From a virus: a DNA stretch of 64,000 nt. Positions within the stretch are counted from its first letter, which is position 1; the number at the start of each line of letters is the position of its first letter. This document shows positions 1 to 64,000 of this stretch, piece by piece. Below the pieces are notes generated by a model, which was not told the origin of the DNA, did no database searches, and worked only from the letters and a program-made list of their open reading frames with translations. The stretch lies in the IMG/VR virus record IMGVR_UViG_3300009149_000011, positions 1 to 64,000 of that record; one strand, given 5' to 3'. The translations under genes and the position numbers were made by a program.

Positions 1-12
1 CGTTATAAAACA

Positions 13-228
13 TTAGAGAAGCATACTTTCTAATATTTCTATTTCTATATAATTTTTAGTTGTAAGTTCTTTTAATGATAAACCACCAGTTGATTTCATC
101 CACACTTTCTTACCATTATTAAATTCACTTAACCATTCTTTCTCTTTATATAAGTCAAACAACTTACTTTTAATATTTTTTTCAATTCTATCCACAATAA
201 ACGTTTTATAACAAAGTGTAAAAACCAT
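13..228 (-). CDS. hypothetical protein, 71 aa
   Basis: Lysine-rich soluble protein with no domain I recognise, no signal peptide and no membrane segment. It has its own ATG and TAA and is separated from the next gene upstream by 143 nt containing a palindrome, so it is probably an independent unit and not part of an operon. It is the outermost member of a row of short single genes in the first 3.7 kb. Confidence 0.5.
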   Translation of the reverse strand: MVFTLCYKTFIVDRIEKNIKSKLFDLYKEKEWLSEFNNGKKVWMKSTGGLSLKELTTKNYIEIEILESMLL

Positions 229-318
229 TTTGTTCGTGGTTCTAATTAACTTTGTTTGGTTATTATTTAATTTATATTTTTAATTTAGTTCAGTTTCAAA
301 ACGGTTCTTACACAGACC

Positions 319-356
319 GTTGTGCTTCATTAAAACGCCACTTCGTTAAGCACAAC
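319..356. repeat. imperfect palindrome between cassette-like genes
   Basis: GTTGTGCTT at 319-327 pairs with AAGCACAAC at 348-356 around a 20-nt loop. It lies just downstream of the stop of the 372-581 gene. Its place after a short gene resembles an integron attC site or other cassette-end hairpin; the boundary motif CCGTTGT resembles those at 976, 1957 and 2299. Confidence 0.5.
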
Positions 357-371
357 ACAGAATATAAATAA

Positions 372-581
372 TTAAATTTTTCCGTCTGCAAATTCACATT
401 TAATATTTGTGTGCTTTTCAAGTTCACCCTCCCAAGCATTGAGGTCGCTTAGTGTATAGCCATCAATACCCCTTTGATTTCTATCTTGTTTTTGTAATAT
501 TCTTTTACCGTCTCTTATTAAGTTAAGCAACCTCGCAACTTCGTGAGGGTTTGTAATTTCAATTAAAGTTCTTGTTTTCAT
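372..581 (-). CDS. hypothetical protein, 69 aa
   Basis: Small charged protein starting MKTRTLIEITNPHEVARLL; no recognised domain. It is 33 nt downstream of the 615-917 gene, close enough for co-transcription, and is followed by the palindrome at 319-356. The ATG at 581 is the only sensible start. Confidence 0.55.
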   Translation of the reverse strand: MKTRTLIEITNPHEVARLLNLIRDGKRILQKQDRNQRGIDGYTLSDLNAWEGELEKHTNIKCEFADGKI

Positions 582-614
582 AATCCAAAATTTAAAAATT
601 CATATTCTAATTCG

Positions 615-917
615 TTATAGCACATACATACCAAGTACCTGCCTAATCATATCGTCAGTGTGTTTGATTATTTCCGCTATATGCTTCATCTGTTCTTCGT
701 CTGAACACCGCAGCATTTGTTTTGCCACTTCTTTTTTATAAGCCAATATTTCTTTTAGGCTTTCAGTTGTCTTTTCAATATCCATTGATGCTGCTACGTG
801 CAATGAATTAAGTTCACCTATCCTTGTTGCCATCGTTGCATTATCCGCATCAGAAGTACGTGCCATAACATTATGTATAGCACATTGCTGTAATCGTTTC
901 AATCTAAGGTCTTCCAT
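615..917 (-). CDS. hypothetical helical protein, 100 aa
   Basis: Predicted almost wholly alpha-helical, with a leucine/lysine heptad-like stretch around residues 45-75 that could form a coiled coil. No signal peptide or known domain. The TAA stop lies inside CGTTATAG, the same short motif found at other gene ends in this region, so a recombination-type boundary may overlap the stop. Confidence 0.6.
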   Translation of the reverse strand: MEDLRLKRLQQCAIHNVMARTSDADNATMATRIGELNSLHVAASMDIEKTTESLKEILAYKKEVAKQMLRCSDEEQMKHIAEIIKHTDDMIRQVLGMYVL

Positions 918-978
918 AATCTATAAAGTTTGTGTTTCAAATTAAAGTCATCGTTGGCAACGTGCCATACACGAGCCG

Positions 979-1185
979 TTATAGCCAATTAAAATAAATG
1001 GCAGTTTTCACAAATACAATAGAGCCTCCAACCATAGTTACAAACCAATACCAAAGTCCATATAATTTGTTTTTTAGTTGTTTGTTAGAAGCCCAAATAA
1101 TACCAATAAAGGGTAAAAAACTGGCTATAACACCACCTATATGTAATGCCTTGTTTCCTTTTTGGTTATTCTGTTCTTTATCCAT
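979..1185 (-). CDS. small membrane protein, 68 aa
   Basis: Two hydrophobic segments (about residues 16-34 and 44-62) separated by a short charged loop, after a hydrophilic MDKEQNNQKGNK leader, suggest a two-helix inner-membrane protein. Its 3' end runs into a 60-nt spacer with a CCGTTATAGCC boundary and a short CGTG/CACG stem. Function unknown. Confidence 0.55.
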   Translation of the reverse strand: MDKEQNNQKGNKALHIGGVIASFLPFIGIIWASNKQLKNKLYGLWYWFVTMVGGSIVFVKTAIYFNWL

Positions 1186-1270
1186 TGTTTTAGTATTTAC
1201 TTGTTAGTGTAGTAATTTATCAAGGTCGGCACTACACATAGCCAAACCATTGTGCTTAATATGGGCTACA

Positions 1271-1438
1271 TCAGTTCTTCGTAGGAACATTTTCGGGAGC
1301 CTTATTTTTTTGCCAACGCTCAATTAACTTACGGATTTCAGTTTCACATAAGTTCTTTCTGCTTCTACCATCATCACTTGCAATTTGGTCAAGTGTTTCG
1401 GTTTCATCTTCTGTTAGGTGTATTTCAATTCGTTTCAT
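1271..1438 (-). CDS. ribbon-helix-helix-like small protein, 55 aa
   Basis: Starts MKRIEIHLTEDETETLDQIA, a short beta strand followed by two helices as in Arc/CopG/MetJ-type DNA-binding proteins; the body is basic. Its ATG overlaps the TAA of the 1438-1755 gene by one base, implying translational coupling. It may be a repressor or an antitoxin, but no partner toxin is evident. The family call is by residue pattern only. Confidence 0.5.
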   Translation of the reverse strand: MKRIEIHLTEDETETLDQIASDDGRSRKNLCETEIRKLIERWQKNKAPENVPTKN

Positions 1439-1755
1439 TAATCAATCATTTTTATAGATGAATATGCGATATTCCAAACTTCACCGTTTTCTCTTTTACA
1501 TTTTACTTTTTTAGGGTTAAGCTTTAAAACCTCCCATATTTCACCATTAAATTTGTCGGCAGTAACAGAAACTATATCTCCAACTTTTAAATCGGTTCTT
1601 GCTTTTTCCTTTCGCTCTAATTTAGCTTGGTGCTCTTTTTCACGAATGAGTCTATTAGCATCAGCAATCACTTTATTCAGTTCATATAATGATAATCCAG
1701 TTAAGTCTATTTTACTTTCTGTGTTTATTGTTGCAAGTTCTTGTAGTAAATTCAT
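1438..1755 (-). CDS. hypothetical protein with KOW-like carboxyl half, 105 aa
   Basis: The amino half is helical and lysine/glutamate rich. The carboxyl half (DLKVGDIVSVTADKFNGEIW and onward) has the strand-turn look of a small beta-barrel such as KOW or SH3-like folds. It overlaps the RHH-like gene by one base. A good Bacteroidota-type promoter lies just upstream (1791-1821), so the two genes probably form an operon. Confidence 0.55.
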   Translation of the reverse strand: MNLLQELATINTESKIDLTGLSLYELNKVIADANRLIREKEHQAKLERKEKARTDLKVGDIVSVTADKFNGEIWEVLKLNPKKVKCKRENGEVWNIAYSSIKMID

Positions 1756-1790
1756 GTCTTTTTGTTTTAGTGTTACAATTAATTATACGA

Positions 1791-1821
1791 CAAACTTACG
1801 ATAAAGTTTCGTAACCACCAA
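1791..1821 (-). promoter_or_regulatory. Bacteroidota-type promoter
   Basis: On the minus strand: TTG (1821-1819), exactly 20 nt, then TAAGTTTG (1798-1791), matching the -33/-7 consensus TTG-N20-TAnnTTTG. It sits 36 nt upstream of the 1755 start codon. Confidence 0.65.
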
Positions 1822-1910
1822 ATTTATTTTACAACACTCTAAAAAATAAGGAGGAAAGGTTCGTGCTTCGTAGGTAGTTTATCGGTTCAAACCGCCCATA
1901 CTAAAGCACA

Positions 1911-1963
1911 ACAACACCTAAAAAGCATACCCTACGGGATACGCATTTTAGCCAAACCGTTGT
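1911..1963. repeat. imperfect palindrome, cassette-end-like
   Basis: Outer arms ACAAC (1911-1915) and GTTGT (1959-1963), inner arms CTAAAA (1918-1923) and TTTTAG (1946-1951), with a further GC-rich stem around CCC-TAC-GGG at the apex. The stacked short arms with mismatched spacers resemble a folded attC site. It lies directly downstream of the 1972-2205 gene. Confidence 0.5.
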
Positions 1964-1971
1964 AAGTAATA

Positions 1972-2205
1972 CTACGTTAGTGCTATTCCGTTCATAAACG
2001 GTTTACCATCTATATAATACCTTACTTTGGTTTTGTCATAAGGTTTAATTTCGGTATAGTCTACCCACCCCTTTTGATTTATATTATGAGTTCCACCACT
2101 CCAATCGCCTTGTATTTCTACGGTTGTTTTTCTGATTCCAACCACTTCAAAAGGGGATGCATCTGCTTTATGGTAAACCTTGTCACCTAATTTAAAATTG
2201 TGCAT
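1972..2205 (-). CDS. YodC-like small beta-barrel protein, 77 aa
   Basis: MHNFKLGDKVYHKADASPFEVVGI followed by alternating short strands resembles the YodC (DUF2158) family: a GD.V..K....F.V.. opening and a later W. Role unknown. Ends in TAG. Palindromes flank it on both sides (1911-1963 and 2242-2305), so it has the form of a single-gene cassette. Confidence 0.5.
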   Translation of the reverse strand: MHNFKLGDKVYHKADASPFEVVGIRKTTVEIQGDWSGGTHNINQKGWVDYTEIKPYDKTKVRYYIDGKPFMNGIALT

Positions 2206-2241
2206 ATATATATTATTTTAGTTATTAAATCCGTACTACTT

Positions 2242-2305
2242 ACAACACGTAATATAGTTAACCCTATCGGGTCGCTATCGCTTAACCATATTGCCATACG
2301 TTATA
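2242..2305. repeat. imperfect palindrome, cassette-end-like
   Basis: AATAT-A-GTTAA (2251-2261) pairs with TTAAC-C-ATATT (2282-2292); the flanks carry ACAAC at 2242 and CGTTATA at 2299. The CGTTATA overlaps the TAA stop of the 2301-2453 gene. Same architecture as the 1911-1963 element. Confidence 0.5.
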
Positions 2306-2453
2306 AAAAATTAAGCGTAAACCAATCTCTTATTCTTATAAAGAATCTCCACCGTTTTCTAACCTCAACTTTTTTAATCCAAGCCTTAGCTCTTTTGTCT
2401 GTGTGTGGTACAAATTCAAAACCCTCACGTTTACATATTTCTTTTATATCCAT
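2301..2453 (-). CDS. small basic protein, 50 aa
   Basis: Starts MDIKEICKREGFEFVPHTDK and continues with an Arg/Lys-rich helix (VEVRKRWRFF). No known domain. The frame is open from ATG 2453 to TAA 2301 and fills an otherwise empty spacer; its stop is embedded in the palindrome at 2242-2305. Confidence 0.4.
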   Translation of the reverse strand: MDIKEICKREGFEFVPHTDKRAKAWIKKVEVRKRWRFFIRIRDWFTLNFL

Positions 2454-2583
2454 ATCACATTTTATAACAAGGTTTATAAAGTAATTAGGCGGTTAAACTA
2501 CGTGGGTTTATTAATCTCAACTTACTCTTACCAATGCACTGGTGTGAGAAACTAAGCGCGCCTAAATACTTATACACTTAACA

Positions 2584-2907
2584 TCATAAACAATAAAGCG
2601 TACGTTCTTCAATTGGTATATTGTTTTTAGTTGCGTATTCTTTAGCGTAAATCATCCCTTTGCTGTATCCATAATCAATATAAAATATATGCTTTTCAGC
2701 TACTTCTTTCCATATAAGACCAGCATCAATACCCCATTTTCTTTCGTGAGGTATATCATCATTTAAAATACCTTCTTGGGTATAAAGTAAATGGCTTGCT
2801 ATAGGCGCTTCCCCTTTGCTTAAGCTATCCCTTACGCATTCCCTAGCGTACTTTATGTTTCTTTCGATATCTCCAGCGTATGGGCTTTCTAATATTACTC
2901 TTATCAT
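2584..2907 (-). CDS. DUF7768/DUF4406-like nucleoside 2-deoxyribosyltransferase-fold protein, 107 aa
   Basis: Opens IRVILESPYAGDIERNIKYA and contains APIASHLLYTQ and, later, DYGYSKGM: the pattern of the small phage and mobile-element family related to nucleoside 2-deoxyribosyltransferases (strand, SPYAG loop, ERN helix, PIASHL). The fold binds nucleotides; the reaction in this subfamily is not established. Full length for the family. Stands alone, TGA stop. Confidence 0.65.
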   Translation of the reverse strand: MIRVILESPYAGDIERNIKYARECVRDSLSKGEAPIASHLLYTQEGILNDDIPHERKWGIDAGLIWKEVAEKHIFYIDYGYSKGMIYAKEYATKNNIPIEERTLYCL

Positions 2908-2963
2908 AATTATAATTTAAAGTTTATAACACTATGCAAAACTCAATTAAAAAAGCGAATACA

Positions 2964-3320
2964 TTATCCAAAATGAACCATCTTTCGCTTTTTAATGGCA
3001 TCATTGCACCCATCAATGAATTTATCTATCATTTCAATGAAATCGAAATCACGCCCCTTTGAGTTATCAAAATTTTCTTTAATTGAGGTTAGTCCTTTCA
3101 CAATTCTCTTGCACTCTTTTATTGTGAGTCTACCATCACAATCTGAATGATTAATTAACGGCATTATGTCGTGATCTAAGTCTTTAGCGAACCCTTTATT
3201 CCCCCCGTATTCTTTTAGTTCGTTTATATCTATATCTATTTGCAAACATAAAGACTTCCTAAATCTTGCGAAAGTACTATAAGGTCCATTGAAACATCCA
3301 AATGTTGTATCTAATCCCAT
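2964..3320 (-). CDS. conserved MGLD/HSDCDG family protein, 118 aa
   Basis: Starts MGLDTTFGCFNGPYSTFARF and has the motif LINHSDCDGRLTIKEC at residues about 57-72. This uncharacterised family occurs widely in phages and bacteria as MGLD..(H/F)..(W/F).G.Y..F..(W/F)R with an L.NHSDC(D/E)G box; the His/Asp/Cys cluster could bind metal. A diverged paralogue (5762-6238) is in the window, with HSDAED in place of HSDCDG. Confidence 0.6.
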   Translation of the reverse strand: MGLDTTFGCFNGPYSTFARFRKSLCLQIDIDINELKEYGGNKGFAKDLDHDIMPLINHSDCDGRLTIKECKRIVKGLTSIKENFDNSKGRDFDFIEMIDKFIDGCNDAIKKRKMVHFG

Positions 3321-3350
3321 AATTTTTTGTTATTGTTAATTATACCGTAA

Positions 3351-3414
3351 TAATGCTAACACAAAACATAAAGCCATGCTTCGAAACGCCTTATATTTTT
3401 TATAATTAGCATTA
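3351..3414. repeat. long-range palindrome
   Basis: TAATGCTAA (3351-3359) is the exact inverse of TTAGCATTA (3406-3414), with smaller inner complementarities, between two short genes. Similar in kind to the palindromes at 319, 1911 and 2242. The distal arm overlaps the 3412 stop codon. Confidence 0.45.
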
Positions 3415-3642
3415 ACTCAGTGAGTCAAATCCTACAAATTCCTTAATTCTGTTTAATTCCTCTTCTAAATTATCAGCACGTTCATTTGAGCAACTGCTAA
3501 AATTATGCATAGGTAATGTATTTGCTACGCCCCTGCTTTCAATGAAGCTTTTTACCATTTCGAAAATTCTTATTTCATTTGCTCCACTATCGAAGATGTG
3601 CTTTATCTCCATTCTTAACTGCTCTTTTTCTATATCGTTCAT
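3412..3642 (-). CDS. hypothetical protein, 76 aa
   Basis: Acidic helical protein with two Cys/Ser-rich central positions (FSSCSNERAD); no recognised domain. Its stop lies in the palindrome at 3351-3414. Nothing in the context indicates function. Confidence 0.5.
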   Translation of the reverse strand: MNDIEKEQLRMEIKHIFDSGANEIRIFEMVKSFIESRGVANTLPMHNFSSCSNERADNLEEELNRIKEFVGFDSLS

Positions 3643-3720
3643 AATTCTGCGGTTTTAAACTTTAAATAAAATACCCACGCACCTATCATTAGCAAACACT
3701 AAACTCATCGTGTGAAAAAA

Positions 3721-3852
3721 CTAAGACCTCCAAAACCAATTGCCTTTTATGTGATTTCTATCTTCTGGATAAAATTGTGGACTATCAAAAGCAATCCACC
3801 ATAGTTCTAGTTTCCAAATATAAAATCTTCTTTGCGCTACACTTACCTCCAT
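3721..3852 (-). CDS. small Trp-rich protein, 43 aa
   Basis: MEVSVAQRRFYIWKLELWWI continues to a TAG stop. Five or more Trp and several aromatic residues, no signal peptide. Its ATG is 2 nt downstream of the stop of 3855-4280, suggesting coupled translation; this tight spacing is the main support for a real gene. Confidence 0.45.
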   Translation of the reverse strand: MEVSVAQRRFYIWKLELWWIAFDSPQFYPEDRNHIKGNWFWRS

Positions 3853-3854
3853 AT

Positions 3855-4280
3855 CTATTCCGTTTTATAAATCTTAATGGTATACTTATCGCCTTCTTTA
3901 ATCTGAAATTCACTATCTATATCCGTCCAAATCTTAACTCCCCCATGCTCTATTGTCATTAATCCTGGACATTCTTCCCAAAACTCTTCACCTTCACCTT
4001 CAAACTCATAACAAATTTTAGAATCATTTAAAGATAGCTTTTTCTTCATTAACTCCATAGCCCATACAGCTCCTCCAATGAAAGTTGCTTTAGTATCTTC
4101 AAAATCTCTTTTGTTATTGCAATTTGCAAAAGATACGGCTTCATCAAAAATTTCCTGTTTACTTATAGTTTCTGGTTCTATTTCAGATTTACACACAATC
4201 CTTCCGCATTCTTTGCAGAAAGGGATTATGTTTTTTTCAAAAGAAACATTAGGCTTAATACATTTACAAGGTATCGTCAT
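3855..4280 (-). CDS. hypothetical protein with amino-terminal zinc-ribbon-like cysteines, 141 aa
   Basis: Residues 5-30 contain CKC and later CKECGRIVC, a spacing compatible with a small zinc ribbon. The remainder is acidic with a (GEGEEFWEECPG) stretch and a beta-rich end. No family assigned. Heads a two-gene unit with the 43-aa protein downstream. Confidence 0.55.
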   Translation of the reverse strand: MTIPCKCIKPNVSFEKNIIPFCKECGRIVCKSEIEPETISKQEIFDEAVSFANCNNKRDFEDTKATFIGGAVWAMELMKKKLSLNDSKICYEFEGEGEEFWEECPGLMTIEHGGVKIWTDIDSEFQIKEGDKYTIKIYKTE

Positions 4281-4319
4281 GTTATTTCATGTATGTGTAA
4301 ACTTTTTCTAAATCGATTA

Positions 4320-4523
4320 TCATTTGTTCAAACCTAAATCTTTAGTAGATTCAGCTTTCTTCAACTTTTCATATTCCATGATAGCAGACTTAAGTATAGT
4401 TCTACAAGTTAAATCTCCAAAAACAGTGTTTCCGTCTTTATGTTTCAATTCAATTGGATCATCACCAACAACGGTCCACCCAATTGACTGTAAAGCCTTT
4501 TTATCTTCTTTTAACAATTTCAT
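4320..4523 (-). CDS. hypothetical protein, 67 aa, paralogous to 7931-8287
   Basis: LLKEDKKALQSIGWTVVGDD then PIELKHKDGN parallels LLKDLGWEIECESPLEIRHEDG at the start of the 7931-8287 protein, so the two share a small domain (helix, GW strand, P.E.(K/R)H.DG hairpin). Function unknown. Confidence 0.55.
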   Translation of the reverse strand: MKLLKEDKKALQSIGWTVVGDDPIELKHKDGNTVFGDLTCRTILKSAIMEYEKLKKAESTKDLGLNK

Positions 4524-4529
4524 AGTTTA

Positions 4530-4799
4530 TTAATAACAACGATTATAATTTAACCAATTATACCAATAGTGATACCCGCTTCTCCAGACATAAACCCATC
4601 TGTTACCATTCCATACATAAACATAGTGACCACCGTATTCAGAGTGCCAATAGGCTCTCTGACAAAAGCATCCATTACACCTATCTGAAATACTATATTG
4701 TTGACTGTAATAACTGCCTGATGAGAATCCGCTCTGAGCTTTAGTTTCGATGCTCATAATTCCTATGAGCAACAAACAAGTTAATATAAATTTTTTCAC
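4530..4799 (-). CDS. secreted Tyr/Trp-rich protein, 89 aa
   Basis: Sec signal peptide MKKFILTCLLLIGIMSIETKA with likely cleavage after TKA. The mature part of about 67 residues is packed with Tyr, Trp, His and Gly (YVWNGNRWVYVWRSGYHYW) and carries paired cysteines (CNGCFC). Small exported aromatic-rich proteins may bind the envelope or glycans; no family is recognised. It is 6 nt upstream of the 4320-4523 gene. Confidence 0.6.
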   Translation of the reverse strand: MKKFILTCLLLIGIMSIETKAQSGFSSGSYYSQQYSISDRCNGCFCQRAYWHSEYGGHYVYVWNGNRWVYVWRSGYHYWYNWLNYNRCY

Positions 4800-4836
4800 T
4801 ATATTAACTTAAACATTTAACTAATAAAAGACAAAT

Positions 4837-5373
4837 TTATCTTTCCATAAACACCTCTTCTCTTTCAATGTTTTCAATAGACTCAATGTTTGATCTTTTC
4901 ATCTTTCTAACCAGTATATTTGATTCATTCCTACAATGCCCAACTCTATAGTCTCCAGCCGTAACTCTAAAAGTTATTTCACCATCTCCATTAACAATAA
5001 ACCCGCCATCATTGAATGGCACATCTATATCTGGGCCTCCTACAAGACCATCATAATAAATGTTCTCTAATTCTATTTCATCTTTTTCCTCTGCGCCTTT
5101 AAGTATTTGATCATACTCTTCATTAGAAAGTTCTCTAGCCCCTCTCCATCTAGAGCAAACGTTCTTACTAATGTTTTTATCGTATCTATCGAATAATACC
5201 CAATGATATGTTACGGACCACACTAAGCTGTCATCATCCTTTTCAAAAACCTTACCGCTTCTAACTTCAAAGTCATTCTCTTCAATCTTCTTTCTTAGAT
5301 CTGCGGCTCTGGTCTCTAAATCAAGTCGATCAACCCTTAATTGATCTAATTCTTTTTGTAATTGGTCTTTCAT
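4837..5373 (-). CDS. hypothetical coiled-coil protein, 178 aa
   Basis: Residues 1-33 form a heptad coiled coil (MKDQLQKELDQLRVDRLDLE). The remainder is acidic and beta-rich with a GGPDIDVPFNDGGF loop. Not recognised. A small overlapping frame (5330-5470) may precede it. Its ATG at 5373 gives the natural coiled-coil start. Confidence 0.6.
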   Translation of the reverse strand: MKDQLQKELDQLRVDRLDLETRAADLRKKIEENDFEVRSGKVFEKDDDSLVWSVTYHWVLFDRYDKNISKNVCSRWRGARELSNEEYDQILKGAEEKDEIELENIYYDGLVGGPDIDVPFNDGGFIVNGDGEITFRVTAGDYRVGHCRNESNILVRKMKRSNIESIENIEREEVFMER

Positions 5374-5470
5374 TACTTGATTTATCTTTAAATATTATTA
5401 TTTTATTAGATTCAATGCCTCTTGAAAAAATCTTATCTAATTGTTTGAAGTTTGTTTTAATTTTTTTCAT
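5330..5470 (-). CDS. possible small basic protein, 46 aa, overlapping frame
   Basis: ATG at 5470 overlaps the TGA of the 5467-5760 gene as ATGA, the coupling arrangement used throughout the window. The product is Lys/Ile-rich (MKKIKTNFKQLDKIF). It overlaps the first 44 nt of the next gene in another frame, which is unusual here and keeps confidence low. Confidence 0.35.
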   Translation of the reverse strand: MKKIKTNFKQLDKIFSRGIESNKIIIFKDKSSNERPITKRIRSIKG

Positions 5471-5760
5471 AACACAGTTTCCCCTATTGATTCCACCATC
5501 TCTTCCACTTGTTTAATAACTTCAGGCTTTCTAAAACGAGAAGCACAAAACCCTGGCTCTACACCCTTAAGAACTCCATCGGTAAATGGTTTGTTAGTAA
5601 TTTCTACTAATAACAATCTACCTCTACTATCCCAACTTTCCACTCTACGAACAGTGTATTCCTGACCCTTTCTTGGAAGTTGATCAAAATGAGCTATCAT
5701 AACATCCACCATATCGGTGAAGTCATCATCAATACATATAACTTTATCCCCTACTTTCAT
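5467..5760 (-). CDS. conserved phage-type hypothetical protein, 97 aa
   Basis: MKVGDKVICIDDDF opening, RKGQEYTVRRV and EPGFCASRFRKP motifs: a small beta-barrel-like family common as a hypothetical protein in phages of Bacteroidota. No activity known. Starts 2 nt from the stop of the 5762-6238 gene. Confidence 0.6.
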   Translation of the reverse strand: MKVGDKVICIDDDFTDMVDVMIAHFDQLPRKGQEYTVRRVESWDSRGRLLLVEITNKPFTDGVLKGVEPGFCASRFRKPEVIKQVEEMVESIGETVL

Positions 5761-5761
5761 A

Positions 5762-6238
5762 TTAACAAAATTCTAATTCTTCTCCTGCTTCAGCAGCTTC
5801 ATCCATAGCATCAGCTAAAGATAAAGCTCTTTTTTTATCAAAATCATCTTCTGACCAGTCGGCAACTAACTCCCTTAATCTAGGAGCAGTGTCTACACAT
5901 TGAATAACTGTTAGACTATCTTCTGCATCAGAGTGGTATAACAGATTCTTTATAGGATCTTTTATTTTATCCCAACTCATAGGTTTGTGACAAACCATTT
6001 CAGACATGTTTTTATATTTATAGGCACCTACAAAAGAGCTGCCTTTCGCTTCCAAAATTTTAATCACAGCGTCTTGTGCTTGCTGCAAAGCTGATTTGCT
6101 ATGAAGTAAAACATCTTCTTGAGTAAATCCTTCCATCTGATCGATGTTGATACCTATATCTCTTGCAAGCTTTCTTCTAAAGTGACGAAATCCTCCATAG
6201 CTCCAGCTAACATCTCCATGACTAAATCCTAATCCCAT
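5762..6238 (-). CDS. MGLG family protein, paralogue of 2964-3320, 158 aa
   Basis: MGLGFSHGDVSWSYGGFRHF aligns with MGLDTTFGCFNGPYSTFARF of 2964-3320, and LLYHSDAEDSLTVIQC aligns with LINHSDCDGRLTIKEC. The Cys and second Asp of the conserved box are lost, so if the box binds metal this copy has diverged. Function unknown. Two nt separate it from the glycosyltransferase upstream. Confidence 0.6.
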   Translation of the reverse strand: MGLGFSHGDVSWSYGGFRHFRRKLARDIGINIDQMEGFTQEDVLLHSKSALQQAQDAVIKILEAKGSSFVGAYKYKNMSEMVCHKPMSWDKIKDPIKNLLYHSDAEDSLTVIQCVDTAPRLRELVADWSEDDFDKKRALSLADAMDEAAEAGEELEFC

Positions 6239-6240
6239 AA

Positions 6241-7281
6241 TTATTGCTTTAATAGTTTATCTAAATGTTCTTTAACCGTTTCTAAACTTGTTGGTTCCGT
6301 TGGAGTATAATCTACCGACTGCTTAGGGTTTTTACTTAACCTGGTAACTCCAAGTTGAAACTCATGCCACATCGGTGTTACATCACTAATTAACATCACA
6401 TGAGTATTACAAGCCCAAGATAGCCACGACAATCCAGAACTTACACCAATAAACAAAACAGACTCTTCAATCTGACTAATTCTATCTATCAAACTTATGT
6501 TGCCAGTCAAATCAATAACACGTTCCAATTCAGTAGGTTCTTTTGAAATAACAGCTACCTCAAAACCAAGAGAGCGGATATGATCAACAACCTTTTGCCA
6601 ACCGCCTTCTTCTTTCCAACCTTTCTTAGCATCACTAGCATGCTCTGATATACATACGACTTTTACCTTATCTTTGTTGCTCGATGTGCTCAGTTTAGTT
6701 TTTATTTCTTTATAATCAAGACCTAAAATACTAGAAGCCACCATTTGTAAAGGAACCTTTGAGCTATTTACTGGTGAATAAATAGAATTACCTTCTTCAT
6801 TAGCGCCAACATAATATTGGGCATATAAATTTTCTATTTCCGTATTAGGCTTTACGAAAACTATATCGGGATAAGCTCTGCTAAATATGCCATTAAAAAA
6901 TGTTGAACATATTACTTTGCAATTATGCTTTTTCCTAAACTCTTCTATATATGGCATCCATGCTATATTATCCCCAAGAGCAAATGCATCTATTTTAATT
7001 GAAACAATTTTATTTGTTGCATTAAAATGATCTATAAACACTATTTTTCCAGCTTTGTTGTTAATTCTTATCTTCCAATTTGTAAACCACTGCCTAGCCC
7101 CTAAGATCATATCGCCAGTCTCACACTCTCCAGAAAAAACTACGTTACCATTGTCATTGTTAATAAAATCAACGTCATAAATATCATCTTGTCCAGATTT
7201 AATCATAACTCTTGGACAATTACCTTGTATAGGTAAATTGCAAACATATGACACCTCTACTTCTATCATAATTCTATTCAT
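6241..7281 (-). CDS. glycosyltransferase, autotransporter O-heptosyltransferase-like (GT9 fold), 346 aa
   Basis: The core from about residue 90 (SIKIDAFALGDNIAWMPYIE, VICSTFFNGIF, LYAQYYVGA, VPLQMVASSILGL, FIGVSSGLSWLSWA) matches the TibC/BAHTCr group that transfers heptose to Ser residues of autotransporters, related to LPS heptosyltransferases. The GVSSGLSWL loop corresponds to the sugar-nucleotide site. The first 90 residues form a beta-rich extra domain. No autotransporter is in the window, so the acceptor is unknown; a virion or envelope protein is possible. Overlaps 7274-7741 by 8 nt. Confidence 0.75.
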   Translation of the reverse strand: MNRIMIEVEVSYVCNLPIQGNCPRVMIKSGQDDIYDVDFINNDNGNVVFSGECETGDMILGARQWFTNWKIRINNKAGKIVFIDHFNATNKIVSIKIDAFALGDNIAWMPYIEEFRKKHNCKVICSTFFNGIFSRAYPDIVFVKPNTEIENLYAQYYVGANEEGNSIYSPVNSSKVPLQMVASSILGLDYKEIKTKLSTSSNKDKVKVVCISEHASDAKKGWKEEGGWQKVVDHIRSLGFEVAVISKEPTELERVIDLTGNISLIDRISQIEESVLFIGVSSGLSWLSWACNTHVMLISDVTPMWHEFQLGVTRLSKNPKQSVDYTPTEPTSLETVKEHLDKLLKQ

Positions 7282-7741
7282 CTACGTAAATTGTCTCTTC
7301 GAACCCTCTACCACCTCTTCTTTTGTTAAAGCTAAGAACTTGCTTACCAGCCTCTTCAAATGATTCACAATCAAACTCAACACCGTCAATACTTAAAATG
7401 CGACCACCTGGATTATAAAAACAAGAAACCATATCACCCATTCCTCCTACATTAATTAAAAACATGTCACCACCAGTACCGTCAGCATAAACACTTCTAA
7501 TGTTCCAATTTAAAGGTTTGCACCTAAGCATATTCATACCATTGCTGGTCGTAAATCTTTCATAATTATAAACGCTAAAACCCCCCTTAGATGTTGTGTT
7601 ATTTATTTCACTATTCACTTCTGGAGAAAGTTTTTTCAAAGCTTCCTTTGGAACATCACCCCATTCGACAACTTCCATAAATTCTAAAGCGAACTCATTA
7701 GTCAAATCAATTGTGATCGGTATCGTAACTATATTACTCAT
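7274..7741 (-). CDS. hypothetical protein, 155 aa
   Basis: Soluble acidic protein with a GGDMFLINVGGMGDMVSCFY segment and a basic KRRGGRGF tail. No family recognised. Overlaps its neighbours at both ends (8 nt and 1 nt), placing it in the operon with the glycosyltransferase. Confidence 0.6.
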   Translation of the reverse strand: MSNIVTIPITIDLTNEFALEFMEVVEWGDVPKEALKKLSPEVNSEINNTTSKGGFSVYNYERFTTSNGMNMLRCKPLNWNIRSVYADGTGGDMFLINVGGMGDMVSCFYNPGGRILSIDGVEFDCESFEEAGKQVLSFNKRRGGRGFEETIYVDE

Positions 7742-7947
7742 TAAGAAGATATTTTGACTCCTTTGTTTAGCTCTGTTATTGCCTCTTGAACGTCTTTAGG
7801 GGTTATTGAGTATTTTCTACAAGTTTCGAATTTATGTATCACTTTCTTATTCAACCAAATGCTTACAACTTTTCCGTATAAACCTGACGATACGGTCCAA
7901 GCATACTCTACACCATCAACCGTTATATCTCTATGCTTCTTCTTCAT
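7741..7947 (-). CDS. hypothetical protein, 68 aa
   Basis: Basic start MKKKHRDITVDGVEYAWTVS, then strands and a terminal helix (PKDVQEAITELNKG). Not recognised. Overlaps the 7931-8287 gene by 17 nt and the next by 1 nt. Confidence 0.55.
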   Translation of the reverse strand: MKKKHRDITVDGVEYAWTVSSGLYGKVVSIWLNKKVIHKFETCRKYSITPKDVQEAITELNKGVKISS

Positions 7948-8287
7948 AATGTTCTAATAATTCTTTTGCTAGTTCTCGACATTTCCCAAGTAGAAAGTCG
8001 GTTTCTTTAATATGATGTTTTTTAAACTCTTCAAGCTCAACTTGGGGGAATCTCCTAAATCTACTTTGGCTTTCATCAAACTTTTTAACCTTTATCCAGC
8101 TGTTCGTGTTGATTATTTCCCTTAATCGTTCTCTTACCTTAAACGATTCACTATTCTCTTCTTCAAGATGATCATATAATATTATAGCCGCGTATCCGCT
8201 GGCAAAAGATCCATCCTCATGACGAATCTCTAAAGGAGATTCACATTCAATCTCCCACCCTAAATCCTTTAACAAAGCTTCATTCAT
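7931..8287 (-). CDS. hypothetical protein, 118 aa, paralogous at its start to 4320-4523
   Basis: The amino domain (LLKDLGWEIECESPLEIRHE) repeats the 67-aa protein at 4320-4523. It is followed by about 70 helical residues rich in Arg/Glu. Overlaps the esterase gene by 8 nt. No function proposed. Confidence 0.55.
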   Translation of the reverse strand: MNEALLKDLGWEIECESPLEIRHEDGSFASGYAAIILYDHLEEENSESFKVRERLREIINTNSWIKVKKFDESQSRFRRFPQVELEEFKKHHIKETDFLLGKCRELAKELLEHYEEEA

Positions 8288-9356
8288 ATCTCTTAGCTAT
8301 TTTTTCCATTACTCCTTTGTGGGAATAATTCTCTGAATGCCTTCCTCCCTCAGTAATGTCGATCACAAATTCTATTTTGTTATCCACATTATCAATGAAC
8401 TCTTTTGTTTCTTCAACCGCAAGGTTCAGAAAGTAATCATCCTGGCTACCAGTCCATAAATAAACTTTACCATCTATTTTTGGAGCTAGTTCATCCCAAT
8501 TCTCTTTCAAATGTAGCAAAATGTCATATCTTTTCCAAGACTCAGACACTTCTTTATCTATAACTCCAGTCTCATCATTGAATAATGGCTTTGGAAATCC
8601 CTCCTCATCTCTCTTACCATATACAGCAGAGTGAGCACCAAATTGCATTCTAGAAATCACGTAAGACCCTCCACCTAATCTCTTTTCATACTCAACCACC
8701 TCTTTCATTGACATAGCTGAGCCAAAATCGGACCTGTTTAATGGGAGTAACTCACCATCTTTCTCAAAGATGTTATCATCTTCGTAGATGTTAGTATTCA
8801 AATAATTATTAAAACTAATAGGGTCTGGACTATATGAAAATATACCTCCAAATTTATCTGGGTTCTTCAACAAAATAAATAACGATGCCCACCCTCCAGT
8901 TGAATAACCGTCAAGATATCGATCTTCATCATTACCTGTAAATCTTACATTTTCTTCCACGAAAGGCATAAGTTCGGTCAACAAGCTTTGACCAAAAGGT
9001 CCAAAGTTATCAGAGTCAACTTGATGTGGATCTCCAAGGGGGGAATCACCATGTAAAAACACTGTGATCACCTGTGGTGAGTCCTCAGAGGCGTGCCATT
9101 CCTTAAAGTCAGGATCAGACATCAATTCATACACTTTGCTAGCTGTAGTCCCGTAGCCGCCAATAGAATACCTAATAGGATACTCTCTAATTTCATCTGA
9201 GAAGTAAGAAGATGGTAACAATACCGACAATGGTATGTCAACATTTACTCCGTGAAACGCGGTTAACAACTCACTAGTAAAATGAGCAAACTTAATATGC
9301 TTGTCATCCATCGATGATGGCGCAGGCTTAGGTGATAAATCTTTTATTTGACTCAT
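8280..9356 (-). CDS. alpha/beta-hydrolase esterase, 358 aa
   Basis: Putative esterase family (PF00756-like). The nucleophile elbow GYSTGG (about residue 145) gives the Ser; a likely acid is the Asp pair in TGSQDDYF and the His is in EGGRHSENYSHKG near the carboxyl end. VITVFLHGDSPLGDPHQVDS marks the oxyanion strand. No signal peptide, so it would act in the cytoplasm or be released by lysis. Members hydrolyse acyl or feruloyl esters or enterobactin-type lactones; the substrate here is unknown. Confidence 0.75.
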   Translation of the reverse strand: MSQIKDLSPKPAPSSMDDKHIKFAHFTSELLTAFHGVNVDIPLSVLLPSSYFSDEIREYPIRYSIGGYGTTASKVYELMSDPDFKEWHASEDSPQVITVFLHGDSPLGDPHQVDSDNFGPFGQSLLTELMPFVEENVRFTGNDEDRYLDGYSTGGWASLFILLKNPDKFGGIFSYSPDPISFNNYLNTNIYEDDNIFEKDGELLPLNRSDFGSAMSMKEVVEYEKRLGGGSYVISRMQFGAHSAVYGKRDEEGFPKPLFNDETGVIDKEVSESWKRYDILLHLKENWDELAPKIDGKVYLWTGSQDDYFLNLAVEETKEFIDNVDNKIEFVIDITEGGRHSENYSHKGVMEKIAKRYE

Positions 9357-9361
9357 TTTCT

Positions 9362-9637
9362 TTAAAATATAATTGCTAAAATTCCACCTAATATAAGTGA
9401 TACTATTAAATCAGCCACCAACAAAACAACTATTGGAATTATTATTAATTTCTGAAATATTGATAAAACTTTTGATATCACAACGATGAGAGCTTTGTGC
9501 TTTTTATGAGCGCTAATACCAGTGGCATCAGTAACTCCATTATACAATTCTCTATAGTCTTGAATATCACTCCACTTCATATAAAGGAAACCAAACTGAA
9601 CCGCAACTAATATTGTGAAAACTAATATTGTAAACAT
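9362..9637 (-). CDS. membrane protein, 91 aa
   Basis: An amino-terminal hydrophobic helix (residues 1-18) and a long hydrophobic carboxyl half with one or two segments (about 47-91) flank a charged middle. No recognised family. It is 5 nt upstream of the esterase gene. Confidence 0.55.
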   Translation of the reverse strand: MFTILVFTILVAVQFGFLYMKWSDIQDYRELYNGVTDATGISAHKKHKALIVVISKVLSIFQKLIIIPIVVLLVADLIVSLILGGILAIIF

Positions 9638-9680
9638 ATTTTTTGATTTAATTAAGATTAATTTTCCCCAAAAAGGGTGT

Positions 9681-10109
9681 TTATTTTTTTACAGTATCTG
9701 GAGCATTGTTTCTCACAAACTCAATACCCATACCCTCTAATGATTCAGCTACTTGAGTATTCCACCACCCAAAACTCCCTCTCTCCACTTCAGAGAACTC
9801 GCCCCACTTAACAACGTGCGGCTCTTTCTCTTTGTCATAGCTAACCTCTCCAGAATATTCACAAAGATATGTATACCCCAAGTATCCATCTCTAAATTTC
9901 ACATATATAATCTGAGGATTTGAAATGTCTAACCCTGTTTCCTCTTTAACTTCTCTAGCCAAAGCCTCTTCCAAAGAATTGTCTTCTGGGTCAACTTTGC
10001 CTCCAGGCAGCCCCATTGAACTATGGTCATTTTTTCGACTAACCATCAACACTTGACCTTCCTTGTTGAATATAATTGCCATTACAGCATACTTTATTCC
10101 TTCTATCAT
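9681..10109 (-). CDS. NUDIX hydrolase, 142 aa
   Basis: The Nudix box is clear: GGKVDPED, then REVKEETGL at about residues 35-60, with catalytic REVKEE glutamates intact and a 1-2 residue longer spacer than the canonical box. Cleaves a nucleoside diphosphate linked to another moiety; substrate not predictable. Ends KYTF-like tail; 4-nt ATGA overlap with the 10106 gene. A second NUDIX gene is at 48802. Confidence 0.85.
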   Translation of the reverse strand: MIEGIKYAVMAIIFNKEGQVLMVSRKNDHSSMGLPGGKVDPEDNSLEEALAREVKEETGLDISNPQIIYVKFRDGYLGYTYLCEYSGEVSYDKEKEPHVVKWGEFSEVERGSFGWWNTQVAESLEGMGIEFVRNNAPDTVKK

Positions 10110-10435
10110 AATTTGAAGTGTTTGTTAAATTTTACTAAAGTTGCCTCAGGCGTATGTTCCCTTTTAAGATGTATACCAAAAGAGTTTATGATAACGCTAT
10201 CATAGAACTCAATCTTCATCTCTTGAGGCGCTTCGTTAATTATCTTTCTGGTGAACCAGCACCCTTTTCCATATTGAGTTAATATGCCTTCAGGAATTTC
10301 GTCACCACAAATGCTTTTAAGATGTTCAATTACTTCCAAATCTTTCATTGCAAATAACTCTTCGAAAATAGGATCTCCATACTCTTTAGAGTCTAAAATC
10401 TTTTGTGCCAGTGGACTTATTTTTGTTTGTTCCAT
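10106..10435 (-). CDS. hypothetical protein, 109 aa
   Basis: Mixed alpha/beta protein (LKSICGDEIPEGILTQYGKG, FTRKIINEAPQEMK). No family recognised. Translationally coupled to the NUDIX gene; overlaps the nuclease gene upstream by 19 nt. Confidence 0.55.
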   Translation of the reverse strand: MEQTKISPLAQKILDSKEYGDPIFEELFAMKDLEVIEHLKSICGDEIPEGILTQYGKGCWFTRKIINEAPQEMKIEFYDSVIINSFGIHLKREHTPEATLVKFNKHFKL

Positions 10436-11151
10436 AATTCGTAATTTGTATAGTTTTCTAATTCATCTTCCAAATCATCTGGTAGATGATGGAAGAAATC
10501 AATATTGGTAACCGACTCTACTGAATCAACTGTAACAACAAAGTCTTTATATGTTTCATCATATTTCCCGTTTGGCATTAAGAACCCAATCATCTTGTAT
10601 CCAGGGTCAGTATAGTCAAATACCACTTTATAAAAGTGACTTGGTATCTCTACTTCATTTTCACCAATAACCCCTATTGAATCTATAAATGCTGGACCAG
10701 TAACTATATACAAATGATTGCAATCCAGAGCCCAATCTCTAATGTCTGTTTCTAACTGTTTCCATTTACCCCTATTAAATGAAGGGTGTTGAGGTGAGAC
10801 ATTAGACATTAAGAAACTCTCTTTAATAGAAGCTTCATTAATTTGCATATCTGCAGCTGGACATAAGTGTCCTCGATCATAACCAGAGCCTGTATAGTCA
10901 TTAGTAGACGCGCTGCCAGTGCTCACTGAACCATCGAGCGTAAAATAACTTATACGCTTTACCAAACCGTTCATGTTTGAGCTTCCCAATTCATAAGCTA
11001 CCCACTCAGCTTGCTCATACTCTTCAATATATGAAATAGTATAATACGCATGGGAGACAACTTCGCCATTACTAGTTGGAAGGTAGTTAAAATGCACCGT
11101 GTCGTAAGAACACAGTGCAATCAGTGCGATAAACAATAATAACTTTCTCAT
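10417..11151 (-). CDS. secreted DNA/RNA non-specific endonuclease (NucA/EndoG type), 244 aa
   Basis: Signal peptide MRKLLLFIALIALCSYD, then a beta-beta-alpha-Me nuclease domain. The catalytic motif is DRGHLCPAADM (about residues 95-105, His as general base), followed by FLMSNVSPQHPSFNRGKW with the metal-binding Asn. Family members (Serratia nuclease, EndoG) cut DNA and RNA without sequence preference. Export suggests periplasmic degradation of host DNA, competing phage DNA or extracellular DNA. ATGA overlap with the CsaA-like gene. Confidence 0.9.
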   Translation of the reverse strand: MRKLLLFIALIALCSYDTVHFNYLPTSNGEVVSHAYYTISYIEEYEQAEWVAYELGSSNMNGLVKRISYFTLDGSVSTGSASTNDYTGSGYDRGHLCPAADMQINEASIKESFLMSNVSPQHPSFNRGKWKQLETDIRDWALDCNHLYIVTGPAFIDSIGVIGENEVEIPSHFYKVVFDYTDPGYKMIGFLMPNGKYDETYKDFVVTVDSVESVTNIDFFHHLPDDLEDELENYTNYELWNKQK

Positions 11152-11492
11152 AATACCACCGCTCCTTTATCCGCCTCTAAAGCGTATCTAAAATCTATGA
11201 AATCTTCATTAGCATTTGTAGCTAATAAAATCATAGCTTGAGATTCAATTCCTCTAATTTTTCTTGGAGCCAAATTTAAAACAAAAGGAAATGTCTTATC
11301 CAACACTTGATCTTGCTCCATTTGGTTAGCTATAGCCGAAACCACAGTTCTAACCCCAATCTCTTCACCGAAGTCTACCGCAAGCTTGTATAGCCTATCG
11401 GCCCCTTCTACTTTTTCAATCTCAGTGACGTTGCCTAAGCGTACGTCTACCTTCATTAAATCATCGAATGTTATTGTTTCTTTCTGCGACAT
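11148..11492 (-). CDS. CsaA/MetRS-C-like tRNA-binding (EMAP II/OB-fold) protein, 114 aa
   Basis: VDVRLGNVTEIEKVEGADRL, FGEEIGVRTVVSAIA, FVLNLAPRKIRGIESQAMIL are the signature strands of the stand-alone tRNA-binding OB fold (CsaA, Trbp111, C-domain of MetRS). It binds the outer corner of tRNA. I choose the ATG at 11492 (MSQKETITFDD), where family homology begins; the longer frame runs back into the upstream repeat gene. It is a plausible partner for the tRNA set encoded here. Confidence 0.8.
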   Translation of the reverse strand: MSQKETITFDDLMKVDVRLGNVTEIEKVEGADRLYKLAVDFGEEIGVRTVVSAIANQMEQDQVLDKTFPFVLNLAPRKIRGIESQAMILLATNANEDFIDFRYALEADKGAVVL

Positions 11493-11946
11493 AATCTTTA
11501 AATTTTTCTTCTTTATAATAATTACCATTAATCCACCATTCTTTAGATCCATCGGAATATTCAATAGATGGACCATCTACTCTATGTAAACTTCCATTAA
11601 GGTACCAATGTTTAGTCCCATTAACATATTCAATAGCTGGACCATCTTCTCGATGAAGTTTACCATTAATCTACCATTCTTTAGTTCCATCGGAATATTC
11701 AATAGCTGGACCATCTTCTCTATGAGGAGTTCCATCAATATACCAAAACTTAGATCCACTGGCATATTCAATAGCTGGCCCATCTATTCTATGAGGCCTA
11801 TCATTTATATACCACCCTATTGACCCGTCAGGGCATTCAACAGCTGGCCCGTCTTCCCTATGCCTTCTTCCGTTTAATAGCCAATTTTTAACACCCTCTG
11901 AATCTGTTTCACAAACTACTTCTGACATATTCTCTTTCTGTGCCAT
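11461..11946 (-). pseudogene. HREDGPA-repeat protein interrupted by in-frame TAG (readthrough candidate)
   Basis: From ATG 11946 three 23-residue repeats (x-HREDGPAIEYxxGxKxWYxNG) are read, then TAG at 11673-11671 replaces the residue after Trp, where other copies have Tyr or Trp. The same frame continues without another stop for two more intact repeats and a tail to TGA at 11461. Unbroken repeats beyond TAG mean a very recent nonsense mutation or productive amber readthrough. The intact paralogue is 31867-32658; an amber-reading tRNA is at 62266. Function of the family is unknown. Confidence 0.7.
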
Positions 11947-11952
11947 AATATT

Positions 11953-12231
11953 TTATTTATAATTTTCTTTACGAGAAACAAAGTCTTTTCTATCCTCATC
12001 AGTTTCAATAGGCTTTTTAATATCACCCTTAGCTCCCCATAATACCACTTTGAAGGTTTCATCTAAAATTTCATAACAAGAATGACCCATATCTTTGATA
12101 TGTTCATCTATTGTTTCAATATCGCTAACCTGTTTTAATTTTACACCTGTAAAAGAACAGGTTATTGTACTAAAATGATATCCAATTATTGTATATTTCA
12201 TGTTTATTGTTTTATAAAAACTTTTACTCAT
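11953..12231 (-). CDS. hypothetical protein, 92 aa
   Basis: Starts MSKSFYKTINMKYTIIGYHF; alternating strands and a helix, with DMGHSCYEIL in the middle. A later start at MKYTII (residue 11) is possible. Not recognised. It is 2 nt downstream of the 12234-12575 gene. Confidence 0.5.
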   Translation of the reverse strand: MSKSFYKTINMKYTIIGYHFSTITCSFTGVKLKQVSDIETIDEHIKDMGHSCYEILDETFKVVLWGAKGDIKKPIETDEDRKDFVSRKENYK

Positions 12232-12233
12232 AA

Positions 12234-12575
12234 TTATATTACATCATGGGGAATCATGTGGTCAAAATATTCTTTAACCCTAACTAATTCTTCTTCTGTA
12301 AATTCATCTAACCTTTTCCATGAAGTAGACCCTTTCATACGAAAAGAATTATCTCTCCAGTTTAAAAACTCTATGTCCTCCACTCTGTAAACTTTCATCC
12401 AGTCAGTGTCTGGGCACCAGCTATCTCTAAGGCATCTATTGTTAAGTTCAATTGCAATAATTGGAATTTCGCCTGCTGTCATAACAAATGCTCCATGCAA
12501 GTTCCTAATAGCCGAACATGCTCGATGCATGATGTTAATTTTATTTTTAATATGCTTTATTGTATCTTTTCCCAT
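12234..12575 (-). CDS. hypothetical protein, 113 aa
   Basis: Soluble protein with a Trp/Cys-containing centre (RDSWCPDTDWMKVYRVEDIE) and an acidic helical end. Not recognised. First gene of the leftward run that faces away from the homing endonuclease at 12658. Confidence 0.5.
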   Translation of the reverse strand: MGKDTIKHIKNKINIMHRACSAIRNLHGAFVMTAGEIPIIAIELNNRCLRDSWCPDTDWMKVYRVEDIEFLNWRDNSFRMKGSTSWKRLDEFTEEELVRVKEYFDHMIPHDVI

Positions 12576-12657
12576 ATTATTATAACGAAAAAACTTTCTT
12601 TTTGTTTCAATTCTTATTACTATTCATAAGCAGGGTAAGTGCCACACCCTAACAAAT

Positions 12658-13455
12658 ATGAAAAATAAAGATACATCAAAAAGTTTAATATACCAATTCT
12701 TAGATCATAATAATGAACCATTTTATGTAGGTAAAACAAACAATCTACATAGACGTAAACAAGAACATAAAAAAGATTTAAAAAAGAAAGCTAACCTATA
12801 TGTATATAGAAAGATAACCAAACTCATCAGGGATCATAATTACAAACTGAAAATAGATATTGTATCCGAAGGCTTGTCTGAATCAGAAGCAAATGCTATG
12901 GAAATAACGCTTATTAAAAAGTATAGAGATAAAGGATATAAATTATCCAATCTCACAGATGGTGGAGACGGTACTCTGGGTCATGTTCCAGTTTTTACAG
13001 ATGAGTGGAGAAAAAATTTAAGTGAAGCAGCCAAAAAAAGAGTTGCTAGAGATGGAGTTCCATTTAAAGGGAAAAAGCACTCTGATGAAACAAAGAAGAA
13101 ATTAAGCCAGGTGAGAAAAGGGAAAATGCAAGGCAAGGATAATCCTTTTTATGGAAAACATCACACCGAAGAATTGAAAAAAGCTAATGCAGAAAGAGCT
13201 AGAAAACTTTTTTCTGGAAAAAAACAAAATAAAGAACATAAAGAAAAAAGAAGGCAAGCTATGATTAAAAAATTTATTAAAGCTACCCCTCCAAATAAAA
13301 AAACATTTATATGGAAAGATAGCTCTTCTACTCTTTCAGATTTCCTACTTAAAGAATATGGATATAAAGTAGCTAGGGGAACAATAAGCACATACACAAA
13401 AAGTGAAAAAACACTTAAAAGCGGATGGAAATTTAAATATATAGAAAGATTCTAG
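12658..13455 (+). CDS. GIY-YIG homing endonuclease with NUMOD3 repeats, 265 aa
   Basis: GIY-YIG domain at residues 10-95: LIYQFLDHNNEPFYVGKTNN (Y...YVGK), then RRKQEHK with catalytic Arg and a Glu in ESEANAMEITLI. NUMOD3 DNA-binding repeats follow (FKGKKHSDETKKKLS, NPFYGKHHTEELKKA), then an HTH-like tail (AVARGTIS). Free-standing homing endonuclease like the T4 Seg enzymes, which cut a cognate site and spread by repair. One of only two plus-strand genes; its stop overlaps the PARP stop head-to-head (CTAG), the mark of an inserted mobile gene. Confidence 0.9.
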   Translation: MKNKDTSKSLIYQFLDHNNEPFYVGKTNNLHRRKQEHKKDLKKKANLYVYRKITKLIRDHNYKLKIDIVSEGLSESEANAMEITLIKKYRDKGYKLSNLTDGGDGTLGHVPVFTDEWRKNLSEAAKKRVARDGVPFKGKKHSDETKKKLSQVRKGKMQGKDNPFYGKHHTEELKKANAERARKLFSGKKQNKEHKEKRRQAMIKKFIKATPPNKKTFIWKDSSSTLSDFLLKEYGYKVARGTISTYTKSEKTLKSGWKFKYIERF

Positions 13456-14756
13456 CTTACTTCCACCAAATATTCTATAGTAGTTTGATTCTCATTGTAA
13501 ACCATATACTCATTATTTCTCAAATCAGCACCACCATGAGCAAACACTGAATCATAATCCCCTAGCCTTTTAAGACGCTCTTCTGTTAATTGAGAATGAG
13601 AGTGCTCCCATTTCTTAATGTGATACTGATTACCAACGTGAACACTATACAAAGCTAAGAACGCTTTGTCACTACTTCCATTTGCCCAGTACGACCCTCT
13701 AAGAGAGGTGTAACCTAAAGATTTCTTAAACTTATCTGAAAAATACGTCGATTGACCAAACATTTTTCCCGTTATTACAGCATTTGAGGGTCTTAACACT
13801 AATCCACCTTCCATGATAGACAACCAGTTCTCATTCCTAGATCCATGCCAGTACAATTCTACCGTTTTGTTATCGGCGCTGTTTCTATATTTATCGAATT
13901 TATTAAATGTCTTTTCATTCTTAACTCTAAAAGCGGACTTGAACATGTTAGATTCAGGGCCCATTTTCTTTTTAATCATGTCAATAGTAGCTTTATCAGT
14001 TACAGCTTCCATTTTTAGCCCCATAAGGTCCACAATAGTACCTGAAGGCTTATCGTCTCCGTCTTCCTCTTCCTCCTCATCTTGAGCCGCATTCATTTTT
14101 ACCTGGCCACGCATTACATCAAGAGTATCTTGCTCACTACCCAATAAGTCTTGAGCCACACTAATAGTATCTTTGTTAATGTTTTCCTCTAAAAGGTAAT
14201 CTCCAACGTGAGCCATTTTTCTTGGAATTACTTTATAAAGAGATAAAAGCTTTTCGTTTACAGCATCCTTATCCGTGCCTACTTTAATCAATCCTACAAT
14301 TTCATCGATAATCTCCTGAGCTCTATCAACCATCTTTACAGTTACGCTTTCAGAAGAAATTTCATAGTTCTCTTTTACCGACTTGTTAGAGTACGAGCTC
14401 AAAAGCTTCATAATTCTCTTAATCTCCGAATCGGCAATGTTAAAAATATCTTTTTCAACCTTTGGCTTCGATGGGTCTTTACTCTCCACATGAAACAGCT
14501 CGGTCATATCTTCATAACCTTTCTTCACCTTAGATCTAAGCGTGGAATCCCATTTAGACATTGGATAAACGGTTATTTTTAGATAAGTCTCTTCTAAAGT
14601 GTCTTGCTTGGTGGGATCAGCCCTACCCCAATGGGCTTCAAATTGACCATCACCTCTTTCGTACATATTGTACACTTTGTTGTTGTTTTTGCCATCACGA
14701 CCCTCAACAAAAACAAGTTTTTTAGCTCCAAGAATTACTTTAGTATCTGTACTCAT
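13452..14756 (-). CDS. poly(ADP-ribose) polymerase with WGR, regulatory and catalytic domains, 434 aa
   Basis: WGR domain at about residues 10-85 (YEAHWGRADPT-like core, FEAHWGRA seen). A helical regulatory domain follows, then a Glu/Asp-rich linker, then the ADP-ribosyltransferase domain. The H-Y-E triad is present: YWHGSR (His), GKMFGQSTYFSD (Tyr) and NEYMVYN (Glu), matching the HGS, GIYFAD and NEYIVYD motifs of PARP1. It should use NAD+ to build ADP-ribose chains, probably stimulated by DNA ends through WGR. Phage PARPs are known but rare; a role in host takeover or DNA-break response is inference. Confidence 0.9.
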   Translation of the reverse strand: MSTDTKVILGAKKLVFVEGRDGKNNNKVYNMYERGDGQFEAHWGRADPTKQDTLEETYLKITVYPMSKWDSTLRSKVKKGYEDMTELFHVESKDPSKPKVEKDIFNIADSEIKRIMKLLSSYSNKSVKENYEISSESVTVKMVDRAQEIIDEIVGLIKVGTDKDAVNEKLLSLYKVIPRKMAHVGDYLLEENINKDTISVAQDLLGSEQDTLDVMRGQVKMNAAQDEEEEEDGDDKPSGTIVDLMGLKMEAVTDKATIDMIKKKMGPESNMFKSAFRVKNEKTFNKFDKYRNSADNKTVELYWHGSRNENWLSIMEGGLVLRPSNAVITGKMFGQSTYFSDKFKKSLGYTSLRGSYWANGSSDKAFLALYSVHVGNQYHIKKWEHSHSQLTEERLKRLGDYDSVFAHGGADLRNNEYMVYNENQTTIEYLVEVS

Positions 14757-14757
14757 A

Positions 14758-15405
14758 TTAATTTTTGTTTTTATATTTTTTAAGTCCAGGTATATAATTT
14801 TTTCTTAATAAATTATATACCGTTTCAATTTTAGATTTATTTAAAAATAGTTGTTTCATATCATTTCCCTTAAAACAATTTGACCACCCTTCTGGATTTA
14901 TTTTTTTCAATCTTTCAATCTCCTTTTTTCTTTCAAGGCTTGAATTGTTACTGCCTAAACCTTTATTGGCCATATGCAAATCAATACACCTTTGTATCAT
15001 TTCGAATGACACAACGTCAATATATTCTTGAGGCGACACCATGTGATTAACAGCATACAATTTAAACTCTGCTATTTTTTGATATGTATATAGCTTAATT
15101 TTTTTGGATATGTCTATAATATCTTGCTTTAAATTTCCATGGATTGTATTTATATACTTTCTAGCTAATCCATAACAGTCCTCGGCAATATTAGTATATA
15201 ACCTATCTTCCGTCCCAGCTTCAACCAATGAAAGATATGATTTATCCTCAAAAACTGCAAAATTAAGCTTCCTACCAGGAATATCTTCATCATATATTTC
15301 TATGAAATCATATTTACCATATGAATCCTTCAATATTTCTAATGATGACAATTTCTTTTTAATTATTTCTACCTCTCTAAATCCCATATTATATACAACG
15401 CACAA
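14758..15405 (-). CDS. hypothetical protein, 215 aa, paralogous to 17619-18290
   Basis: LNFAVFEDKSYLSLVEAG, IQRCIDLHMANKGL, INPEGWSNCFKGND and LRKNYIPGLKK each have a counterpart in 17619-18290 (FIVFPDKSYVALISF, IQSCINLHMKKKG, GNPEGWNYCIMKDD, LKRSYIPNL). So there is a two-copy family with a beta-rich first half and helical second half, of unknown function. Located between PARP and a divergent small regulator. Confidence 0.65.
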   Translation of the reverse strand: MCVVYNMGFREVEIIKKKLSSLEILKDSYGKYDFIEIYDEDIPGRKLNFAVFEDKSYLSLVEAGTEDRLYTNIAEDCYGLARKYINTIHGNLKQDIIDISKKIKLYTYQKIAEFKLYAVNHMVSPQEYIDVVSFEMIQRCIDLHMANKGLGSNNSSLERKKEIERLKKINPEGWSNCFKGNDMKQLFLNKSKIETVYNLLRKNYIPGLKKYKNKN

Positions 15406-15466
15406 TTTAAGAAAATGTTTTCAAAAAACCATATATATTTATATGTATATATACATATAAAACGGT

Positions 15467-15673
15467 ATGGCAAGAAAATTAGCTTCATTCACATTAGACG
15501 AGGATACGATAGTAATCCTCAATAGATACTCAGAGGAGCATAATATTAACAAGTCTAAATGTGTGGAGATGCTAATTAACAATCATTTGTCTGAAAATAA
15601 ATCGGACAACATTTCAGGGATGACTTTAGAAGACATTGCCGAAAAGGTAGCTGAAATTCTAAGCAAAAAATAA
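15467..15673 (+). CDS. ribbon-helix-helix (CopG-type) regulator, 68 aa
   Basis: MARKLASFTLDEDTIVILNR forms the strand and first helix, followed by HNINKSKCVEMLINNHL as turn and second helix, typical of dimeric Arc/CopG DNA-binding proteins. The tail is acidic-helical. One of two plus-strand genes; the AT-rich gap to the divergent gene at 15405 (61 nt) may hold its own operator. It ends 4 nt from the convergent 15678 gene. Confidence 0.75.
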   Translation: MARKLASFTLDEDTIVILNRYSEEHNINKSKCVEMLINNHLSENKSDNISGMTLEDIAEKVAEILSKK

Positions 15674-15677
15674 ACTA

Positions 15678-15950
15678 TTAATCTTCGTAAGGATCTGGAT
15701 CATCATCAGTTCTTAATGATAACCTAAAACCTTCACTACACTCTTTATGAGTTCTATAGCTTTGGAACTCTGGGTAAAATTTATGACTATCATGCGGATC
15801 CCCTTTTGTAATTGTACCTCCACAATGTTCACAGCCATAGTCAGCTCTCGCTCTTGTTCCAACTCCAGTAGTCTCTCCAAGATCCTCTAACATTAAATGT
15901 TCATGCGGCACTCTTAATGGCTCACGTGATATGTAGAATTGCTTTCTCAT
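15678..15950 (-). CDS. zinc-finger-like hypothetical protein, 90 aa
   Basis: CEHCGGTI at about residues 40-47 with downstream HDSH and THKEC supply a CxxC...H...C set suited to one zinc ion. Acidic carboxyl end. No family assigned. Sits after the terminator of the release-factor gene, so it is probably separately transcribed. Confidence 0.55.
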   Translation of the reverse strand: MRKQFYISREPLRVPHEHLMLEDLGETTGVGTRARADYGCEHCGGTITKGDPHDSHKFYPEFQSYRTHKECSEGFRLSLRTDDDPDPYED

Positions 15951-15980
15951 TGTCTTAACTTTATATGTATAATATAAGCA

Positions 15981-16016
15981 AAAAAGGCTCTAAAATAAAC
16001 ATTTAGAGCCTTTTTT
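15981..16016 (-). terminator. intrinsic terminator after the release-factor gene
   Basis: On the minus strand AAGGCTCTAAA and TTTAGAGCCTT form an 11-bp stem followed by a run of T. It begins right after the TAA of the release factor at 16017. Confidence 0.8.
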
Positions 16017-16701
16017 TTACTTATGTAGTGATGAAATTTTACCTCTCAATACATCTTTATATTTAGCTGATTTACCAGTAACATGGTCATTAACCACGCC
16101 TTCTTTAACTCGATAGGTTCTACGTTTATCACCTCTATTCCCTGACCCAATCTGACCTTGTCTAATATTCTTTTCTTTTAGGGAATTTTCCTTATCGTTA
16201 ATCTTCTGCAGCTTTTCTTTTAATCTAATCCAGGCTTCTACCTCATTCTTTTGTCTATGCCTGGTTCCTTCTGATCTAATCATTATACCTGTTGGCAAAT
16301 GTTTGAGGATGACACAAGTTTCAACCTTGTTTACATTCTGACCTCCACTGCCTCTACTTCTAGTATAAGAACGCTCAACTTCACTTTTATCTATTTCTAT
16401 TTGAGAATGATATGAATCTTCCATCACAGCAACTGTTACTATGCTTGTATGGACTCTTCCTCGTTTTTCTGTTGGTGGTATTCGGTGCCAGCGGTGACCG
16501 CCAGACTCATTCTTAAAGAATTTCTTTGCACCTTTGCCAGTTATGCTAAAGGCATACTAAGCCGTCTCTGTTGATCTCGGATGAGATAGAGAATGAATTG
16601 TTTTGACATGCTTTCTTGTAGATATTAGCCATATCTTCGACTAATAACTTGGAATCAGTTCCGCCCTCGGCAGCCTTGATTTCTAGGGTAATCTTTTCCA
16701 T
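16017..16701 (-). CDS. RF1-type peptide chain release factor, expressed by +1 frameshift at an amber codon
   Basis: Two frames make one 227-aa protein. The first starts at ATG 16701 (MEKITLEIKAAEGGTDSKLL) and meets UAG (16548-16546) after a CUU codon, 51 codons in. A +1 slip at CUU-UAG-C continues as SITGKGAKKFF, IPPTEKRGRVHTS, then the GGQ catalytic loop RGSGGQNVNK (peptidyl-tRNA hydrolysis). PxT (PPT) in place of SPF indicates RF1 specificity (UAA/UAG). Domain 1 of cellular RF1 is absent. The CUU-stop-C layout copies the prfB frameshift, but with UAG. A simple frameshift mutation is the alternative. Confidence 0.75.
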
Positions 16702-16702
16702 C

Positions 16703-16903
16703 TTATTTTAAATTAGAAACAATGTATATTATAATCATTAAAGTTGATATAGCCAAAACTACTGCAGATGCAGCAATTAGCATTCTTTTTAAAGCCGATG
16801 GCTTCCCATTAGTTTTTAAAACCTTACAATCACATCCTAATAAATTTGATCTGCAACCTTTTTGGTTATAACATTCTTTCTTTTCCATAGCAAACTTAAA
16901 CAA
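16703..16903 (-). CDS. small single-pass membrane protein, 66 aa
   Basis: Cys-rich amino part (MFKFAMEKKECYNQKGCRSN, four Cys in residues 11-31, with a C.C pair) followed by one transmembrane helix (about 43-63). Probably starts at MEKKECYN (residue 6). One base separates its stop from the release-factor start, so the two are co-transcribed. Confidence 0.5.
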   Translation of the reverse strand: MFKFAMEKKECYNQKGCRSNLLGCDCKVLKTNGKPSALKRMLIAASAVVLAISTLMIIIYIVSNLK

Positions 16904-16918
16904 AAAAATATAAAAACA

Positions 16919-16960
16919 AAAATGCCTAGATGAAATACTTATATATCATCTAGGCATTTT
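16919..16960 (-). terminator. intrinsic terminator
   Basis: AATGCCTAGATGA (16921-16933) pairs with TCATCTAGGCATT (16946-16958), a 13-bp stem, located just 3' of the 16976-17380 gene on the minus strand. T-tract is short but present on that strand. Confidence 0.7.
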
Positions 16961-16975
16961 AAAATGTGTAGGTGA

Positions 16976-17380
16976 CTATTTATCTCCTTCAGATATGTTG
17001 TATGCCTTTTTCTCTAGGTCAGTCATATCATCAACTATATCAAAATATTCGCTTCTTTGAGTGTTAGAAATAGCTCCAATACCATAAGTTTGAACTACCC
17101 ATATCTTACCTTCATCGTCTAATTCGCTCCAATTAAGAGGGGCAATCATAGGGTAGAAGAAACTTACAAAACCTATTAATACTAGCGCTGTTCCTAAGGC
17201 AAACAAATTAGGGTTATTCATAGCATTTGTTTGAAATAAGCCTGATAAAATAATTCCAGGAACCATGAAGTTAGCGGTCTTTGGATAGTTTATGTATTTT
17301 CTTCTTCCAATTTTTATGGACATACCTCCAGAGACATATTTGTACATAAAATTTTTTAAGCCTGCTAGTTTTAAAGCCAT
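16976..17380 (-). CDS. membrane protein, 134 aa
   Basis: Amino third basic (KLAGLKNFMYKYVSGGMSIK), then two transmembrane helices (about 38-56 and 62-80), and an acidic cytoplasmic tail. No family recognised. Ends in TAG before the terminator at 16919-16960. Confidence 0.55.
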   Translation of the reverse strand: MALKLAGLKNFMYKYVSGGMSIKIGRRKYINYPKTANFMVPGIILSGLFQTNAMNNPNLFALGTALVLIGFVSFFYPMIAPLNWSELDDEGKIWVVQTYGIGAISNTQRSEYFDIVDDMTDLEKKAYNISEGDK

Positions 17381-17427
17381 AATCTTTTGTTTTTGTTATC
17401 TATAAATAGAAAAAAAAATCAACGATT

Positions 17428-17622
17428 TTACTCCAAAATAATACACACCTTATTGTCTTTAGCAAGCTTTTTAAGATTCATGGAATCCTTTCTATTAGTT
17501 ATTAGTTTAGATCCATACTCTCTTGGAACTATGCATATTGTAGGCTTTGGATTAATTTTACCTACTTTTTCTTTAAGTTGTTGCACCCCCTGCAACTCAT
17601 CCCCTACTTTAAACACTATCAT
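17428..17622 (-). CDS. hypothetical protein, 64 aa
   Basis: Small Lys-rich protein beginning MIVFKVGDELQGVQQLKEK, with IVPREYGSKLITNRKD in the middle. No family. ATGA overlap with the TGA of 17619-18290 supports it as a coupled gene. Confidence 0.5.
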   Translation of the reverse strand: MIVFKVGDELQGVQQLKEKVGKINPKPTICIVPREYGSKLITNRKDSMNLKKLAKDNKVCIILE

Positions 17623-18290
17623 AATTCTACTAAATTAGGTATATAAGACCTCTTTAATAAAGAATACATCTCTTCAACGGGAGCATTACTCAATGCCAAT
17701 TTTATAACATCATCTTTCATGATACAATAATTCCACCCTTCAGGATTACCATCTCTCAAATAATTTACTTCTTCTATTCTACCCTTCTCTTCCCTGTCAT
17801 CGCTCACCCCCTTTTTCTTCATGTGCAAGTTAATACAAGATTGAATTGCTGGATTGGTCACTTTCTCCATTAGGTCGTCAAAGGTTATTGTATTCTCTTT
17901 AAGGAATACAATAAGATCATCTTCATGTTGTTTAGCGTAGTTTATTACATATTTTGCTTTTGAAATAACTTCTTTCTTTTCCTGAGACTTTTCAGACTCT
18001 ATCCATTCTTTAGATAAACCCCAGAAATTATCCATAGCATTATAATTAAGATGTACATCATCAAAAGAAATCAATGCCACATAAGATTTGTCAGGGAATA
18101 CGATAAAATATGAGTTGTTAGAAGGAGTATTGCTATTGTATGCTTCTACAAAATTGTATTTTCCCTTCTTTTTATTAAGTTTCGTTTCTACTTCAGAATG
18201 TACATATCTCTTAGATCCAGATGGGACCTTTCCTTCTATTAAATCATCACCCTCTTCGGACTTTTTACCATCTACATATATCTTAAGAAT
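17619..18290 (-). CDS. hypothetical protein, about 223 aa, apparent ATT start; paralogue of 14758-15405
   Basis: The obvious ATG-less frame extends well upstream of any ATG/GTG near 18080: residues FVEAYNSNTPSNNSYFIVF and PDKSYVALISF match the beginning of the paralogue at 14758-15405. The frame opens right after the TAA of 18291-18518, and the first codon is ATT (18290-18288) in the TAA-ATT junction, where neighbouring genes have ATG. Either ATT is the start, as in infC, or translation begins at another rare codon, or an ATG was lost. GTG at 18080 would delete the first 70 residues. Confidence 0.65.
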   Translation of the reverse strand: MLKIYVDGKKSEEGDDLIEGKVPSGSKRYVHSEVETKLNKKKGKYNFVEAYNSNTPSNNSYFIVFPDKSYVALISFDDVHLNYNAMDNFWGLSKEWIESEKSQEKKEVISKAKYVINYAKQHEDDLIVFLKENTITFDDLMEKVTNPAIQSCINLHMKKKGVSDDREEKGRIEEVNYLRDGNPEGWNYCIMKDDVIKLALSNAPVEEMYSLLKRSYIPNLVEL

Positions 18291-18518
18291 TTAATCCTCA
18301 TGATCTAAGAATCCCTTTTCTTCAATAAAATCAAATGCTTCATCATAATCTTTAAAACCTTCAAAAACATCAGGGTAATGAAGTAAATCTCCTACACTTC
18401 CAGTATAAAATTTAACCAAAAACACCCCTTTAGGATATTTCTTCTTCATCCAAAAATGAAGCATAGAAAAGAATTTTGGCTCTTTCTTATCATTTGTCAC
18501 CATCCTAACATTTTCCAT
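18291..18518 (-). CDS. hypothetical protein, 75 aa
   Basis: MENVRMVTNDKKEPKFFSML then an acidic helix (YDEAFDFIEEKGFLDHED). Not recognised. Directly abuts the ATT-start gene downstream. Confidence 0.5.
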   Translation of the reverse strand: MENVRMVTNDKKEPKFFSMLHFWMKKKYPKGVFLVKFYTGSVGDLLHYPDVFEGFKDYDEAFDFIEEKGFLDHED

Positions 18519-18522
18519 AGTA

Positions 18523-20505
18523 TTACTTTTTATAATTACCCTGATTCGCTTCTAACCATTTCATAAAGTCATGAGCATATAAATCTTTTATCCCTTCGTT
18601 ATCATCAGTTCCATAATCTGGATCATTAGCCTTCATAGAAGCGTGTTCATCATGGAGCCATTTTCCAATAGATCTTTTTGAATCACCCCCACTAAAAGTG
18701 TTGAAACCCCTTTCATCTATACGCCATCCGTTAATCTTTTTCCAATCCTTATCATATACATCAAAGTGTTGATTGTTGCCAAAATACTCTTGACCTTTTT
18801 TATTGTCTGGATGAGTAGTCCCTAAAGGTTTAGCTTTACTAGTGTCTATAAACAGGCCTAAATCTTCTAAATATAAGCACATTGCATTTTCTCCTACACC
18901 GAATCCTTGTCTGCAAAACTCATTTTCAGAATCGATAGTATCTTGAGTATACAGGTAAATGTCTTGCTTATCGCTCATTTCGAACTTCATGGTAATAACC
19001 GACTTGTCAGTATTTTCCACATAAAAGAATACGGACTTCACCTCTTCTATAGCCAATGTATCATCTACTGCTTTCTTTAAAACTGTGTAGAACTTGGTAT
19101 GCTTCAGGCATTCAATATCATTAAAATAACCTTTACCTAAAGATTTTAGATCCCCTTTATCTAGAAAAATGGTTCCGTATAAATTATTATCTGCATAATC
19201 ATTTTCTTTAGTGTCATTTAAATAGAAATTAGATACAGCGCCCTCTTTTTCCATTTCATAATGATTCAAACTTTTAGATTGAGGAAACCATTTTCTATCA
19301 GGGTATTTTTGCAAACTACCTTTCTGAATAGGTTCAAAGTTTTTCAAAAACTTATCTCTAACCGCATACTTATCTATTTCTTTTGGAACTTGATTTCTGT
19401 ACTCTTCAAATCCATTGTTAAGTAAAAACTTTTTAGCAAATTCAACATTATTCTCTTCCTCCTTATCTTTATGATCTAAAATTTCCTTGCATACATTAAT
19501 ACATTCATCAACAGCACTAGGTTCAAGAGTTTCACTTTTCTCTTTGTTATTATGAATATGAATAAGAGAGTATTTGCTAATAGGATAATAACTTCTATAT
19601 GGCATCTCTTTTTTCTTGATGTCAACAGTAACTTCAACACCTGCTTCTTTCTGATATTTCGCAAGCATACCTTCGAACATTTCACGTTTTTCATCAGAAA
19701 GCTTACCAACCCCTTTAGCTAATACGGTTTTAATGGTCTCAATCATTTCCTCTGGATCAACATCAGAAATCCTATTAGATTTCTTTTTATTCTCTTTCCA
19801 TTCTCTATGAGCGGCTTCTGCAGCTACAAAAGTTTTTTCAACTTCTGGATAAGAAAGAATCTTATCTACCATGCTCTGAATGTCTTTCTTGCCAAATTTA
19901 GCATTTTCCCATTCTCCATACAAATCAACATCTTGATCCGCCCCACTAGCTTCAGATATAATGAAACCATCTTTATTAACTCCATAGCCGTTACCTATGC
20001 AAAGTAATAGATGATTGGCTACATCTCTTCTATTTTTGTATATGGTATCGCTATACTTGCCTTCAGGGTCAGTTAACACATCAACCCATTCATCAAAGTT
20101 TTTATTTACCTTTTTAAGCCTATTTTCATAGTCAGAATATTCTCTACCTTCCCTAATTAAAGAAGAAAATACCTCATAAGACCCTTCTTCAAAATCATTG
20201 CTAACATGCATACCCCATGCATCATAAATAAGATTTTCAATATCCTCATCCGCTGGATCACACATCTCAATTTTATACTTGGGATTATCTTCACAGTCAT
20301 TATTCTTTTGAATCCTGCCTTCATACCCCCAGCAAACTCTTCCATTATACCAAAGAGTGTTATATATATAACCAAGCTTTGCCAATTGAGGCAAATTCTC
20401 AGGTTTAGTCAAATATTCTTGGTGCTTTTTAATAGCTTTTAAAATTGGATCAATTACCAATTTCTCATATTTAAACTTCACCGTTTTCTTAGTTTTAACA
20501 CTCAT
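18523..20505 (-). CDS. large hypothetical protein, 660 aa
   Basis: Start set at 20505 (MSVKTKKTVKFKYEK), 4 nt after the upstream stop; a longer frame to 20550 would overlap that gene. Lysine- and acid-rich, no signal peptide. Segments LWYNGRVCWGYEGRIQK, KEMPYRSYYPISKYSLIHIH and QGFGVGENAMCLYLEDLGLF suggest several globular domains separated by helices. I recognise no family. Too long and too mixed in charge for a simple scaffold; could be an enzyme or structural protein. Confidence 0.6.
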   Translation of the reverse strand: MSVKTKKTVKFKYEKLVIDPILKAIKKHQEYLTKPENLPQLAKLGYIYNTLWYNGRVCWGYEGRIQKNNDCEDNPKYKIEMCDPADEDIENLIYDAWGMHVSNDFEEGSYEVFSSLIREGREYSDYENRLKKVNKNFDEWVDVLTDPEGKYSDTIYKNRRDVANHLLLCIGNGYGVNKDGFIISEASGADQDVDLYGEWENAKFGKKDIQSMVDKILSYPEVEKTFVAAEAAHREWKENKKKSNRISDVDPEEMIETIKTVLAKGVGKLSDEKREMFEGMLAKYQKEAGVEVTVDIKKKEMPYRSYYPISKYSLIHIHNNKEKSETLEPSAVDECINVCKEILDHKDKEEENNVEFAKKFLLNNGFEEYRNQVPKEIDKYAVRDKFLKNFEPIQKGSLQKYPDRKWFPQSKSLNHYEMEKEGAVSNFYLNDTKENDYADNNLYGTIFLDKGDLKSLGKGYFNDIECLKHTKFYTVLKKAVDDTLAIEEVKSVFFYVENTDKSVITMKFEMSDKQDIYLYTQDTIDSENEFCRQGFGVGENAMCLYLEDLGLFIDTSKAKPLGTTHPDNKKGQEYFGNNQHFDVYDKDWKKINGWRIDERGFNTFSGGDSKRSIGKWLHDEHASMKANDPDYGTDDNEGIKDLYAHDFMKWLEANQGNYKK

Positions 20506-20509
20506 AGTT

Positions 20510-20764
20510 TTACGCTTTTTTAGTTTTCCAAATTTTGTAACCCATTGCACCTAAGCCAGAGCAAACTAAAGCCATCAAGAAATTTGCTATAAATATAGCT
20601 CTTCCTTTAACTTCCATCATGTAATAAGCTGAATCAGTGTCTAGTTGATCCGCAGCTATTACAGAGTAGGAAACATCAATCTGATATCTTGATATGTTGT
20701 AAGCTCCAAATACTAGCACTGTTAGTATTATGAGAAATATGGTTTTTATAATTTTACCTTTCAT
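20510..20764 (-). CDS. two-helix membrane protein, 84 aa
   Basis: Transmembrane helices at about residues 5-23 and 53-75, joined by an acidic periplasmic loop (YSVIAADQLDTDSAYYM), with a basic tail KIWKTKKA. No family recognised. Four nt upstream of the 660-aa protein gene. Confidence 0.55.
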   Translation of the reverse strand: MKGKIIKTIFLIILTVLVFGAYNISRYQIDVSYSVIAADQLDTDSAYYMMEVKGRAIFIANFLMALVCSGLGAMGYKIWKTKKA

Positions 20765-20787
20765 CGAATGTAAATTTAAGTGAAAAT

Positions 20788-20810
20788 TAGCGGGGATCTA
20801 TTCCCCGCTA
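20788..20810 (-). terminator. probable intrinsic terminator
   Basis: TAGCGGGGA and TCCCCGCTA form a 9-bp GC-rich stem with a short loop, between the SPFH-tail frame (ends 20822) and the 20764 gene. The following T-run on the minus strand is modest (TAATTTTC). Confidence 0.55.
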
Positions 20811-20821
20811 ATTTATTATTC

Positions 20822-20962
20822 TTACTTGTTAACTTTAAAATTGGGAAGTATAGACCCTTCAGGTAATACTGTATAGTTTTGAGGTAGTTTAACTTTACCT
20901 TTCCCTATCCCTCTAAATAGATCGGCTTGAGCGCTCATTAAATCAATAGTTGCATCTAACAT
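20822..20962 (-). CDS. 46-aa frame in phase with the SPFH gene; likely its severed carboxyl end
   Basis: MLDATIDLMSAQADLFRGIG then KGKVKLPQNYTVLPEGSILP. It is in the same frame as 20966-21763, separated only by TAA-AAA. Many SPFH proteins end with a W/G.LP........P tail after the helical A/E/K-rich region, which this resembles. So it may be the natural end of that protein split by a nonsense TAA, or a separately started coupled gene. Confidence 0.5.
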   Translation of the reverse strand: MLDATIDLMSAQADLFRGIGKGKVKLPQNYTVLPEGSILPNFKVNK

Positions 20963-20965
20963 TTT

Positions 20966-21763
20966 TTATTGCTCAATTGCGGCTTTTGCTTTAGCAAATT
21001 TATTTGCGGCATCAACTTCATTCTGAGCAGATAACACTTTCTTCTCCGAAGCAAATTGATCATTAATAGAATTTTGTATTTTAGCATCTTTATATGTAAA
21101 TCCACCAGCGGCTCCAAGCTGCATAATCTCTACACCAAATTTAGCAAAATGTTCTTTGGTCATTTTTATCATGACATTAAACACTTCCTTTCTTTCAGCT
21201 TGACACGTGGTCAAGTCTCTGATGCCAAATTCTGAAGATAAAACACTTTGTATGTAAGCTCTCACGTCTTCATCCATAACCTTAGCTAATGATTTACCGC
21301 TATACGAATATAAGAACTTAGCCGCCCACCTTTCTGGAATAGTTGCGGTAGCCGTAATCCCTTGACCAAAAGCGATAGACTCTTTAGATTCCACTTCTAT
21401 ATCTTCTTTCTTATTTCCTTTGGTGCCAGATCCATCATTAATAGTCCACTCCCTAGTTACTGGAGCTCTAACAACTGTTATAACTTTAACGGTTTCAATG
21501 TATTTATAATCATACCACATACGACCAGTGCTAATTGATTTAGTTGGTATATAAATACGCTTGGTGGCAACTTTCATACTGTCTAAGTAGTTTTCAGAAG
21601 CAAACTGCTTTTGTCCAGTTTTATTTTTAGCCTCCATTGGCACTACAAAAGCCGTTTCATTTGCGCCTATCTCTTTATAGACCTGCTCTTGAAAAGGGCC
21701 CATACAAGAACTAAACATTGATCCAATAATAACCATGGACATTAATAACACAATTTTCTTCAT
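20966..21763 (-). CDS. SPFH/band-7 (prohibitin-like) lipoprotein, 265 aa
   Basis: Signal sequence with lipobox MFSSC (Cys about residue 20), so anchored to a membrane on the periplasmic side. SPFH domain at about 30-230: VITVVRAPVTREWTINDG, TIPERWAAKFLYSYSGKSL, IQSVLSSEFGIRDLT, MTKEHFAKFGVEIMQLG, followed by an Ala/Lys/Glu-rich helix. SPFH proteins form large ring scaffolds; phage copies are often found near membrane-stress genes. Stops at TAA one codon before the in-frame tail at 20822-20962. Confidence 0.75.
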   Translation of the reverse strand: MKKIVLLMSMVIIGSMFSSCMGPFQEQVYKEIGANETAFVVPMEAKNKTGQKQFASENYLDSMKVATKRIYIPTKSISTGRMWYDYKYIETVKVITVVRAPVTREWTINDGSGTKGNKKEDIEVESKESIAFGQGITATATIPERWAAKFLYSYSGKSLAKVMDEDVRAYIQSVLSSEFGIRDLTTCQAERKEVFNVMIKMTKEHFAKFGVEIMQLGAAGGFTYKDAKIQNSINDQFASEKKVLSAQNEVDAANKFAKAKAAIEQ

Positions 21764-21804
21764 AATAATTTTTGTTTAAGTAAATAATACATACTCCCTA
21801 AACG

Positions 21805-21837
21805 AAAAAAGCTCCAGGTTTGTTGCCTGGAGCTCTA
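21805..21837 (-). terminator. intrinsic terminator
   Basis: AGCTCCAGG and CCTGGAGCT form a 9-bp stem with a 7-nt loop followed on the minus strand by TTTTTT. It lies 20 nt past the stop of the 21856-22884 gene. Confidence 0.85.
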
Positions 21838-21855
21838 GTTAATTTATAAATAATT

Positions 21856-22884
21856 TTAATTTAATTTGGATACTTTATATAGACTGATTACTGGAGAGTC
21901 TGATCTAATTTCTTCAATATACACATCTCCATCTTCTATATATACTTCTTTTAGTATATTTTTTAAATTACTTGGAAATAATTCAGATGTAAATTTAGCT
22001 GTTTTACAAAGAGTAACATTATACCCAATAAGACTTAAATCTTGAAGCGTGTTTATGTATGGCAGCTTAACACTTTCAACTAAATCAATTACACTTAATC
22101 CTATATAATGTTTAGCATAATATTTATTCCATTCACTCAGGGAAACATATGTAGTGTTTGGGTTTTTAAATAAATGATTCCATGAAATTTTATCTTGAAT
22201 ATATTCAAAATCATCTTCAGACCAATTAGAAAGATCAGATTTCATACACACTATTTTCCAATTGATTTGTATTCCCTCATCTTCTAGTTTTTTAAACTCT
22301 TCAAGACCTAAACTAGCTACCTCTGACATAAAAAAAGCATCCCAATTTACTTCATGTTTAAAATCTATTAGAAACTGAAAATCTTTTGAAGTGAAGTTCT
22401 GATACCTACTTATCTCCATCCATTTAAGATCCGTGAACTTATCAGCATGTCTCTCTAATTTTTCGATACCTGTTTGCACAAACCCTCTTCCAGCTTGGAA
22501 CTCATACTCTTTTTCATTACTAACATGTTGTAACCTGCCATCATTATCACTAACCAATTCAGTTCTATCAAAGTTGTTAGAATTTATAAAAGCTGTTCTA
22601 AGTTTTGGATGTACTTCATGTTCTAAAAACTCTTTTGTAAATGTTTGTCTGTTTTCTGGCAATTCTGGATCCGTCTCTGGGAATAAATCACTATATAAAG
22701 CATTCATTTCCTCTAGCTCAATTTGTACTTGAACATCAGGCTCAGTATCTTCAATATCCATAACTGGATCAATATGAAGCCTTCCACCTATTATTCTCCA
22801 CTCACCTTCTACATTTAATAATGAATTAGGCAACCCTGACGCTTCTATATCATCAAAAGTTATTGTTTTTATACTTTCTTTCAT
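21856..22884 (-). CDS. hypothetical helical-repeat protein, 342 aa
   Basis: After an acidic amino third, the middle has repeated helix pairs of the kind W..(I/F)..YQ.F(T/S)..F..FID.F...V.W (KWMEISRYQNFTSKDFQFLI; NWSEDDFEYIQDKISWNHLF). The same repeats occur in 59150-59977 and 60009-60734. They resemble degenerate leucine-rich or HEAT-like repeats common in large phages, function unknown. Confidence 0.6.
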   Translation of the reverse strand: MKESIKTITFDDIEASGLPNSLLNVEGEWRIIGGRLHIDPVMDIEDTEPDVQVQIELEEMNALYSDLFPETDPELPENRQTFTKEFLEHEVHPKLRTAFINSNNFDRTELVSDNDGRLQHVSNEKEYEFQAGRGFVQTGIEKLERHADKFTDLKWMEISRYQNFTSKDFQFLIDFKHEVNWDAFFMSEVASLGLEEFKKLEDEGIQINWKIVCMKSDLSNWSEDDFEYIQDKISWNHLFKNPNTTYVSLSEWNKYYAKHYIGLSVIDLVESVKLPYINTLQDLSLIGYNVTLCKTAKFTSELFPSNLKNILKEVYIEDGDVYIEEIRSDSPVISLYKVSKLN

Positions 22885-22923
22885 TAATCATACAATAATG
22901 AAAAAAAATGAAAAAGTAAAATG

Positions 22924-22999
22924 TAGTTCCAACTGGATTCGAACCAGCGACCTCTTGCATGTCAAGCAAGCGCTCTAGACCAGACTGAGCTATGGAACT
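22924..22999 (-). tRNA. tRNA-Val (anticodon GAC)
   Basis: Acceptor AGTTCCA/TGGAACT, D arm TAGCTCAG..GAGC, anticodon stem CTTGC/GCAAG with loop TTGACAT (GAC), T arm GCTGG-TTCGAAT-CCAGT, A73. Complete cloverleaf; first of cluster 1. Confidence 0.9.
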
Positions 23000-23006
23000 A
23001 TTTTAG

Positions 23007-23081
23007 TGGGCCCCTTCGGGATTGAACCGAAAACCTCTTGATTATGAGTCAAGTGCTCTAAACCAATTGAGCTAGAGGCCC
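23007..23081 (-). tRNA. tRNA-Met or tRNA-Ile2 (anticodon CAT)
   Basis: Acceptor GGGCCTC/GGGGCCC, anticodon stem CTTGA/TCAAG with loop CTCATAA (CAT), normal short variable loop, T arm TTCGG-TTCAATC-CCGAA, A73. CAT may be elongator Met or lysidine-modified Ile. Confidence 0.9.
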
Positions 23082-23091
23082 TAAAATGGGA

Positions 23092-23826
23092 TTAATCCCA
23101 ACACCAAGAGTTTCTTTCGTAATCGTGAAAGTTTGCTAAAGAATCGTCATAATCATACTGTTTCATATTATTCATGACTTTTTTATTAGACGCTCTCCTG
23201 GACCTTGTGTATATGCACAGGGTTCTTTTTGGATAAGTTCTCCATTCATATTTTCGAGACTTATCCCAGTAACAAGAATCAATATGATTATCTATATAAT
23301 CATCTTCACTAATTAGATCTGGTTGAATCTCCTTATAATGGGTAGCATAGCATCTTTCGAAGTATCTATCCCAATACCATATAGGAACATTGCAATCGCA
23401 CCATCCACGTCCCCAGTAATCTAAGAATTCAGGAGGAGAGAACCATCGTTGAACTTCAGGTCTCAAGTGCTTATATGTTTCTATATCAATACCATAAGAA
23501 GAACCATAATATCCGCACCAAGGAGTATACTCTTGCCAATTGCGTAACCCTGTAACCGTACAAACGCTTCCATTAGACCTATATCCAAGTGATTTATTTT
23601 TAGACCAACATTTTCTTTCTATTAGTGAAACTACTTCCTCTATAGTGTCGGCATCGGCCCTATTAGCAATATCGCTTCTTAAACTAAGTCTAATGTACCA
23701 ACCGTGAGGTTCAGGCTCATCTAACTCAGCCCAGCAATTGTTCCTCTGGATATCGTTGATCTCATCTTGCCTTTTCTTCAAAGATCTTATCTTTGAATCA
23801 AGTTCATTGTATTTGTTTTTTCTCAT
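23092..23826 (-). CDS. Trp/Tyr/Cys-rich hypothetical protein, 244 aa
   Basis: An amino-terminal coiled coil (ELDSKIRSLKKRQDEIND) precedes a region with about a dozen Trp, many Tyr and Cys (WGRGWCDCNVPIWYWDRYF). No signal peptide. The composition suggests a compact, perhaps structural or metal-binding protein; no family recognised. It splits tRNA cluster 1. Confidence 0.55.
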   Translation of the reverse strand: MRKNKYNELDSKIRSLKKRQDEINDIQRNNCWAELDEPEPHGWYIRLSLRSDIANRADADTIEEVVSLIERKCWSKNKSLGYRSNGSVCTVTGLRNWQEYTPWCGYYGSSYGIDIETYKHLRPEVQRWFSPPEFLDYWGRGWCDCNVPIWYWDRYFERCYATHYKEIQPDLISEDDYIDNHIDSCYWDKSRKYEWRTYPKRTLCIYTRSRRASNKKVMNNMKQYDYDDSLANFHDYERNSWCWD

Positions 23827-23904
23827 TTTTCGATTTATTAAGTGAATTACTTAATAGAATCGAAGCTTTAATAGGTTTTTCATAGGATTAAATTTAAAGT
23901 TGTA

Positions 23905-24030
23905 CTATTTTTTATACATTAAATCTTTCTGTGGTCTAGCAATCAAAGTGCCTTTCACAATTTTAAATGTAGCTTTTTTACCAAAAGGCCTGCTGCTCTT
24001 TTTTCTTTTTGTTCTTACTCTCTTTCTCAT
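23905..24030 (-). CDS. small very basic protein, 41 aa
   Basis: MRKRVRTKRKKSSRPFGKKA and onward to a TAG stop; about 40 percent Lys/Arg. Clear ATG, sits between tRNA genes. Size and charge recall ribosomal-protein-like or nucleic-acid-binding peptides, but no family match is claimed. Confidence 0.5.
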   Translation of the reverse strand: MRKRVRTKRKKSSRPFGKKATFKIVKGTLIARPQKDLMYKK

Positions 24031-24063
24031 ATACATATATAGTTTATAAGATTTAATTTTTAG

Positions 24064-24137
24064 TGCTCCCGACAGGACTCGAACCTGTGACCTCTTGCAT
24101 GTAAGGCAAGCGCTCTTCGCAACTGAGCTACAGGAGC
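24064..24137 (-). tRNA. tRNA-Val (anticodon TAC)
   Basis: Acceptor GCTCCTG/CGGGAGC, anticodon stem CTTGC/GCAAG, loop CTTACAT (TAC), T arm ACAGG-TTCGAGT-CCTGT, A73. Complete. Confidence 0.9.
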
Positions 24138-24227
24138 TGGTATGAAGGTATCAATCGCTTTCCTTCATCTTTAAAACCTTACAAACTATTACGATTGTAT
24201 TATCGATAAGGTTACTGTATTCTAATT

Positions 24228-24305
24228 CTGGCACCAAATCGATGGAGTTGAACCACCTAGAATTGTAAAGAGAAATGCACTCGTTTACGCTAGAGAACCG
24301 CTCCC
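24228..24305 (-). other. tRNA remnant
   Basis: A good T arm (GGTGG-TTCAACT-CCATC, 24241-24257) and a D-arm-like CTCTAGCGTAAACGAG are present, but acceptor pairing is weak and the anticodon arm does not fold. Probably a decayed tRNA gene. Confidence 0.3.
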
Positions 24306-24338
24306 AGTATTGACCCAAAACTAGTTTGATTACTAGCA

Positions 24339-24408
24339 CAAATTAACCTGCTTTCGAAACAGGGACCTTCATAGTTCACAGACGCTCTTCCACCTGAGCT
24401 ATTAACCC
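24339..24408 (-). tRNA. tRNA-like gene with shortened anticodon arm
   Basis: Acceptor GGGTTAA/TTAATTT (three G-U pairs), D arm GCTC..GAGC and T arm CCTGT-TTCGAAA-GCAGG are intact, but only 14 nt replace the usual 17-nt anticodon arm and no 5-bp stem with U33 forms. Decoding identity cannot be assigned. Confidence 0.4.
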
Positions 24409-24423
24409 GCCTAAGTAATCTCG

Positions 24424-24496
24424 TTGTTCCACCAGGGCTCGAACCTAGACTCTTATCGACCAAAACGATACGTGTTGCCAATTACACCATAGAACA
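24424..24496 (-). tRNA. tRNA-Gln (anticodon TTG)
   Basis: Acceptor TGTTCTA/TGGAACA, anticodon stem TATCG/CGATA, loop TTTTGGT (TTG), T arm CTAGG-TTCGAGC-CCTGG. A promoter (24504-24534) lies immediately upstream. Confidence 0.9.
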
Positions 24497-24503
24497 ATTT
24501 ATA

Positions 24504-24534
24504 CAAATGTACAAAAGTTTAATCACAAACTCAA
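24504..24534 (-). promoter_or_regulatory. Bacteroidota-type promoter for tRNAs
   Basis: Minus strand TTG (24534-24532), exactly 20 nt, TACATTTG (24511-24504). Ends 7 nt before the tRNA-Gln 5' end. Confidence 0.7.
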
Positions 24535-24570
24535 GTACGATACACAATATGTCAAATAACTATTTACTTG

Positions 24571-24645
24571 TTACCCTGGAGGGACTCAAACCCCCGACCC
24601 GATCCTTCGTAGGGAACCGCTCTAATTCAACTGAGCTACAGAGTA
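24571..24645 (-). tRNA. tRNA-Arg (anticodon ACG)
   Basis: Acceptor TACTCTG/CAGGGTA, anticodon stem GTTCC/GGATC with loop CTACGAA (ACG, presumably inosine-modified by the host), T arm GGGGG-TTTGAGT-CCCTC, A73. Confidence 0.85.
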
Positions 24646-24647
24646 AT

Positions 24648-24872
24648 TTATATTATACAATATGATTTAGCCCACTTTCTAACAGAATTATCACTAACTC
24701 CATACTTTTTACCAACTGCAACATAAGATGTATCTTTTAACATATTTTCCAGCTCTTCCTTTGAAGGTCTCTCCACTTTTCTTATGTCAAGTCTTTCCAC
24801 TCTCAAACTTCTCCCATCAATCTTTTCTATTAAACCAATACTACCTTTGCAATGAAATATGTCAAAGAACAT
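24648..24872 (-). CDS. HNH homing-endonuclease fragment (carboxyl HTH only), 74 aa
   Basis: KVERPSKEELENMLKDTSYV followed by AVGKKYGVSDNSVRKWAK is the terminal helix-turn-helix common behind HNH domains of phage homing endonucleases. The catalytic HNH part is missing, so this is a remnant wedged between two tRNA genes. The frame starts at GTTCTTTGACAT, a motif repeated near 25991 and 40911. Confidence 0.6.
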   Translation of the reverse strand: MFFDIFHCKGSIGLIEKIDGRSLRVERLDIRKVERPSKEELENMLKDTSYVAVGKKYGVSDNSVRKWAKSYCII

Positions 24873-24880
24873 TATTTTGT

Positions 24881-24953
24881 AGAGAAGATGGGATTCGAAC
24901 CCACGACCAGCTGCATATAAGGCAGTTGCTCTACCTGACCGAGCTACTTCTCC
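24881..24953 (-). tRNA. tRNA-Ile (anticodon TAT)
   Basis: Acceptor GGAGAAG/CTTCTCT, anticodon loop CTTATAT (TAT, AUA codons), T arm GTGGG-TTCGAAT-CCCAT, A73. Confidence 0.85.
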
Positions 24954-24959
24954 ATGTTG

Positions 24960-25033
24960 TTGTTCCGATCAGACTCGAACTGATAACCTCCTGGATCAAA
25001 ACCAGACGCACTACGCAATTGTGCTACGGAACA
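24960..25033 (-). tRNA. tRNA-Gln (anticodon TTG), second copy
   Basis: Acceptor TGTTCCG/CGGAACA, anticodon stem TCTGG/CCAGG, loop TTTTGAT (TTG), T arm ATCAG-TTCGAGT-CTGAT. Diverged from the 24424 copy. Confidence 0.88.
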
Positions 25034-25039
25034 ATGTTG

Positions 25040-25113
25040 TTGGAATGGAGGGTCACGATCCCTCGACCTCTGACGTATCAGATCAGCGCTCTAACCAACT
25101 GAGCTACATTCCA
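25040..25113 (-). tRNA. tRNA-Ile (anticodon GAT)
   Basis: Acceptor TGGAATG/CATTCCA, anticodon stem CTGAT/GTCAG, loop CTGATAC (GAT). The T loop reads ATCGTGA in place of the usual TTCRANY, an unusual change. Confidence 0.8.
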
Positions 25114-25121
25114 ATTTAAAC

Positions 25122-25370
25122 CTAGTCCAATTGGACTAGGGTATTTTCTTTCAAGGCTTGTCTGATCCATTTCATGAAACCAGAGGCTTTGTCTTTAGCG
25201 TTGATGGTGCCGTTTCCAATATCTTCTCTCGGTACAAAGAATTGATATGTGTTACCATCTTTTGCTTTTACATTGTAGTAAAAGAACCCCGCTCTATAGT
25301 GATCAAATTTCACCATAGTGCCTACTACTAAATTTTTTACTTGCTCATTGAACTCTTTTAAGTTTTCCAC
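25122..25370 (-). CDS. hypothetical protein, 82 aa
   Basis: Small beta-rich protein (TMVKFDHYRAGFFYYNVKA, YQFFVPREDIGNG) with a terminal amphipathic helix. Its pattern resembles short phage proteins with a single PREDIGN-type loop. No function known. Lies between tRNA-Ile and tRNA-Gly. Confidence 0.55.
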   Translation of the reverse strand: MENLKEFNEQVKNLVVGTMVKFDHYRAGFFYYNVKAKDGNTYQFFVPREDIGNGTINAKDKASGFMKWIRQALKENTLVQLD

Positions 25371-25387
25371 TTTATTAATTGTTTACG

Positions 25388-25461
25388 AGCGAAAGACGGG
25401 CTTCGAACCCGCGACCTCAACGTTGGCAACGTTGCGCTCTACCAAACTGAGCTACTATCGC
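25388..25461 (-). tRNA. tRNA-Gly (anticodon GCC)
   Basis: Acceptor GCGATAG/CTTTCGC (one mismatch), anticodon stem CAACG/CGTTG, loop TTGCCAA (GCC), T arm GCGGG-TTCGAAG-CCCGT. Confidence 0.88.
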
Positions 25462-25472
25462 GTTAATTACCT

Positions 25473-25700
25473 TTACTCTTTTAAACTCATTTGCCACTGA
25501 GTTTTTCTGTGTCGCTTCCATGATCTCTCTAGGTTATTCCATTTTGAATTCACAGTTTCCATTCCATGAGGGAAGCAATAAGGGCATCCACCCATTTTTT
25601 CGTAATTGTGAATTCTCGACATCTTAACGTTTGAGAACTTTGGCGGTAATAATGGGAATCCTTCCTCATCAATACCGAACGCTTTTTTTTCTTTTTTCAT
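25473..25700 (-). CDS. hypothetical protein with CPYC motif, 75 aa
   Basis: FGIDEEGFPLLPPKFSNVKM, then GGCPYCFPHGME and a basic tail. The CxxC plus His suggests one bound zinc ion; a thioredoxin-type active site is less likely because the fold is too short. Found between tRNA genes. Not assigned. Confidence 0.55.
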   Translation of the reverse strand: MKKEKKAFGIDEEGFPLLPPKFSNVKMSRIHNYEKMGGCPYCFPHGMETVNSKWNNLERSWKRHRKTQWQMSLKE

Positions 25701-25782
25701 CTTCTAGATTAGGTTTGGTGTTACCTAAAGAAGAAGTGTTTTAATAGTTTTTTCATTTTACATTTATTTAACATTTAACTTG

Positions 25783-25853
25783 AGCTACGAGTGGCGCTTG
25801 CATCCACGACCTCCTGAATCTATCAGGCGCTCTACTATCTGAGCTATCCTAGC
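25783..25853 (-). tRNA. tRNA-like gene with a 5-nt anticodon loop
   Basis: Acceptor GCTAGGA/TCGTAGC (one mismatch), D arm GCTC..GAGC, perfect anticodon stem CCTGA/TCAGG but loop only TAGAT, two nt short, and T loop TGCAAGC. It cannot present a normal anticodon; decayed or non-decoding. Confidence 0.4.
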
Positions 25854-26002
25854 TTATTATTTTGCTTTTGTCTCCATCTTTTACGACCAATATTTCTTTT
25901 ATCCTTACCATTTCCTGCATTTAAAATGCCATAATTAGGAGTCAATGAATGACAATTTGGACAAAGCAATCTCGGATTTTTGACCAATATTTCAAAGAAC
26001 AA
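25844..26002 (-). pseudogene. HNH endonuclease remnant (carboxyl part)
   Basis: The frame reads VKNPRLLCPNCHSLTPNYG and a basic tail. RLLCPNCHS is the zinc-binding/second half of the HNH fold in phage homing endonucleases. The first half (His-Asn) is missing and the frame enters the neighbouring tRNA genes, so it is a truncated relic. Confidence 0.55.
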
Positions 26003-26009
26003 TAGTTTG

Positions 26010-26083
26010 AGCGGGTGGACGGGATCAAACCGACTCTATTCCAACTTGGAAGGCTGGCGCACCATCACTTATGCGTCACCCGC
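26010..26083 (-). tRNA. tRNA-Gly (anticodon TCC)
   Basis: Acceptor GCGGGTG/CACCCGC, anticodon stem CCAGC/GTTGG, loop CTTCCAA (TCC), T loop TTTGATC. Confidence 0.85.
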
Positions 26084-26089
26084 TTATAT

Positions 26090-26257
26090 TTACATAGTCG
26101 AAAGCTTCTCTCTCAACTCTTTAATCTGCCTTTGGTGCGAAGCTACATTTATCTCCGCAATGTAAGAGGTTTTTTTAGTTAGTGAAGCAATCATTTCCTT
26201 CTCCAACATCTCGATTCTCTCTTCGAGCTTCTTTTTCTTTTTTTCTATTTTCCCCAT
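26090..26257 (-). CDS. small coiled-coil protein, 55 aa
   Basis: MGKIEKKKKKLEERIEMLEK continues as a second helix (INVASHQRQIKELREKLSTM). Entirely helical with heptads; likely a dimeric coiled coil. Preceded by a terminator (26263-26294), so it needs its own promoter. Function unknown. Confidence 0.5.
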   Translation of the reverse strand: MGKIEKKKKKLEERIEMLEKEMIASLTKKTSYIAEINVASHQRQIKELREKLSTM

Positions 26258-26262
26258 AACGC

Positions 26263-26294
26263 AAAAAACCCGAATCCTGTTAGGGATTCGGGTC
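26263..26294 (-). terminator. intrinsic terminator
   Basis: ACCCGAATCC and GGGATTCGGGT form a 10-11 bp stem followed on the minus strand by TTTTTT (26262-26268 read as A on the plus strand). Ends the RNA containing the 26325-26395 tRNA remnant. Confidence 0.85.
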
Positions 26295-26324
26295 TGTTTG
26301 TTTAATGTTTTTATACAATCAACT

Positions 26325-26395
26325 AGAAGACATACGAATCCCGTAAGGTGAAAATCACCTGCCCTTGGCCTTGACCAATTATGCGAGATATTATG
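26325..26395 (-). other. tRNA-Glu-like remnant
   Basis: TTGGTCAAGG (D-arm-like), GGTGATTTTCACC (anticodon hairpin with TTTC) and GGGATTCGTATG (T-loop-like) occur in tRNA order, but acceptor strands do not pair and the anticodon loop is too small. Lies between a promoter (26461) and a terminator (26263). Confidence 0.35.
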
Positions 26396-26460
26396 TTTGT
26401 CATTCTTTTCATTGTCTTTATAAATATGTAAGTTTTTCTATTATTCAAATACTAACGATA

Positions 26461-26491
26461 CAAACATACAAATTGTTTCGTTACTTGTCAA
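26461..26491 (-). promoter_or_regulatory. Bacteroidota-type promoter
   Basis: Minus strand TTG (26491-26489), exactly 20 nt, TATGTTTG (26468-26461). It lies just past the 26497 stop codon and would drive the tRNA-like region at 26325 and possibly cluster 1. Confidence 0.7.
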
Positions 26492-26496
26492 GTATT

Positions 26497-27063
26497 TTAT
26501 GATAAATCTTTAATATAATTTTCAAAAGTGCTCCTGTGAGTGAATTTAAGCCCTTCTTTTATTAAAGGAATTACCTTTTTATGTTTATCTGAAATAATTG
26601 GCCTCTCTATAAATTTTCTATTTGGATTCTCAACTCTATAGCATAACATATCGCTTAAATAAGCGCAAGCCTCTGCGACCAAATCTATTTTATCATCTGG
26701 AAACACATCTTCTAAAGCTTTTTCCATTTTCTTCTGTTTCTCAAGTATGAAATAAAATATGTATTCTATTTGCTTAGATGACATATACTTTCCATTCCTC
26801 TTGCTAACTCTTGTAACCACGGGAAGCATAACCATAGCTGTTTCTTTGTCTAAATTGGTCCCTCCGCCAATCGGTAGAGGTTTATGTGCAAATTCTGGAT
26901 CATCAGAAAATTTAGACATTAAAAAAGCCATTTTTTCCAAATTGGAGGTGGTTATACGTCTAGATTTTATATCATCTATAACATACAAAAGTCCAGACCT
27001 TTCCCAGGATAACGTAGGGTCCAGATCTGGAATTATATAAAACCTCTTTCTAGTTTTATCCAT
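26497..27063 (-). CDS. hypothetical protein, 188 aa
   Basis: Helical soluble protein, basic at both ends (MDKTRKRFYIIPDLDPTLSW; FIERPIISDKHKKVIPLIKE). A PIGGGTNLD loop at about 65 could bind phosphate but no P-loop motif is complete. Not recognised. Confidence 0.55.
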   Translation of the reverse strand: MDKTRKRFYIIPDLDPTLSWERSGLLYVIDDIKSRRITTSNLEKMAFLMSKFSDDPEFAHKPLPIGGGTNLDKETAMVMLPVVTRVSKRNGKYMSSKQIEYIFYFILEKQKKMEKALEDVFPDDKIDLVAEACAYLSDMLCYRVENPNRKFIERPIISDKHKKVIPLIKEGLKFTHRSTFENYIKDLS

Positions 27064-27104
27064 TATAGTTTTTCAATTTTCTGATCTATACCTTGCACTT
27101 TATA

Positions 27105-27983
27105 TTACTTAGCGTCTAAATGTTTCATAACAAGAGTTAACTTAGGCATCAATCTCTCAATAATATCAGCTTTAGTATGTTCTTCCGTATTTCTTTTAGG
27201 GCAAGAGAAAATCTTAGCTCCTCTGTTCCCATATTTCCCTGTATGCCTCTTATCTGATTTATACATTCTGAATCCTAATCCGTCATCAACAGAGTCTATT
27301 AGAGTAAATGCGAAATCATCGGCAAACCACCTATCTTTACTATAAGTGTATTTTACATCAGGGATTGCATCAGAAACTTCTTTTAACAAATCTGATCCAT
27401 ATAAAGGAGTGGTTTTCAAATACCTTAACACGTCTATGTTGTAGTCCCTATTCACGTAATTACCATCTGTATTAAACCAACAGAACATAATACTACTCCA
27501 TTTACCGCCTATATCCGCTTTAACGGAAATGCCATTCCATGTGGAAACTTCAACTCTATGAGTTTTACAACCCACCTTTCCAAGAGCATCATAACATTTA
27601 TTGACAGTTTCCTCACTCCCATAAACTTCTAATCTTTCATATCCATTCTTAAGAAGTCCGAAATTATAGTTCCAATAAGTCCCCACTGGATACAAAGAAT
27701 TGATCTTATCAAGAAGATCTTTCTCTCTAGCGCTAGTGTAATCCTCTTTGTCTATCGTAAAGAATTCCCCTTCAGGACTCTTGCATAGATACTGAGTTTC
27801 ACTAAGCTCTTTGTCTATAACACAGCCTTTGCCGTATCTCCATTGAGAAAAAGAATCATCATCAAGTTTTACCGCTTTGATTTTTGACACTAGATCTTCA
27901 TCATGATTTTTGAATACAGTGCGTCCACTTTCCTCAATGGTGGATACAACTGTTATATTGTTATTTTTTTCTAAAGTCTCCAT
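27105..27983 (-). CDS. hypothetical protein, 292 aa
   Basis: Mixed alpha/beta protein with CKSPEGEFFTIDKEDYTSAR, GTYWNYNFGLLKNGYE and WFNTDGNYVNRDYNIDVLRY. No known motif. It overlaps the M42 peptidase gene by one base, so the two are likely co-expressed. Confidence 0.55.
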   Translation of the reverse strand: METLEKNNNITVVSTIEESGRTVFKNHDEDLVSKIKAVKLDDDSFSQWRYGKGCVIDKELSETQYLCKSPEGEFFTIDKEDYTSAREKDLLDKINSLYPVGTYWNYNFGLLKNGYERLEVYGSEETVNKCYDALGKVGCKTHRVEVSTWNGISVKADIGGKWSSIMFCWFNTDGNYVNRDYNIDVLRYLKTTPLYGSDLLKEVSDAIPDVKYTYSKDRWFADDFAFTLIDSVDDGLGFRMYKSDKRHTGKYGNRGAKIFSCPKRNTEEHTKADIIERLMPKLTLVMKHLDAK

Positions 27984-29068
27984 TACTTAATAATCGATTT
28001 ATGATATCTAAAATCTTGACCATCCTCAATAGACAGTAATGAGTAATAAATTAACTCGATCACTGAATCAACATCTGTTATTTGAACCGTCTCTACAGAC
28101 GTGTGCATGTACTTCAATGGAAGTGATATCAATTGACATGCTACTCCTCCGTTAGACTTGTAGAACGCTTTTGTATCTGTTCCTGAGTTTCCGTTATAAG
28201 TACCTCTTTGGAATTCAATTTCATTTTCTTTAGCAACATTCAATATTTGCTTGTGTAAATTCAATTGAATATCTGCTCCTCTAAAAACCACTGGCCCTTT
28301 ACCTGATTTAGTGTCTCCAGCAAGTTTTGCATTTAAATGAGGAGTGTGAGTGTCATGACAAACATCTGTAATAATTGCAACGTCTGGTTTAATTCTATTA
28401 GCTACCATTTCGGCTCCAACTAAACCAATTTCCTCTTGCACAGCATTAACTATGTATAAAGAGAAAGGTAGCTCTACATTTGCCTTTTGAAGCTTACGAG
28501 CAACTTGAGCAATCATATATCCACCAATTCTATTATCTAAAGCTCTACTAATGTATTTACCCTTTCTTTCTTCAAACGAAGTATCATAAACCATAGGGGT
28601 TCCTACAAATATACCCATTTCTTCAACCTCTTCTTTAGAGTTGGCTTCGACATCTACGAAAAGAGTGTTTGGTTCTGGCTGTACCGCCCCTTCACCTTTT
28701 CTCTCATGTATTGCTGGCCATCCAAAATGTCCCGCAACAACCCCGTCTTCTCCAAGAATTTGAACTTTCATACCTGGAGCAATATGATGATCAGAACCAC
28801 CATTTCTAACAACAGATATAAATCCATTATCATCAATGTGATTTACCGTCCACCCAATCTCATCAGCATGAGCTTCGATGACAACTTTATAATCTTTGCC
28901 TGGATTAATAATTCCCCAAGCTGATCCATATACATCAGTGTCAACCTCATCTACAAATTGTTTAATGTAGTCAATCCAAATAGCTTGACCTTCCATTTCC
29001 ATACCCGTTGGAGACTTAGCGTTTAAATACTTTTCCAAAAACTCATTTGATTTCTTATTTTTCTTCAT
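27983..29068 (-). CDS. M42-family aminopeptidase, 361 aa
   Basis: Metal ligands of the family are in place: EAHADEIG (His), ISRALDNR (bridging Asp), VQEEIGLVG (catalytic Glu and ligand Glu), IITDVCHD (Asp) and KYMHTSVE (His). APGMKVQILGEDG belongs to the inserted dodecamer-forming domain. M42 enzymes (glutamyl aminopeptidase, TET, endoglucanase-annotated YsdC/FrvX) are cytoplasmic peptide-trimming shells with two Zn or Co ions. Very unusual on a phage-like element; it may recycle host peptides or process a viral one. Confidence 0.9.
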   Translation of the reverse strand: MKKNKKSNEFLEKYLNAKSPTGMEMEGQAIWIDYIKQFVDEVDTDVYGSAWGIINPGKDYKVVIEAHADEIGWTVNHIDDNGFISVVRNGGSDHHIAPGMKVQILGEDGVVAGHFGWPAIHERKGEGAVQPEPNTLFVDVEANSKEEVEEMGIFVGTPMVYDTSFEERKGKYISRALDNRIGGYMIAQVARKLQKANVELPFSLYIVNAVQEEIGLVGAEMVANRIKPDVAIITDVCHDTHTPHLNAKLAGDTKSGKGPVVFRGADIQLNLHKQILNVAKENEIEFQRGTYNGNSGTDTKAFYKSNGGVACQLISLPLKYMHTSVETVQITDVDSVIELIYYSLLSIEDGQDFRYHKSIIK

Positions 29069-29552
29069 CTTCTTTTAGGTTTTTACTTTTTAAAATGATT
29101 GTAACACTTGAAGGGTATACTAAATTTTCACCCATTCCTATATCAAAAAAATCACGTTCATTAGGAAAGCAATATCTAAAGCTTTCCGCGTAATCGTTCT
29201 CTTTATACATTTTTGCGGCAATCATTGGATCTCTGAGAACTTCGTTATAATACTCTCTTCCTCTTCCAATAATCTCACTAATTAAATCGTCCCCTCGCTG
29301 TCCACCCATTCCAAATAAAACGGAAGGAGAGCATTTTAACCACGCTTCATAAATAGATTCTAACATTTCTCTATGATATATTTCCAATACGGACAACATC
29401 TCTTTTGGTATATTTTGATTTTTTTTATACTTAAAAGTTAGGTGAGTCCGTATAGATTTATAGTTATCATTGACACCTTTTTTCCACCCGATTTCTTCAA
29501 CCAGATTCCAAAAAACTACATTCTCTGGACACATATAGAACACCTTTCTCAT
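29055..29552 (-). CDS. hypothetical protein, 165 aa
   Basis: Opens MRKVFYMCPENVVFWNLVEE, has VLFGMGGQRGDDLISEIIGR in the middle and a charged KNLKEDEEK tail. The opening recalls small DUF4240-like proteins, not firmly. Overlaps the peptidase start by 14 nt. Confidence 0.5.
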   Translation of the reverse strand: MRKVFYMCPENVVFWNLVEEIGWKKGVNDNYKSIRTHLTFKYKKNQNIPKEMLSVLEIYHREMLESIYEAWLKCSPSVLFGMGGQRGDDLISEIIGRGREYYNEVLRDPMIAAKMYKENDYAESFRYCFPNERDFFDIGMGENLVYPSSVTIILKSKNLKEDEEK

Positions 29553-30041
29553 TTAACTAAATTCTGTGGTATCACTTATTCTTAAACCATCAATATATTC
29601 TTCTTTATGATAATTGATAAAATGGTTACCACTAGGATTTGCTTTGTAATAACTCTCTAAATCCCACCCATCTGGATATCCCCACTCTAAAGCCATTTTA
29701 ATAAACTCATCAGACTCCAACTCTTCACCGTATTCATTTATGACTCTACCAGATTTAATGAAATCTATAAGAGTCTTTTTATCTGAGTAAAACTTGTTTT
29801 CGTGAAAATTCCAAACGAACTTCCACCCTGAAGACCTCTTTCCTAAATGGATAGACATTCCTTCTTTAAATTTATGCCATGGACTTATTTTATCCCAATC
29901 GGATTCCCATGCTCCAATAGATCGAAACCCTTCTCTTATAGAGTTTGAGTCTATAGGCATTTCATTGATATCGTCTATCAATACCTTTTTTCTTTTTAAA
30001 ACATCTTCCTCTGTAGGAATTCTGTAGTAATTTGTACCCAT
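29553..30041 (-). CDS. conserved phage-type MGTNYY protein, 162 aa
   Basis: MGTNYYRIPTEEDVL and the later IHLGKRSSGWKFVWN are the two signatures of a family of phage hypothetical proteins (MGTNYY....C..C....HIGK.S.GW.F.(F/W)), here without the usual CxxC. Function unknown. Confidence 0.65.
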   Translation of the reverse strand: MGTNYYRIPTEEDVLKRKKVLIDDINEMPIDSNSIREGFRSIGAWESDWDKISPWHKFKEGMSIHLGKRSSGWKFVWNFHENKFYSDKKTLIDFIKSGRVINEYGEELESDEFIKMALEWGYPDGWDLESYYKANPSGNHFINYHKEEYIDGLRISDTTEFS

Positions 30042-30095
30042 AAGTTAAAGTTATAGAAATTATTTGATAATAACACTTATGAAGTGATCTAAAAT

Positions 30096-30287
30096 TTATT
30101 TTTCATCAGCAAAATACCACACGGCAAAATATATCAAAAGCAAAACTTGGCTATACATAGCGCACCCTAGATAAACTAATAGGAACAAAACTCGTAGCAA
30201 AGTACTGTCAACCCCAATCTGATTAGATAATCCTCCAAGCACTCCGCCAATCCATCTGTCGTTTGTTGTTCTTTTAAATCTACTCAT
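30096..30287 (-). CDS. PspC-domain membrane protein, 63 aa
   Basis: RWIGGVLGGLSNQIGVDSTL and LRVLFLLVYLG are the classic PspC box, with one hydrophobic helix pair behind it. PspC proteins sense or buffer inner-membrane stress with PspA. PspA-like (52540) and SPFH (20966) proteins in the window suggest a membrane-maintenance theme. ATGA overlap with 30284. Confidence 0.85.
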   Translation of the reverse strand: MSRFKRTTNDRWIGGVLGGLSNQIGVDSTLLRVLFLLVYLGCAMYSQVLLLIYFAVWYFADEK

Positions 30288-30646
30288 TTCTTCATTGCTT
30301 TTCTTTTCTCTTTTAATTTCTTAACGGTATACTCCATATGATCTAACATGTCATCAAAAAACTCAGTGTGATTTTTCATCAAGTGTTCAGTATAGCTAGA
30401 ATAAGCGCTTATTTCACAAACGGTGTTACCCATGTGAACATAAGTAGTGTGTGCGTCAGCATGTTTAGGCTCTTGGCATATAGTCATATTAGCATGGCTG
30501 CCTAATCCAAATTCTTTATCTGAAGACATGTTACCTCTCATGTTTCCGCTACAAGCGTTTAAAACGTTTTTAGCAAACTCTTCTGGATGCTTTTTAATCT
30601 CATCTAAGGCATCATTCCTTATAGTTATAGTTGTTAAGAATCCCAT
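30284..30646 (-). CDS. conserved phage-type MGFLTTITIRND protein, 120 aa
   Basis: I set the start at 30646 (MGFLTTITIRNDALDEIKKH), 4 nt after the upstream stop and where the family pattern begins; a longer frame reaches 30673. NACSGNMRGN, GSHANMTICQEPKHADAHTT and VHMG contain several His and Cys residues. Uncharacterised family seen in phages. Confidence 0.6.
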   Translation of the reverse strand: MGFLTTITIRNDALDEIKKHPEEFAKNVLNACSGNMRGNMSSDKEFGLGSHANMTICQEPKHADAHTTYVHMGNTVCEISAYSSYTEHLMKNHTEFFDDMLDHMEYTVKKLKEKRKAMKK

Positions 30647-30650
30647 ATCT

Positions 30651-30962
30651 TTATATTTCGCCAGTTTCAACAAATTTTTGTAACACAGGAATTAGTTCGG
30701 CAACTTGCTCTTGCGTCAAATGCATTCTTGTACTTAATAAAACGTCTTCTGGAATAGGAAATGGAACCCAGCCTGTAGTCTCCTTTGTTTGGACTCCATG
30801 CTTAGCGGCTTGATTTGCCATTATTTTAGGGTCTGCATTATCAATGCCAAACCATATAGCATCCTCAAACGCGAGACTGCTTTTCTGCAATGAGCATTCT
30901 TGATTATATCTATCTTTAAAATTAAAGATAGAAAAACCTCTGTTCGTTTTTTCTTTTTCCAT
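30651..30962 (-). CDS. conserved phage-type hypothetical protein, 103 aa
   Basis: DRYNQECSLQKSSLAFEDAI, then WFGIDNADPKIM and LLSTRMHLTQEQVAELIPVL. This FxDxYGxxCSLQxSSxA family is a very common uncharacterised protein in phages; the motif RMHLTQEQV is its hallmark. Confidence 0.75.
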   Translation of the reverse strand: MEKEKTNRGFSIFNFKDRYNQECSLQKSSLAFEDAIWFGIDNADPKIMANQAAKHGVQTKETTGWVPFPIPEDVLLSTRMHLTQEQVAELIPVLQKFVETGEI

Positions 30963-31017
30963 AAGACGTTTTATTATATAACGTCGAAGTTAAGGAAAAT
31001 GTTGCAATAAAAAAAGT

Positions 31018-31443
31018 TTATGTTATTTGTTGAGTCTGCCCATCTTGTTGATAAGCTTTCGGGATTTCTCTTCCTTGAGGGAAAATGTATATTCCCTTCT
31101 TTTTAAGGAGAGCATTGGCTATCTGTAAAATCATGTTACCCCCAGGCATAAATTGGAAACCTAGCAAATTAAGAACTTTAACAAAATCTATGCTCTTTTC
31201 TTTAAGGAATTTGATTTCTTCCGCTGTTATTGTTTGATCTTTAAGGCATGATAAAATAATCTTAGCCGCTATAATGTTTTCAACTTTAGCTCTACCAACC
31301 GCCTTTCTAAGTTCTCCAGCTTTTTTGATTACCATCTTTTTAACATCTATCTTCTTAAGAAAATCGCTAATCTTCCCTTCATCTAAATAAAAGTCCGCAA
31401 TCTCTTCTTGGATAATCTGTTGTATTCTAGCTTCGGTAATCAT
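31018..31443 (-). CDS. hypothetical protein with IIQEEI amino motif, 141 aa
   Basis: Start taken at MITEARIQQIIQEEIADFYL (31443); the frame is open to 31467. The IIQEEIxxFYL helix also opens 41564, 42385 and 62410. A hydrophobic stretch near the end (LLGFQFMPGGNMILQIANAL) and a QGREIPKAYQ tail recall LETM1-like phage proteins, tentative. A terminator lies just upstream. Confidence 0.55.
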   Translation of the reverse strand: MITEARIQQIIQEEIADFYLDEGKISDFLKKIDVKKMVIKKAGELRKAVGRAKVENIIAAKIILSCLKDQTITAEEIKFLKEKSIDFVKVLNLLGFQFMPGGNMILQIANALLKKKGIYIFPQGREIPKAYQQDGQTQQIT

Positions 31444-31468
31444 GTCAATAAATATGACCAAAAACATA

Positions 31469-31498
31469 AAAAGCCCTCCAAAAAGGAGAGCTTTTTTA
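31469..31498 (-). terminator. intrinsic terminator of the RNase P RNA candidate
   Basis: AAAAGCTCTCC and GGAGGGCTTTTT pair with one mismatch around a T-rich loop, followed by T-run on the minus strand. It is about 12 nt 3' of the conserved CR-V segment. Confidence 0.8.
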
Positions 31499-31499
31499 A

Positions 31500-31682
31500 A
31501 TGTAAAGTGAGCTTAGCCAAGCTTCTGTTTTAATCCATCATTTGTCTGAGCCTCTACCTTGTCATTATTGCCGCGAAGGAACCCCGACTAGACTGTTATG
31601 AGTTGCACACCATGTTGCGGAAGTGTAAGCGAATTTCTTCTCCTTCCTCCTTCGGATGTGGCCTGAGCTTCCTCTTAATAAT
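31500..31682 (-). ncRNA. rnpB: minimal RNase P RNA candidate
   Basis: Conserved regions appear in order on the minus strand: CR-I GAGGAAGCTCAGGC (31674-31661), CR-II-like GTGTGCAACTCATAACAG, CR-IV-like AGACAAATGATGG, and CR-V ACAGAAGCTTGGCTAAGC (31528-31511). P4 can form with the diagnostic bulged U: AGC-(U)-CAGG with CUUG-GCU, matching AAG-(U)-CCGGG with CCCGG-CUU in cellular RNA. At about 180 nt it lacks most peripheral helices. It would mature the tRNAs encoded here, with host RnpA. Function needs testing; the conserved core is convincing. Confidence 0.65.
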
Positions 31683-31859
31683 TTACTTATTAAGCGATGA
31701 ATTCTCTTCTTTACAATTTCCCTTTAACTCTATCAATTCTTGCTTAGTCTTATTGTGACTAGTTCTCTCCGCGTGAAAGGCAAACATATACATAAGTCCA
31801 CACACTCCAGCAATTATCAAAGGAAATGTTAAAGGATTAATTTGCTTTTTATTATTCAT
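31683..31859 (-). CDS. small membrane protein, 58 aa
   Basis: MNNKKQINPLTFPLIIAGVC leads into one transmembrane helix (about 10-29), followed by a charged tail with one Cys. Ends directly upstream of the RNase P RNA candidate, which may be cut from the same transcript. Confidence 0.55.
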   Translation of the reverse strand: MNNKKQINPLTFPLIIAGVCGLMYMFAFHAERTSHNKTKQELIELKGNCKEENSSLNK

Positions 31860-31866
31860 AACTTTT

Positions 31867-32658
31867 TTATTTAAATAACCAATAAAACCAAACCGCTTTC
31901 TTACCTATAGCTTTATAGAACTGATACTTAGTTAAAAATTTATCATTTATCCACCATTGTTTATCTCCATTGGAATATTCAACGGCTGGACCATCTTCTC
32001 TGTGATATAATCCATTGAGATACCATTTTTTAGTTCCATCAGCATTTTCAACGGCGGGACCATCTTCTCTATGCCTTTCTTTGTTGAGATACCAAGCTTT
32101 ATCTCCATTGGAATATTCAATAGCTGGACCATCTTCTCTATGAAGATTTCCATTTAGGTACCAACATTTATATCCATTGGAATATTCAATAGCTGGACCA
32201 TCTTCTCTATGCCTTTCTCCATTCAGATACCAATATTTACCCCCATCGGCATATTCAATAGCTGGACCATCTTCTCTATGCTTTTTTCCATTGAGATACC
32301 AACATTTATATCCATTAGCATATTCAATAGCTGGACCATCTTCTCTATGTAGATTTCCATTGAAATACCACTCTTTATTTCCATTGGCATATTCAATAGC
32401 AAGCCCACCTTCTCGATGTCTTCCCCCATTAAGGAACCATTCTTTGTCTCCGTTATCATATATGACAGCTGGACCATCTTCTCTATGAATCTTTCCATTT
32501 AGACGCCACTCACCACCCAAATCACCTTTCTTTTTGAAGGCATGTTCTTCTACAATTGGCACGCTAGTGGGTACGGTATTAGATCTCTCTTCAAACTCTT
32601 TCTGAGTTATTATAAGACCTTCCCATCTATAAATTTTTCTTTGTGTACTATCGCTCAT
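31867..32658 (-). CDS. HREDGPA-repeat protein (intact), 263 aa
   Basis: After about 58 unique residues there are eight 23-residue repeats of the form HREDGPAIEYxxGxKxWYLNG, encoded by 69-nt DNA repeats (about 31955-32510), then a short aromatic tail. Strand-turn-strand repeats like these resemble MORN/YwqK-type repeats and build an elongated beta solenoid. Binding partner unknown. Paralogue of the amber-interrupted gene at 11461. One-base overlap with 32658-33617. Confidence 0.8.
   Translation of the reverse strand: MSDSTQRKIYRWEGLIITQKEFEERSNTVPTSVPIVEEHAFKKKGDLGGEWRLNGKIHREDGPAVIYDNGDKEWFLNGGRHREGGLAIEYANGNKEWYFNGNLHREDGPAIEYANGYKCWYLNGKKHREDGPAIEYADGGKYWYLNGERHREDGPAIEYSNGYKCWYLNGNLHREDGPAIEYSNGDKAWYLNKERHREDGPAVENADGTKKWYLNGLYHREDGPAVEYSNGDKQWWINDKFLTKYQFYKAIGKKAVWFYWLFK
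31955..32510 (-). repeat. eight tandem 69-nt coding repeats
   Basis: Eight near-identical units inside the 31867-32658 gene, each encoding one HREDGPA repeat. The homogenised DNA sequence suggests recent duplication or gene conversion. They are coding and not a CRISPR array. Confidence 0.8.
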
Positions 32659-33617
32659 TATGATTTCAGTTTAATTCTTGAATAAACTACCGCTTCTCTT
32701 TTTTGAAATTCGTAATAGTGTTCTATTTCCCAATCTCCTGGAGAAACTTCTACAGTAAAAGCTGAATATCTCTGCTCATCACCAGCATCATCTAACGTTT
32801 TCTGATCGGCACATTGCCATCTCCAAACATCACAACAAATATCCCCAACAAGATCAAACCCTTCAAACACTTTCAAATCTACAGTTTCTAACTCTTTCAA
32901 CCTTTTTCTATTTTCATCTCTAGCTTCATCTGGACATTCTTCAATAAACCCTCTTAAGTCTTCAATCTGATCTTCTATATAAGGGTCTCCAATTAATATC
33001 TCCTCTTTTTCTTTTGAGTAATAAACATTTACACTCATATTTCCCAGTTGTCCATACCCAACATTCTTTGACGCCAGGTGTTGCATTAGTTGGTTACGAC
33101 CCATTATATCATTAATAGAATGATAACCTTCTTCTTTCATATCATACAACGAATCAGTTATAAAGAAATTGTCAAATACCAGTTTTCCAGTTGGCACATT
33201 AATGGTAGCAGTTAATTTTCCAGCATCAATCAATGGAGTCGCTTTACATGGCTGAAAATCACTTGGAGATAGAGTGAAATCTTTTCCATTCTCTTTTCCT
33301 AAATTATTAAAATCAGTTACATTGAAGAAACCTAAAGTTTTTGCATCAATCATTACCAATGAATTCCTTCCCCCACAATTAAAGCAATAGTTATCATAGG
33401 TGTCGTGAATAGGGACTCCTATCTTGATGTTTTCTATAAAGCTTTTATAGAAGTTGGAAATTTCTTCGTTATTCTCCCTCTTTTCAATCATACTCTCAGT
33501 GAACTCAACAACTCTTTCCAAGTTGTCTATTACCGAATTTGTAAGATGCCCTTTCTTATCTAAGACAATACTTCCATCTTCAAGTCCTGCTATGATTTCT
33601 TTAACGCTAATTCCCAT
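32658..33617 (-). CDS. hypothetical protein, 319 aa
   Basis: Acidic, no signal peptide. CFNCGG at about 78 and DICCDVWRWQCAD near 275 provide cysteines that might bind zinc. VNVYYSKEKEEILIGDPYIE looks like a beta domain. No family recognised. Overlaps the repeat gene by one base. Confidence 0.55.
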   Translation of the reverse strand: MGISVKEIIAGLEDGSIVLDKKGHLTNSVIDNLERVVEFTESMIEKRENNEEISNFYKSFIENIKIGVPIHDTYDNYCFNCGGRNSLVMIDAKTLGFFNVTDFNNLGKENGKDFTLSPSDFQPCKATPLIDAGKLTATINVPTGKLVFDNFFITDSLYDMKEEGYHSINDIMGRNQLMQHLASKNVGYGQLGNMSVNVYYSKEKEEILIGDPYIEDQIEDLRGFIEECPDEARDENRKRLKELETVDLKVFEGFDLVGDICCDVWRWQCADQKTLDDAGDEQRYSAFTVEVSPGDWEIEHYYEFQKREAVVYSRIKLKS

Positions 33618-33626
33618 CTCTGTTAT

Positions 33627-33950
33627 TTAATATAAGTCTTCACTATATAATTGATTTCCGTAATTCAATTTCTTTATCTGACCGCATCCTAAAGCTATAG
33701 CAGTTCCTTCTTTGCGATCAACAAATCGATTTTTACTGGTAATAAAACCATCTTCCCAAGCTCCAGCTTCCGCCTGTCTCAGTCCCGTAATAGCATTCAT
33801 TGTTCTAATGCATTGCAAATGTCTATGTCCACAAAATGTGATTCCAGATTCTATGTTCACAGGATTAACTTGTTCATTTGGAACATCTTTTTTAAACTCT
33901 AGCTCTTTAAACCAAACGGCTGAGCATGCTATATATTCTTGTTCAAACAT
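33627..33950 (-). CDS. conserved phage-type hypothetical protein, 107 aa
   Basis: IACSAVWFKEL opening, ITFCGHRHLQCI (Cys-His-Arg-His core), FITSKNRFVDRKEGTAIA and the final LYSEDLY are all hallmarks of a widespread uncharacterised family in phages. The CGHRH..CI cluster may bind metal. Confidence 0.75.
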   Translation of the reverse strand: MFEQEYIACSAVWFKELEFKKDVPNEQVNPVNIESGITFCGHRHLQCIRTMNAITGLRQAEAGAWEDGFITSKNRFVDRKEGTAIALGCGQIKKLNYGNQLYSEDLY

Positions 33951-33951
33951 A

Positions 33952-34254
33952 TTAACTTAACCTATCTGGAGTAAAAAGCTCCTTATCACATGTGTGAACT
34001 TTAATTGTTGTATAACTAGGAAACTCAGAACCCCAATATTCATTTGAGAATTTCATTTCCGCATGATAAGCAGTGCTGCTTAATACAGGCACCATTATCC
34101 TTTGCCCTTTTGTATATAAAGGCTGTTTGTTTTTTAAAATAAACCAAGCGTCTTCACAAATCTCTATTTCTACTACAAATATTCTTTTAGTTTTTTTCTT
34201 TTTATCAAAAGCCATATCACATAAATATTTTAAATTGTTCAACAAATATTTCAA
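33952..34254 (-). CDS. hypothetical protein, 100 aa (or 87 aa from 34215)
   Basis: The frame begins 2 nt after the upstream stop; an alternative start MAFDKKKKTKRIFVVEIEIC lies at 34215. Beta-rich with a basic patch. No family recognised. Confidence 0.5.
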   Translation of the reverse strand: MKYLLNNLKYLCDMAFDKKKKTKRIFVVEIEICEDAWFILKNKQPLYTKGQRIMVPVLSSTAYHAEMKFSNEYWGSEFPSYTTIKVHTCDKELFTPDRLS

Positions 34255-34256
34255 AA

Positions 34257-34793
34257 CTATTGCACACTATAGGCTCCATCTTTTCTTACTAAGTGAAATT
34301 CTTCATCATCATCTACACCATAGAAAAACTCTTCTTCCTCTGCTTGTTTCAAAACTGACTTGAGCCACATTTTTGTATTAAGAGTATTAAAATAATCTTC
34401 TGATTCTGGATCTACTCTAACCGAAAGATTGCCATCTTCTTCAATCTTAGCTATAAACATCACCCCCTCTAATGCTCTATCCCCGCAACCTTCAAACATA
34501 GCCTCTTTTCTCGGCTCAATTCTCTCTCCTTCTATTTGCCAATCTTCTAAGAGTCCAAAATAATCATATGGACCCTCTTTCCCAGGCTCTATATCTACTT
34601 CGAAACTGTCTGAAAACCCCTCTCCATATCCATAGTTTACTCTAATCTTGTTTTCAGATACAATATCAAAACCTTCATAGTAAGCTGAAGTTACATTTTC
34701 TTCGTTAAACTTTTTCTCAGCAAAATCATTAACAATGTTTTGTTGATCTTTAACTGATATAAGTTTTTTTAAAGCTTTATTTAATTTACTCAT
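34257..34793 (-). CDS. hypothetical acidic protein, 178 aa
   Basis: Helical first 35 residues, then VNYGYGEGFSDSFEVDIEPG and a strongly acidic end (AEEEEFFYGVDDDEEF). No family recognised. Ends TAG. Confidence 0.5.
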   Translation of the reverse strand: MSKLNKALKKLISVKDQQNIVNDFAEKKFNEENVTSAYYEGFDIVSENKIRVNYGYGEGFSDSFEVDIEPGKEGPYDYFGLLEDWQIEGERIEPRKEAMFEGCGDRALEGVMFIAKIEEDGNLSVRVDPESEDYFNTLNTKMWLKSVLKQAEEEEFFYGVDDDEEFHLVRKDGAYSVQ

Positions 34794-34806
34794 AATATTA
34801 AGAGTC

Positions 34807-35313
34807 TTATATTAAATTAATATGTCCAACAAATATATCAAAACTATCGCACACCACAATCTTTTCCCTTTCTTTTTTTACATAAACGATAGAGTCTAAA
34901 ATATCACGCCAATGAGCTCCAATCAAAAACACTGGAGGAGCATCTTTCTTCTTGCGAATAATATCCCAAATTAAGAAGAGTTCAGCAAGGGTTCCAACCC
35001 CCCCTTTTTGTACCACAAACAAATCAGCATTCATCAACTCTCTCAATCGATCAAAGATATCCTTAGCGGGCATAACTATATCTAAATAGTCATTACCCTT
35101 CAAGCTGCCAAAAGATTGACAAGTGACCCCTATAACATCGGCTCCACCCTCTTTCCCCCCTTTAGATACGGCTTCCATAAGCCCAGAGTAACCTCCAGAT
35201 TTAATTGTATAACCTTGCTCCGCTAATAACTTCCCTATCTTTATAGTATCTTTATACTCTTTCGTTGTAGTGTCATTAATTGCGCCACCAAACAAAGTTG
35301 CTACCTTTCCCAT
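34807..35313 (-). CDS. LOG/SLOG-family nucleotide-binding protein, 168 aa
   Basis: Rossmann-like SLOG fold: VATLFGGA at the start, SGGYSGLMEAVSKG (GGGxxGLM loop) at about 38-51 and QKGGVGTLAELFLIWD (PGGxGTxxE loop) at about 102-117 with both catalytic-type Arg/Glu positions suggested. Family members are cytokinin-riboside monophosphate phosphoribohydrolases or related NAD-metabolite sensors. Here PGG is KGG. With PARP and NUDIX genes in the window, an NAD or ADP-ribose link is conceivable, but that is inference. Confidence 0.75.
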   Translation of the reverse strand: MGKVATLFGGAINDTTTKEYKDTIKIGKLLAEQGYTIKSGGYSGLMEAVSKGGKEGGADVIGVTCQSFGSLKGNDYLDIVMPAKDIFDRLRELMNADLFVVQKGGVGTLAELFLIWDIIRKKKDAPPVFLIGAHWRDILDSIVYVKKEREKIVVCDSFDIFVGHINLI

Positions 35314-35315
35314 AT

Positions 35316-36023
35316 TTATGCTTCTACTATATTTCTATTAAAATGTTTTTCCAATAAATCTCCCACCTTGCTATTAAAATCTTCCTCGTAATCATGAAAT
35401 GAGAACCAATGCATAAATGCCATAGCAACAAACTCCCTAATGTTGAGCGCGCATCTTAATCCGCAATAACCCATTTCTTTTATTTTAGAATCATTTGTTC
35501 TATTACTCGCAAATAAACCCATTGCGGACACTATGTCGCCATTGAAGCCTGGATCTACCCCTATCTTCCAAGAGGAATCTTCAGATTCATGATATTTATA
35601 GCCAACAGCTTCAATCATTTCTCTATATTCATCCTCAAACTTTTTATATAAGTCTAAGTGACAATCTAAAGCGTGAGTATACTCATGTAAGAAAATTAAC
35701 TCCCAACCATACTGTCTATCTTGCCTTGATGATACTGGGTGGAGTTTTATAGTTTTTGTTTCTATACAAAAACCGCCTGGAGCATTATAAGGCATTTCGC
35801 CCATAGCTATTATCTTAACCGCGTCTGGGTTGATATCCATCTCGCATGAATGTTCAAAATCCGCAAGCATCTCCTCTAATAATTCAACATTCTCTGGAGA
35901 ACCAGCTAAAACAATTCCATTAGGCAAAGTTTTTTGAAAAGGCTCTGTCCACTCGTCTTCATATTTGAATATTAAGCCTTCAACAAATGAATCATATTTT
36001 TCTAATTGAGTTTTATTTTTCAT
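35316..36023 (-). CDS. zinc metalloprotease-like protein (HEYTH), 235 aa
   Basis: IFLHEYTHALDCHLDLYKKF contains HExxH with a following D, the gluzincin/metzincin-type helix; a third ligand could be Glu in INIREFVAMAFMHW (EF.A..F). The start is set at 36023 (MKNKTQLEKYDS), after the upstream stop; the longer frame to 36041 overlaps. Resembles anthrax-lethal-factor/Mlc-like peptidase relatives (HE.TH). No signal peptide, so probably cytoplasmic. Target unknown. Confidence 0.65.
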   Translation of the reverse strand: MKNKTQLEKYDSFVEGLIFKYEDEWTEPFQKTLPNGIVLAGSPENVELLEEMLADFEHSCEMDINPDAVKIIAMGEMPYNAPGGFCIETKTIKLHPVSSRQDRQYGWELIFLHEYTHALDCHLDLYKKFEDEYREMIEAVGYKYHESEDSSWKIGVDPGFNGDIVSAMGLFASNRTNDSKIKEMGYCGLRCALNIREFVAMAFMHWFSFHDYEEDFNSKVGDLLEKHFNRNIVEA

Positions 36024-36027
36024 AATT

Positions 36028-36225
36028 CTATAACTTATCAATTAAAATTCTTATAATTAAAGCTAGCGCCACATCAACAAGATACAAAGGCCAAAACTTA
36101 ATGACCATCTGCATTTGAGTTAATTCTGGATTGTTAAACCAAAAAACTATCGGTATCATTATCAAAAATAGGATAATTATAATCACTATAACTACTATTA
36201 CGGTTAAAGGTTTCAAGTTTTTCAT
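36028..36225 (-). CDS. two-helix membrane protein, 65 aa
   Basis: Hydrophobic segments at about residues 8-28 and 42-61 with a short FNNPELTQMQ loop. Four nt upstream of the metalloprotease start, so probably co-translated. Function unknown. Confidence 0.5.
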   Translation of the reverse strand: MKNLKPLTVIVVIVIIIILFLIMIPIVFWFNNPELTQMQMVIKFWPLYLVDVALALIIRILIDKL

Positions 36226-36277
36226 ATTATCTTATATTTAAAAACACTTATTTTAAATTCCAGTTACCTATATAACG

Positions 36278-36306
36278 AAAAAAGGCAACAATTTGTTGCC
36301 TTTTTA
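36278..36306 (-). terminator. intrinsic terminator
   Basis: GGCAACA and TGTTGCC form a 7-bp stem, extended by A/T pairs, flanked by AAAAAA and TTTTTT so it could work on both strands. Follows the 36351 gene on the minus strand. Confidence 0.85.
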
Positions 36307-36350
36307 GAAATTTAAAATATGTAACCTAATATATACCTAAACAGATGTGA

Positions 36351-36632
36351 CTATTTAAAGCTTTGATTGAATCTGTATATAATCCCTCTATTTGTTTCAG
36401 GTTCACACTTCTCAACGTCCTCCAACTCTATCTCTTCACTATAAATATCTCCATTAAATCCTATTATATGGATCTCCGCAAAATCTTCTATTTCTGCAAA
36501 TATAAGACAACTATCAAATTGACTTGTAGCCGTATAAACTCCAGGGCTGTGAATAAACCCTCCTACGTTGGCTGTTGGATATCCACATTTAGTGGATAAT
36601 CCCATACCTCTTTCTACTTTATATTTTTCCAT
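36351..36632 (-). CDS. riboflavin-kinase-like domain protein, 93 aa
   Basis: STKCGYPTANVGGF matches the GxLGxPTANI loop that binds the phosphates and Mg in riboflavin kinase; SPGVYTATSQF and FNGDIYSEEIELE match its next strands. At 93 residues it is shorter than the usual 120-130-residue domain and lacks a clear catalytic Glu segment, so it may bind flavin without catalysis. Followed by a terminator. Confidence 0.55.
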   Translation of the reverse strand: MEKYKVERGMGLSTKCGYPTANVGGFIHSPGVYTATSQFDSCLIFAEIEDFAEIHIIGFNGDIYSEEIELEDVEKCEPETNRGIIYRFNQSFK

Positions 36633-36636
36633 TGTA

Positions 36637-37527
36637 TTATTTAAAATCGGATGTATATTCAGTTACATAACGCTGCCTCATTAAAGTTATTTCTCCATGG
36701 TCTGGGGATATTTTCTCCGCTCTTTTAAGGCAAGACATTGCATATATAGGTAAACCATTTTGATCAAAGAAATATGCAAACTTCAAAAACTCTAGAGGAG
36801 ATGTAACGTCCATAGTAGATTCGATTTGATCCATCTCTATAGATATAGGACCTTCTTTTTCCATTGAGATTAGTGAAAATGTAGATTGACTGCTGTTTTT
36901 TGGATTACCTTTCTCCGTAACTCTTATAATGTAATCGCTAAAGTAGCTTAAAAGCATGAAATTTATATCAACTACAGTTTCAGTCCCAAAAGCTTCAGCC
37001 ATCCAAAAGGTTTCATCAAATAAATTCAAAACTTCTACTTTATATAATTTAGATTTTTCTCCCGTCCAAGAAATTTCAAATGGTTTAGAATGCAATACTT
37101 TAAACTTCCCTGGAAGTATAAGCTTAACATCTCCCAACCCTCTAGATACGCTACCTGTTACATTTGAATTTGATTTAGAATCTTGCTTCTCCATATTATT
37201 TAAAACAAAAGACGCGTATTTAGATGAAAAGCTGGATTTACTTCCTTGTAATTTTTCTTCCAAATTACTTGATACGTATGTACCATCAGTTTTTAATTCT
37301 AAAGTTTTTCCTGAAGAATGCATTAACCCAACGTATGATCCGCTAGATAATTTTATCTTAGAATCTAACAATATTTTACTCCCACTCTTAAGTAAGACCC
37401 ATCCATTTCCATCATTACCTTGAACCACCCCCTTACTAGCTAGCACTTTAAACGTGTACGCCGTATCTTGTCCAAATACTGATAAAATGCTCATAAACAA
37501 CATTATGCATAGTAAAAATTTTTTCAT
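36637..37527 (-). CDS. secreted FecR-like protein, 296 aa
   Basis: Signal peptide MKKFLLCIMLFMSILSVFGQ. Residues about 25-100 have the FecR pattern (VLASKGVVQGNDGNGWVLL, then SGSKILLDSKIKLSSGSYV), a periplasmic beta domain. The rest includes an Ig-like strand set (PGKFKVLHSKPFEISWTGEK) and a helical end resembling a TPR hairpin (YAMSCLKRAEKISPDHGE). Probable periplasmic or surface role; partner unknown. Confidence 0.65.
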   Translation of the reverse strand: MKKFLLCIMLFMSILSVFGQDTAYTFKVLASKGVVQGNDGNGWVLLKSGSKILLDSKIKLSSGSYVGLMHSSGKTLELKTDGTYVSSNLEEKLQGSKSSFSSKYASFVLNNMEKQDSKSNSNVTGSVSRGLGDVKLILPGKFKVLHSKPFEISWTGEKSKLYKVEVLNLFDETFWMAEAFGTETVVDINFMLLSYFSDYIIRVTEKGNPKNSSQSTFSLISMEKEGPISIEMDQIESTMDVTSPLEFLKFAYFFDQNGLPIYAMSCLKRAEKISPDHGEITLMRQRYVTEYTSDFK

Positions 37528-37601
37528 GTTCTTTTTTTTAAATTATCCTTTTGTAATAAATAACGATTCTTTTTAAGAATACCTAGTAAAACCCGATGTT
37601 T

Positions 37602-37808
37602 TTAACGCAAAAAAGCCAAAACATCTTGGGAATCATAATCTCTTCCTTTGTGCTTTGGCTTCTTATACTTTTTCTTTGACTCAACAATCTTGGATTGGAA
37701 TCTTCCGTCAAGAGCTCCTTGCTCTTTCAGGTCTCGGTGATGCTTAGACTTCTCAATTTGCATGAGCTTCTCTTTGCTGATCACCAAGGGTCTGTTTTTT
37801 CTAGACAT
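37602..37808 (-). CDS. small basic protein, 68 aa
   Basis: MSRKNRPLVISKEKLMQIEK, then KKKYKKPKHKGRDYDSQ; about a third Lys/Arg. Likely nucleic-acid or ribosome binding. The basic tail faintly recalls the rescue factor ArfA, but I do not claim homology. Lies next to tRNA cluster 2. Confidence 0.5.
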   Translation of the reverse strand: MSRKNRPLVISKEKLMQIEKSKHHRDLKEQGALDGRFQSKIVESKKKYKKPKHKGRDYDSQDVLAFLR

Positions 37809-37871
37809 ATCGGTAACATTTAAATTAGTGGGGCATCCGATAAATCGAACACCATTAACCTATATAGGTTG

Positions 37872-38025
37872 TGGGATAGGTAGGATTCGAACCTCAACCT
37901 TACTTTTGGATATCACTAGTAATACTAAGAATCTGCGCAGACTTCCTTTCTCACAAAGATTGTTTTACACAGTCGTAAAACGCCTTGCTCGCCGCAAGGT
38001 GGGCTCACCAGCGCCCAGCTACCCC
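37872..38025 (-). ncRNA. oversized tRNA-like RNA (about 154 nt)
   Basis: Ends pair as a full acceptor stem (GGGGTAG/CTATCCC). A D-like arm GGGC..GCCC, a hairpin CCTTG/CAAGG and a T-like arm ending TTCGAATCC are present, but about 80 extra nt lie between the anticodon-position hairpin and the T arm, including GTTTTAC/GTAAAAC. No anticodon with U33 is evident. Confidence 0.5.
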
Positions 38026-38039
38026 ATGTAGCTTTATTG

Positions 38040-38120
38040 TGGGAGTAGCAGGGATCGAACCTGCACGTTGTTAAACCACGGAGTTACAGTCCGCTAAGCC
38101 ACCAGTTGCTCAATACTCCC
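38040..38120 (-). tRNA. tRNA-Tyr (anticodon GTA)
   Basis: Acceptor GGGAGTA/TACTCCC, anticodon stem GCGGA/TCCGT, loop CTGTAAC (GTA), long variable arm as expected for Tyr, T arm TGCAG-TTCGATC-CTGCT-like, A73. Confidence 0.88.
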
Positions 38121-38121
38121 A

Positions 38122-38673
38122 TTAATTTTGTTTTGCTATAAAACTATCTCTGTATTTATTTACTCGCTCTGATATCAAATTTTTATATCTACTATGCATA
38201 TACATATGATGTGTAGGGCATAGTGGAATCAGATTATCTGGAGAGTTATTTTTTCTATCCTCATCATAATGATGAACATCTATAATTTTATCTTCTTCAC
38301 AAATAACACATTTTTTCTTATGATAATAAAAGCAAGTACTTCTATAAGCGTCATCTTTCCAATTAGGGTGATTAACTCCAGATCTATAATACGTATTAGC
38401 GCAAGAATGAGAACAGGTCACTTTTTCTTTAAGGCCTCCCAATCTTGTTTCAAATTTACCTAAACATATTGGACACTCTTTTTGGATTATGTCATATTTA
38501 ATATTTCTCTTAGATAACCCGCCATCAAAATGACTAACGTCCAACGAAAGGTCTTCAATCATTTTGGTGATTTTTCTTCGCCCTCCACCCCCAGTTACAT
38601 ATCCCATCTTTCTACATACATCGGATTTGCTTTTTGAACTTTTGACAGCTTCAATTAATTTTTCTTTATTCAT
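38122..38673 (-). CDS. HNH homing endonuclease, 183 aa
   Basis: Amino HTH (SSKSKSDVCRKMGYVTGGGG), zinc-ribbon-like CPICLGKF...CSHSCANTYYRSG with NHPNWKDD, then the HNH core CVICEEDKIIDVHHYDEDRK...NNSPDNLIPLCPTHHMYMH (His-His, Asn, His). Complete and apparently functional. It sits between two tRNA genes, the typical docking place of phage homing endonucleases. Confidence 0.9.
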   Translation of the reverse strand: MNKEKLIEAVKSSKSKSDVCRKMGYVTGGGGRRKITKMIEDLSLDVSHFDGGLSKRNIKYDIIQKECPICLGKFETRLGGLKEKVTCSHSCANTYYRSGVNHPNWKDDAYRSTCFYYHKKKCVICEEDKIIDVHHYDEDRKNNSPDNLIPLCPTHHMYMHSRYKNLISERVNKYRDSFIAKQN

Positions 38674-38761
38674 TATTTTTATTATAAATAATCAAATAAA
38701 AGTATACCACACATCTTTTGAATATGATTGTCCAAAAGTTGTAAGGTGTACCTAGTTTTAT

Positions 38762-38859
38762 GTCAGGAGTGGGGGATTCGAACACCCGAACCACACTAAC
38801 TGTGCGCAGTTATCCGTGTCCAAAACGGATGCCTTAAACCTTACTCGATCAATTCCTGA
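38762..38859 (-). tRNA. class II tRNA with Pro anticodon TGG
   Basis: Acceptor TCAGGA/TCCTGA, Ser/Leu-type D region (GGTTTAAGGC), anticodon stem TCCGT/ACGGA with loop TTTGGAC (TGG), and a 5-bp variable arm AACTG-CGCA-CAGTT. A proline anticodon on a long-variable-arm body is not normal; a separate ordinary tRNA-Pro(TGG) is at 40950. Charging identity uncertain. Confidence 0.6.
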
Positions 38860-38896
38860 TATCTCAAGGGAGTATACGCCTTACCCAAGAACTGCG

Positions 38897-38983
38897 TGGT
38901 GGGAGCGAGAGGGATCGAACCTCCTATCCATGCGGATTACCAGGGTTACAACCTGACGCCTAACCAATTTGTGCATCACTCCC
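38897..38983 (-). tRNA. tRNA-Tyr (anticodon GTA), second copy, CCA encoded
   Basis: Acceptor GGGAGTG/CGCTCCC followed by encoded ACCA; anticodon stem TCAGG/CCTGG, loop TTGTAAC (GTA); variable arm ATCC-GCAT-GGAT; T arm GGAGG-TTCGATC-CCTCT-like. Confidence 0.88.
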
Positions 38984-39003
38984 AATTTATGTGTCCTACT
39001 CCA

Positions 39004-39090
39004 AGAAGCAGACTGGACTCGAACCAGCGATCTTCGGCTTGGAATACGCAAATGCTTTTCCGACGCTCTATCCAACTGAGCTACAACCTC
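39004..39090 (-). tRNA. tRNA-like gene with 13-nt insertion in the anticodon arm
   Basis: D arm TAGCTCAG..GAGC and T arm GCTGG-TTCGAGT-CCAGT are normal and the acceptor GAGGTTG/CTGCTTC pairs with one mismatch, but the anticodon arm is 30 nt (TCGG...CCGA) instead of 17. TTCCAAG at its 3' side could be the original loop (Trp CCA or Gly TCC). Confidence 0.45.
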
Positions 39091-39094
39091 TCTT

Positions 39095-39280
39095 CAGACA
39101 CATACTTAATAGCTTCATCTACTTTATCAGATTGTTGCTTCCTTTCATTAAACTTTTACTTTCAGACCTGTCCAGCTCTTCCCTGGATCACAGTTTTTAA
39201 GGTCTAGCCTTTGCGTATGTTATCGTCCAGCTAATCGTTTAATTTCCAGAAACACTTCCCATCCATTTCCTTGAAGTGTT
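39095..39280 (-). pseudogene. decayed coding fragment between tRNAs
   Basis: One frame reads coding-like pieces (EHFKEMDGKCFWKLND; LDDNIRKG; TLKTVIQGRAGQV; KFNERKQQSDKVDEAIKYVS) separated by two TAG, one TGA and one TAA. Looks like a broken gene, possibly an endonuclease tail. Low certainty. Confidence 0.25.
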
Positions 39281-39285
39281 CGGTG

Positions 39286-39360
39286 TGGAGGATATCGGAG
39301 TCGAACCGATGACCTCTGCAGTGCAAGTGCAGCGCTCTAAGCCAGCTGAGCTAATCCCCC
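39286..39360 (-). tRNA. tRNA-Ala (anticodon TGC)
   Basis: Acceptor GGGGGAT/ATCCTCC, anticodon stem CTGCA/TGCAG, loop CTTGCAC (TGC), T arm ATCGG-TTCGACT-CCGAT, A73. Confidence 0.9.
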
Positions 39361-39419
39361 AAATATAATTCTATGCAGCTACTCTATAAGCTCTATGAAT
39401 TATTAACAGTCTCTCTCGT

Positions 39420-39492
39420 GGACACATACGGGCTTCGAACCCGTGACTCCTGGGTGCAAACCAAGTGTGATAGCCAACTTCACCAACGGCCC
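39420..39492 (-). tRNA. tRNA-Ala-like (anticodon TGC), poor acceptor
   Basis: Anticodon stem CTTGG/CCAGG, loop TTTGCAC (TGC) and T arm ACGGG-TTCGAAG-CCCGT are good, but acceptor strands GGGCCGT and ATGTGTC pair badly. May be a degenerate second tRNA-Ala. Confidence 0.55.
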
Positions 39493-39503
39493 AAATATTA
39501 TTA

Positions 39504-39580
39504 TGGCGGTCCAGAAGGAATTCGAATCCTCAATCTCTCCCGTGACAGGGGAGCAACATGCGCCGATATGATGCTGGACC
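39504..39580 (-). tRNA. tRNA-Asp (anticodon GTC), CCA encoded
   Basis: Acceptor GGTCCAG/CTGGACC, G73 and encoded CCA, anticodon stem CTCCC/GGGAG, loop CTGTCAC (GTC). Confidence 0.88.
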
Positions 39581-39660
39581 ATGGTGGAGGGATTTTAGTT
39601 GACCTGCAGGATCAATTTAACTTTCACCACCCCCCGATGTGAATCACAATGAAAGTATTG

Positions 39661-39736
39661 CGGGATATACGGGATTCGAACCCGTGACCTTCTGCGTGAC
39701 AGGCAGACATCCTAAGCCAGACTAGACCAATACCCC
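39661..39736 (-). tRNA. tRNA-Asp (anticodon GTC), second copy
   Basis: Acceptor GGGGTAT/ATATCCC, G73, anticodon stem TCTGC/GCAGA, loop CTGTCAC (GTC), T arm ACGGG-TTCGAAT-CCCGT. Confidence 0.9.
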
Positions 39737-39944
39737 AATTAAAATTATCTATCCATTTCTAAGTGGAATATTTTCATTGACAAACGATCTGCTTTCACAG
39801 GCAATCCCTCAATATCTTACAATAAACAACGTCATCTTAGCATGACTATAAAACTTACCTAACGAACCTATCTCTGCCGCTCTAGGAGGTGTAGGGATTC
39901 AACCCACTTCATAGTTTTACTGCTTATCTTCAGTAGATAATTAG

Positions 39945-40017
39945 CTCTCGCGCCTGGGCTTGAACCAGGGACCATCGGAGTAACAATCCGAAGCTCTACC
40001 AGCTGAGCTACACGAGA
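39945..40017 (-). tRNA. tRNA-Asn (anticodon GTT)
   Basis: Acceptor TCTCGTG/CGCGAGA, G73, anticodon stem TCGGA/TCCGA, loop TTGTTAC (GTT), T arm CCTGG-TTCAAGC-CCAGG. Confidence 0.9.
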
Positions 40018-40019
40018 AT

Positions 40020-40585
40020 TTACACTTTAATGATTCCAGCATGTATCTCTCTATGACAATTAGAACACACTAAAATACATTTATCAAGTTCTTTTTTTAC
40101 TTTATCCCAAGAGTAACAATAACCTCTATGGCTTAAGGAAAAATCTTTTTCATTAGGATCAATGTGGTGAAACTCTAAAGCTCCGATATACTTGTCATAT
40201 CCACAACACTGACATTTTTCACCTTTATAATCCACGGCCATATCTTTAACTTTTCTCCTTCTTTTTTGTACAGCTTCGATTCCCCTCTTTCTTTTTTCTT
40301 CCAGAGAATAGGTTTTATTTTTTTCAGCTGAATATAATTTGTAACAGTACTCCTGCTAAATCCAAATTTTTCAGCCACTTTATTACTTGACCCACATTCA
40401 TCATAATACCTTTGCATATCAGAAATTGTATTTTCATCTATTCTTAAATCAGGAGCTCCAATACCAGCTTTTCTGCAATGATGAGAGACAGTGGATTTAG
40501 AACACCCTAATTCTTCGCTTATCTCTTTGTAAATCTTACCTTGTTTTCTTAGATCAATAATCTTACCTTTTAGAACACTTGTCAT
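40020..40585 (-). pseudogene. HTH-HNH homing endonuclease broken by a frameshift
   Basis: The 5' frame (from ATG 40585) encodes two HTH units (YKEISEELGCSKSTVSHHCR; KVAEKFGFSRSTVT). The 3' frame holds KRKRGIEAVQKRRRKVKDMA then the HNH core CQCCGYDKYIGALEFHHIDP and LVCSNCHREIHAG. The two join only if a one-base shift near 40340-40360 (just before an A7 run) is restored. Inactivated copy beside tRNA-Asn. Confidence 0.75.
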
Positions 40586-40640
40586 ATAAATTAATTTTTA
40601 TTGTTAATCTAAAAAGACGAAGGTCTAAAGTAAATAGTTT

Positions 40641-40716
40641 TGAGAATCATCTGAGACTCGAACTCAGATCTCTAAGTTTAACAAACTTGCATTTAAGCTA
40701 TTAAACTAAAAGTCCT
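40641..40716 (-). other. tRNA-Asn-like remnant
   Basis: T arm CTGAG-TTCGAGT-CTCAG is perfect and an anticodon-like loop TTGTTAA (GTT) on stem AAGT/ACTT is present, but the acceptor strands scarcely pair and the D arm is AT-only. Probably decayed. Confidence 0.4.
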
Positions 40717-40722
40717 TTTTTG

Positions 40723-40896
40723 CTGTAGGAGAAGGATTCGAACCTTCAAGGTGCAGTTACCGATTAGACATTTTGCTTACTCTAAGTATTTTAATGCTTA
40801 GTGGTCAATCCATTATCTAACGTTTATCCCGTGATCACCGCCTTCGAGACAGGAAGGTGCGTTTGCCCAGACCGAAGTCCGTTTCGCCACCCTACA
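40723..40896 (-). ncRNA. oversized tRNA-like RNA (about 174 nt)
   Basis: Acceptor TGTAGGG/TCCTACA pairs fully. The 5' part is Leu/Ser-like (TGGCGAAAC...ACGC) with an extra GGAC-TTCG-GTCT hairpin in the D loop, then CCTTC/GAAGG with loop CTGTCTC. About 90 nt follow before the T arm GAAGG-TTCGAAT-CCTTC. An intron or a tRNA-like RNA with a giant variable region are both possible. Confidence 0.5.
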
Positions 40897-40949
40897 ATTT
40901 GTTATTACCAACATGTCAAAGAACTGGAAGTAAACTTTTTTACTTCTCG

Positions 40950-41023
40950 TCGGAGCAGTAGGATTCGAACCTACGACCTCACCCCTCCAAAGGGCGTAAA
41001 CAACCTGACCGTTATCTACTCCG
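40950..41023 (-). tRNA. tRNA-Pro (anticodon TGG)
   Basis: Acceptor CGGAGTA/TGCTCCG, anticodon loop TTTGGAG (TGG) on stem CGCCC/GGGTG, normal variable loop, T arm GTAGG-TTCGAAT-CCTAC, A73. Confidence 0.88.
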
Positions 41024-41037
41024 TTTTATTTAAACAC

Positions 41038-41071
41038 AAAAAAACCCAAGCCTTTCGGACTTGGGTTTCTT
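41038..41071 (-). terminator. intrinsic terminator upstream of cluster 2
   Basis: AACCCAAG and CTTGGGTT form an 8-bp stem over a CCTTTCGGA loop, with T-rich tails on both strands. It would stop readthrough from the 41096 gene into the tRNA cluster. Confidence 0.85.
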
Positions 41072-41095
41072 TATATCTTTGGATTATATTCTGTT

Positions 41096-41209
41096 TTACC
41101 AGCTTATAATATCAAATATAACATCTCCAAGTCCTCGATTACGATCATAATCGGGATTGCCCGCGTTACACGGATAATTATTGGCGATATTTATATTTGC
41201 TCTTTTCAT
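41096..41209 (-). CDS. possible small protein, 37 aa
   Basis: MKRANINIANNYPCNAGNPD continues to LGDVIFDIISW and TAA. Lies between a promoter (41262-41292) and a terminator (41038-41071), the layout of a complete single-gene transcription unit; that context supports it despite its size. Confidence 0.45.
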   Translation of the reverse strand: MKRANINIANNYPCNAGNPDYDRNRGLGDVIFDIISW

Positions 41210-41261
41210 TTTCTTATTATTAAATAGTTAAGGTTTTTGTTTTTCCTAATTAACTATACGA

Positions 41262-41292
41262 CAAACTTAGAGTTTTTGTTTCAATTTGTCAA
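41262..41292 (-). promoter_or_regulatory. Bacteroidota-type promoter
   Basis: Minus strand TTG (41292-41290), exactly 20 nt, TAAGTTTG (41269-41262). The downstream TAAGTTTGTCGTATA is shared with the 1791 promoter. The AT-rich stretch 41293-41480 behind it has no gene I can support. Confidence 0.7.
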
Positions 41293-41488
41293 GTATTATT
41301 ATGAAAAACTTTAAAAAAACTTTCATAATCTCTTATTATTGGCTAAAAACGCTATTTATTAGCGCATCATTATTACAGCCACTTCATTCATAATAATCAT
41401 AAACTTTATTCTTCTCTGCTTAATCTTGTGCTTCATCCTTATACACCTCATGTATATTGTAACATTTTTCATAACTCTTATAAAATAA

Positions 41489-41521
41489 GAAAAGGGGTTA
41501 GTAGCGAACTTTCCCCTTTTC
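41489..41521 (-). terminator. intrinsic terminator
   Basis: AAAAGGGG and CCCCTTTT form an 8-bp stem with a 15-17 nt loop, 43 nt beyond the stop of the 41564 gene. Confidence 0.75.
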
Positions 41522-41563
41522 AATGACCGAAGTCATAACGGTCCTAATCCGTATGTTTTAACC

Positions 41564-42388
41564 TTAACTAGTAGGAAAGGTTGTTATAGTTTCATTATTT
41601 TTATCTATCACTAAAACTGGCATCTTATCGATCCCTAATTCTATAGCAGCATACGCTCTATGTCTACCATCGTGATCTACTACTTTATTATTATTCAAAT
41701 ATAATGTAGGAGGATCTATTTTCACACCTTTTTCCATCATATTTTTCAAGTCCTCTATATTATCTTTAGAATCTTCATCCTCAACATTCAATGCGGGGGA
41801 CAGTTTTAAAAACTTTTCTGGAGACATCATAAAAATCTTACCACCTCTTGCTTCATAGTCAGAGTCTCCATATTCTGGAGGCAAAGCAACTGGATATTGT
41901 GCAGAATTCTCTTTAACAGATAGTATTGGGTTAGATGTTTGAAAACCCTTTTTCCTCATCACCGTCTTGCTTACAAGGTCCATTTCTTGATTCTTCTCAT
42001 CCCATTCTAAAGCGAATGGAATATTAATGTCTGTAGATAAGCTTTTTATAACAGCTTGAAAGCTTGCTCCAGATTTATTGATGTCATCCTTATATTTAGA
42101 ATACACTTCCTTGAAGATAGCTCTTAGCTCGTCAATAGTGATATCCTTCTTGTTTCTAGGATCATTTACTCTATCTAAAAAATGTTTAGTAAACTCAATA
42201 TCAATTCCAGCTCCAGCAAAAAGAGCATCCAATTCTCTTTCTAAAGAATTTAGATGCTCACTTGTTATATAAGAATTGTAGGCGGGATCATCATGGGCAA
42301 TTTTTTTACCCATATCAACAGACCCTATCCTTGGTCGCTTTTCTAAAAAAAGTTTAACCTCTTCCTTAATTATGTCTATTAGTTTCAT
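41564..42388 (-). CDS. phage-type protein with ParB-like carboxyl domain, 274 aa
   Basis: Amino helix MKLIDIIKEEVKLFLEKR (shared IIxEEIxxFL motif), then FTKHFLDRVNDPRNKKDITI, a domain seen in phage structural-region proteins. At the end PPTLYLNNNKVVDHDGRHRA and IELGIDKMPVLVI form a ParB/Srx-like fold with DGRHR as the nucleotide-binding loop. Many phage ParB-like domains are NTP-dependent or nuclease-like; activity here is unproven. ATGA overlap with 42385. Confidence 0.65.
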   Translation of the reverse strand: MKLIDIIKEEVKLFLEKRPRIGSVDMGKKIAHDDPAYNSYITSEHLNSLERELDALFAGAGIDIEFTKHFLDRVNDPRNKKDITIDELRAIFKEVYSKYKDDINKSGASFQAVIKSLSTDINIPFALEWDEKNQEMDLVSKTVMRKKGFQTSNPILSVKENSAQYPVALPPEYGDSDYEARGGKIFMMSPEKFLKLSPALNVEDEDSKDNIEDLKNMMEKGVKIDPPTLYLNNNKVVDHDGRHRAYAAIELGIDKMPVLVIDKNNETITTFPTS

Positions 42389-42807
42389 ATCTTACCTAAA
42401 TATTTTTTTATTAAAACATTTTCTGGATTTGCTAAAAATTGTTCTGGAGTTTTTTTCCCAAACAACTCAAAGCTTTTTTTATACTTAGGATTAGTTAATA
42501 TGACTTCATATAAATGATTTGGCATATTTACACCCTCATCTTTGAAAATTCTTAACCACTCTTTAGGTGAATTTGATGCATATATATAATCTCCACTCCC
42601 GCCTCTTTCAGCGTTTTTTAGATCAGAATTTTGTTCATCCATGCTCTTTCCCAATTCTAAATCGGGAGCTGTTGACAAATGATAACTGTCAATAACTCCC
42701 TGATATAAAAATGTTCCTGGATAAATCTCTTTTAACTTGCTTTCAAAATCTTTATCAGATTCTAAGAACAGTTTAATTTCCTCTTGTATAATTTTTAAAA
42801 CATCCAC
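42385..42807 (-). CDS. hypothetical protein with IIQEEIKLFL motif, 140 aa
   Basis: MDVLKIIQEEIKLFLESDKD, then GTFLYQGVIDSYHLSTAPDL, GGSGDYIYASNSPKEW and a Lys-rich end. The YIYAS.SP pattern is reminiscent of ADP-ribosyltransferase-like phage proteins but the catalytic residues are not identifiable. Coupled to both neighbours. Confidence 0.5.
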   Translation of the reverse strand: MDVLKIIQEEIKLFLESDKDFESKLKEIYPGTFLYQGVIDSYHLSTAPDLELGKSMDEQNSDLKNAERGGSGDYIYASNSPKEWLRIFKDEGVNMPNHLYEVILTNPKYKKSFELFGKKTPEQFLANPENVLIKKYLGKI

Positions 42808-43872
42808 TTATGAATGCCAGTTTCTTTTAAGATCTGAAATGATTTCCTCTTTCTCTTCAGCAGATAGTCCATACCAATCGTCCCCAGCATATTCTAAACC
42901 TTCAGCTTCCCAGTCTACACCGTTCAATCCAGAAGTCTTAGCCCAAGCAATAGGATCTACCTCTTCGTCATTTTCTGATATGTTATTACTTTTTTCTTTA
43001 GTAATTTTATCTAAAACTTCAAACGCCTTACCTTTGTCACTGAAAGTTCCATGAGAATACTGTTCATAATATCCAGAGCCAGCCGATAACTCAAATATTT
43101 TATAGCTCCCGTCTTTTTCTCTAATTACATATCTGTGACCATCTGCGTCTGTAGCTTTTTTTATAACATCTTTAGGATATTCATCATTTTCAAAAATGTG
43201 CTCACCTTCAAAACTTTCTTTTAGCAAACCTGTTAGCTTCATCATTCTCTTATTAGAAGATTCATTCATGAAGTCTAAATCTTTAAAAAATAAAGATGAC
43301 TTAGGTCTATTTGCTATTTTTACATCAGATCTTTGTTTTAAAAGGCTTTGTAAAATTTCTTGTTCTTCCTCATCAAGAGAGATCATAGAGTCTCCTAAAG
43401 TAGGAATTTCTCCTTCATTTAGAGAAAAGGCTCCCATTGATTTTTTAGCCGCAGCCTTTTTAGCTAATATATTTTTAAGCTTTTGCAATTCTTCTTCATC
43501 AGACGGCAATCTAAGATTAGCTCTTTCTAGATCTCCAGATAAACTTTCTTCTTCTTCATCAGAAATATCATCCATAGGTTCTCCAAAATAATCTTCTATA
43601 TCTTGCGCTGCTGCAGACTTAGCTGTTGTTTTAAAATCAACGGCATCAAAGTCTTGATATTCATGAGGAACTTCGTCTTCATCAATATGCTGTATAGCTT
43701 CATCAATTTTTTGAACCTCTTTAGTTTTTTGAGCGATAGCTTCTTCAAGAAGCGCCTCTTTTACTAATTTCTTAAGTTCGCTTTTAGTTATTTTAAAATT
43801 TTGATCCTTCTCAAACGCTTCGTTTAGAGCTTTTTCGACCATTTTGCTTATTGGGGATTCTTCGTAGTTCAT
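42808..43872 (-). CDS. acidic phage-type protein, 354 aa
   Basis: Helical, strongly acidic amino half (FKITKSELKKLVKEALLEEA; long Asp/Glu runs), later a small beta domain (DADGHRYVIREKDGSYKIFE) and a terminal YGLSAEEKEEIISDLKRNW helix. Composition resembles prohead core or scaffold proteins of large myoviruses, unproven. Adjacent to two IIxEEI proteins. Confidence 0.5.
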   Translation of the reverse strand: MNYEESPISKMVEKALNEAFEKDQNFKITKSELKKLVKEALLEEAIAQKTKEVQKIDEAIQHIDEDEVPHEYQDFDAVDFKTTAKSAAAQDIEDYFGEPMDDISDEEEESLSGDLERANLRLPSDEEELQKLKNILAKKAAAKKSMGAFSLNEGEIPTLGDSMISLDEEEQEILQSLLKQRSDVKIANRPKSSLFFKDLDFMNESSNKRMMKLTGLLKESFEGEHIFENDEYPKDVIKKATDADGHRYVIREKDGSYKIFELSAGSGYYEQYSHGTFSDKGKAFEVLDKITKEKSNNISENDEEVDPIAWAKTSGLNGVDWEAEGLEYAGDDWYGLSAEEKEEIISDLKRNWHS

Positions 43873-43908
43873 CGAGTTAATATTTTATATAAATATATAG
43901 TAAAATAT

Positions 43909-44550
43909 CTATTTACACCATATCATACCCCAGTCGTTATTTTTCTTATCTAATGATTTTATAGACTCATATATAGAGTCGTAATCTTCTGTATATGATT
44001 CAGGTCTATTGAAGTAATCCTCCCGCCCCTTGTTACAAATATATACACCAAATTCTTTATACCCTAACTCGCTCAAGTGATCTAATATTTTCTTTACAAA
44101 ATAAACCCCTTCTTTATGCCACTCAAAACAAAGTTCAGGAGACTTTGTTTTTAACGATGAAATAGCTTCCCACTCATGCTCTTCAACGTCAACCTTTATA
44201 ATGTCTGGAACCCCATACTCTTCCACTAATGATTGGATAGTAACTGTGTCTACCTCAATTTCTTCTTCCCACTCTCCTATGTTAGAAAAAACTCCATTTA
44301 TAGAAAATCTTCCCATTTGCTGCCACGTTTTATTCACGGTTGACATTTCATGTTGAGAATAAACATATAGGGTTATCTTTTCACCATCAGTGTTAGACAC
44401 CGCTTTATTAATAACAGTTTGATTTGGTATATTATTTTTAAGCTCTTCTATAATTGCAGGGTTTGCCTCAACAGCAATTACATCATAACCTCTTTTAATA
44501 GCTGCTTTGGCATAATTACCAACATTTGCTCCGATATCTAAAAACTTCAT
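43909..44550 (-). CDS. FkbM-family SAM methyltransferase, 213 aa
   Basis: MKFLDIGANVGNYAKAAIKR is the SAM-binding motif I (DIGANVG); VIAVEANP is motif II; IIKVDVEEHEWEAISSL is the FkbM DVEGxE-type motif. FkbM enzymes O-methylate sugars or polyketides. With the two glycosyltransferases here it may decorate a glycan on virion or host surface. Confidence 0.88.
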   Translation of the reverse strand: MKFLDIGANVGNYAKAAIKRGYDVIAVEANPAIIEELKNNIPNQTVINKAVSNTDGEKITLYVYSQHEMSTVNKTWQQMGRFSINGVFSNIGEWEEEIEVDTVTIQSLVEEYGVPDIIKVDVEEHEWEAISSLKTKSPELCFEWHKEGVYFVKKILDHLSELGYKEFGVYICNKGREDYFNRPESYTEDYDSIYESIKSLDKKNNDWGMIWCK

Positions 44551-44597
44551 AGGTAATTATAAACAAATTAATGCATACAATCAATATAGTTCAATGT

Positions 44598-45050
44598 TTA
44601 ATCGTCATGATTATGGTTTCTTGCCATTTCGATAGCAAGATCCCTAATCTCTTTAGATAATTCCCTATAATCATCTTGAGATGTTTTTCTCAGTTCTTTA
44701 TCTTGCTCATTAGCCCTATCTTCTACTCTTCTTATTTGATGCAACCTGCTTTCAACTTCACCTTTCAGAGCTTCCCTCATCTCTTTGTCGTTGTCATCGC
44801 TTTTATCCTCAATTCTCTTCTGCTCTTTTTTAAGCTTCTCTATTTCATTGTTAGCCAGGCTTCTGAAAGAGGTTAATTGACCATCGAATTCCTTTACTCT
44901 TTCTTTATCGTTTGAATAGTTATTTTCAATAAGTTTTTGATGATCTTTTTGATCGTTTTCTAAAAGTGAAATTCTAGTCTGTAATTTTACATATACACCA
45001 ACCAAAGCCCCCAAAAGACTGATTAAAGAAATGATAGTTGAAATGTCCAT
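44598..45050 (-). CDS. membrane-anchored coiled-coil protein, 150 aa
   Basis: One amino-terminal transmembrane helix (MDISTIISLISLLGALVGVY) and a long, charged coiled coil to the end (His-Asp-rich terminus). Shape is like phage spanin-type or DUF2730 holin-associated proteins. Not assigned. Confidence 0.55.
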   Translation of the reverse strand: MDISTIISLISLLGALVGVYVKLQTRISLLENDQKDHQKLIENNYSNDKERVKEFDGQLTSFRSLANNEIEKLKKEQKRIEDKSDDNDKEMREALKGEVESRLHQIRRVEDRANEQDKELRKTSQDDYRELSKEIRDLAIEMARNHNHDD

Positions 45051-45106
45051 AATTATTGTAATTTTTATAATAAATATGGATACTTTGATGCCCTTCTGCT
45101 AGAGCT

Positions 45107-46060
45107 TTAATTTATAATTACTTTCTTGGTGAGTGAGTTTTTACCGTCAGAATAAATTACTAGATACATCCCTGGATTAACGCCATTAACATCTATCACA
45201 CTTGAGTTATAATACTCACCGACTACACATCCAGATATGCTATATATAATTACATTAAAGTTACCCTGATCCGTTTCTATGTATATATAGTCATCTACTA
45301 ATGTAGGGTATATTTCAATTACGTATTCCCCATCACCTTTTTGAACTGCTACAACACGACTATAATCATGTTGACCATCGTAATCCACTTGCTTTACTCT
45401 ATAGTATGCTATTTCACTACTATGGTCAGGATCTACAAATTCATAATTAATTAGGCTTAAGCTATTGCCAGCGCCTTCAACTTGACCTATATTGTGAAAA
45501 TTGATTACATCATAAGATTTTTGAATGTCGTAATAATCATTGTTATTTTCTAAAGCTGTAGCCCAACTAACAACAATTCCATCTTGTCTAGGTTTAGCAT
45601 TTATAAATATAAACTCTACAGGTAAAGCTGTACATGTTACATACTGCTCTGGTATACCTGGACCTTTTATATGATATGTAATTTCCGTGCATCCTATAGA
45701 AGAAGGCGTGGATGTACCGCAATCGCTAACTGGCCTCCAAGAATTAGATGTATTTACTGTTCCAGAACCCCCTCCATTTGGTAACCCAAAGAAAATTGAT
45801 CCTTGATCGCACTCTATTGTGCCATCCAATGTGTACATAGACCCAGAGCTAGGTGTTCCCCCTACAAATGTTATATCATAAGATATGACAACTTTAAATA
45901 CATATCCGCTACCACAAGTAGCTGGTTTAACCAAAGAAACAGCTTCTCCTTCAATATGAACCGTGTACCCCTCTGATGAAACAACATCATAAGAACACTG
46001 CGCAAAACCTGAAACCAAAGCGCGCAACAATAGTGCGGCTACTAATAAAATATTTCTCAT
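45107..46060 (-). CDS. secreted protein with type IX secretion sorting domain, 317 aa
   Basis: Signal peptide MRNILLVAALLLRALVSGFA, then a beta-rich region with paired cysteines, a fibronectin-like module (VVSWATALENNNDYYDIQKS, IAYYRVKQVDYDGQHDYSRV) and a terminal VEIYPTLVDDYIYIE...GMYLVIYSDGK.LTKKVIIN domain. The latter is the T9SS type A sorting domain, exported across the outer membrane and attached to the cell surface in Bacteroidota. Host-acquired or used to change the infected cell surface. Confidence 0.85.
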   Translation of the reverse strand: MRNILLVAALLLRALVSGFAQCSYDVVSSEGYTVHIEGEAVSLVKPATCGSGYVFKVVISYDITFVGGTPSSGSMYTLDGTIECDQGSIFFGLPNGGGSGTVNTSNSWRPVSDCGTSTPSSIGCTEITYHIKGPGIPEQYVTCTALPVEFIFINAKPRQDGIVVSWATALENNNDYYDIQKSYDVINFHNIGQVEGAGNSLSLINYEFVDPDHSSEIAYYRVKQVDYDGQHDYSRVVAVQKGDGEYVIEIYPTLVDDYIYIETDQGNFNVIIYSISGCVVGEYYNSSVIDVNGVNPGMYLVIYSDGKNSLTKKVIIN

Positions 46061-46081
46061 GATTATAAATAGATTCTTAAT

Positions 46082-46504
46082 TTATGATATATTATCCATT
46101 AACTCCTTTACTAGACTACATTTAACATACTCTTCAGATACTATGTATACGGATAGCATTTCTTTTAAATATTTTTTTCTAGAATTATAGTCTGGCTCTA
46201 TTTTCTCAAAATGATCTAAATTTTCAAAAGGTATTAACTTAACGTCTAATATATCTCTATAAATTTTAGATATAGCTTGACCCTCTTCTTTAATTTTATG
46301 AAGAATATTGCTGTTTTCCAATAAAGATTTCTTTTGAAATATTAAAAAATTACTATCTATATCGTTTAACCCTCTCACATCTAAAGACTTAAGGGTATTT
46401 AGGTTTTTTAAAATTTCATCCTTAACTCTTATTATCTCCCTATCTTTAAGATCCAAGTAATCTCTTGTCACTTGTTTGATGATAATGAAATTAAAATCAC
46501 TCAC
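46082..46504 (-). CDS. hypothetical helical protein, 140 aa
   Basis: MSDFNFIIIKQVTRDYLDLK with long helices (KDEILKNLNTLKSLDVRGLN, KSLLENSNILHKIKEEGQAI). Not recognised. Confidence 0.5.
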   Translation of the reverse strand: MSDFNFIIIKQVTRDYLDLKDREIIRVKDEILKNLNTLKSLDVRGLNDIDSNFLIFQKKSLLENSNILHKIKEEGQAISKIYRDILDVKLIPFENLDHFEKIEPDYNSRKKYLKEMLSVYIVSEEYVKCSLVKELMDNIS

Positions 46505-46642
46505 TTATTTTTTAATAAAGGATTTTCTAACATCTTTCCCCACTCCAAGCCTGCCTCTTTTTCTAGCTACACTTTTAGGTTCGTACTTTCTAAGTCGCTT
46601 AACTTCAGCTTTTAGAATTTCAATTTTTTGTTCTTTTGTCAT
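46505..46642 (-). CDS. small basic protein, 45 aa
   Basis: MTKEQKIEILKAEVKRLRKY, then KSVARKRGRLGVGKDVRKSF. Lys/Arg-rich with a helical start; probably nucleic-acid binding. Its stop codon abuts the start of 46082-46504. Confidence 0.5.
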   Translation of the reverse strand: MTKEQKIEILKAEVKRLRKYEPKSVARKRGRLGVGKDVRKSFIKK

Positions 46643-46694
46643 ATCAATTGCTATTTTATACAATTTATAAAAAATAAGCGTATTTCCATAGTTA

Positions 46695-46736
46695 AATAAA
46701 AAAAAACAATAGCTATAAATTATAGCTATTGTTTTT
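46695..46736 (-). terminator. intrinsic terminator
   Basis: AACAATAGCTATAA and its complement form a 14-bp stem with flanking A and T runs, directly after the stop of 46741-47592. Confidence 0.85.
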
Positions 46737-46740
46737 GTGT

Positions 46741-47592
46741 TTAAGCAGTTGCGTGATCTGGAGATAAAACTGTAATCTTATCAAGGGGAGCGTCAACATC
46801 AACCCTGATTTGTTTAACTGGATAATCATCTACAGCATAAACATTCCAAACTTTAATGATCAGCGCTAGTTTATAAGCTCTTGTCATACTTAAACTATTA
46901 GCCTTAGAAGTTTGCAATTTCTTATAAGCATAGAAAGTAGAACTTCCGCTATCAGCTTTAACTCCACAAATCATTTTCACAAAATTAATATGTCTACTAT
47001 CAATAGAATAAGTTTGACCTGATGTTATATAGAGTATTAAAGCTATATCTTTTACAGATAACAATTTAATAGGCTGCGCTTGATAAGTGCTCATAGCAAT
47101 TTTAATCACCTTGTAAAGCTCAGTTTTAAATTTAGTAGCATAATCAAGACCCATGCTATTTGAAATATAATTAATAGAACTGTTTCTGATACTTCCGCTT
47201 TTAGAAGATTTCAACCCTTGTCTATAAGCTAAAATAGACTTAATAGATCCAGCTAAGTGATTAGCATTTGTAAACTCATTCAACTGCAACACGTCAGCAA
47301 AACTACGGTTAGTGCCCGTATCAATTGTATCCATAACATCAGGATTAATATCCGTTATTAATGGAACATTGTAGCTAAACCCTGCCGCTATTACTGCATG
47401 TAATCTATGTTGACCATCTTTAACAAAACCATTGACATCAACTATGATTGGCTCACCGTTTTCTTTCCATTCACCCTTTTTCATTTGAGCTACATATACA
47501 TTTACAATAGGCTTCAGTCTCCTGTTACCTATATTCATTTTAAGTAGCTCTTCCGCTTTCTGAGGCGTTAAATTAATAATTTCTGCTTTCAT
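46741..47592 (-). CDS. ParB/Srx-like phage protein, 283 aa
   Basis: NRRLKPIVNVYVAQMKKGEW and VKDGQHRLHAVIAAGFSYNV (DGQHR loop) then DTIDTGTNRSFADVLQLNEF: the layout of a large family of phage ParB-like proteins with a helical tail. Often next to replication or structural genes; biochemical role undefined. Own terminator. Confidence 0.75.
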   Translation of the reverse strand: MKAEIINLTPQKAEELLKMNIGNRRLKPIVNVYVAQMKKGEWKENGEPIIVDVNGFVKDGQHRLHAVIAAGFSYNVPLITDINPDVMDTIDTGTNRSFADVLQLNEFTNANHLAGSIKSILAYRQGLKSSKSGSIRNSSINYISNSMGLDYATKFKTELYKVIKIAMSTYQAQPIKLLSVKDIALILYITSGQTYSIDSRHINFVKMICGVKADSGSSTFYAYKKLQTSKANSLSMTRAYKLALIIKVWNVYAVDDYPVKQIRVDVDAPLDKITVLSPDHATA

Positions 47593-47597
47593 TTTTA

Positions 47598-48062
47598 CTA
47601 TTTTAATTTAGACATATATTTTCTTAAAATTTTCCAATCTACTTTAGGATCGAAACCCGCCTTATCTTCCAACAAAACATTCATATAAGGTTTTCCAGTA
47701 AAATTTCCATACTTATTGTCTTTAACATCTGGGTTTTCATTAACAAATTTAAAGTTAATCCCCTTACTTTTGAAATATTTTAAATATTCATCCGTTTGAT
47801 GTTGGTGAGAACATGTGTATAGATTTATAATCATATCACTTCTCTCGGACATCATACGCAAAGTTTCCTCAGCGTCTTCATAAAATTCTTTTGGAACCTG
47901 GACTTCATAGTTAGGTTTAACTATTGTTCCATGAATATCGCAGAACACAAAGAATTCTGGCCATCCTTTTTTACCCATCTCTTCGTAAGCTGTTACAAAA
48001 GCGTCTTTAGCTGAACTAATTCCAAAAGTTATTTTAATAAAATTGATTAGCTTCCTTTTCAT
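47598..48062 (-). CDS. HAD-like protein with altered motif I, 154 aa
   Basis: FFVFCDIHGTIV is HAD motif I (DxDGT) with His in place of the second Asp. NLYTCSHQHQTDEYLKYF fits motif II (hhh(S/T)), and LLEDKAGFDP fits motif IV (ED). The second Asp is the usual acid/base, so phosphatase activity may be weakened or changed. ATGA overlap with the cupin-like gene. Confidence 0.6.
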   Translation of the reverse strand: MKRKLINFIKITFGISSAKDAFVTAYEEMGKKGWPEFFVFCDIHGTIVKPNYEVQVPKEFYEDAEETLRMMSERSDMIINLYTCSHQHQTDEYLKYFKSKGINFKFVNENPDVKDNKYGNFTGKPYMNVLLEDKAGFDPKVDWKILRKYMSKLK

Positions 48063-48559
48063 AAATCTTCTCTATTTGTTATTTCTCCTTTTCCTTTCAT
48101 TTTGGAGAAAGTCTTTTGACTTACCCACTTCTTTAAATCGTGAAGATAAAATCCCCACACACCTTTTCTTTTTCCAGTAATAACTAATGTTACTGTTGTT
48201 GAGTGCAGTTCATGAAGATTGTGAAAATCCCACTTATTCATAAAAGCTAAATTTAGAAAACCTCTTTTTCTCAAAACAGGTTCTCCGACATTTAATTCAT
48301 TTTTATCAAGCCTAGGATCATATGTGTATCCTAAATTCTTTCTTTTTTGTTCAGTATAACCTCCCCATAGTATGAGCGATAAAAAAGGCCAAGGGTGATC
48401 ATGGCAATATTTATCCTTAGAACCTTTATAAATTATATGGATGTATATATTAAACCATGGAATTCCAAATGGTAACATTCTCCATCTCTGAAAATGTAGC
48501 GTTCCCTTTTTTTGTCCCTCTCGTTTACTTGCTCTTATTTCCCGTACTAAAAACTTCAT
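48059..48559 (-). CDS. cupin-like protein, 166 aa
   Basis: KYCHDHPWPFLSLILWGGYT supplies an HDH(P)W cupin motif; WDFHNLHELHSTTVTLVITG the second His cluster. Predicted small beta-barrel metal-binding protein; family members are uncharacterised. Overlaps the XRE regulator gene by 35 nt. Confidence 0.6.
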   Translation of the reverse strand: MKFLVREIRASKREGQKKGTLHFQRWRMLPFGIPWFNIYIHIIYKGSKDKYCHDHPWPFLSLILWGGYTEQKRKNLGYTYDPRLDKNELNVGEPVLRKRGFLNLAFMNKWDFHNLHELHSTTVTLVITGKRKGVWGFYLHDLKKWVSQKTFSKMKGKGEITNREDL

Positions 48560-48797
48560 TACCTTCGTTGTCTGTTATGGATATAAACATTTCTGATTCC
48601 ATAGCTTCAAATATTTGAGCTATTGCTGATAAAGTCAAATTCTTTTTGGCCCCAGTTTCTAGTTTAGAAATATGGGATCTTCCGACCCCAATTTTCTCAC
48701 CTAACTCTTCTTGACTCAAATCTTTAGAGAGTCTAGCTTTTTTGATTGCTTTCCCTATAAACTCTGGCGACAACTTAGATTTTTTATTTTTAGTCAT
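48525..48797 (-). CDS. XRE-family HTH regulator, 90 aa
   Basis: KKARLSKDLSQEELGEKIGV and GRSHISKLETGAKKNLTLSA form the Cro/CI-type helix-turn-helix (residues 15-70), with a short acidic tail. Likely transcriptional repressor or antitoxin-like; no toxin is adjacent. Confidence 0.85.
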   Translation of the reverse strand: MTKNKKSKLSPEFIGKAIKKARLSKDLSQEELGEKIGVGRSHISKLETGAKKNLTLSAIAQIFEAMESEMFISITDNEGNEVFSTGNKSK

Positions 48798-48801
48798 AAT
48801 T

Positions 48802-49299
48802 TTATATTAATTTTAACTCTTCCAATATCGGCATGAATCTCCAGAAGATTTTAACTTTCAATTCTGACTTGTCAACAAATCCAGCCCAATCTACTTCTCT
48901 CAAAGAGAGTTGGCTTTTTTCCCTAACCTCACTATCAATTCCGATCTCGTCTAGATCACTAATTATTACTGGGAACCATTTTACCTTCTTATATGTTCTT
49001 CGACCTTTTTTATATCGAACCTCAACCCCCTCTACCCCTATTAATTCCTTAGGCACTTTTATTCCAGTCTCTTCCCATGTTTCTCTTATAGCTGCATCTA
49101 TAGGCTCTTCTCCTTTTTCCAACTTTCCCTTTGGTAAGGAATAAGTACCTTCCCAAGATTGTTTTGTCGGATGAACAAGTAAAAGCTTTTCTTTATAGAT
49201 GATAGCTAATCCTGCTGATATTTCCATCTCACTTAATACTTTAACGTAGCAAACGGTTGCTTTGTTGCCTAATTTACAGAAAATAGTACCATTCTGCAA
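48802..49299 (-). CDS. NUDIX hydrolase, 165 aa
   Basis: Perfect Nudix box: GKLEKGEEPIDAAIRETWEE then TGI (about residues 55-78). An internal start at MEISAGLAII (49227) fits the domain better; the frame is open to 49299. Substrate unknown. Together with PARP and the LOG-like gene it could act on ADP-ribose-type compounds, which is inference. Confidence 0.85.
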   Translation of the reverse strand: MQNGTIFCKLGNKATVCYVKVLSEMEISAGLAIIYKEKLLLVHPTKQSWEGTYSLPKGKLEKGEEPIDAAIRETWEETGIKVPKELIGVEGVEVRYKKGRRTYKKVKWFPVIISDLDEIGIDSEVREKSQLSLREVDWAGFVDKSELKVKIFWRFMPILEELKLI

Positions 49300-49332
49300 G
49301 AGAAAAGCCTAACATCTGTAAAGTTGTCACTT

Positions 49333-50112
49333 TTATGACTCTAGTTGCATCATTAAATCTTCCAATTGCTGCACCATACTGATGAACTTAGGATCTCTCT
49401 TTATTGACTTATCTCTGTCATAAGGTAAATCAACTTTGATGTGATGCTTAATCTTAGCTGGAGCATTTGACATGATGTAAATTTCATCAGCTAGATATAC
49501 AGCCTCAGCTATATCATGAGTAACTAATATTACAACAGGCTCTATATCTTTCCAAATACTAACCAATAGATCTTGCATTTGAAGTCTTGTTTTTATATCT
49601 AGAGCTCCAAATGGTTCATCCATAAGAAGAATCTCTGGACTTGCCAATAAGCTTCTCGCTATAGCAACTCTTTGCAGTTGCCCTCCCGAAAGAGAAGGGT
49701 ACTGAGCATATTTATTTTCATTACCTTCCAATCCTACCAATTTAATCATCTCCTTAGCTCTCTTTATACGCTCTTCTTTACCAACGCCCTTAAGCTCCAA
49801 GCCTAAGGCTACGTTATCTAGAACAGTTCTCCATGGGAATGATGAATATTTTTGAAATACCATACCAACACCGTTTCTAGCATTTGCTGGCTCATCATTT
49901 ACTAGAACTTCTCCAGACGTTGGATCTTGTATCCCAGCTATATATCGAAGCAATGTAGATTTACCGCAACCAGAAGGCCCTAATATGGCTTTAAATATAC
50001 CTTTGCCATTTACTTTGTTGGCTGAGAAGTTTAAATCCTTTATAATAGTTTTTTCTTTTCCATTAATACCTGGATAAACTTGAGTGATGTTTTTTAAATC
50101 TATTTTTGTCAT
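49333..50112 (-). CDS. ABC transporter ATPase, NitT/TauT type, 259 aa
   Basis: Walker A GPSGCGKST (about 43-51), Q-loop FQKYSSFPWRTVLDNVALG, signature LSGGQLQRVAIARS, Walker B ILLMDEPFGALD and switch His in VTHDIAEAV. Family exports none and imports nitrate, sulfonate, cyanate or similar small anions. ATGA overlap with the permease. Confidence 0.92.
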   Translation of the reverse strand: MTKIDLKNITQVYPGINGKEKTIIKDLNFSANKVNGKGIFKAILGPSGCGKSTLLRYIAGIQDPTSGEVLVNDEPANARNGVGMVFQKYSSFPWRTVLDNVALGLELKGVGKEERIKRAKEMIKLVGLEGNENKYAQYPSLSGGQLQRVAIARSLLASPEILLMDEPFGALDIKTRLQMQDLLVSIWKDIEPVVILVTHDIAEAVYLADEIYIMSNAPAKIKHHIKVDLPYDRDKSIKRDPKFISMVQQLEDLMMQLES

Positions 50113-50912
50113 TTGTTTACGTATTTATGTGGAAATATAGCTCTGTCCAATGCTTTAAATAGCAAATCTTGTAACACGCCAATTAATACAATTACAACAA
50201 GAAGGGCAAACACTTTATCAATCCTACTTTGTCTAGCTGCAGTGAACACCATAGCCCCTATACCTTCCGTCTTATTTAACATCTCAGCAACAATTATGTA
50301 TGTCCAAGAAATAGCCACTATAACTCTAATATCGTCAGATAACTTACTAATAACGGCGGGAATAAACACTTTAACAATTATTTGCCACTTACTAGCTCCT
50401 AATGTTTTAGCCGTCTGAACATATACTTTAAGGACCTCATCTATTCTTTGAACCACTATAGGTAATAGATATACAAATATACCAAAAGCTAAGAAATTAA
50501 TCTTCATATTATCTTCTATACCGAACCAAGCTATGAACAATCCAGTAACCGCAGTTAGGGGTATGAATCTAGCCGCATCAACATATTGAGAAAATAGAGA
50601 TCTGAAGAATGGGAACAATCCAATAATAAACCCTATAGGCAGCGCATACAAGATGGCTTTGAAATACCCCCAATAATTAAGTTTAATTGAATATATTGCA
50701 TTCTTAACTAGAAAATCTTTAAAATGCAACTCCTTGAAAGATCCTAAAACGTTTCCAGGATGAGGAAGCAGCGATGGTTCAACCCATTCATTTGCGGCAA
50801 TTGTGTACCATATTAACATGATTACAAAAACACCGCCCAATCCGATTATCATAGAAGTCCTTTTTTCAATAGAACCTCTTAACTCAAACCATCCACTAAA
50901 GAATTTTTTCAT
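50109..50912 (-). CDS. ABC transporter permease, NitT/TauT type, 267 aa
   Basis: Five to six transmembrane helices with the cytoplasmic EAA loop at about 165-185 (VYVQTAKTLGASKWQIIVKV, the EAA...G consensus). Pairs with the ATPase downstream. A terminator at 50939-50971 separates it from the binding protein gene, so expression ratios may differ. Confidence 0.88.
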   Translation of the reverse strand: MKKFFSGWFELRGSIEKRTSMIIGLGGVFVIMLIWYTIAANEWVEPSLLPHPGNVLGSFKELHFKDFLVKNAIYSIKLNYWGYFKAILYALPIGFIIGLFPFFRSLFSQYVDAARFIPLTAVTGLFIAWFGIEDNMKINFLAFGIFVYLLPIVVQRIDEVLKVYVQTAKTLGASKWQIIVKVFIPAVISKLSDDIRVIVAISWTYIIVAEMLNKTEGIGAMVFTAARQSRIDKVFALLVVIVLIGVLQDLLFKALDRAIFPHKYVNK

Positions 50913-50938
50913 GATTGTTTTGTTTTAAATTTAAAGTA

Positions 50939-50971
50939 AAAAAAAGGGAAGCTATTGACTTCCCTTTTTAA
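50939..50971 (-). terminator. intrinsic terminator between binding protein and permease
   Basis: AAAGGGAAG and CTTCCCTTT form a 9-bp stem, loop of about 7 nt, followed by TTTTTT on the minus strand. Placed 5 nt after the 50976 stop. Confidence 0.85.
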
Positions 50972-50975
50972 TTTT

Positions 50976-52508
50976 TTAGTTTTCAATTAACTCAAAGTCT
51001 GTTCTCCTATTTTTAGACCTACCTTTTGAGGTAGAGTTGTCAGCTACAGGTTTATCTGGACCGTTACCTACAACTACGAACCTATTTGGATCAAATCCAT
51101 GTTCTGAAGCCAAGTAGTCAGCAACCGCTTGAGCTCTTTGTTTAGATATTCTCTTATTAGTAGATAAGCTTCCTGTGTTATCAGTGTTACCTTGAATTCT
51201 AATACGAGCGTTACCGAAACTCTTAGCTATTTCCAAAAACTGTAAGTCAATTATATATTTAGAATTCTCATCTAACTTATAAGCTCCAGTGGGGAATGTA
51301 ATAGTTACTTGTTTAGTTGAAATTGCTTCTTTAGTTATTAGAGCCGCAGTAGGCGCTTCGAAAGTTACCCCTCCTTCAGCATCATTTTCAGAACCACTTA
51401 ATGAAACGCTGCTTACAATTTCCTTGGTAGATACAGATCTCCAATTAGGAACTGTGCTAACAAAACCTAACTGGCTATATTTGTTACCCATATTTCTATA
51501 AAGATCTTCACCAGTAACCCCTCTATAAGAACCATCAAGTCCAAAGAAAGCTTGATTATCTCCCAGCGTTGCTAATCTTACATTATTAATAGCTGAGTAG
51601 CAGAAATTATAATCCATACCTAATCCTTTTTGAAGGATTTGAGCTGCTTCTTTCTTAGCTGATTCAGTTGTATTAATTGCGGCAGAACCTTTCATCCAAC
51701 CTTCAAACAATTGCGTCAACTCTTTATTATTATTATCTATGAAATCTTGCTTAGCAAAGAATACATCAGCGATAATATTAGAAGCCGTTTTAGTAGACTG
51801 TAATACCTTAGAGCCTTTTACGTTATCAACACAGTCAGCATCGTCTGGAGACCACACTACAGCCCCATCTACACTGCCAGATTTAAACATAGACGCGGCA
51901 TCAATTGCACTAGCTACCTCTATAATATTTACATCAGATGTTTTTAGATTACTAGTTTCAAGTAAATTGATTAAGAAAGAGTGAGACGGAGTCATATAAG
52001 CTACCGCAATTTTCTTTCCTTTTAAATCAGATACATTACCAATACCTCTTCGAACTACTATAGCATCTCCTCCACGGGACCAATCTGCCTGGAATACAAT
52101 CTTAGGATCAAACTCCTTAAGAGCATCAGCTTCAGTAGGGAAGGCATCAACTGTTGCCCATAATAAATCCACATCTCCTGATTTCCAAGCTTCTCTTGAG
52201 GCAACGAAGTCATCTAAAACTTTGAACTCTACTAGGAATCCGTAGTCTTTATAAAATTTAGAGGCAGTGTTAGCTTCAAAGCCTTTATTCCAAAACTGGC
52301 CTCCAGCATATCCACCCCAAGTCACTACTCCGACTTTAATGGTTTTTGTATCTTCAGATACGTCTGCAGCTTCTGCAGTTTGTTTATTTTCTTCAGGTGT
52401 TGGAATCACGCTATCTAGCGCTCCAGTGAAGTGAAGAGCCGCATAGATACCCCCGAACACGAGAGTAAATATAAAGATCTTAGCAAATGGTGTCATTGAT
52501 TTCCACAT
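50976..52508 (-). CDS. ABC substrate-binding protein fused to OmpA peptidoglycan-binding domain, 510 aa
   Basis: One transmembrane anchor (residues 9-29, IFIFTLVFGGIYAALHF), then a periplasmic binding domain of the NMT1/TauA/SsuA type (KTIKVGVVTWGGYAGGQFWN, WKSGDVDLLWATVDAFPTEA, DLKGKKIAVAYMTPSHSFLI, VDGAVVWSPDDADCVD). The end is an OmpA domain: RIRIQGNTDNTGS, NKRISKQRAQAVADYL, KGRSKNRRTDFEL (Asp and Arg that bind meso-DAP). The fusion would fix the receptor to the cell wall. Ligand unknown. Confidence 0.85.
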   Translation of the reverse strand: MWKSMTPFAKIFIFTLVFGGIYAALHFTGALDSVIPTPEENKQTAEAADVSEDTKTIKVGVVTWGGYAGGQFWNKGFEANTASKFYKDYGFLVEFKVLDDFVASREAWKSGDVDLLWATVDAFPTEADALKEFDPKIVFQADWSRGGDAIVVRRGIGNVSDLKGKKIAVAYMTPSHSFLINLLETSNLKTSDVNIIEVASAIDAASMFKSGSVDGAVVWSPDDADCVDNVKGSKVLQSTKTASNIIADVFFAKQDFIDNNNKELTQLFEGWMKGSAAINTTESAKKEAAQILQKGLGMDYNFCYSAINNVRLATLGDNQAFFGLDGSYRGVTGEDLYRNMGNKYSQLGFVSTVPNWRSVSTKEIVSSVSLSGSENDAEGGVTFEAPTAALITKEAISTKQVTITFPTGAYKLDENSKYIIDLQFLEIAKSFGNARIRIQGNTDNTGSLSTNKRISKQRAQAVADYLASEHGFDPNRFVVVGNGPDKPVADNSTSKGRSKNRRTDFELIEN

Positions 52509-52539
52509 AATTAATTAAATTTAAAGTTATACGTTTATT

Positions 52540-53577
52540 TTACAAGAATTTATCGTAACCTGTTTGATTACCCTTTTTTGACCTAGATGCTGGTAAAGCA
52601 ATCTTTTGTTTAGTTCCAACCTTAGCTTGTGAGCTATTAAGACTGTCTATTATAGAGTAGTCAGTACCCTCTTCTAAAAGAATGGTGTTAATTTTATTAT
52701 CCCATTCTTCAAGCATTTTTTCCCCCCTGGCTTCGAATACTCCATTTTGGATATCCATGTTTTCCATAAAAGATTGAGATTGCTCCATAAAACTATCCAT
52801 CTCACCAAGTTTCATTCCGATGTCATCTACCACATATTCCATTGCTTGGTCGAATAACATCTTCTTGTCATTATCACCCGCTATAATGGATTTAGCTGAC
52901 TTCATTACACTGTGACTTTTAAGGACAGCTTCTCGCTCAATTTTCATATGCTTAACTTTATCATCAGTATCTTCGATCATAAAATTAGAAGCTTTGTGCA
53001 TTTTCTTAATAACTTCCTCAAGAATACCCATTGTTCTATATAGGTTAATCAATTTCTGATTAGTAGCTTCAGAACGAGCGGCTTTGTTAGAGTATAAAGT
53101 AACGCTAGCCTTACTCTTACCTTGAGATTGAGCAGATTTAGCTTTCTCAATATTCTCTTTCATTTCTTGAGTATTGTTATCTATCTGTCGTTTAACCTTA
53201 CCTCTTTGGCCAGATAATTGAGTTATTTGTTCAGACATCTTATGACTCTTCTTATGAAGATCTTCTACATATGTTTCCAATATACCAATAGGGTCTATTT
53301 GAATAAAGGCCGCAGTCATTTTACGCATAGCCAGTTTGTAGAAATACCATAAAAGAGTTCTAAATCTTTTATCGGTTGCCAATACAAAGATAACTCCAAG
53401 GCCAGCAATTAAAGCTAAAGCCGTATAGATGTTAGTAAGTAAAGTTATTAAAAAAGGAAGTATATGATACAATCCTATACCCGCGCCTACTATGATAGCA
53501 GCCATGACTATCATACCTGGCGTACCTTCGGGTCTTTGCCAAAATGTTTTTATTGGCTTATTTCCTCCGTTTTCCAT
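52540..53577 (-). CDS. membrane-anchored PspA-like coiled-coil protein, 345 aa
   Basis: Two or three transmembrane helices (about 20-70: MIVMAAIIVGAGIGLYHILP, NIYTALALIAGLGVIFVLAT), then about 220 residues of coiled coil (KKSHKMSEQITQLSGQRGKV, with Gln/Lys heptads) as in PspA/IM30 and ESCRT-III relatives. Basic tail. Likely a membrane-stress or remodelling partner of the neighbouring binding protein, by context. Confidence 0.6.
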   Translation of the reverse strand: MENGGNKPIKTFWQRPEGTPGMIVMAAIIVGAGIGLYHILPFLITLLTNIYTALALIAGLGVIFVLATDKRFRTLLWYFYKLAMRKMTAAFIQIDPIGILETYVEDLHKKSHKMSEQITQLSGQRGKVKRQIDNNTQEMKENIEKAKSAQSQGKSKASVTLYSNKAARSEATNQKLINLYRTMGILEEVIKKMHKASNFMIEDTDDKVKHMKIEREAVLKSHSVMKSAKSIIAGDNDKKMLFDQAMEYVVDDIGMKLGEMDSFMEQSQSFMENMDIQNGVFEARGEKMLEEWDNKINTILLEEGTDYSIIDSLNSSQAKVGTKQKIALPASRSKKGNQTGYDKFL

Positions 53578-54269
53578 TATGCGTTTTCTTTAGTAGTTGA
53601 AAGATACTTTTCAATATTAGCTTTATCTTCCTCAAGCTCTTGTCTAAGAGTATCAGCCGTAGCAATAAAGTTTGTTACGCTTGATGTTATGTTATCGCCT
53701 TCTGTGATGATTTCAGAATCAAGCTCTTTGTTCCTAGCACTTAACTCTTGAATTTCTTCAGTTAACTTCTGAATTTGAGCCGACTTAACCTCAATAGAGG
53801 AAGTATTAGCTTCTTTCTCTTGCTCTCTTGATCCAACTTGACTATTTCTCTTTGAATCAGCCGCAGATTGGAAAGTCACCTTTTCCGAGTCTAACTTGGA
53901 TATATAAGAATTGATTGCTGATAAAAGCGACTCTTGAGTTAACCCTTGCGAAGTTTGAAGTGTAATAAACGCGGTTTGAAACTTAGCCGAATCAGGAATG
54001 TTTACTGCACTCAAATTATCTAGCGCTGCAGAGAATGATTCCAACCCTTTATCTGGAACTGAAGAAACAAGAACACCTTGTAAGTGGTCATAAATCTCTT
54101 TATTGAAAACCCCTTCTTCTGGAGCCCCTTGAACACCAGCCTCAGTAAATGAAAAGTTGAATTCAGCTTTCTCGCCATTTTCAAGCTCCACCTCTTCGGT
54201 CACTTTTTCTTTTGCTTCTACTTCTGAATCAGTTTCAGATTCTTTGAAGAATAATCCTTTTAATCCCAT
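53577..54269 (-). CDS. acidic coiled-coil protein, 230 aa
   Basis: Acidic amino half, then long helices (SAQIQKLTEEIQELSARNKE, DTLRQELEEDKANIEKYLST). Starts MGLKGLFFKESETDSEVEAK. No membrane segment. Overlaps the PspA-like gene by one base, so probably its cytoplasmic partner or a scaffold. Confidence 0.6.
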   Translation of the reverse strand: MGLKGLFFKESETDSEVEAKEKVTEEVELENGEKAEFNFSFTEAGVQGAPEEGVFNKEIYDHLQGVLVSSVPDKGLESFSAALDNLSAVNIPDSAKFQTAFITLQTSQGLTQESLLSAINSYISKLDSEKVTFQSAADSKRNSQVGSREQEKEANTSSIEVKSAQIQKLTEEIQELSARNKELDSEIITEGDNITSSVTNFIATADTLRQELEEDKANIEKYLSTTKENA

Positions 54270-54333
54270 TTGCTTTTTTTAGTTATAATATGTTAACGAA
54301 CAAAACTTGATAATGTTTCCAAAACGGAAATGT

Positions 54334-54804
54334 TTATTTACTAAGTTTAGGTATTAGATAATCTAATACTGCTTTATGATTTGGAAACTTTTCTGTTTTA
54401 TAGTGGATTAACTCCCCCGTGAAGTCTTTCCAAGTATCTGCGTGATCATCTATAAGATAATCTCCTATATTCAATTCTTTATAGCAACTTAAAATTAATC
54501 TTTCAACATAGCTTGAGCCAAAATGTTTTTGGATCCACATAGCCTTTGCCGTAAAACACCAAAGGTTTCTTGGAGAAGGTTTAGATAAGAACAACGCAAG
54601 AACACCTGGCTGCCTATCTACTTCCAAAAACGCTTCTATCGCCCCATCTATAGGCTCTAAATTTTCAAAGAATCCAAACTGACTCTGAGGCCAAGCAATG
54701 CCTGGCTCCTCTCGTAATGCTGCTGAGCTGGCTCCAGTGAAGTCGGCCATAACATCATCCATGTCGAAATATACTATCTTACGATTTTTGCTTTCTTTTG
54801 TCAT
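54334..54804 (-). CDS. 5'-(deoxy)ribonucleotidase-like HAD phosphatase, 156 aa
   Basis: IVYFDMDDVMADFTG is HAD motif I with DxDxV plus the NT5C signature DMDDV; FLSKPSP fits motif II (Ser) and IDDHADTWKDF motif IV (DD). Removes phosphate from (deoxy)nucleotides; phages use such enzymes in nucleotide economy. Family members are 160-200 aa, so full length. Confidence 0.75.
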   Translation of the reverse strand: MTKESKNRKIVYFDMDDVMADFTGASSAALREEPGIAWPQSQFGFFENLEPIDGAIEAFLEVDRQPGVLALFLSKPSPRNLWCFTAKAMWIQKHFGSSYVERLILSCYKELNIGDYLIDDHADTWKDFTGELIHYKTEKFPNHKAVLDYLIPKLSK

Positions 54805-54880
54805 CTTTTTCTCGCCATTTTACTAGCTCTTTTTGAAGCTTTTCTTCTGCAAAGTCTAAAGGTATGTTTTTTCTTTGCAT
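54779..54880 (-). CDS. possible small basic protein, 33 aa
   Basis: MQRKNIPLDFAEEKLQKELV continues with KWREKDDKRKQKS. It overlaps the nucleotidase start by 26 nt in another frame. Supported only by ATG, charge bias and position. Confidence 0.3.
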   Translation of the reverse strand: MQRKNIPLDFAEEKLQKELVKWREKDDKRKQKS

Positions 54881-54927
54881 TTTTTTAATAAAACCTTGAC
54901 TTTATGTCTATTTTTATATCAAACATA

Positions 54928-55812
54928 TTACTTCAAGCTTATGTGTTTGGTCCAAAACTCAACAGACTCTCTATACTTATCCTCATCTATAGGTTCTCCA
55001 TTTCCACCGTACTCTTTACCTGCAGCATTACGCAACATAGTAATAGGTTTCATAGGCTCTTGTTCCTCGGCGTTGTGAGCTAATATAGCTACAACACACC
55101 AATCGGCATCAAGATTAGCGCTAGAATTATTACTTATTAAATCTCTTACGTTGATGTGGTCTGGAAAATTGTAGCCATCCAAGCTCAATTGTTCAGCAAC
55201 TGATTTAGCTGCAAACTTCTCTTTCTCTCTATAGGCTGAAGCTTTATCATACTCAGCGTCTTTAGCTGCTTTATTTTTTAAAGTTTTAATATCTCCTATA
55301 GCCCCTAGTCTAGAGCACACTATATCAAAAGCTTCATCTTTTTTTACTTGACCTAGCTCAGAATAATCAATCAACTCTTTCGCAACTTGAGAAGCATTCT
55401 CTTTGATCACCTGCTCTTTTGAATAAAGGACAATTGTTAAATTATTAGCAACAGGCTTTAGATGATCTAATCTCTTTGGCAATTCAAGCCATTCAGATAA
55501 AACTGGAAGCTCACTATTTGTTCTTGCTGAATATCCAGATCTAACAAAAGGGTAATAAGCTGGAGACAGCTCAACAACAGATAACTTAGCATTGGTGAAG
55601 TTTTCAAATGTAATTAAACGAGAAAATTCATAATCTCCTTTTCTTACATTTTTAACTCTAGTGTGTTCAGCATCATCTTGAATTTCCAAATTCATATTAA
55701 CACCTTCAATGAACGATTCATACGTTCTATCCGTAATCTTCGTTCCTCCAAATCCTGGATCGAAATGCCTTTTGGCAAAATCGGTCATGCATATACTTTG
55801 TACGTCTTTCAT
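54928..55812 (-). CDS. DUF3228-like protein, 294 aa
   Basis: The last third (WCVVAILAHNAEEQEPMKPI, then TMLRNAAGKEYGGNGEPID and VEFWTKHISLK) matches the EPM.P.TM.RN...GG......FW..H ending of the DUF3228 family. Earlier TRVKNVRKGDYEFSRLITFE and SWELPVLSEW-like strands also fit. No activity known. Confidence 0.6.
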   Translation of the reverse strand: MKDVQSICMTDFAKRHFDPGFGGTKITDRTYESFIEGVNMNLEIQDDAEHTRVKNVRKGDYEFSRLITFENFTNAKLSVVELSPAYYPFVRSGYSARTNSELPVLSEWLELPKRLDHLKPVANNLTIVLYSKEQVIKENASQVAKELIDYSELGQVKKDEAFDIVCSRLGAIGDIKTLKNKAAKDAEYDKASAYREKEKFAAKSVAEQLSLDGYNFPDHINVRDLISNNSSANLDADWCVVAILAHNAEEQEPMKPITMLRNAAGKEYGGNGEPIDEDKYRESVEFWTKHISLK

Positions 55813-55824
55813 AATTTCGGCAAT

Positions 55825-56325
55825 TTAATGAGAATAAGTGATTACACCAAATTTAATTTCCACTTCTTTATAGAAATCTTTCAAAGCGGATATCTCGTTA
55901 GAGTACTCCACTTCAAATTCTTGCTTTGATTTTTCTATGTGATGAAACTCTATCTCAGTAGTATATTGCTCACCTCTACCTGAGTCTGATGTTGATATGG
56001 TTCCCTTGCCTCCATTAGGCATAAGAATTGTGTAACCTGTCTTTTGGTCTATATATTCAGGCTGAAAGAAAGCGTCCTCGTTTAAGTTTTCAGGCTCATT
56101 AAGCTCTCTATACAAATCATGCCAACCACAAAACGTTTCAGGAACCTCAATAGTTTCAGTCAACCTTTCTACTGGATCTCCAGTATCTGGATCAAACTTA
56201 ACTTTTTTCTTGAATATTTTATTAGTCTTTTGATTTTTATATATCATCTTTATCTCTTTCTTAATAATGACTTTATTCTTAACAAGTAGATAAGACCCTA
56301 CTACTGTTGTTGTATCTATTCCCAT
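55825..56325 (-). CDS. hypothetical protein, 166 aa (or 140 aa from an internal ATG)
   Basis: Beta-rich with FDPDTGDPVERLTETIEVPE and EYTTEIEFHHIEKSKQEFEV-like strands. A second ATG (MIYKNQKTNKIFKKKV) lies 26 codons in. No family recognised. Confidence 0.5.
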   Translation of the reverse strand: MGIDTTTVVGSYLLVKNKVIIKKEIKMIYKNQKTNKIFKKKVKFDPDTGDPVERLTETIEVPETFCGWHDLYRELNEPENLNEDAFFQPEYIDQKTGYTILMPNGGKGTISTSDSGRGEQYTTEIEFHHIEKSKQEFEVEYSNEISALKDFYKEVEIKFGVITYSH

Positions 56326-56385
56326 ATTTTCTATTCGTTTTATATTATAACGAAAAAAATGGATAAATGTTTCTATAATGGCAAC

Positions 56386-56418
56386 AAAAAACCGAAAGGT
56401 TTCCCTATCGGCTTTTGT
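56386..56418 (-). terminator. intrinsic terminator of the tmRNA/tRNA unit
   Basis: Minus strand CCGATAGG-GAAA-CCTTTCGG (one mismatch) followed by TTTTTTG, just after the 56426 tRNA. Confidence 0.75.
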
Positions 56419-56425
56419 TTCAAGT

Positions 56426-56510
56426 TGCGGTGGGTAGGATTCGAACCTACGTTCTCTTTCGAGTTAGAGCTTATGAGACTCCGCTGGTACCAGACTCCAG
56501 TCGACCCCGC
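56426..56510 (-). tRNA. tRNA with CAT anticodon and long variable arm
   Basis: fMet-like beginning (GCGGGGT), anticodon stem GGAGT/GCTCT, loop CTCATAA (CAT), then a 15-nt variable region with hairpin CTC-GAAA-GAG, T arm GTAGG-TTCGAAT-CCTAC. The acceptor 3' strand CCACCGC leaves two mismatches. A CAT tRNA with a class II arm is unusual. Confidence 0.7.
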
Positions 56511-56544
56511 GATATACCTTCAAGATTGATATTCATCTAATTGT

Positions 56545-56628
56545 AGCGGGAGAAGGACTCGAACCTCCGCAAGCGCCTACGCGTCTCTGGGTTATGAGCC
56601 CAGCGTGTTACCAATTACACCACCCCGC
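56545..56628 (-). tRNA. tRNA with CAT anticodon and long variable region
   Basis: Acceptor GCGGGGT/CTCCCGC, D arm GGTGTAATTGGTAACAC, anticodon stem CTGGG/CCCAG, loop CTCATAA (CAT), 18-nt variable region, T arm GGAGG-TTCGAGT-CCTTC. Met, initiator or Ile2 cannot be told apart. Confidence 0.75.
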
Positions 56629-56744
56629 AATATATGCTTTGTATCTCATGGGTCAGGATGAACCTGTCTCATGTGATATGAATACCAATAAAATTTTTCG
56701 AATGTTTGAGTTTCTCTACGGAAATCGCTTGTGTCGTTTTGTTG

Positions 56745-57112
56745 TTTAGTTTAAAGACCTGAGAGGAGGCTCCGCCTCCCCTAAAGTCTCGAATTCTTTT
56801 AATTGAATGAATGCTGATTAGGCAGCCATTGCAAGAGATTCTGTGTTTACGTTTATTTCGCCGTTTACTTGTTTTGATCTAACTCTTTTCACTCCGTTCA
56901 TCATGACCAGTCAAGTGCCAGTTAATCCCCATTTAAACTCTTTACCTTAAAGTTTGATTTCTCAGGGACAATAAGGAATCAGATAACTGTTTCCATGTCA
57001 TAGTTACGTTTCCGAAGAAAGAGGCTTTACTAGACCTAGTGGAGAATTGGGGAGTTGAACCCCAGTCCTGTGAAACTTCTCGAAACAAATACGAACGAGT
57101 AGCGATCCTGTA
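56745..57112 (-). ncRNA. ssrA: tmRNA, apparently circularly permuted
   Basis: Tag frame at 56862-56821: GGC resume codon then G-E-I-N-V-N-T-E-S-L-A-M-A-A and TAA; the ending LAMAA is a typical degron and GE.N is Bacteroidota-like. The T arm/acceptor end (TGGGG-TTCAACT-CCCCA-ATTCTCC, 57064-57041) lies upstream of the tag, while the tRNA-like 5' end GGGGATTAACTGG (56930-56918) follows it, the order of permuted genes. GGGGA pairs with TCTCC, and GAAC-G-GAGTG (56899-56890) with TACTCGTTC (57101-57093). Exact ends unknown. Confidence 0.75.
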
Positions 57113-57123
57113 TAAATACAAAA

Positions 57124-57154
57124 CAAAATTACAAAAAGTTCAAACTAATATCAA
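57124..57154 (-). promoter_or_regulatory. Bacteroidota-type promoter of tmRNA
   Basis: Minus strand TTG (57154-57152), exactly 20 nt, TAATTTTG (57131-57124). Predicted start of transcription falls a few nt upstream of the acceptor piece of the tmRNA. Confidence 0.75.
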
Positions 57155-57177
57155 ATTATTTTGATATTATTTTAATA

Positions 57178-57465
57178 TTAGTATAAATCATCTAAAAATA
57201 CGGGCGTAGTTTCACCTAAATAACCTCCAATTATGTTATAGTAAAAATACTCCAAAGCATCCTCGTGAGTCATATCATCCTTCATAAGGATATCTATGAT
57301 TCCCTTCTTACTGTATAATACGGCCATATCATTTCCGAATTTCTCTACAACCCCTACTATAGCATCGTCTAATCCATCGAAGAATATCAATCCATAATCT
57401 TCATCATAGTTTTGCTCTATCTCTTCACGTTTAGATATCTTTTTAATCTCTTTTTTTTCGCTCAT
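57178..57465 (-). CDS. conserved phage-type hypothetical protein, 95 aa
   Basis: Start set at 57465 (MSEKKEIKKISKREE) where TAATG overlaps the upstream stop. FFDGLDDAIVGVVEKFGNDM, IIDILMKDDMTHEDALEYFY and GGYLGETTPVF are the marks of a very common uncharacterised phage family. Confidence 0.75.
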   Translation of the reverse strand: MSEKKEIKKISKREEIEQNYDEDYGLIFFDGLDDAIVGVVEKFGNDMAVLYSKKGIIDILMKDDMTHEDALEYFYYNIIGGYLGETTPVFLDDLY

Positions 57466-57656
57466 TATTTTGGTTTTCTTATTGCTAATTGATATACGGT
57501 TATCGGCCATGTTAATGTTACTGCTATTATCATAATCAGCTCTTTTTTAGGGACAGTTTGCTCCAAGTTAGTACCATACTTAAAAAGAAGCAAAGTAGAT
57601 AACGAGAAACAACCACCCATCAAAAAATACATTGAAATATATAATCCCCAGTCCAT
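57465..57656 (-). CDS. two-helix membrane protein, 63 aa
   Basis: Hydrophobic segments at about 3-24 and 38-56 separated by KYGTNLEQTVPKK. One-base overlaps with both neighbours. Function unknown. Confidence 0.5.
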   Translation of the reverse strand: MDWGLYISMYFLMGGCFSLSTLLLFKYGTNLEQTVPKKELIMIIAVTLTWPITVYQLAIRKPK

Positions 57657-58624
57657 TAGAAGTTTGTTTCTATAATCTTTTTTACTGGAAAAAATTCATT
57701 TACAGCACTAGACTCCTCGTCTTTATTAAACTTGTTACCATCCCAAAGAAAAGCCGATGCGTGAGTTGATCTTTGTATATATTTAATTACAAAATTATAC
57801 AACTCAACAAATGGCTGATCCTGTTTAAATCCTGGTAAAGTCATTCCCCAATAATTTAAAAAGAACTCCATAAATACCTCCAAATGAGCCGATCCCACAT
57901 GTTTCCAGTAATCTGCTGTCGGAGTCCATATATCTGTGTGAGGATGCACATCTACTATAGCTGAGGCAATTGCGAAACAAGCTTCATCAGGAACTTGTTG
58001 AGCCCATTTACTCATTTCAATATCAACGTCTCCATTAGACACCGCATCATATACCTCTAATGCTTTGTCAAACAATTTTTCAGCTGAGCCTCCTTTCTTC
58101 CAATAAATAAAGTGGCTATGTATTTGAGACATTGTTCCTTCTTTTAAATCAAAAGCTTTTGCAAAATTACCAACAGTACCCCAGTCCATTATTTTTTGAT
58201 TTGACTTTTTAGCAATGTCAAATTTACCAGAAACATATGAAGTAAAATCATGCTCCTGCAATTCATACATAAGCCATGAGACCTTTTTACCAGGAAACCA
58301 TAATGAATCAGAATCAATAAATGCAACTTCATCAAACGGGTTATAATGATTAATCATGCATTTAAATCTACTAGGCATCATAACGTCATCAACGTATAAA
58401 TCCTCCCTTTTAGCTAATATCTTTAAAGTGAATATCTTTTGCTGTTTATAATCCAATTCTGCAAACACCTCATCGCCATAATATATAATGGCAATTGGTA
58501 TTGTAGGGTCTTCAGATCTAATGCTTAGAGCTAGATTGTAGGCATACTTGCCATACACCGATTGCCCTGCCGCAAACAATAATACCCCTTTAGATAAATC
58601 TGTTTTTTCAGTTTTTACTCCCAT
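57656..58624 (-). CDS. GT-A-fold glycosyltransferase-like protein, 322 aa
   Basis: SKGVLLFAAGQSVYGKYAYN start, then EVAFIDSDSLWFPGKKVSWL: the DSD is the metal/nucleotide-sugar-binding DxD motif. HSHFIYWKKGGSAEKLFDKA and VPDEACFAIASAI fit the acceptor side of nucleotide-diphospho-sugar transferases. Similar proteins occur in large phages. Acceptor unknown. Confidence 0.75.
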   Translation of the reverse strand: MGVKTEKTDLSKGVLLFAAGQSVYGKYAYNLALSIRSEDPTIPIAIIYYGDEVFAELDYKQQKIFTLKILAKREDLYVDDVMMPSRFKCMINHYNPFDEVAFIDSDSLWFPGKKVSWLMYELQEHDFTSYVSGKFDIAKKSNQKIMDWGTVGNFAKAFDLKEGTMSQIHSHFIYWKKGGSAEKLFDKALEVYDAVSNGDVDIEMSKWAQQVPDEACFAIASAIVDVHPHTDIWTPTADYWKHVGSAHLEVFMEFFLNYWGMTLPGFKQDQPFVELYNFVIKYIQRSTHASAFLWDGNKFNKDEESSAVNEFFPVKKIIETNF

Positions 58625-59127
58625 TAGAAATCTTCGTTTTTTACTTTAATGTCTGCGTAGTAATCAGCAAACTCTTTCTTTTCCCAAGAAAGTCTAGTGT
58701 CAATCTTTCCATCTTCCCAACCTCTACCAGACTTCATTCTCTTAATTCTTATATCCTCATCAATGTCAAATCCAATCACCACAAATTGATCATGGTATTC
58801 TTTAGGTATCTTGGATATACCTGAAGGAGTCATGATAAAAAGGTCAAATAACTCAAACTGTTCTTTGGTGGTGCCGTAATAATCAGATATCACCGTTCCA
58901 TCTTCCAATTTGTTATCAACTCTATCATATTCAAGCCACATATCTTGCTCTATCATACCTTCAAAATCTTCTTTAGTTATAAAAAGGTAATCCTCTCCAT
59001 TAACTTCTCCAGGTCTTGGATCTCTAGTAGTAAATGAAACGCCTAATTTAAAACCTTTAGTTTCAAACTTTTTTCTAGCGTAATCTTTTCCAGATGCGGA
59101 TGGCCCGCATAAAATAACTTTTCCCAT
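58624..59127 (-). CDS. gmk: guanylate kinase, 167 aa
   Basis: P-loop GPSASGKDYA (Asp follows GK where Ser/Thr is usual), GMP-binding segment SFTTRDPRPGEVNGEDYLFI with the conserved Arg, Glu and Tyr, and a WEYDRV-like core (MWLEYDRVDNKL). Converts (d)GMP to (d)GDP for genome synthesis. Shorter than bacterial Gmk (about 200 aa); lid region present but compact. Confidence 0.8.
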   Translation of the reverse strand: MGKVILCGPSASGKDYARKKFETKGFKLGVSFTTRDPRPGEVNGEDYLFITKEDFEGMIEQDMWLEYDRVDNKLEDGTVISDYYGTTKEQFELFDLFIMTPSGISKIPKEYHDQFVVIGFDIDEDIRIKRMKSGRGWEDGKIDTRLSWEKKEFADYYADIKVKNEDF

Positions 59128-59149
59128 TGTATTATACTTTTATCTTTCT

Positions 59150-59977
59150 TTAACTATTAGTGCTATATTTACCGTTTATAGATCTTCGATCTTTGTTCCT
59201 TTGAATAAATTCAATCATTTGCTGATTTTGTTGTTGAGCTAATATAGCATCAGAATGAGCTCTTTCTTCAGCTCTAATCTTCATTTCTGACCTACGTTCA
59301 TCTGAAATGTTTGGGACCTTATCCCAATAGCTTGCCGCACTATTACTTATAGATGCGTTATGAGATTGCATTTGATCTCCCGCTACACTTACATGATTAT
59401 TATGAGTTGCAGAAACGGTATCTGATACAGATATAAGTCTAATCTTAGGCTTTTTTCTACCAACAATTACTCTACTTGACCACCAATGTTTAAAGTCCTT
59501 ACTCATCCTACTATCTTTCTCGAAAATAGGAAATTTGTCTTGATACGTTATTATAAATTCATTAGATAAAATTTGAGTTTGCCAAATAACTTCCCAACAT
59601 CTATCATCTAGATATTTTATATGACCCCTAATGAAAGACTCACTCATTTCTTGATATTTACACACCAAAAACCAATTAATTTCTTCTTTGAAGCTTTCTA
59701 TAAAAGCTTCTGAAACAATTTGATCTTTTATAACCAAGGGCCATTCAATGTATTCAAAGTATGCTTCTAAAACTTCCTCTGGAATAAAGTAGTCTTGAGA
59801 AATAGATGTTATAACTTTCTCTATAGCAGAGAACTTTAGATTACGTGCATATTCTGCAGCATCACTGTAAGGGCTTACGATAACTCCATCTTCTTTATTC
59901 AAATAACTTTCAGCTATGTACTTTCTAGTTTCCTTGAATATAAGTTTCTCAGCTAAAGATATACTAATCTCTTTCAT
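59150..59977 (-). CDS. helical-repeat protein, 275 aa
   Basis: Repeated helix pairs such as EEVLEAYFEYIEWPLVIKDQ, SEAFIESFKEEINWFLVCKY and SESFIRGHIKYLDDRCWEVI, the same repeat as in 21856-22884 and 60009-60734 (LS..FI......W..I...Q). A long Ser/Gln-rich tail follows. Function unknown. Confidence 0.6.
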   Translation of the reverse strand: MKEISISLAEKLIFKETRKYIAESYLNKEDGVIVSPYSDAAEYARNLKFSAIEKVITSISQDYFIPEEVLEAYFEYIEWPLVIKDQIVSEAFIESFKEEINWFLVCKYQEMSESFIRGHIKYLDDRCWEVIWQTQILSNEFIITYQDKFPIFEKDSRMSKDFKHWWSSRVIVGRKKPKIRLISVSDTVSATHNNHVSVAGDQMQSHNASISNSAASYWDKVPNISDERRSEMKIRAEERAHSDAILAQQQNQQMIEFIQRNKDRRSINGKYSTNS

Positions 59978-60008
59978 CTTGCGTTTTAATTCAAGACAAA
60001 TATAGGAA

Positions 60009-60734
60009 TTAATTATCTCTTAAGCAAATAGGAGATACTTCAAAATTCACAATCACAGATATTCCTAATGGGTATTCGCCAATTCCCTCTACAGGTTCCA
60101 CTTGTAGATTTATATAAGAAACTTTATCTCCAGAATTTAGACTGTCATGAATAGATGAGAATAGAGACACTTCAAACAGGTTATGCTTCTTTCTGAGGTC
60201 ATCCACGATTCCTACAAGCTCATCCTTTGAAACATCTGACTTAAACCCGTTAAAAAATGCTTCATAAATGTCTAGATTAAATTGAGCGGCTCTTTGAAAC
60301 ACGTGAAAAGATATGTTGTTTCCATGCTCTTTTTCAAAGTAAGATTTTAAATCTGAAGCTTCTAAATTTGTAAATATTTCGTGTATATGATGAGAGTCCC
60401 TACTGACATATCTATATAGCCTACTCCTATCATCGTTGTGTTGAGCAAAATGCTCTACCATATCCAATAATACATTTTCATCCCCTTTAGCATCCAGCTC
60501 AGCTAATGTATATATTGCTTTATATTTATCATATCTATCACCCAGGTAATCTTTATGATTCTCTAAAAATTCCCTTGATAGCTTTTGTTTTTTTAATACT
60601 AGATCTATATTTATAAACTCTATAAACTCGGAAAGAAATTCTTCAGGTATTTCTTCATGATTATCATATATAGCATCCCAATCGTCACCGCCATTTACAT
60701 CTTCAAGAATCTGTTCCTTTAATAATTCAGTCAT
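60009..60734 (-). CDS. helical-repeat protein, 241 aa
   Basis: EEFLSEFIEFINIDLVLKKQ and SREFLENHKDYLGDRYDKYK repeat the helix-pair motif of its neighbour at 59150. The second half is a different beta/helical domain (LQVEPVEGIGEYPLGISVIV). Ends near a terminator of the next unit. Confidence 0.55.
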   Translation of the reverse strand: MTELLKEQILEDVNGGDDWDAIYDNHEEIPEEFLSEFIEFINIDLVLKKQKLSREFLENHKDYLGDRYDKYKAIYTLAELDAKGDENVLLDMVEHFAQHNDDRSRLYRYVSRDSHHIHEIFTNLEASDLKSYFEKEHGNNISFHVFQRAAQFNLDIYEAFFNGFKSDVSKDELVGIVDDLRKKHNLFEVSLFSSIHDSLNSGDKVSYINLQVEPVEGIGEYPLGISVIVNFEVSPICLRDN

Positions 60735-60772
60735 GTAAAAAATATACTATTATGAATTATTAAAATAAAGCA

Positions 60773-60806
60773 AAAAAAAGGAGACCTTAATAGGTCTCCT
60801 TTTTAA
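60773..60806 (-). terminator. intrinsic terminator
   Basis: GGAGACC and GGTCTCC stem with a short TTAATA loop, followed on the minus strand by TTTTTTT. It is 7 nt after the stop of 60813-61520. Confidence 0.88.
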
Positions 60807-60812
60807 TATTAT

Positions 60813-61520
60813 TTACTCATCATCATTATAAACGTAATTATCATCTTTCAATTTGTAATTACTTTTATAGTCGGGCCTTAATTGGAATGCTAGTTCATAA
60901 GACTCTCTTGAACCTCCTTCTAAAGAGCGTATTTGAGATACTCCATCCGACATGCTCATGATTCCACAATTATACCCAATATCCTCAGAGCTCCATTCAT
61001 ATTTAATTTCAACATCAGGAAACTTCTGCCCCAACTTTTCAATTAAATCAGGAACCCCACTCCAAGGTGTTTCAAATGTAAATATGTCTTCTGAAACTTT
61101 TTGGCAACAATAACTATTCCACTTAACTCCCCAATTTTCCCTATTCCAATTGCCCCACCAATTAGGCAAGTGATCAACCTCACTTTGGCTAGGCTCGTCA
61201 TTATAAGCTGGATCGTCCAGTGGTGGCTTTACAATTTTTCCAAAATCAGGAAGCTGATCCCATGCGTCATCAAAGTAAGGCACGTATCCTTCTGGAACAC
61301 CTTCCACAGGCTCCCCCTCTCTTCTTTTGAAGATATTTGTTTTCTCGTCTAACCAGCCATATTCTACATTATCATCATCGATATATTTCGTATATGTCCT
61401 ACCTCCATCAAAAGAGTAATGCTCTCTCTTCTTATGATGAGTGGTAATAGAGTCTATAACTTTTTTTACCAAGTCTGGATCTCCTATTATCTGTATTCTA
61501 TTCTTTATGTGATTTGGCAT
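60813..61520 (-). CDS. DUF1281/Api92-like protein, 235 aa
   Basis: MPNHIKNRIQIIGDPDLVKK opening, NWGNWNRENWGVKWN (W...WGTKW motif) and FETPWSGVPDLIEKLGQKFP are the three signatures of the Api92-like ferredoxin-fold family, common in phages and plasmids, function unknown. Confidence 0.75.
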   Translation of the reverse strand: MPNHIKNRIQIIGDPDLVKKVIDSITTHHKKREHYSFDGGRTYTKYIDDDNVEYGWLDEKTNIFKRREGEPVEGVPEGYVPYFDDAWDQLPDFGKIVKPPLDDPAYNDEPSQSEVDHLPNWWGNWNRENWGVKWNSYCCQKVSEDIFTFETPWSGVPDLIEKLGQKFPDVEIKYEWSSEDIGYNCGIMSMSDGVSQIRSLEGGSRESYELAFQLRPDYKSNYKLKDDNYVYNDDE

Positions 61521-61523
61521 ATC

Positions 61524-61988
61524 TTATTGTTGTTTAAGTAATACGGCCTCCATTACATGATGTTCATCTTGCGTTCCAGGTAAAGTTTTATAACCTTTTT
61601 TAATATGTATAGCATCAAACTTAGGCTTGTCGTCTATAATATCCATAAAGTGAATTTGATCGATAACTTCTCCAATGTCAGGCTTTAAGAAAAATCTTGA
61701 TGATGATTTGCATAAGAACTGTATTGTTTTGTATTCAACAAGGCCCAGCAAAGGATCATCTACAGTTTCAATAATATCAAACGTAAGAGAAACTCTTCTT
61801 AGTTTTTCTTTTAATCTTTCCATAGATGAATCACTTAATGGGTAGTATCCAAATACAGTACCTTCACCTTTATGTATCTTAGAAACTATTTTAACGTTTT
61901 CTAAAATAGAAACTAACTTTTCATCTGATACGTTTTTATAGTTGTAATACAACTGCGAAATTGGCGCTTCTTTTGTCTCCATAATCAA
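61524..61988 (-). CDS. hypothetical protein, 154 aa
   Basis: Starts MIMETKEAPISQLYYNYKNV; alternating strands and helices, ending with GYKTLPGTQDEHHVMEAVLL. No family recognised. ATGA overlap with 61985. Confidence 0.5.
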   Translation of the reverse strand: MIMETKEAPISQLYYNYKNVSDEKLVSILENVKIVSKIHKGEGTVFGYYPLSDSSMERLKEKLRRVSLTFDIIETVDDPLLGLVEYKTIQFLCKSSSRFFLKPDIGEVIDQIHFMDIIDDKPKFDAIHIKKGYKTLPGTQDEHHVMEAVLLKQQ

Positions 61989-62254
61989 TCTTCCTCTAAG
62001 TAAAGTTTAGCAAATGGATTCATTTTGAATGTTCTGACAAATTCGTACTGTTTGCCTTTAGGTATTGCATCTAATACTTGTCTAATGTCTGGAGTATCGT
62101 TAATGATAAATCCTCCAGTCATAATCACCTCTTCACCTTTTCTTTGAATAGCTGCTAGATGGTTTTTTTTGTTAATTCTATTAGCTATTAAAATAACTTC
62201 TTCGTAACCCCCAGTGCTAGGGGTTATATGCAATACGTTCATAAATTCATCCAT
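61985..62254 (-). CDS. hypothetical protein, 89 aa
   Basis: Start taken at MDEFMNVLHITPSTGGYEEV (62254); the frame is open further but would run into the tRNA at 62266. MNVLHI at 62242 is another option. Beta-rich (LAAIQRKGEEVIMTGGFIIN). No family. Confidence 0.5.
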   Translation of the reverse strand: MDEFMNVLHITPSTGGYEEVILIANRINKKNHLAAIQRKGEEVIMTGGFIINDTPDIRQVLDAIPKGKQYEFVRTFKMNPFAKLYLEED

Positions 62255-62265
62255 TTTAAAGTTAG

Positions 62266-62338
62266 AGGGAGTGATGGGGCTCGAACCCACGACCACGGTG
62301 TTAGAGACCGCTGTTCTAACCAGCTGAACTACACTCCC
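62266..62338 (-). tRNA. amber-suppressor-type tRNA (anticodon CTA)
   Basis: Complete cloverleaf: acceptor GGGAGTG/CACTCCC, D arm GTTCAGCTGGTTAGAAC, anticodon stem GCGGT/ACCGT with loop CTCTAAC (U33, anticodon CTA, A37), T arm GTGGG-TTCGAGC-CCCAT, U73. CTA reads UAG. The amino acid it carries cannot be read from sequence with certainty; the acceptor GGGAGTG equals that of tRNA-Tyr at 38897. Confidence 0.88.
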
Positions 62339-62409
62339 ATATACTTCTATAACGAATGAATGTTATATTTGTTGCATGTATTGTAAAATATTGTATAGCA
62401 AGTAATGTT

Positions 62410-63318
62410 TTATATACTATTCAGTAGATCTGAGATGTATTTTGGAGGAGTTTCTTCTGGATCATTATCGTTTTCAACAGATCCTTTAATCCACTCAGAA
62501 ATGTCAGCAATGTCGTTTAGATCGTATTTATCATCCAATCCCGACTCTTTCATTTGATCTAGCCAAGCACTCCACGCTTTTTCTCTACCTTTCTCAACCA
62601 AGTCATACAAAAACCCTTTTAGTAAAGGGTTGTTTATTTTTTCTAATACAGATTTATCAATATGCTTATCATTTGAATCATTAAAAGCTTTTTCTAATTC
62701 ATTAAACCAAGCTTTTATTTCTGGTTTTAGATCAAGCTTTTCTAGTATAATAACAAAAAACTCTTTATCTCTATCTGTGTTGAATTTCTTTACATCATAA
62801 ACATCCGCTATATGATTATTTGTCTTCCCTTTAACTTTCATAGCATTTACTGCTTCTGATTTATCGGAGGTTATCTTCATTACCTTTCCATCTCCAATAT
62901 CATGAGCTGGCCCAAACATCCCCTTCCCTATAAAAGAAGATTTTTCAATACCCATTTTAGATTTTATTTTATCTAACATAGTTTCTTCATTCAAGTCTAA
63001 CCCCTCTGGCTCCTGATTAAAAGAAGAATAGTAATCACCAAACCCAAGATCGAAAACACCTAGATTTCCATTTGTTTTAATTCCTAAATTATCGACATTA
63101 ATAAAGTCTTTAGAATCAATACCACTTTCCCTTACTTCAGATACTAATGAGATAAATTGCTGTAGCACTTTCTTTAACTTATCATCCAACATGGGAACTT
63201 CAAACAATGAAGCGTCAGACCCATCATGTATATTAGAAATAAAGTCTTTAAAACTAACTTTCTTTTGCTCTAATAAAGCTCTTCTAACCTCTTCTTGTAT
63301 GATGTTTATAATATCCAT
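62410..63318 (-). CDS. protein-kinase-like protein with permuted motif order, 302 aa
   Basis: MDIINIIQEEVRRALLEQKK opening (shared IIxEEI motif). FIGKGMFGPAHDIGDGKVMK with KIT is a Gly-rich loop plus invariant-type Lys, and FVIILEKLD a hinge. NVDNLGIKTNGNLGVFDLG and FGDY, which resembles the catalytic loop and DFG segment (..N.G....GNL...DFG), comes before the Gly-rich loop, not after. So it may be a circularly permuted or degenerate kinase. No clear HRD Asp. Confidence 0.55.
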   Translation of the reverse strand: MDIINIIQEEVRRALLEQKKVSFKDFISNIHDGSDASLFEVPMLDDKLKKVLQQFISLVSEVRESGIDSKDFINVDNLGIKTNGNLGVFDLGFGDYYSSFNQEPEGLDLNEETMLDKIKSKMGIEKSSFIGKGMFGPAHDIGDGKVMKITSDKSEAVNAMKVKGKTNNHIADVYDVKKFNTDRDKEFFVIILEKLDLKPEIKAWFNELEKAFNDSNDKHIDKSVLEKINNPLLKGFLYDLVEKGREKAWSAWLDQMKESGLDDKYDLNDIADISEWIKGSVENDNDPEETPPKYISDLLNSI

Positions 63319-63342
63319 ATATATAAATATTGTAAAATATTG

Positions 63343-63481
63343 TAGCGTAGAGAGGAGTCGAACCTCTACTTAATCATTATAAACATTAGAACCGCCGCAA
63401 GCAGGAGTTGCCCCAAATTTCACGCGCCATGAAACTCTTCTAATGCCTATTACTTTGGGTATACCCAATTGTAACTACGCT
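63343..63481 (-). ncRNA. oversized tRNA-like RNA (about 139 nt)
   Basis: Acceptor AGCGTAG/CTACGCT, D-like arm TTAC/GTAA with an extra GGGTATACCC hairpin, T arm AGAGG-TTCGACT-CCTCT. In the anticodon position an 8-bp stem CATTAGAA/TTCTAATG encloses about 46 nt with their own stems (GAGTT/AACTC, TTTCA/TGAAA). Looks like a tRNA with an inserted domain or intron. Confidence 0.5.
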
Positions 63482-63573
63482 GGCCAAATAGTGAAAGCGG
63501 TTTCTCAATACCTCTGATTTAACCCTTGCAATGGGGTACCCTTTCATGCTATACCAGTAAACACGTACTATTG

Positions 63574-63649
63574 CGCCCAAGGAAGGATTCGAACCTCCAA
63601 ACATAAACTTTGCGGAATTTATGACATCATACCGTTTGATGTCTTGGGC
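63574..63649 (-). tRNA. tRNA-like gene, anticodon arm with CCGCAA loop
   Basis: Acceptor GCCCAAG/CTTGGGC, D arm CATC/GATG and T arm GGAGG-TTCGAAT-CCTTC are normal. The anticodon arm is 22 nt: CATAAATT/AGTTTATG closing the 6-nt loop CCGCAA, so there is no U33 and no ordinary 7-nt loop. Confidence 0.55.
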
Positions 63650-63655
63650 AACTTG

Positions 63656-63733
63656 AGCTCCTGGAAGGGATCGAACCTCCGAACTTTCTAAACCTTGCGG
63701 GGTTTAGCGCTTATACCAACCAGCCACAGGAGC
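63656..63733 (-). tRNA. tRNA-like gene, anticodon arm with CCGCAA loop
   Basis: Acceptor GCTCCTG/CAGGAGC, T arm GGAGG-TTCGATC-CCTTC. Anticodon arm 20 nt: CTAAACC/GGTTTAG (7 bp) closing CCGCAA. Same hexaloop as its neighbours. Confidence 0.55.
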
Positions 63734-63738
63734 ATTTT

Positions 63739-63813
63739 GAGCGAAGGGGTAGAATCGAACTACCGTACTATAGGTTTGCGGACCTATCGCCTAACCACTC
63801 GGCAACCTTCGCT
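63739..63813 (-). tRNA. tRNA-Cys-like gene, anticodon arm with CCGCAA loop
   Basis: Acceptor AGCGAAG/CTTCGCT, D region GCCGAGTGGTTAGGC as in tRNA-Cys, T arm GGTAG-TTCGATT-CTACC. Anticodon arm ATAGGT/ACCTAT closes CCGCAA: like the Cys loop CTGCAAA but with C33 and one A fewer. Confidence 0.6.
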
Positions 63814-63814
63814 T

Positions 63815-63841
63815 ATAGGGTTCTTATTTATAGAACCCTAG
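63815..63841 (-). terminator. hairpin overlapping a stop codon
   Basis: TAGGGTTC and GAACCCTA pair across a 9-11 nt AT loop that contains the TAA of the 63824 gene. Possible terminator or processing signal before the tRNA cluster. Confidence 0.5.
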
Positions 63842-64000
63842 CTTTTCTGCTTTAAAAGCTACTCTCGCAGCTTCAGTTTTCGCAAGAAGATCTTTATACT
63901 CTTTTCTCAAAGAATCAATCTTTTGCTCTTTTTTAGATTTCTCAACATAGATCTTATCCATATCTTGAACTCTTGTCTTTAGGAAGTGAAGAAGTATGTT
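63824..64000 (-). CDS. coiled-coil protein, 5' end beyond the window
   Basis: The frame is open from the window edge to TAA at 63824: VEKSKKEQKIDSLRKEYKDL then LAKTEAARVAFKAEKLGFYK, a charged heptad coiled coil. Start codon not in view, so only the last 58 residues are known. Confidence 0.55.
   Translation of the reverse strand, partial: NILLHFLKTRVQDMDKIYVEKSKKEQKIDSLRKEYKDLLAKTEAARVAFKAEKLGFYK

Follow-up and report, generated by a model that had tools for sequence, protein, structure and literature searches.

In bacterial prfB, the gene for release factor 2 (RF2), slow termination at an internal stop codon allows peptidyl-tRNA-Leu to slip from CUU to UUU, and the +1 frameshift is autoregulatory. 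RF1 reads UAG and is not expected to read UGA. In a survey of more than 12,000 bacterial genomes, programmed frameshifting among release-factor genes was found for RF2 only, the internal stop being UGA or, rarely, UAA; UAG occurred in none of 8,164 prfB motifs, and prfA, the gene for RF1, showed no such frameshift (PMC12421855). Release factors 1 and 2 are recorded in huge phages in the huge-phage paper, and no mention of interrupted frames was found in the passages of its main text on release factors and stop codons (PMC7162821). No report of interrupted phage release-factor genes was found in the papers searched, which did not include the principal study of stop-codon recoding in phages, and the novelty of the present case is accordingly provisional.

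The window analyzed here is a stretch of 64,000 nucleotides (positions 1 to 64,000) from a phage contig of 149,006 bases, IMG/VR record IMGVR_UViG_3300009149_000011 (G000), in which one RF-1 domain gene is present. This gene is split between two reading frames (Table 1). The zero-frame part matches Pfam PCRF by itself, and when the two frames are joined at CUU by a +1 step they encode a single continuous release factor of 227 residues (PCRF, E 1.3e-19; RF-1, E 2.1e-25), with PPT at residues 75-77 and GGQ at residues 119-121. A continuous release-factor domain with these two motifs had been proposed in the original prediction made from this DNA by eye. The amber stop that it placed within a slippery site retaining CUU and the trailing C was likewise found. 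The heptamer CTTTAGC is present in 17 copies in the window vs 10.4 expected, a count that is uninformative; what exceeds chance is its position exactly at the frame break. The stop codon of a small upstream ORF lies one base before the release-factor ATG, and translational coupling between the two is possible. Elsewhere in the neighborhood, a gene at 13452-14756 (-) encodes a poly(ADP-ribose) polymerase catalytic domain (Pfam PARP, E 4.5e-23), which is unusual in a phage, and a GIY-YIG/NUMOD3 homing-endonuclease-like gene at 12658-13455 (+) lies on the strand opposite to its neighbors.

Table 1. Features of the split release-factor gene, amber tRNAs of the same phage, and interrupted plasmid homologs. 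Positions are those of the window unless a record or locus is named.
Feature	Position	Strand	Remarks
Recoded gene, short RF1-type release factor	16017..16701	-	227 aa joined
Zero-frame segment, 51 codons	16546..16701	-	ATG at 16701 to UAG at 16548-16546; PCRF match, E 2.4e-5
Plus-one-frame segment	16017..16547	-	AGC (Ser52) to TAA at 16019-16017; open throughout
Slippery site CUU_UAG_C	16545..16551	-	CUU 16551-16549, UAG 16548-16546, C 16545
Extended motif UAUGCCUUUAGC	16545..16556	-	Common to +1 relatives lacking a Shine-Dalgarno-like element
PPT codon-recognition motif	16470..16478	-	RF1 PxT position
GGQ peptide-release motif	16338..16346	-	Invariant in alignments
Small upstream ORF, 66 aa	16703..16903	-	No family match
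Terminator-like hairpin and T run	15981..16010	-	Directly 3' of the gene; read by eye from sequence
tRNA, CUA (amber) anticodon	62265..62338	-
Second tRNA, CUA (amber) anticodon	G000:64291-64364	-
Plasmid gene with in-frame UGA, L259	3974-4678
Plasmid gene with in-frame UGA, L260	about 4000-4690
Plasmid gene with in-frame UGA, L261	4001-4687

Like prfB, the window gene has CUU before the stop and C after it, an early break, and a continuation in the +1 frame; the Shine-Dalgarno (SD)-like element of prfB is shared by early +1 relatives. The window gene differs from prfB in carrying an RF1-type PPT and not SPF, in the use of UAG and not UGA (rarely UAA), in being a phage gene, in the placement of its site at codon 51 within domain 2, and in the absence of the SD-like element.

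Assignment of the protein to the RF1 type, first made from its PxT motif, was upheld: PPT occupies the PxT position, and RF1 profiles were top-scoring, above those of RF2. Scores against the RF1 family fell far under the cut-offs (179 bits, cut-off 400) because domain 1 is absent, and the alignment begins past that domain. AlphaFold modeling of the stitched protein with 27 relatives gave a mean pLDDT of 90.8, with about 95 at the frame junction, which falls in a domain 2 strand of the model, and the top PDB matches in Foldseek were ribosome-bound RF1 (TM 0.88). The product is predicted with high confidence to consist of RF1 domains 2-4, with domain 1 missing. Bacterial RF1 (prfA) is closest in sequence and in fold over these domains and shares the PxT and GGQ motifs, whereas the window factor has no domain 1, bears an HRWQRxPPT signature, is encoded in an interrupted frame and scores below the RF1 cut-offs. 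Domain 1 is likewise missing from PrfH (release factor H), but the window protein reaches only 58.8 bits against the PrfH cut-off of 166.65, matches its fold more poorly and has an RF1-type PPT loop. Most members of the phage family described below are RF1-like at the decoding residues, with Gln before RxPPT and a conserved Thr at the loop end, and no systematic difference in these residues was found in the alignment between UGA- and UAG-interrupted members. Where RF1 has a Gln that acts close to the third base of the stop codon, the window protein has His, and its codon specificity is therefore uncertain; from PPT alone, release at UAA and UAG is predicted.

Homologs were sought in viral contigs, phage records, plasmids and bacterial genomes. 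The relatives recovered are short RF1-like genes on phage contigs, which reach 735 kb in length, and on a few bacterial plasmids or contigs. A frame-aware scan covered 80 loci, from which the uninterrupted and more distant L014 and L046 were dropped from the tree, leaving 78 phage-type members. An early frame interruption in domain 2 was present in 75 of these 78 (the exceptions being L093, L098 and L106), against none of 35 cellular RF1 genes from the same search. Among the 80 loci, with L099 tallied by its first stop, the +1 class comprised 25 with UGA, 13 with UAG and two with UAA, and the in-frame class 16 with UGA, 15 with UGA twice, two with UAG and two with UGA plus UAG; five had no interruption. 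About three quarters of the interrupted members use only UGA. Release-factor genes of this kind with an in-frame UGA are also present on large plasmids of Variovorax, Bosea and Rhizobium; the UGA of the Bosea gene (L260) was identified by inspection, beyond the 80-locus scan, and the annotation of the Variovorax plasmid divides its gene into two. One phage record (G013) has a second, partial C-terminal copy, L398, near the main gene (contig positions 49863-54183).

Three modes of interruption were distinguished. In the early +1 mode, CUU followed by UGA, UAG or UAA lies about 31 codons into a conserved motif, and an SD-like element (GGAGG) is present in 31/34 early +1 relatives. The late +1 mode lacks the SD element and has the form UAUGYCUU_UAG_C; it comprises the window gene and L091, L096, L099, L105, L110, L390 and L392, with UAG as the stop in all eight, and TATGYCTTTAGC is found at the frame break in the seven other, distinct relatives. 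L099 has an additional in-frame UGA upstream. Among the eight late-type sequences, 11 of the 15 motif columns are invariant vs 6 of 75 outside the motif; the longest invariant run has a permutation p of 0.0002, which is indicative only, the sequences being related. In the in-frame mode, one or two UGA codons, sometimes UAG, occupy a few recurrent positions. Comparison with homologs, which the original prediction had put forward as a check, thus bears it out in part: the break is conserved and UAUGYCUU_UAG_C recurs in eight genes, but site, mode and all three stops vary. The picture of a simple prfB with sensor and stop codon swapped gives way to a separate phage family in which sites, modes and stops shift.

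In a tree of 83 factors, built by a quick method, the split between the phage family and cellular RF1 has full support. The window factor falls in a supported group of 15 (97*), the other 14 members of which all have in-frame stops, and its nearest sequence, L002, is 58% identical, so that base-level reading of the window site rests on one record, a point counted against the explanation favored below. The late +1 type requires five changes on the tree, four of them forced by starred branches. L105, a +1 gene with UAG as its stop, shares about 80% identity with L081 and L082, each with two in-frame UGA codons; mode and stop therefore turn over while the interruption is retained. In the relative pairs for which it could be computed, which do not include the window gene, dN/dS was 0.03-0.25 on both sides of the break, which points to purifying selection on both parts in these relatives. 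We have high confidence that the interruption of this gene family is real and selected.

The original prediction also reported that no strong SD-like stimulator lies upstream, and saw its case weakened by this. The element is indeed absent upstream of the window CTT, before which stands GGCTTAGTATGC, and the downstream RNA of the window folds no better than shuffled sequences (z -0.22); with neither an SD-like nor a structural stimulator, frameshift efficiency may therefore be low. The damage to the case is less than feared, as all eight members of the subtype are SD-less and the genes of the clade show no SD enrichment. In the window phage, SD sequences were present upstream of 8/148 genes vs 15/148 in the control, so that the lack of an SD at the frameshift site fits the phage as a whole. 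The frequency was 0.10 vs 0.09 (control) in phages with in-frame genes, and 0.34 vs 0.17 in phages with early +1 genes, where one whole contig gave 0.45 vs 0.10; the in-frame and late +1 types are found in phages without SD use, and the early +1 type in phages that use SD sequences. A host blind to SD sequences would account for the SD-less site, an idea that is only suggestive because the contrasts are not phylogenetically independent and cellular Bacteroidota prfB retains its GGAGG motif. The SD-like motif of prfB is widely kept in Bacteroidia (PMC8710568), and Flavobacterium johnsoniae is reported as a poor frameshifter at the prfB site (PMC12421855).

The explanation that we favor, and hold to be probable, is that of a phage RF1-class factor (domains 2, 3 and 4) whose synthesis is gated by translation termination, with feedback likely in the window. 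Ribosomes would read 51 codons and then reach UAG. Fast termination there would release a 51-residue peptide, and slow termination would allow peptidyl-tRNA-Leu to slip from CUU to UUU, bringing AGC into the A site and yielding the full-length factor. If the factor itself can read UAG, the capacity to terminate at UAG, to which host RF1 and the phage factor would both contribute, would come under negative feedback. The amber tRNAs of the window phage would compete at this codon, which counts against this explanation. The slippage, its dependence on termination rate, the codon specificity of the factor and the feedback are each inferred. Since the sensed UAG agrees with the predicted RF1 specificity, negative feedback is plausible in the window, and we place moderate confidence in the window gene forming such a loop. 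In relatives the same gating may operate from other stops and from readthrough. Most of them have UGA, which an RF1 is not expected to read, and RF1 autoregulation is therefore not the general rule. This UGA majority speaks for gating by termination efficiency as the property common to the family, feedback being direct only in members whose stop matches the specificity of the factor; in UGA members the loop could conceivably be indirect, a factor that reads UAA freeing RF2 for UGA.

A rather unlikely reading, and the one that survives best beside this, is that the interruption acts in open loop, as a limiter or as a sensor of termination in the host, and not through feedback by the product; expression would rise in an infection that leaves host RF1 or RF2 depleted or busy, irrespective of the stop. 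It is in accord with the prevalence of UGA despite RF1-like decoding residues. UGA followed by A or C is a leaky context, and the next base is A or C at 48 of 48 in-frame UGA codons, as an open-loop sensor would also have it. The window gene and its seven subtype relatives speak for termination-gated synthesis with feedback instead, in that all eight have UAG as the stop, in agreement with the predicted specificity, and members with UGA could still have the indirect feedback through UAA.

The window UAG occupies the same alignment column as an in-frame stop in 25 relatives, the window factor nests among in-frame members in the tree, L057, L061 and L069 carry an in-frame UAG at this column, and the window phage has CUA tRNAs. 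These observations would suit a gene of the in-frame amber type (like L061) that is decoded by readthrough, with a one-base indel immediately 3' of UAG, either an error of the sequence or a true change in the phage, mimicking a +1 site. We consider this improbable given the bases preceding the stop: CTT is immediately 5' of the stop in 40/40 relatives needing +1, as against CUU in 0/52 for in-frame members, and the 12-base TATGCCTTTAGC is identical in L099, which needs +1. A sequencing accident is thus unlikely as the source of the window frame break, and our confidence is good that the interruption in the window gene is decoded by a +1 slip.

A reassigned genetic code was considered and rejected. 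Coding density in the window phage was 0.902 under the standard code, 0.894 with UAG as sense and 0.916 with UGA as sense, and reassignment brought no gain in gene content or coding density. All three stops terminate genes in the window phage and the family phages (contig G006 having no UGA ends), Trp is UGG in 56/56 Trp codons of in-frame-interrupted genes, and Trp is absent from the main interrupted column in all relatives aligned. The window phage and its relatives use the standard code. In this they differ from stop-codon-recoded (code 4 or 15) phages, with which they have in common an own release factor, amber tRNAs in some, and in-frame stops in a phage gene. A candidate in-frame-UAG gene elsewhere in the genome, the clearest found, spans two unrelated domains and is therefore probably two genes; it was set aside.

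A scan of seven genomes or contigs turned up no UCA suppressor tRNA that would serve UGA members. At L071, L075, L080-L082 and L105, CUA-type tRNAs are located no more than about 3 kb from the release-factor gene. In the window phage a link between its CUA tRNAs and the amber site is possible but unproven. Two adjoining tRNA-like genes in the window (63655-63733 and 63739-63812, both -) have unusual 8-base anticodon loops, called CGCA, and possibly read four bases. With these two and the two CUA tRNAs at hand, expression might depend on phage tRNAs and not on slippage, if UAGC were decoded as four bases or if a phage suppressor tRNA read UAG. Such decoding is very improbable: the CUA tRNA, as read from its sequence, has an ordinary 7-base loop and would therefore leave the frame unchanged, the CGCA of the 8-base loops does not match UAGC, CUU is present in every +1 member, and CUA tRNAs do not track the interrupting stop, being missing in G010, G015 and G006 and found in G022, which has a UGA site. 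A decaying pseudogene or sequencing artefact, to which an interrupted frame (the usual sign of decay) and a phage known from one record might point, has a negligible chance of being correct and is already contradicted by sites and contexts conserved across dozens of genomes, by dN/dS values that in relatives are low before and after the break, and by intact PPT and GGQ in a high-confidence fold.

For the family as a whole, we put at about even the chance that an early stop is almost universal and actively maintained in a large-phage RF1-type family, with turnover among three modes, and that the UAG sensor of the amber branch closes the loop. If true, an RF1-class factor with a UAG sensor would form a feedback loop known in bacteria for RF2 only. 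RF1-type genes would then carry programmed frameshifting, UAG included, in a viral family that swaps mode and stop and keeps the interruption. The interruption would also explain why automatic annotation splits or misses such genes. The family would offer natural experiments on what is sensed, on +1 slippage without Shine-Dalgarno pairing, and on the management of termination by large phages.

What the first reader, a model, noticed from the sequence alone, without database searches (positions are those of the whole stretch)
31500..31682. Minimal virus-encoded RNase P RNA
Seen: CR-I, CR-II-, CR-IV- and CR-V-like blocks in order, with a P4 helix that keeps the bulged U but uses different base pairs from bacterial RNA, i.e. 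compensatory change. About 180 nt, half the bacterial size, with its own terminator. Inference: an RNase P RNA for processing the many viral tRNAs, with peripheral helices stripped off.
Basis: partly seen in the sequence, partly recalled or inferred. Interest (0 to 1): 0.85.

Follow-up and report, generated by a model that had tools for sequence, protein, structure and literature searches.

The report
Stripped-down RNase P RNA in huge phages
A huge bacterial virus carries its own cut-down copy of RNase P RNA, the catalytic RNA that cells use to trim transfer RNAs; dozens of other large phages, including the largest known, carry relatives that standard annotation mostly misses.

Summary
The finding is real, and larger than proposed. 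Rfam sees only a sub-threshold archaeal-type hit (32.9 bits, cut-off 84, E 9e-8). A covariance model built from 17 other phage RNAs, without this one, scores it 120.7 bits (E 1e-32); with the 3' region that guided my search removed, 67.9 bits (E 7e-20). P2, P3, P4, P5, P7 and the P6 pseudoknot covary across the family. The specificity domain is reduced to a short capped P7. P4 keeps its bulged U, but pairs 2-3 are G:C,Y:G instead of A:U,G:C. I found 54 distinct relatives in viral contigs, usually near tRNA clusters, in the 735-, 642- and 635-kb phages, and unannotated in the cultured phage DLP6. The 642- and 635-kb phages also encode the protein subunit RnpA. The window's genome (at least 484 kb, about 40 tRNAs) has none that I could find, so the RNA probably works with host RnpA. 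The papers available here contain no earlier report. Catalysis is untested.

The parts
31501..31715 (-). Phage RNase P RNA gene, about 215 nt (P1 5' arm to P1 3' arm)
   Evidence: R1 hit 31509-31711, 120.7 bits, E 1.2e-32; RNaseP_arch 31505-31708, 32.9 bits; ends set by P1 complementarity UGUAAAG/CUUUACA
31709..31715 (-). P1 5' arm UGUAAAG; pairs with 31507-31501; GAG 31706-31704 also pairs with CUC 31511-31509
   Evidence: sequence directly; P1 was not covered by the covariation test
31696..31701 (-). P2 5' arm UUCAUC; pairs with GAUGGA 31539-31534
   Evidence: P2 covaries in relatives, 5 of 5 pairs with double changes
31674..31694 (-). P3 hairpin CUUAAUAA-GUAAA-UUAUUAAG
   Evidence: P3 covaries in relatives
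31661..31669 (-). P4 5' arm AGC[U]CAGGC with bulged U (CR-I)
   Evidence: all family cells paired (members were selected for at least 7 of 8 P4 pairs)
31655..31660 (-). P5 5' arm CACAUC; pairs with GGUGUG 31611-31606
   Evidence: P5 100% paired with double changes in relatives
31648..31654 (-). P6 5' arm CGAAGGA; pseudoknot with UCCUUCG 31580-31574 in the loop of the P16/17-like hairpin
   Evidence: 7 Watson-Crick pairs; complementarity in 15 of 18 sequences against a shuffle maximum of 8
31619..31647 (-). Residual specificity domain: P7 (GGAAG/CUUCC) with a short cap containing GAGAAGAAAUUCG
   Evidence: P7 covaries in relatives
31570..31588 (-). P16/17-like hairpin GUCG/CGGC whose loop carries the P6 3' arm
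   Evidence: sequence and alignment
31550..31560 (-). AAGGUAGAGGC, GGU-containing segment at the position of the bacterial L15 CCA-binding motif
   Evidence: alignment position; assignment is inference
31515..31528 (-). CR-IV ACAGAA followed by P4 3' arm GCUUGGCU (CR-V)
31468..31496 (-). Intrinsic terminator AAAAAGCTCTCC-TTTTT-GGAGGGCTTTTT
31683..31859 (-). 58-codon ORF overlapping the first 33 nt of the RNA; possible upstream cotranscribed gene or chance ORF
   Evidence: not tested further

Best explanation
The element is a phage-encoded RNase P RNA of a compact form. A ribozyme core (P1-P5, P4 with bulged U, P6/L17 pseudoknot, CR-IV and CR-V) is kept, and most of the specificity domain is lost. 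It is transcribed from the minus strand, like the neighbouring genes and tRNAs, and ends at its own terminator. It folds around P4, binds catalytic Mg2+, joins the host RnpA protein (this phage encodes none that I could find) and removes 5' leaders from the phage's roughly 40 pre-tRNAs and probably its permuted tmRNA. Shown here: the presence and comparative structure of the RNA, its family membership, and its spread among large phages next to tRNA genes. Inferred: transcription, assembly with host RnpA, catalysis and its substrates.
For: Held-out model hit of 120.7 bits, E 1e-32, and 67.9 bits, E 7e-20 after removing the region that guided the search. Covariation in 17 relatives: 94% of cells paired against 34-47% for slid partners, with 130 double-change cells against 44.5 in shuffles. 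P6 pseudoknot complementarity with 15 distinct sequences in 18 members. Core signatures kept in all members. Of 61 loci, 52 carry tRNA genes, all 508 tRNAs on the same strand as the RNA, median distance to the nearest 134 nt. The 642- and 635-kb phages encode both the RNA and an RnpA homologue. The cultured phage DLP6 carries it in an unannotated gap of its 30-tRNA cluster. The window genome carries about 40 tRNAs and a permuted tmRNA.
Against: No transcription or activity data. No RnpA in the window genome, though the joined contigs may not be complete. P4 pairs 2 and 3, near-invariant in cellular RNase P RNAs, are changed. The specificity domain that binds the tRNA T loop in bacteria is nearly gone, so RNA-alone activity may be weak. 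Several well-known jumbo phages (G, the tRNA-rich XacN1, Lak-A1) have no hit, so the RNA is not needed by every such phage.
Confidence: 0.85

Rival explanations
1. RNase P decoy: the RNA has the RNase P fold but acts by capturing host RnpA or pre-tRNAs, which shuts down host tRNA maturation.
For: Most of these phages, the window's included, encode no RnpA that I could find, so the RNA would compete for the host protein; the specificity domain is reduced.
Against: The catalytic core, including the bulged U, CR-I, CR-IV and CR-V, is kept in all members, which a binding decoy would not need. Genes lie within phage tRNA clusters. Two phages pair it with their own RnpA.
Confidence: 0.08
2. Specialised substrate: a real RNase P, but used mainly for one substrate such as the permuted tmRNA or a phage regulatory RNA, rather than for tRNAs in general.
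For: The window genome has a permuted tmRNA, and tmRNA genes occur in several family loci.
Against: Most family loci show tRNA clusters without a tmRNA nearby.
Confidence: 0.1
3. Relic or contamination: a decaying host rnpB copy, or a piece of cellular DNA assembled into a viral contig.
For: Some longer relatives score above the bacterial class A cut-off (L163, L140, L132), so the source was probably a bacterial gene.
Against: Compensatory changes show selection on structure. The gene lies in independent viral contigs, in the 735-, 642- and 635-kb phages and in a cultured phage. Among 84,980 cellular genomes the variant P4 occurs only in three termite-gut Mycoplasmataceae and three short contigs.
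Confidence: 0.02
4. Chance resemblance to RNase P motifs.
For: Single-sequence fold energy is not better than shuffles.
Against: E 1e-32 with a held-out model, E 7e-20 without the guide region.
Confidence: 0.005

Closest known systems
Bacterial type A RNase P RNA (Rfam RF00010)
   Same: Core P1-P5, P4 with bulged U, P6/L17 pseudoknot, GGU-containing segment, CR-I/IV/V; some longer phage relatives exceed its cut-off
   Different: Window RNA is about 215 nt instead of 340-420 nt (PMC4919922), lacks an assignable P8-P14 with CR-II/III, does not reach the cut-off, and has changed P4 pairs
Archaeal RNase P RNA (Rfam RF00373)
   Same: Best Rfam match by core geometry, 32.9 bits
   Different: Far below the cut-off of 84; the same model also picks up many bacterial RNase P RNAs, so the hit does not show archaeal origin
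Pyrobaculum type P (type T) RNase P RNA
   Same: Catalytic domain with nearly the whole specificity domain missing (PMC4919922, citing Lai et al. 2010)
   Different: Phage RNA keeps a P6/L17 pseudoknot and a capped P7; viral; probably an independent reduction (inference)
Diverged RNase P RNAs of CPR bacteria (PMC8172020)
   Same: Sub-threshold Rfam scores and lost helices
   Different: Cellular genomes; the same paper reports that its two megaphages showed only tRNAs and a tmRNA in a full Rfam search
RNase P processing of phage T4 tRNAs
   Same: Phage pre-tRNAs need RNase P (PMC11143913)
   Different: T4 uses the host enzyme; no R1 hit in T4

Membership tests
RNase P RNA | P4 helix from CR-I and CR-V with a bulged U | tested here: met
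   8 pairs plus bulged U in the window; all 54 relatives pair at 7 or 8 of 8, but members were chosen with this requirement
RNase P RNA | CR-IV ACAGAA just 5' of the P4 3' arm | tested here: met
   31528-31523; part of the search pattern
RNase P RNA | Core helices P2, P3, P5, P7 supported by covariation | tested here: met
   not part of the search pattern
RNase P RNA | Covariance-model homology | tested here: met
   RNaseP_arch E 9.4e-8 (below Rfam cut-off); R1 E 1.2e-32, 6.7e-20 without the guide region
RNase P RNA | Cleaves pre-tRNA 5' leaders | not testable with these tools
   needs an assay
RNase P RNA | Canonical P4 pairs 2-3 (A:U, G:C) | tested here: not met
   G:C and C:G in the window, G:C and Y:G in 54 relatives (the pattern selected for this form). 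Not taken as defining: compact phage RNAs with the canonical P4 score 104-134 bits with R1, so both forms occur in one family with the pairing kept
Bacterial type A (RF00010) proper | Specificity domain P8-P14 with CR-II/III | tested here: not met
   Only a capped P7 of about 29 nt
Bacterial type A (RF00010) proper | P6 pseudoknot with L17 | tested here: met
Archaeal RNase P RNA (RF00373) | Rfam gathering score 84 | tested here: not met
   32.9 bits
Bacterial RNase P holoenzyme | RnpA (PF00825) encoded in the same genome | tested here: not met
   none in G000 or G002; present in the 642- and 635-kb phages

The most novel reading that the evidence does not exclude
Large phages bring their own RNase P: the RNA in many, and a complete holoenzyme (RNA plus RnpA) in the 642- and 635-kb phages. 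This enzyme replaces or outcompetes the host's during infection and is tuned to phage tRNAs, and reduction under a changed set of partners has altered even the P4 active-site helix that is near-constant in cells.
Probability: 0.35. Interest if true: 0.95.

Novelty: new variant of a known kind. Interest (0 to 1): 0.87.

Why it matters
RNase P RNA has been described from cells and organelles; I found no account of it in a virus. A viral family shows that phages can carry the tRNA-maturation ribozyme itself, in some cases with its protein. It gives natural minimal ribozymes with a nearly absent specificity domain and an altered P4 helix, so it becomes testable which core features catalysis needs. 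It suggests how phages with dozens of tRNAs could mature them without relying wholly on the host. It also shows that a missing Rfam hit in a phage is not evidence that RNase P RNA is absent. The cultured phage DLP6 offers a system for testing this now.

Tried and rejected
A 15-mer CR-IV/V search of viral contigs returned chance-level hits. One two-part pattern had the wrong gap length and a corrected one found nothing. The neighbouring protein 31018-31467 gave one distant relative without the RNA. BLASTN of the window RNA against named phages found nothing. A first, automatic P6 test used badly chosen segments and was replaced by one on aligned columns. ORF overlap across the family was uninformative. 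Archaeal origin was considered because of the Rfam name and rejected, since the same model rings in E. coli and other bacteria. RefA9, Phe_leader, CRISPR-DR6 and other weak Rfam matches in the region are the terminator hairpin or below threshold. R1 was not found in phage G, XacN1, Atu_ph07, Lak-A1, CBB, PBS1, SCTP-2, phiKZ or T4 (stricter filters were used there).

Full report
WHAT IS THERE. The window is the first 64 kb of a 149,006-nt virus record. On the minus strand, from about 31715 to 31501, lies an RNA gene with the RNase P core in order: P1 arm, P2 arm, P3 hairpin, GAGGA, the P4 5' arm AGC[U]CAGGC, P5 arm, P6 arm, a short P7 domain, P5 arm, GCAACUCAUAACAG, a hairpin whose loop carries the P6 partner, AAGGUAGAGGC, AGACAAAUGA, P2 arm, ACAGAA, the P4 3' arm GCUUGGCU, and the P1 arm. 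A terminator follows at 31496-31468. No ORF of 60 codons or more covers the RNA; a 58-codon ORF at 31683-31859 runs into its first 33 nt.

IS IT MORE THAN CHANCE. Rfam RNaseP_arch matches end to end with 32.9 bits, E 9.4e-8 for 601 bases against all 4227 families and E 5.4e-9 for the 149-kb record with that family alone. This is below the curated cut-off of 84. Folding of the single sequence is no better than shuffles, which is common for pseudoknotted RNAs and says little.

RELATIVES. A pattern built from the last part of the RNA (AGAYRAATGR, 4-24 nt, ACAGAANNNNGGCT) gave 80 stretches in 2.9 million viral contigs. Of these, 60 also have GGA followed by AGYUCNNNN that pairs with the P4 3' arm at 7 or 8 of 8 positions; with the window's own copy that makes 61 loci and 54 distinct sequences, with a span of 148-312 nt from GGA to the end of P4. 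Many are in contigs of 100-405 kb. Another found the 634,780-nt phage LR745206.1.

HELD-OUT TEST. I aligned 17 compact relatives without the window RNA and built model R1. R1 finds the window RNA at 120.7 bits, E 1.2e-32, with nothing else significant in this record or in the 388-kb contig that continues it. It finds the 735-kb phage at 106.2 bits, the 642-kb phage at 113.6 and the 635-kb phage at 117.6. Because the search pattern came from the window itself, I repeated the test with the pattern region cut away: 67.9 bits, E 6.7e-20 in 2 kb.

STRUCTURE. On the 17 relatives, 94.2% of cells in 32 pairs form standard pairs, against 34-47% when partners are slid by 1-3 columns. There are 130 cells with changes on both sides against 44.5 in shuffles, and no shuffle of 500 reaches the covariation score. 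P2 (5 of 5 pairs), P3, P5 and P7 all have double changes; these helices were not used to select members. P4 was, so its perfect pairing is partly by selection, although its last four pairs vary in kind. The P6 pseudoknot is present with at least 5 Watson-Crick pairs in 15 of 18 sequences, window included; exchanging partners among sequences gives 2.25 on average and 8 at most in 2000 shuffles. P6 is a feature of type A RNase P RNA.

WHAT DIFFERS FROM CELLULAR RNASE P RNA. First, size: about 215 nt against 340-420 nt in bacteria (PMC4919922). Between P6 and P5 only a capped P7 of about 29 nt remains, so the specificity domain is nearly absent, as in Pyrobaculum type P RNA (PMC4919922). Second, P4: the second and third pairs are G:C and U:G or C:G instead of A:U and G:C. 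In a scan of 84,980 cellular genomes this form appeared as a likely RNase P RNA only in three termite-gut Mycoplasmataceae and in three short contigs of other bins. Compact phage RNAs with the canonical P4 also exist (L315 133.8 bits, L314 111.5, L308 104.1 with R1), so the P4 form varies within one family, as compensatory change predicts. Longer phage relatives (L163, L140, L132) score above the bacterial class A cut-off, which suggests descent from a bacterial rnpB by reduction (inference).

PHAGE CONTEXT. G000 positions 96015-149006 are 99.98% identical to 18-53011 of a 388,594-nt contig, so the genome is at least about 484 kb. That contig has a terminase (57064-57711) and a weak tail-sheath match. 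Together they carry about 40 tRNA genes, 30 in G000 and 10 near the far end of the contig, plus a permuted tmRNA. In the family, 52 of 61 loci contain tRNA genes, 508 in all, every one on the same strand as the RNA, with the nearest at a median of 134 nt. In the window the nearest tRNAs are about 6 kb away on both sides. A terminase was found in 14 of 33 carrier or companion records and a sheath in 11; many records are fragments.

THE PROTEIN SUBUNIT. No RnpA was found in the window's genome or in most carriers. The 642-kb phage has a clear RnpA (Pfam E 3.7e-14, 53 bits, cut-off 22.3) and the 635-kb phage has one 51.6% identical to it. Both also have the RNA, so at least two phages encode both subunits of a bacterial-type RNase P.

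A CULTURED CASE. Stenotrophomonas phage DLP6 (KU682439.2) has the RNA at record positions 105776-106011, 90.5 bits, E 1.3e-25, in an unannotated gap just before a tRNA-Arg gene inside its cluster of 30 tRNAs. Rfam at E 0.1 lists no RNase P there, and the phage's paper does not mention RNase P. The largest phages are also missed by Rfam at its cut-offs.

MECHANISM. Shown: sequence, comparative structure, conservation and location. Inferred: the RNA is transcribed, folds around P4, takes host RnpA (or phage RnpA where present) and cleaves phage pre-tRNAs. A GGU stays near the place of the bacterial CCA-binding loop, although few of the 30 tRNA genes in this record encode CCA. The main rival is a decoy for host RnpA. 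The conserved catalytic features and the RNA-RnpA pairs speak for an enzyme.

LITERATURE. Ten searches of 5.39 million open papers, with no preprints and few subscription papers, found no report of a phage RNase P RNA. One paper states that a full Rfam search of its two megaphages found only tRNAs and a tmRNA (PMC8172020). An unheld paper or preprint may exist.

LIMITS. Counts come from exact-pattern scans and are lower bounds. E-values from R1 are rough. The host is unknown. Activity is untested.

Noticed in passing
LR756502.1 525189-525473 (L300); LR745206.1 76462-76740 (L318): Phage-encoded RnpA, the protein subunit of bacterial RNase P, in two phages of more than 630 kb.
   Followed up: partly
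window 56818-57099 (-): Permuted (two-piece) tmRNA above the Rfam cut-off in a phage genome.
   Followed up: no
window 63655-63733 and 63739-63812 (-): Two adjacent tRNA genes to which ARAGORN gives a four-base anticodon (cgca); possible frameshift-suppressor tRNAs.
   Followed up: no
window 62265-62338 and G000 64291-64364 (-): Two tRNAs with CTA anticodon (amber), in a genome where part of the ORFs end in TAG.
   Followed up: no
window 31683-31859 (-): 58-codon ORF with one likely membrane segment that ends inside the P3 hairpin of the RNA.
   Followed up: partly
window 31867-32658 (-): Repeat protein (weak DUF6745 match) whose repeats are related to many copies at 271-281 kb of the companion contig G002.
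   Followed up: no
window 13452-14756 (-): Protein with a C-terminal PARP (ADP-ribosyl transferase) catalytic domain.
   Followed up: no
G000 145559-147760 (-): DNA polymerase III alpha-type protein that ends in a Hint/intein-like segment, perhaps a split or intein-interrupted polymerase.
   Followed up: no
L236, L253, L269: Termite-gut Mycoplasmataceae carry RNase P RNAs with the same unusual P4 pairs as the phages.
   Followed up: partly
window 31730-31759 (-): Single sub-threshold CRISPR-DR6-like 30-mer (27.5 bits, cut-off 39) just upstream of the RNA.
   Followed up: no
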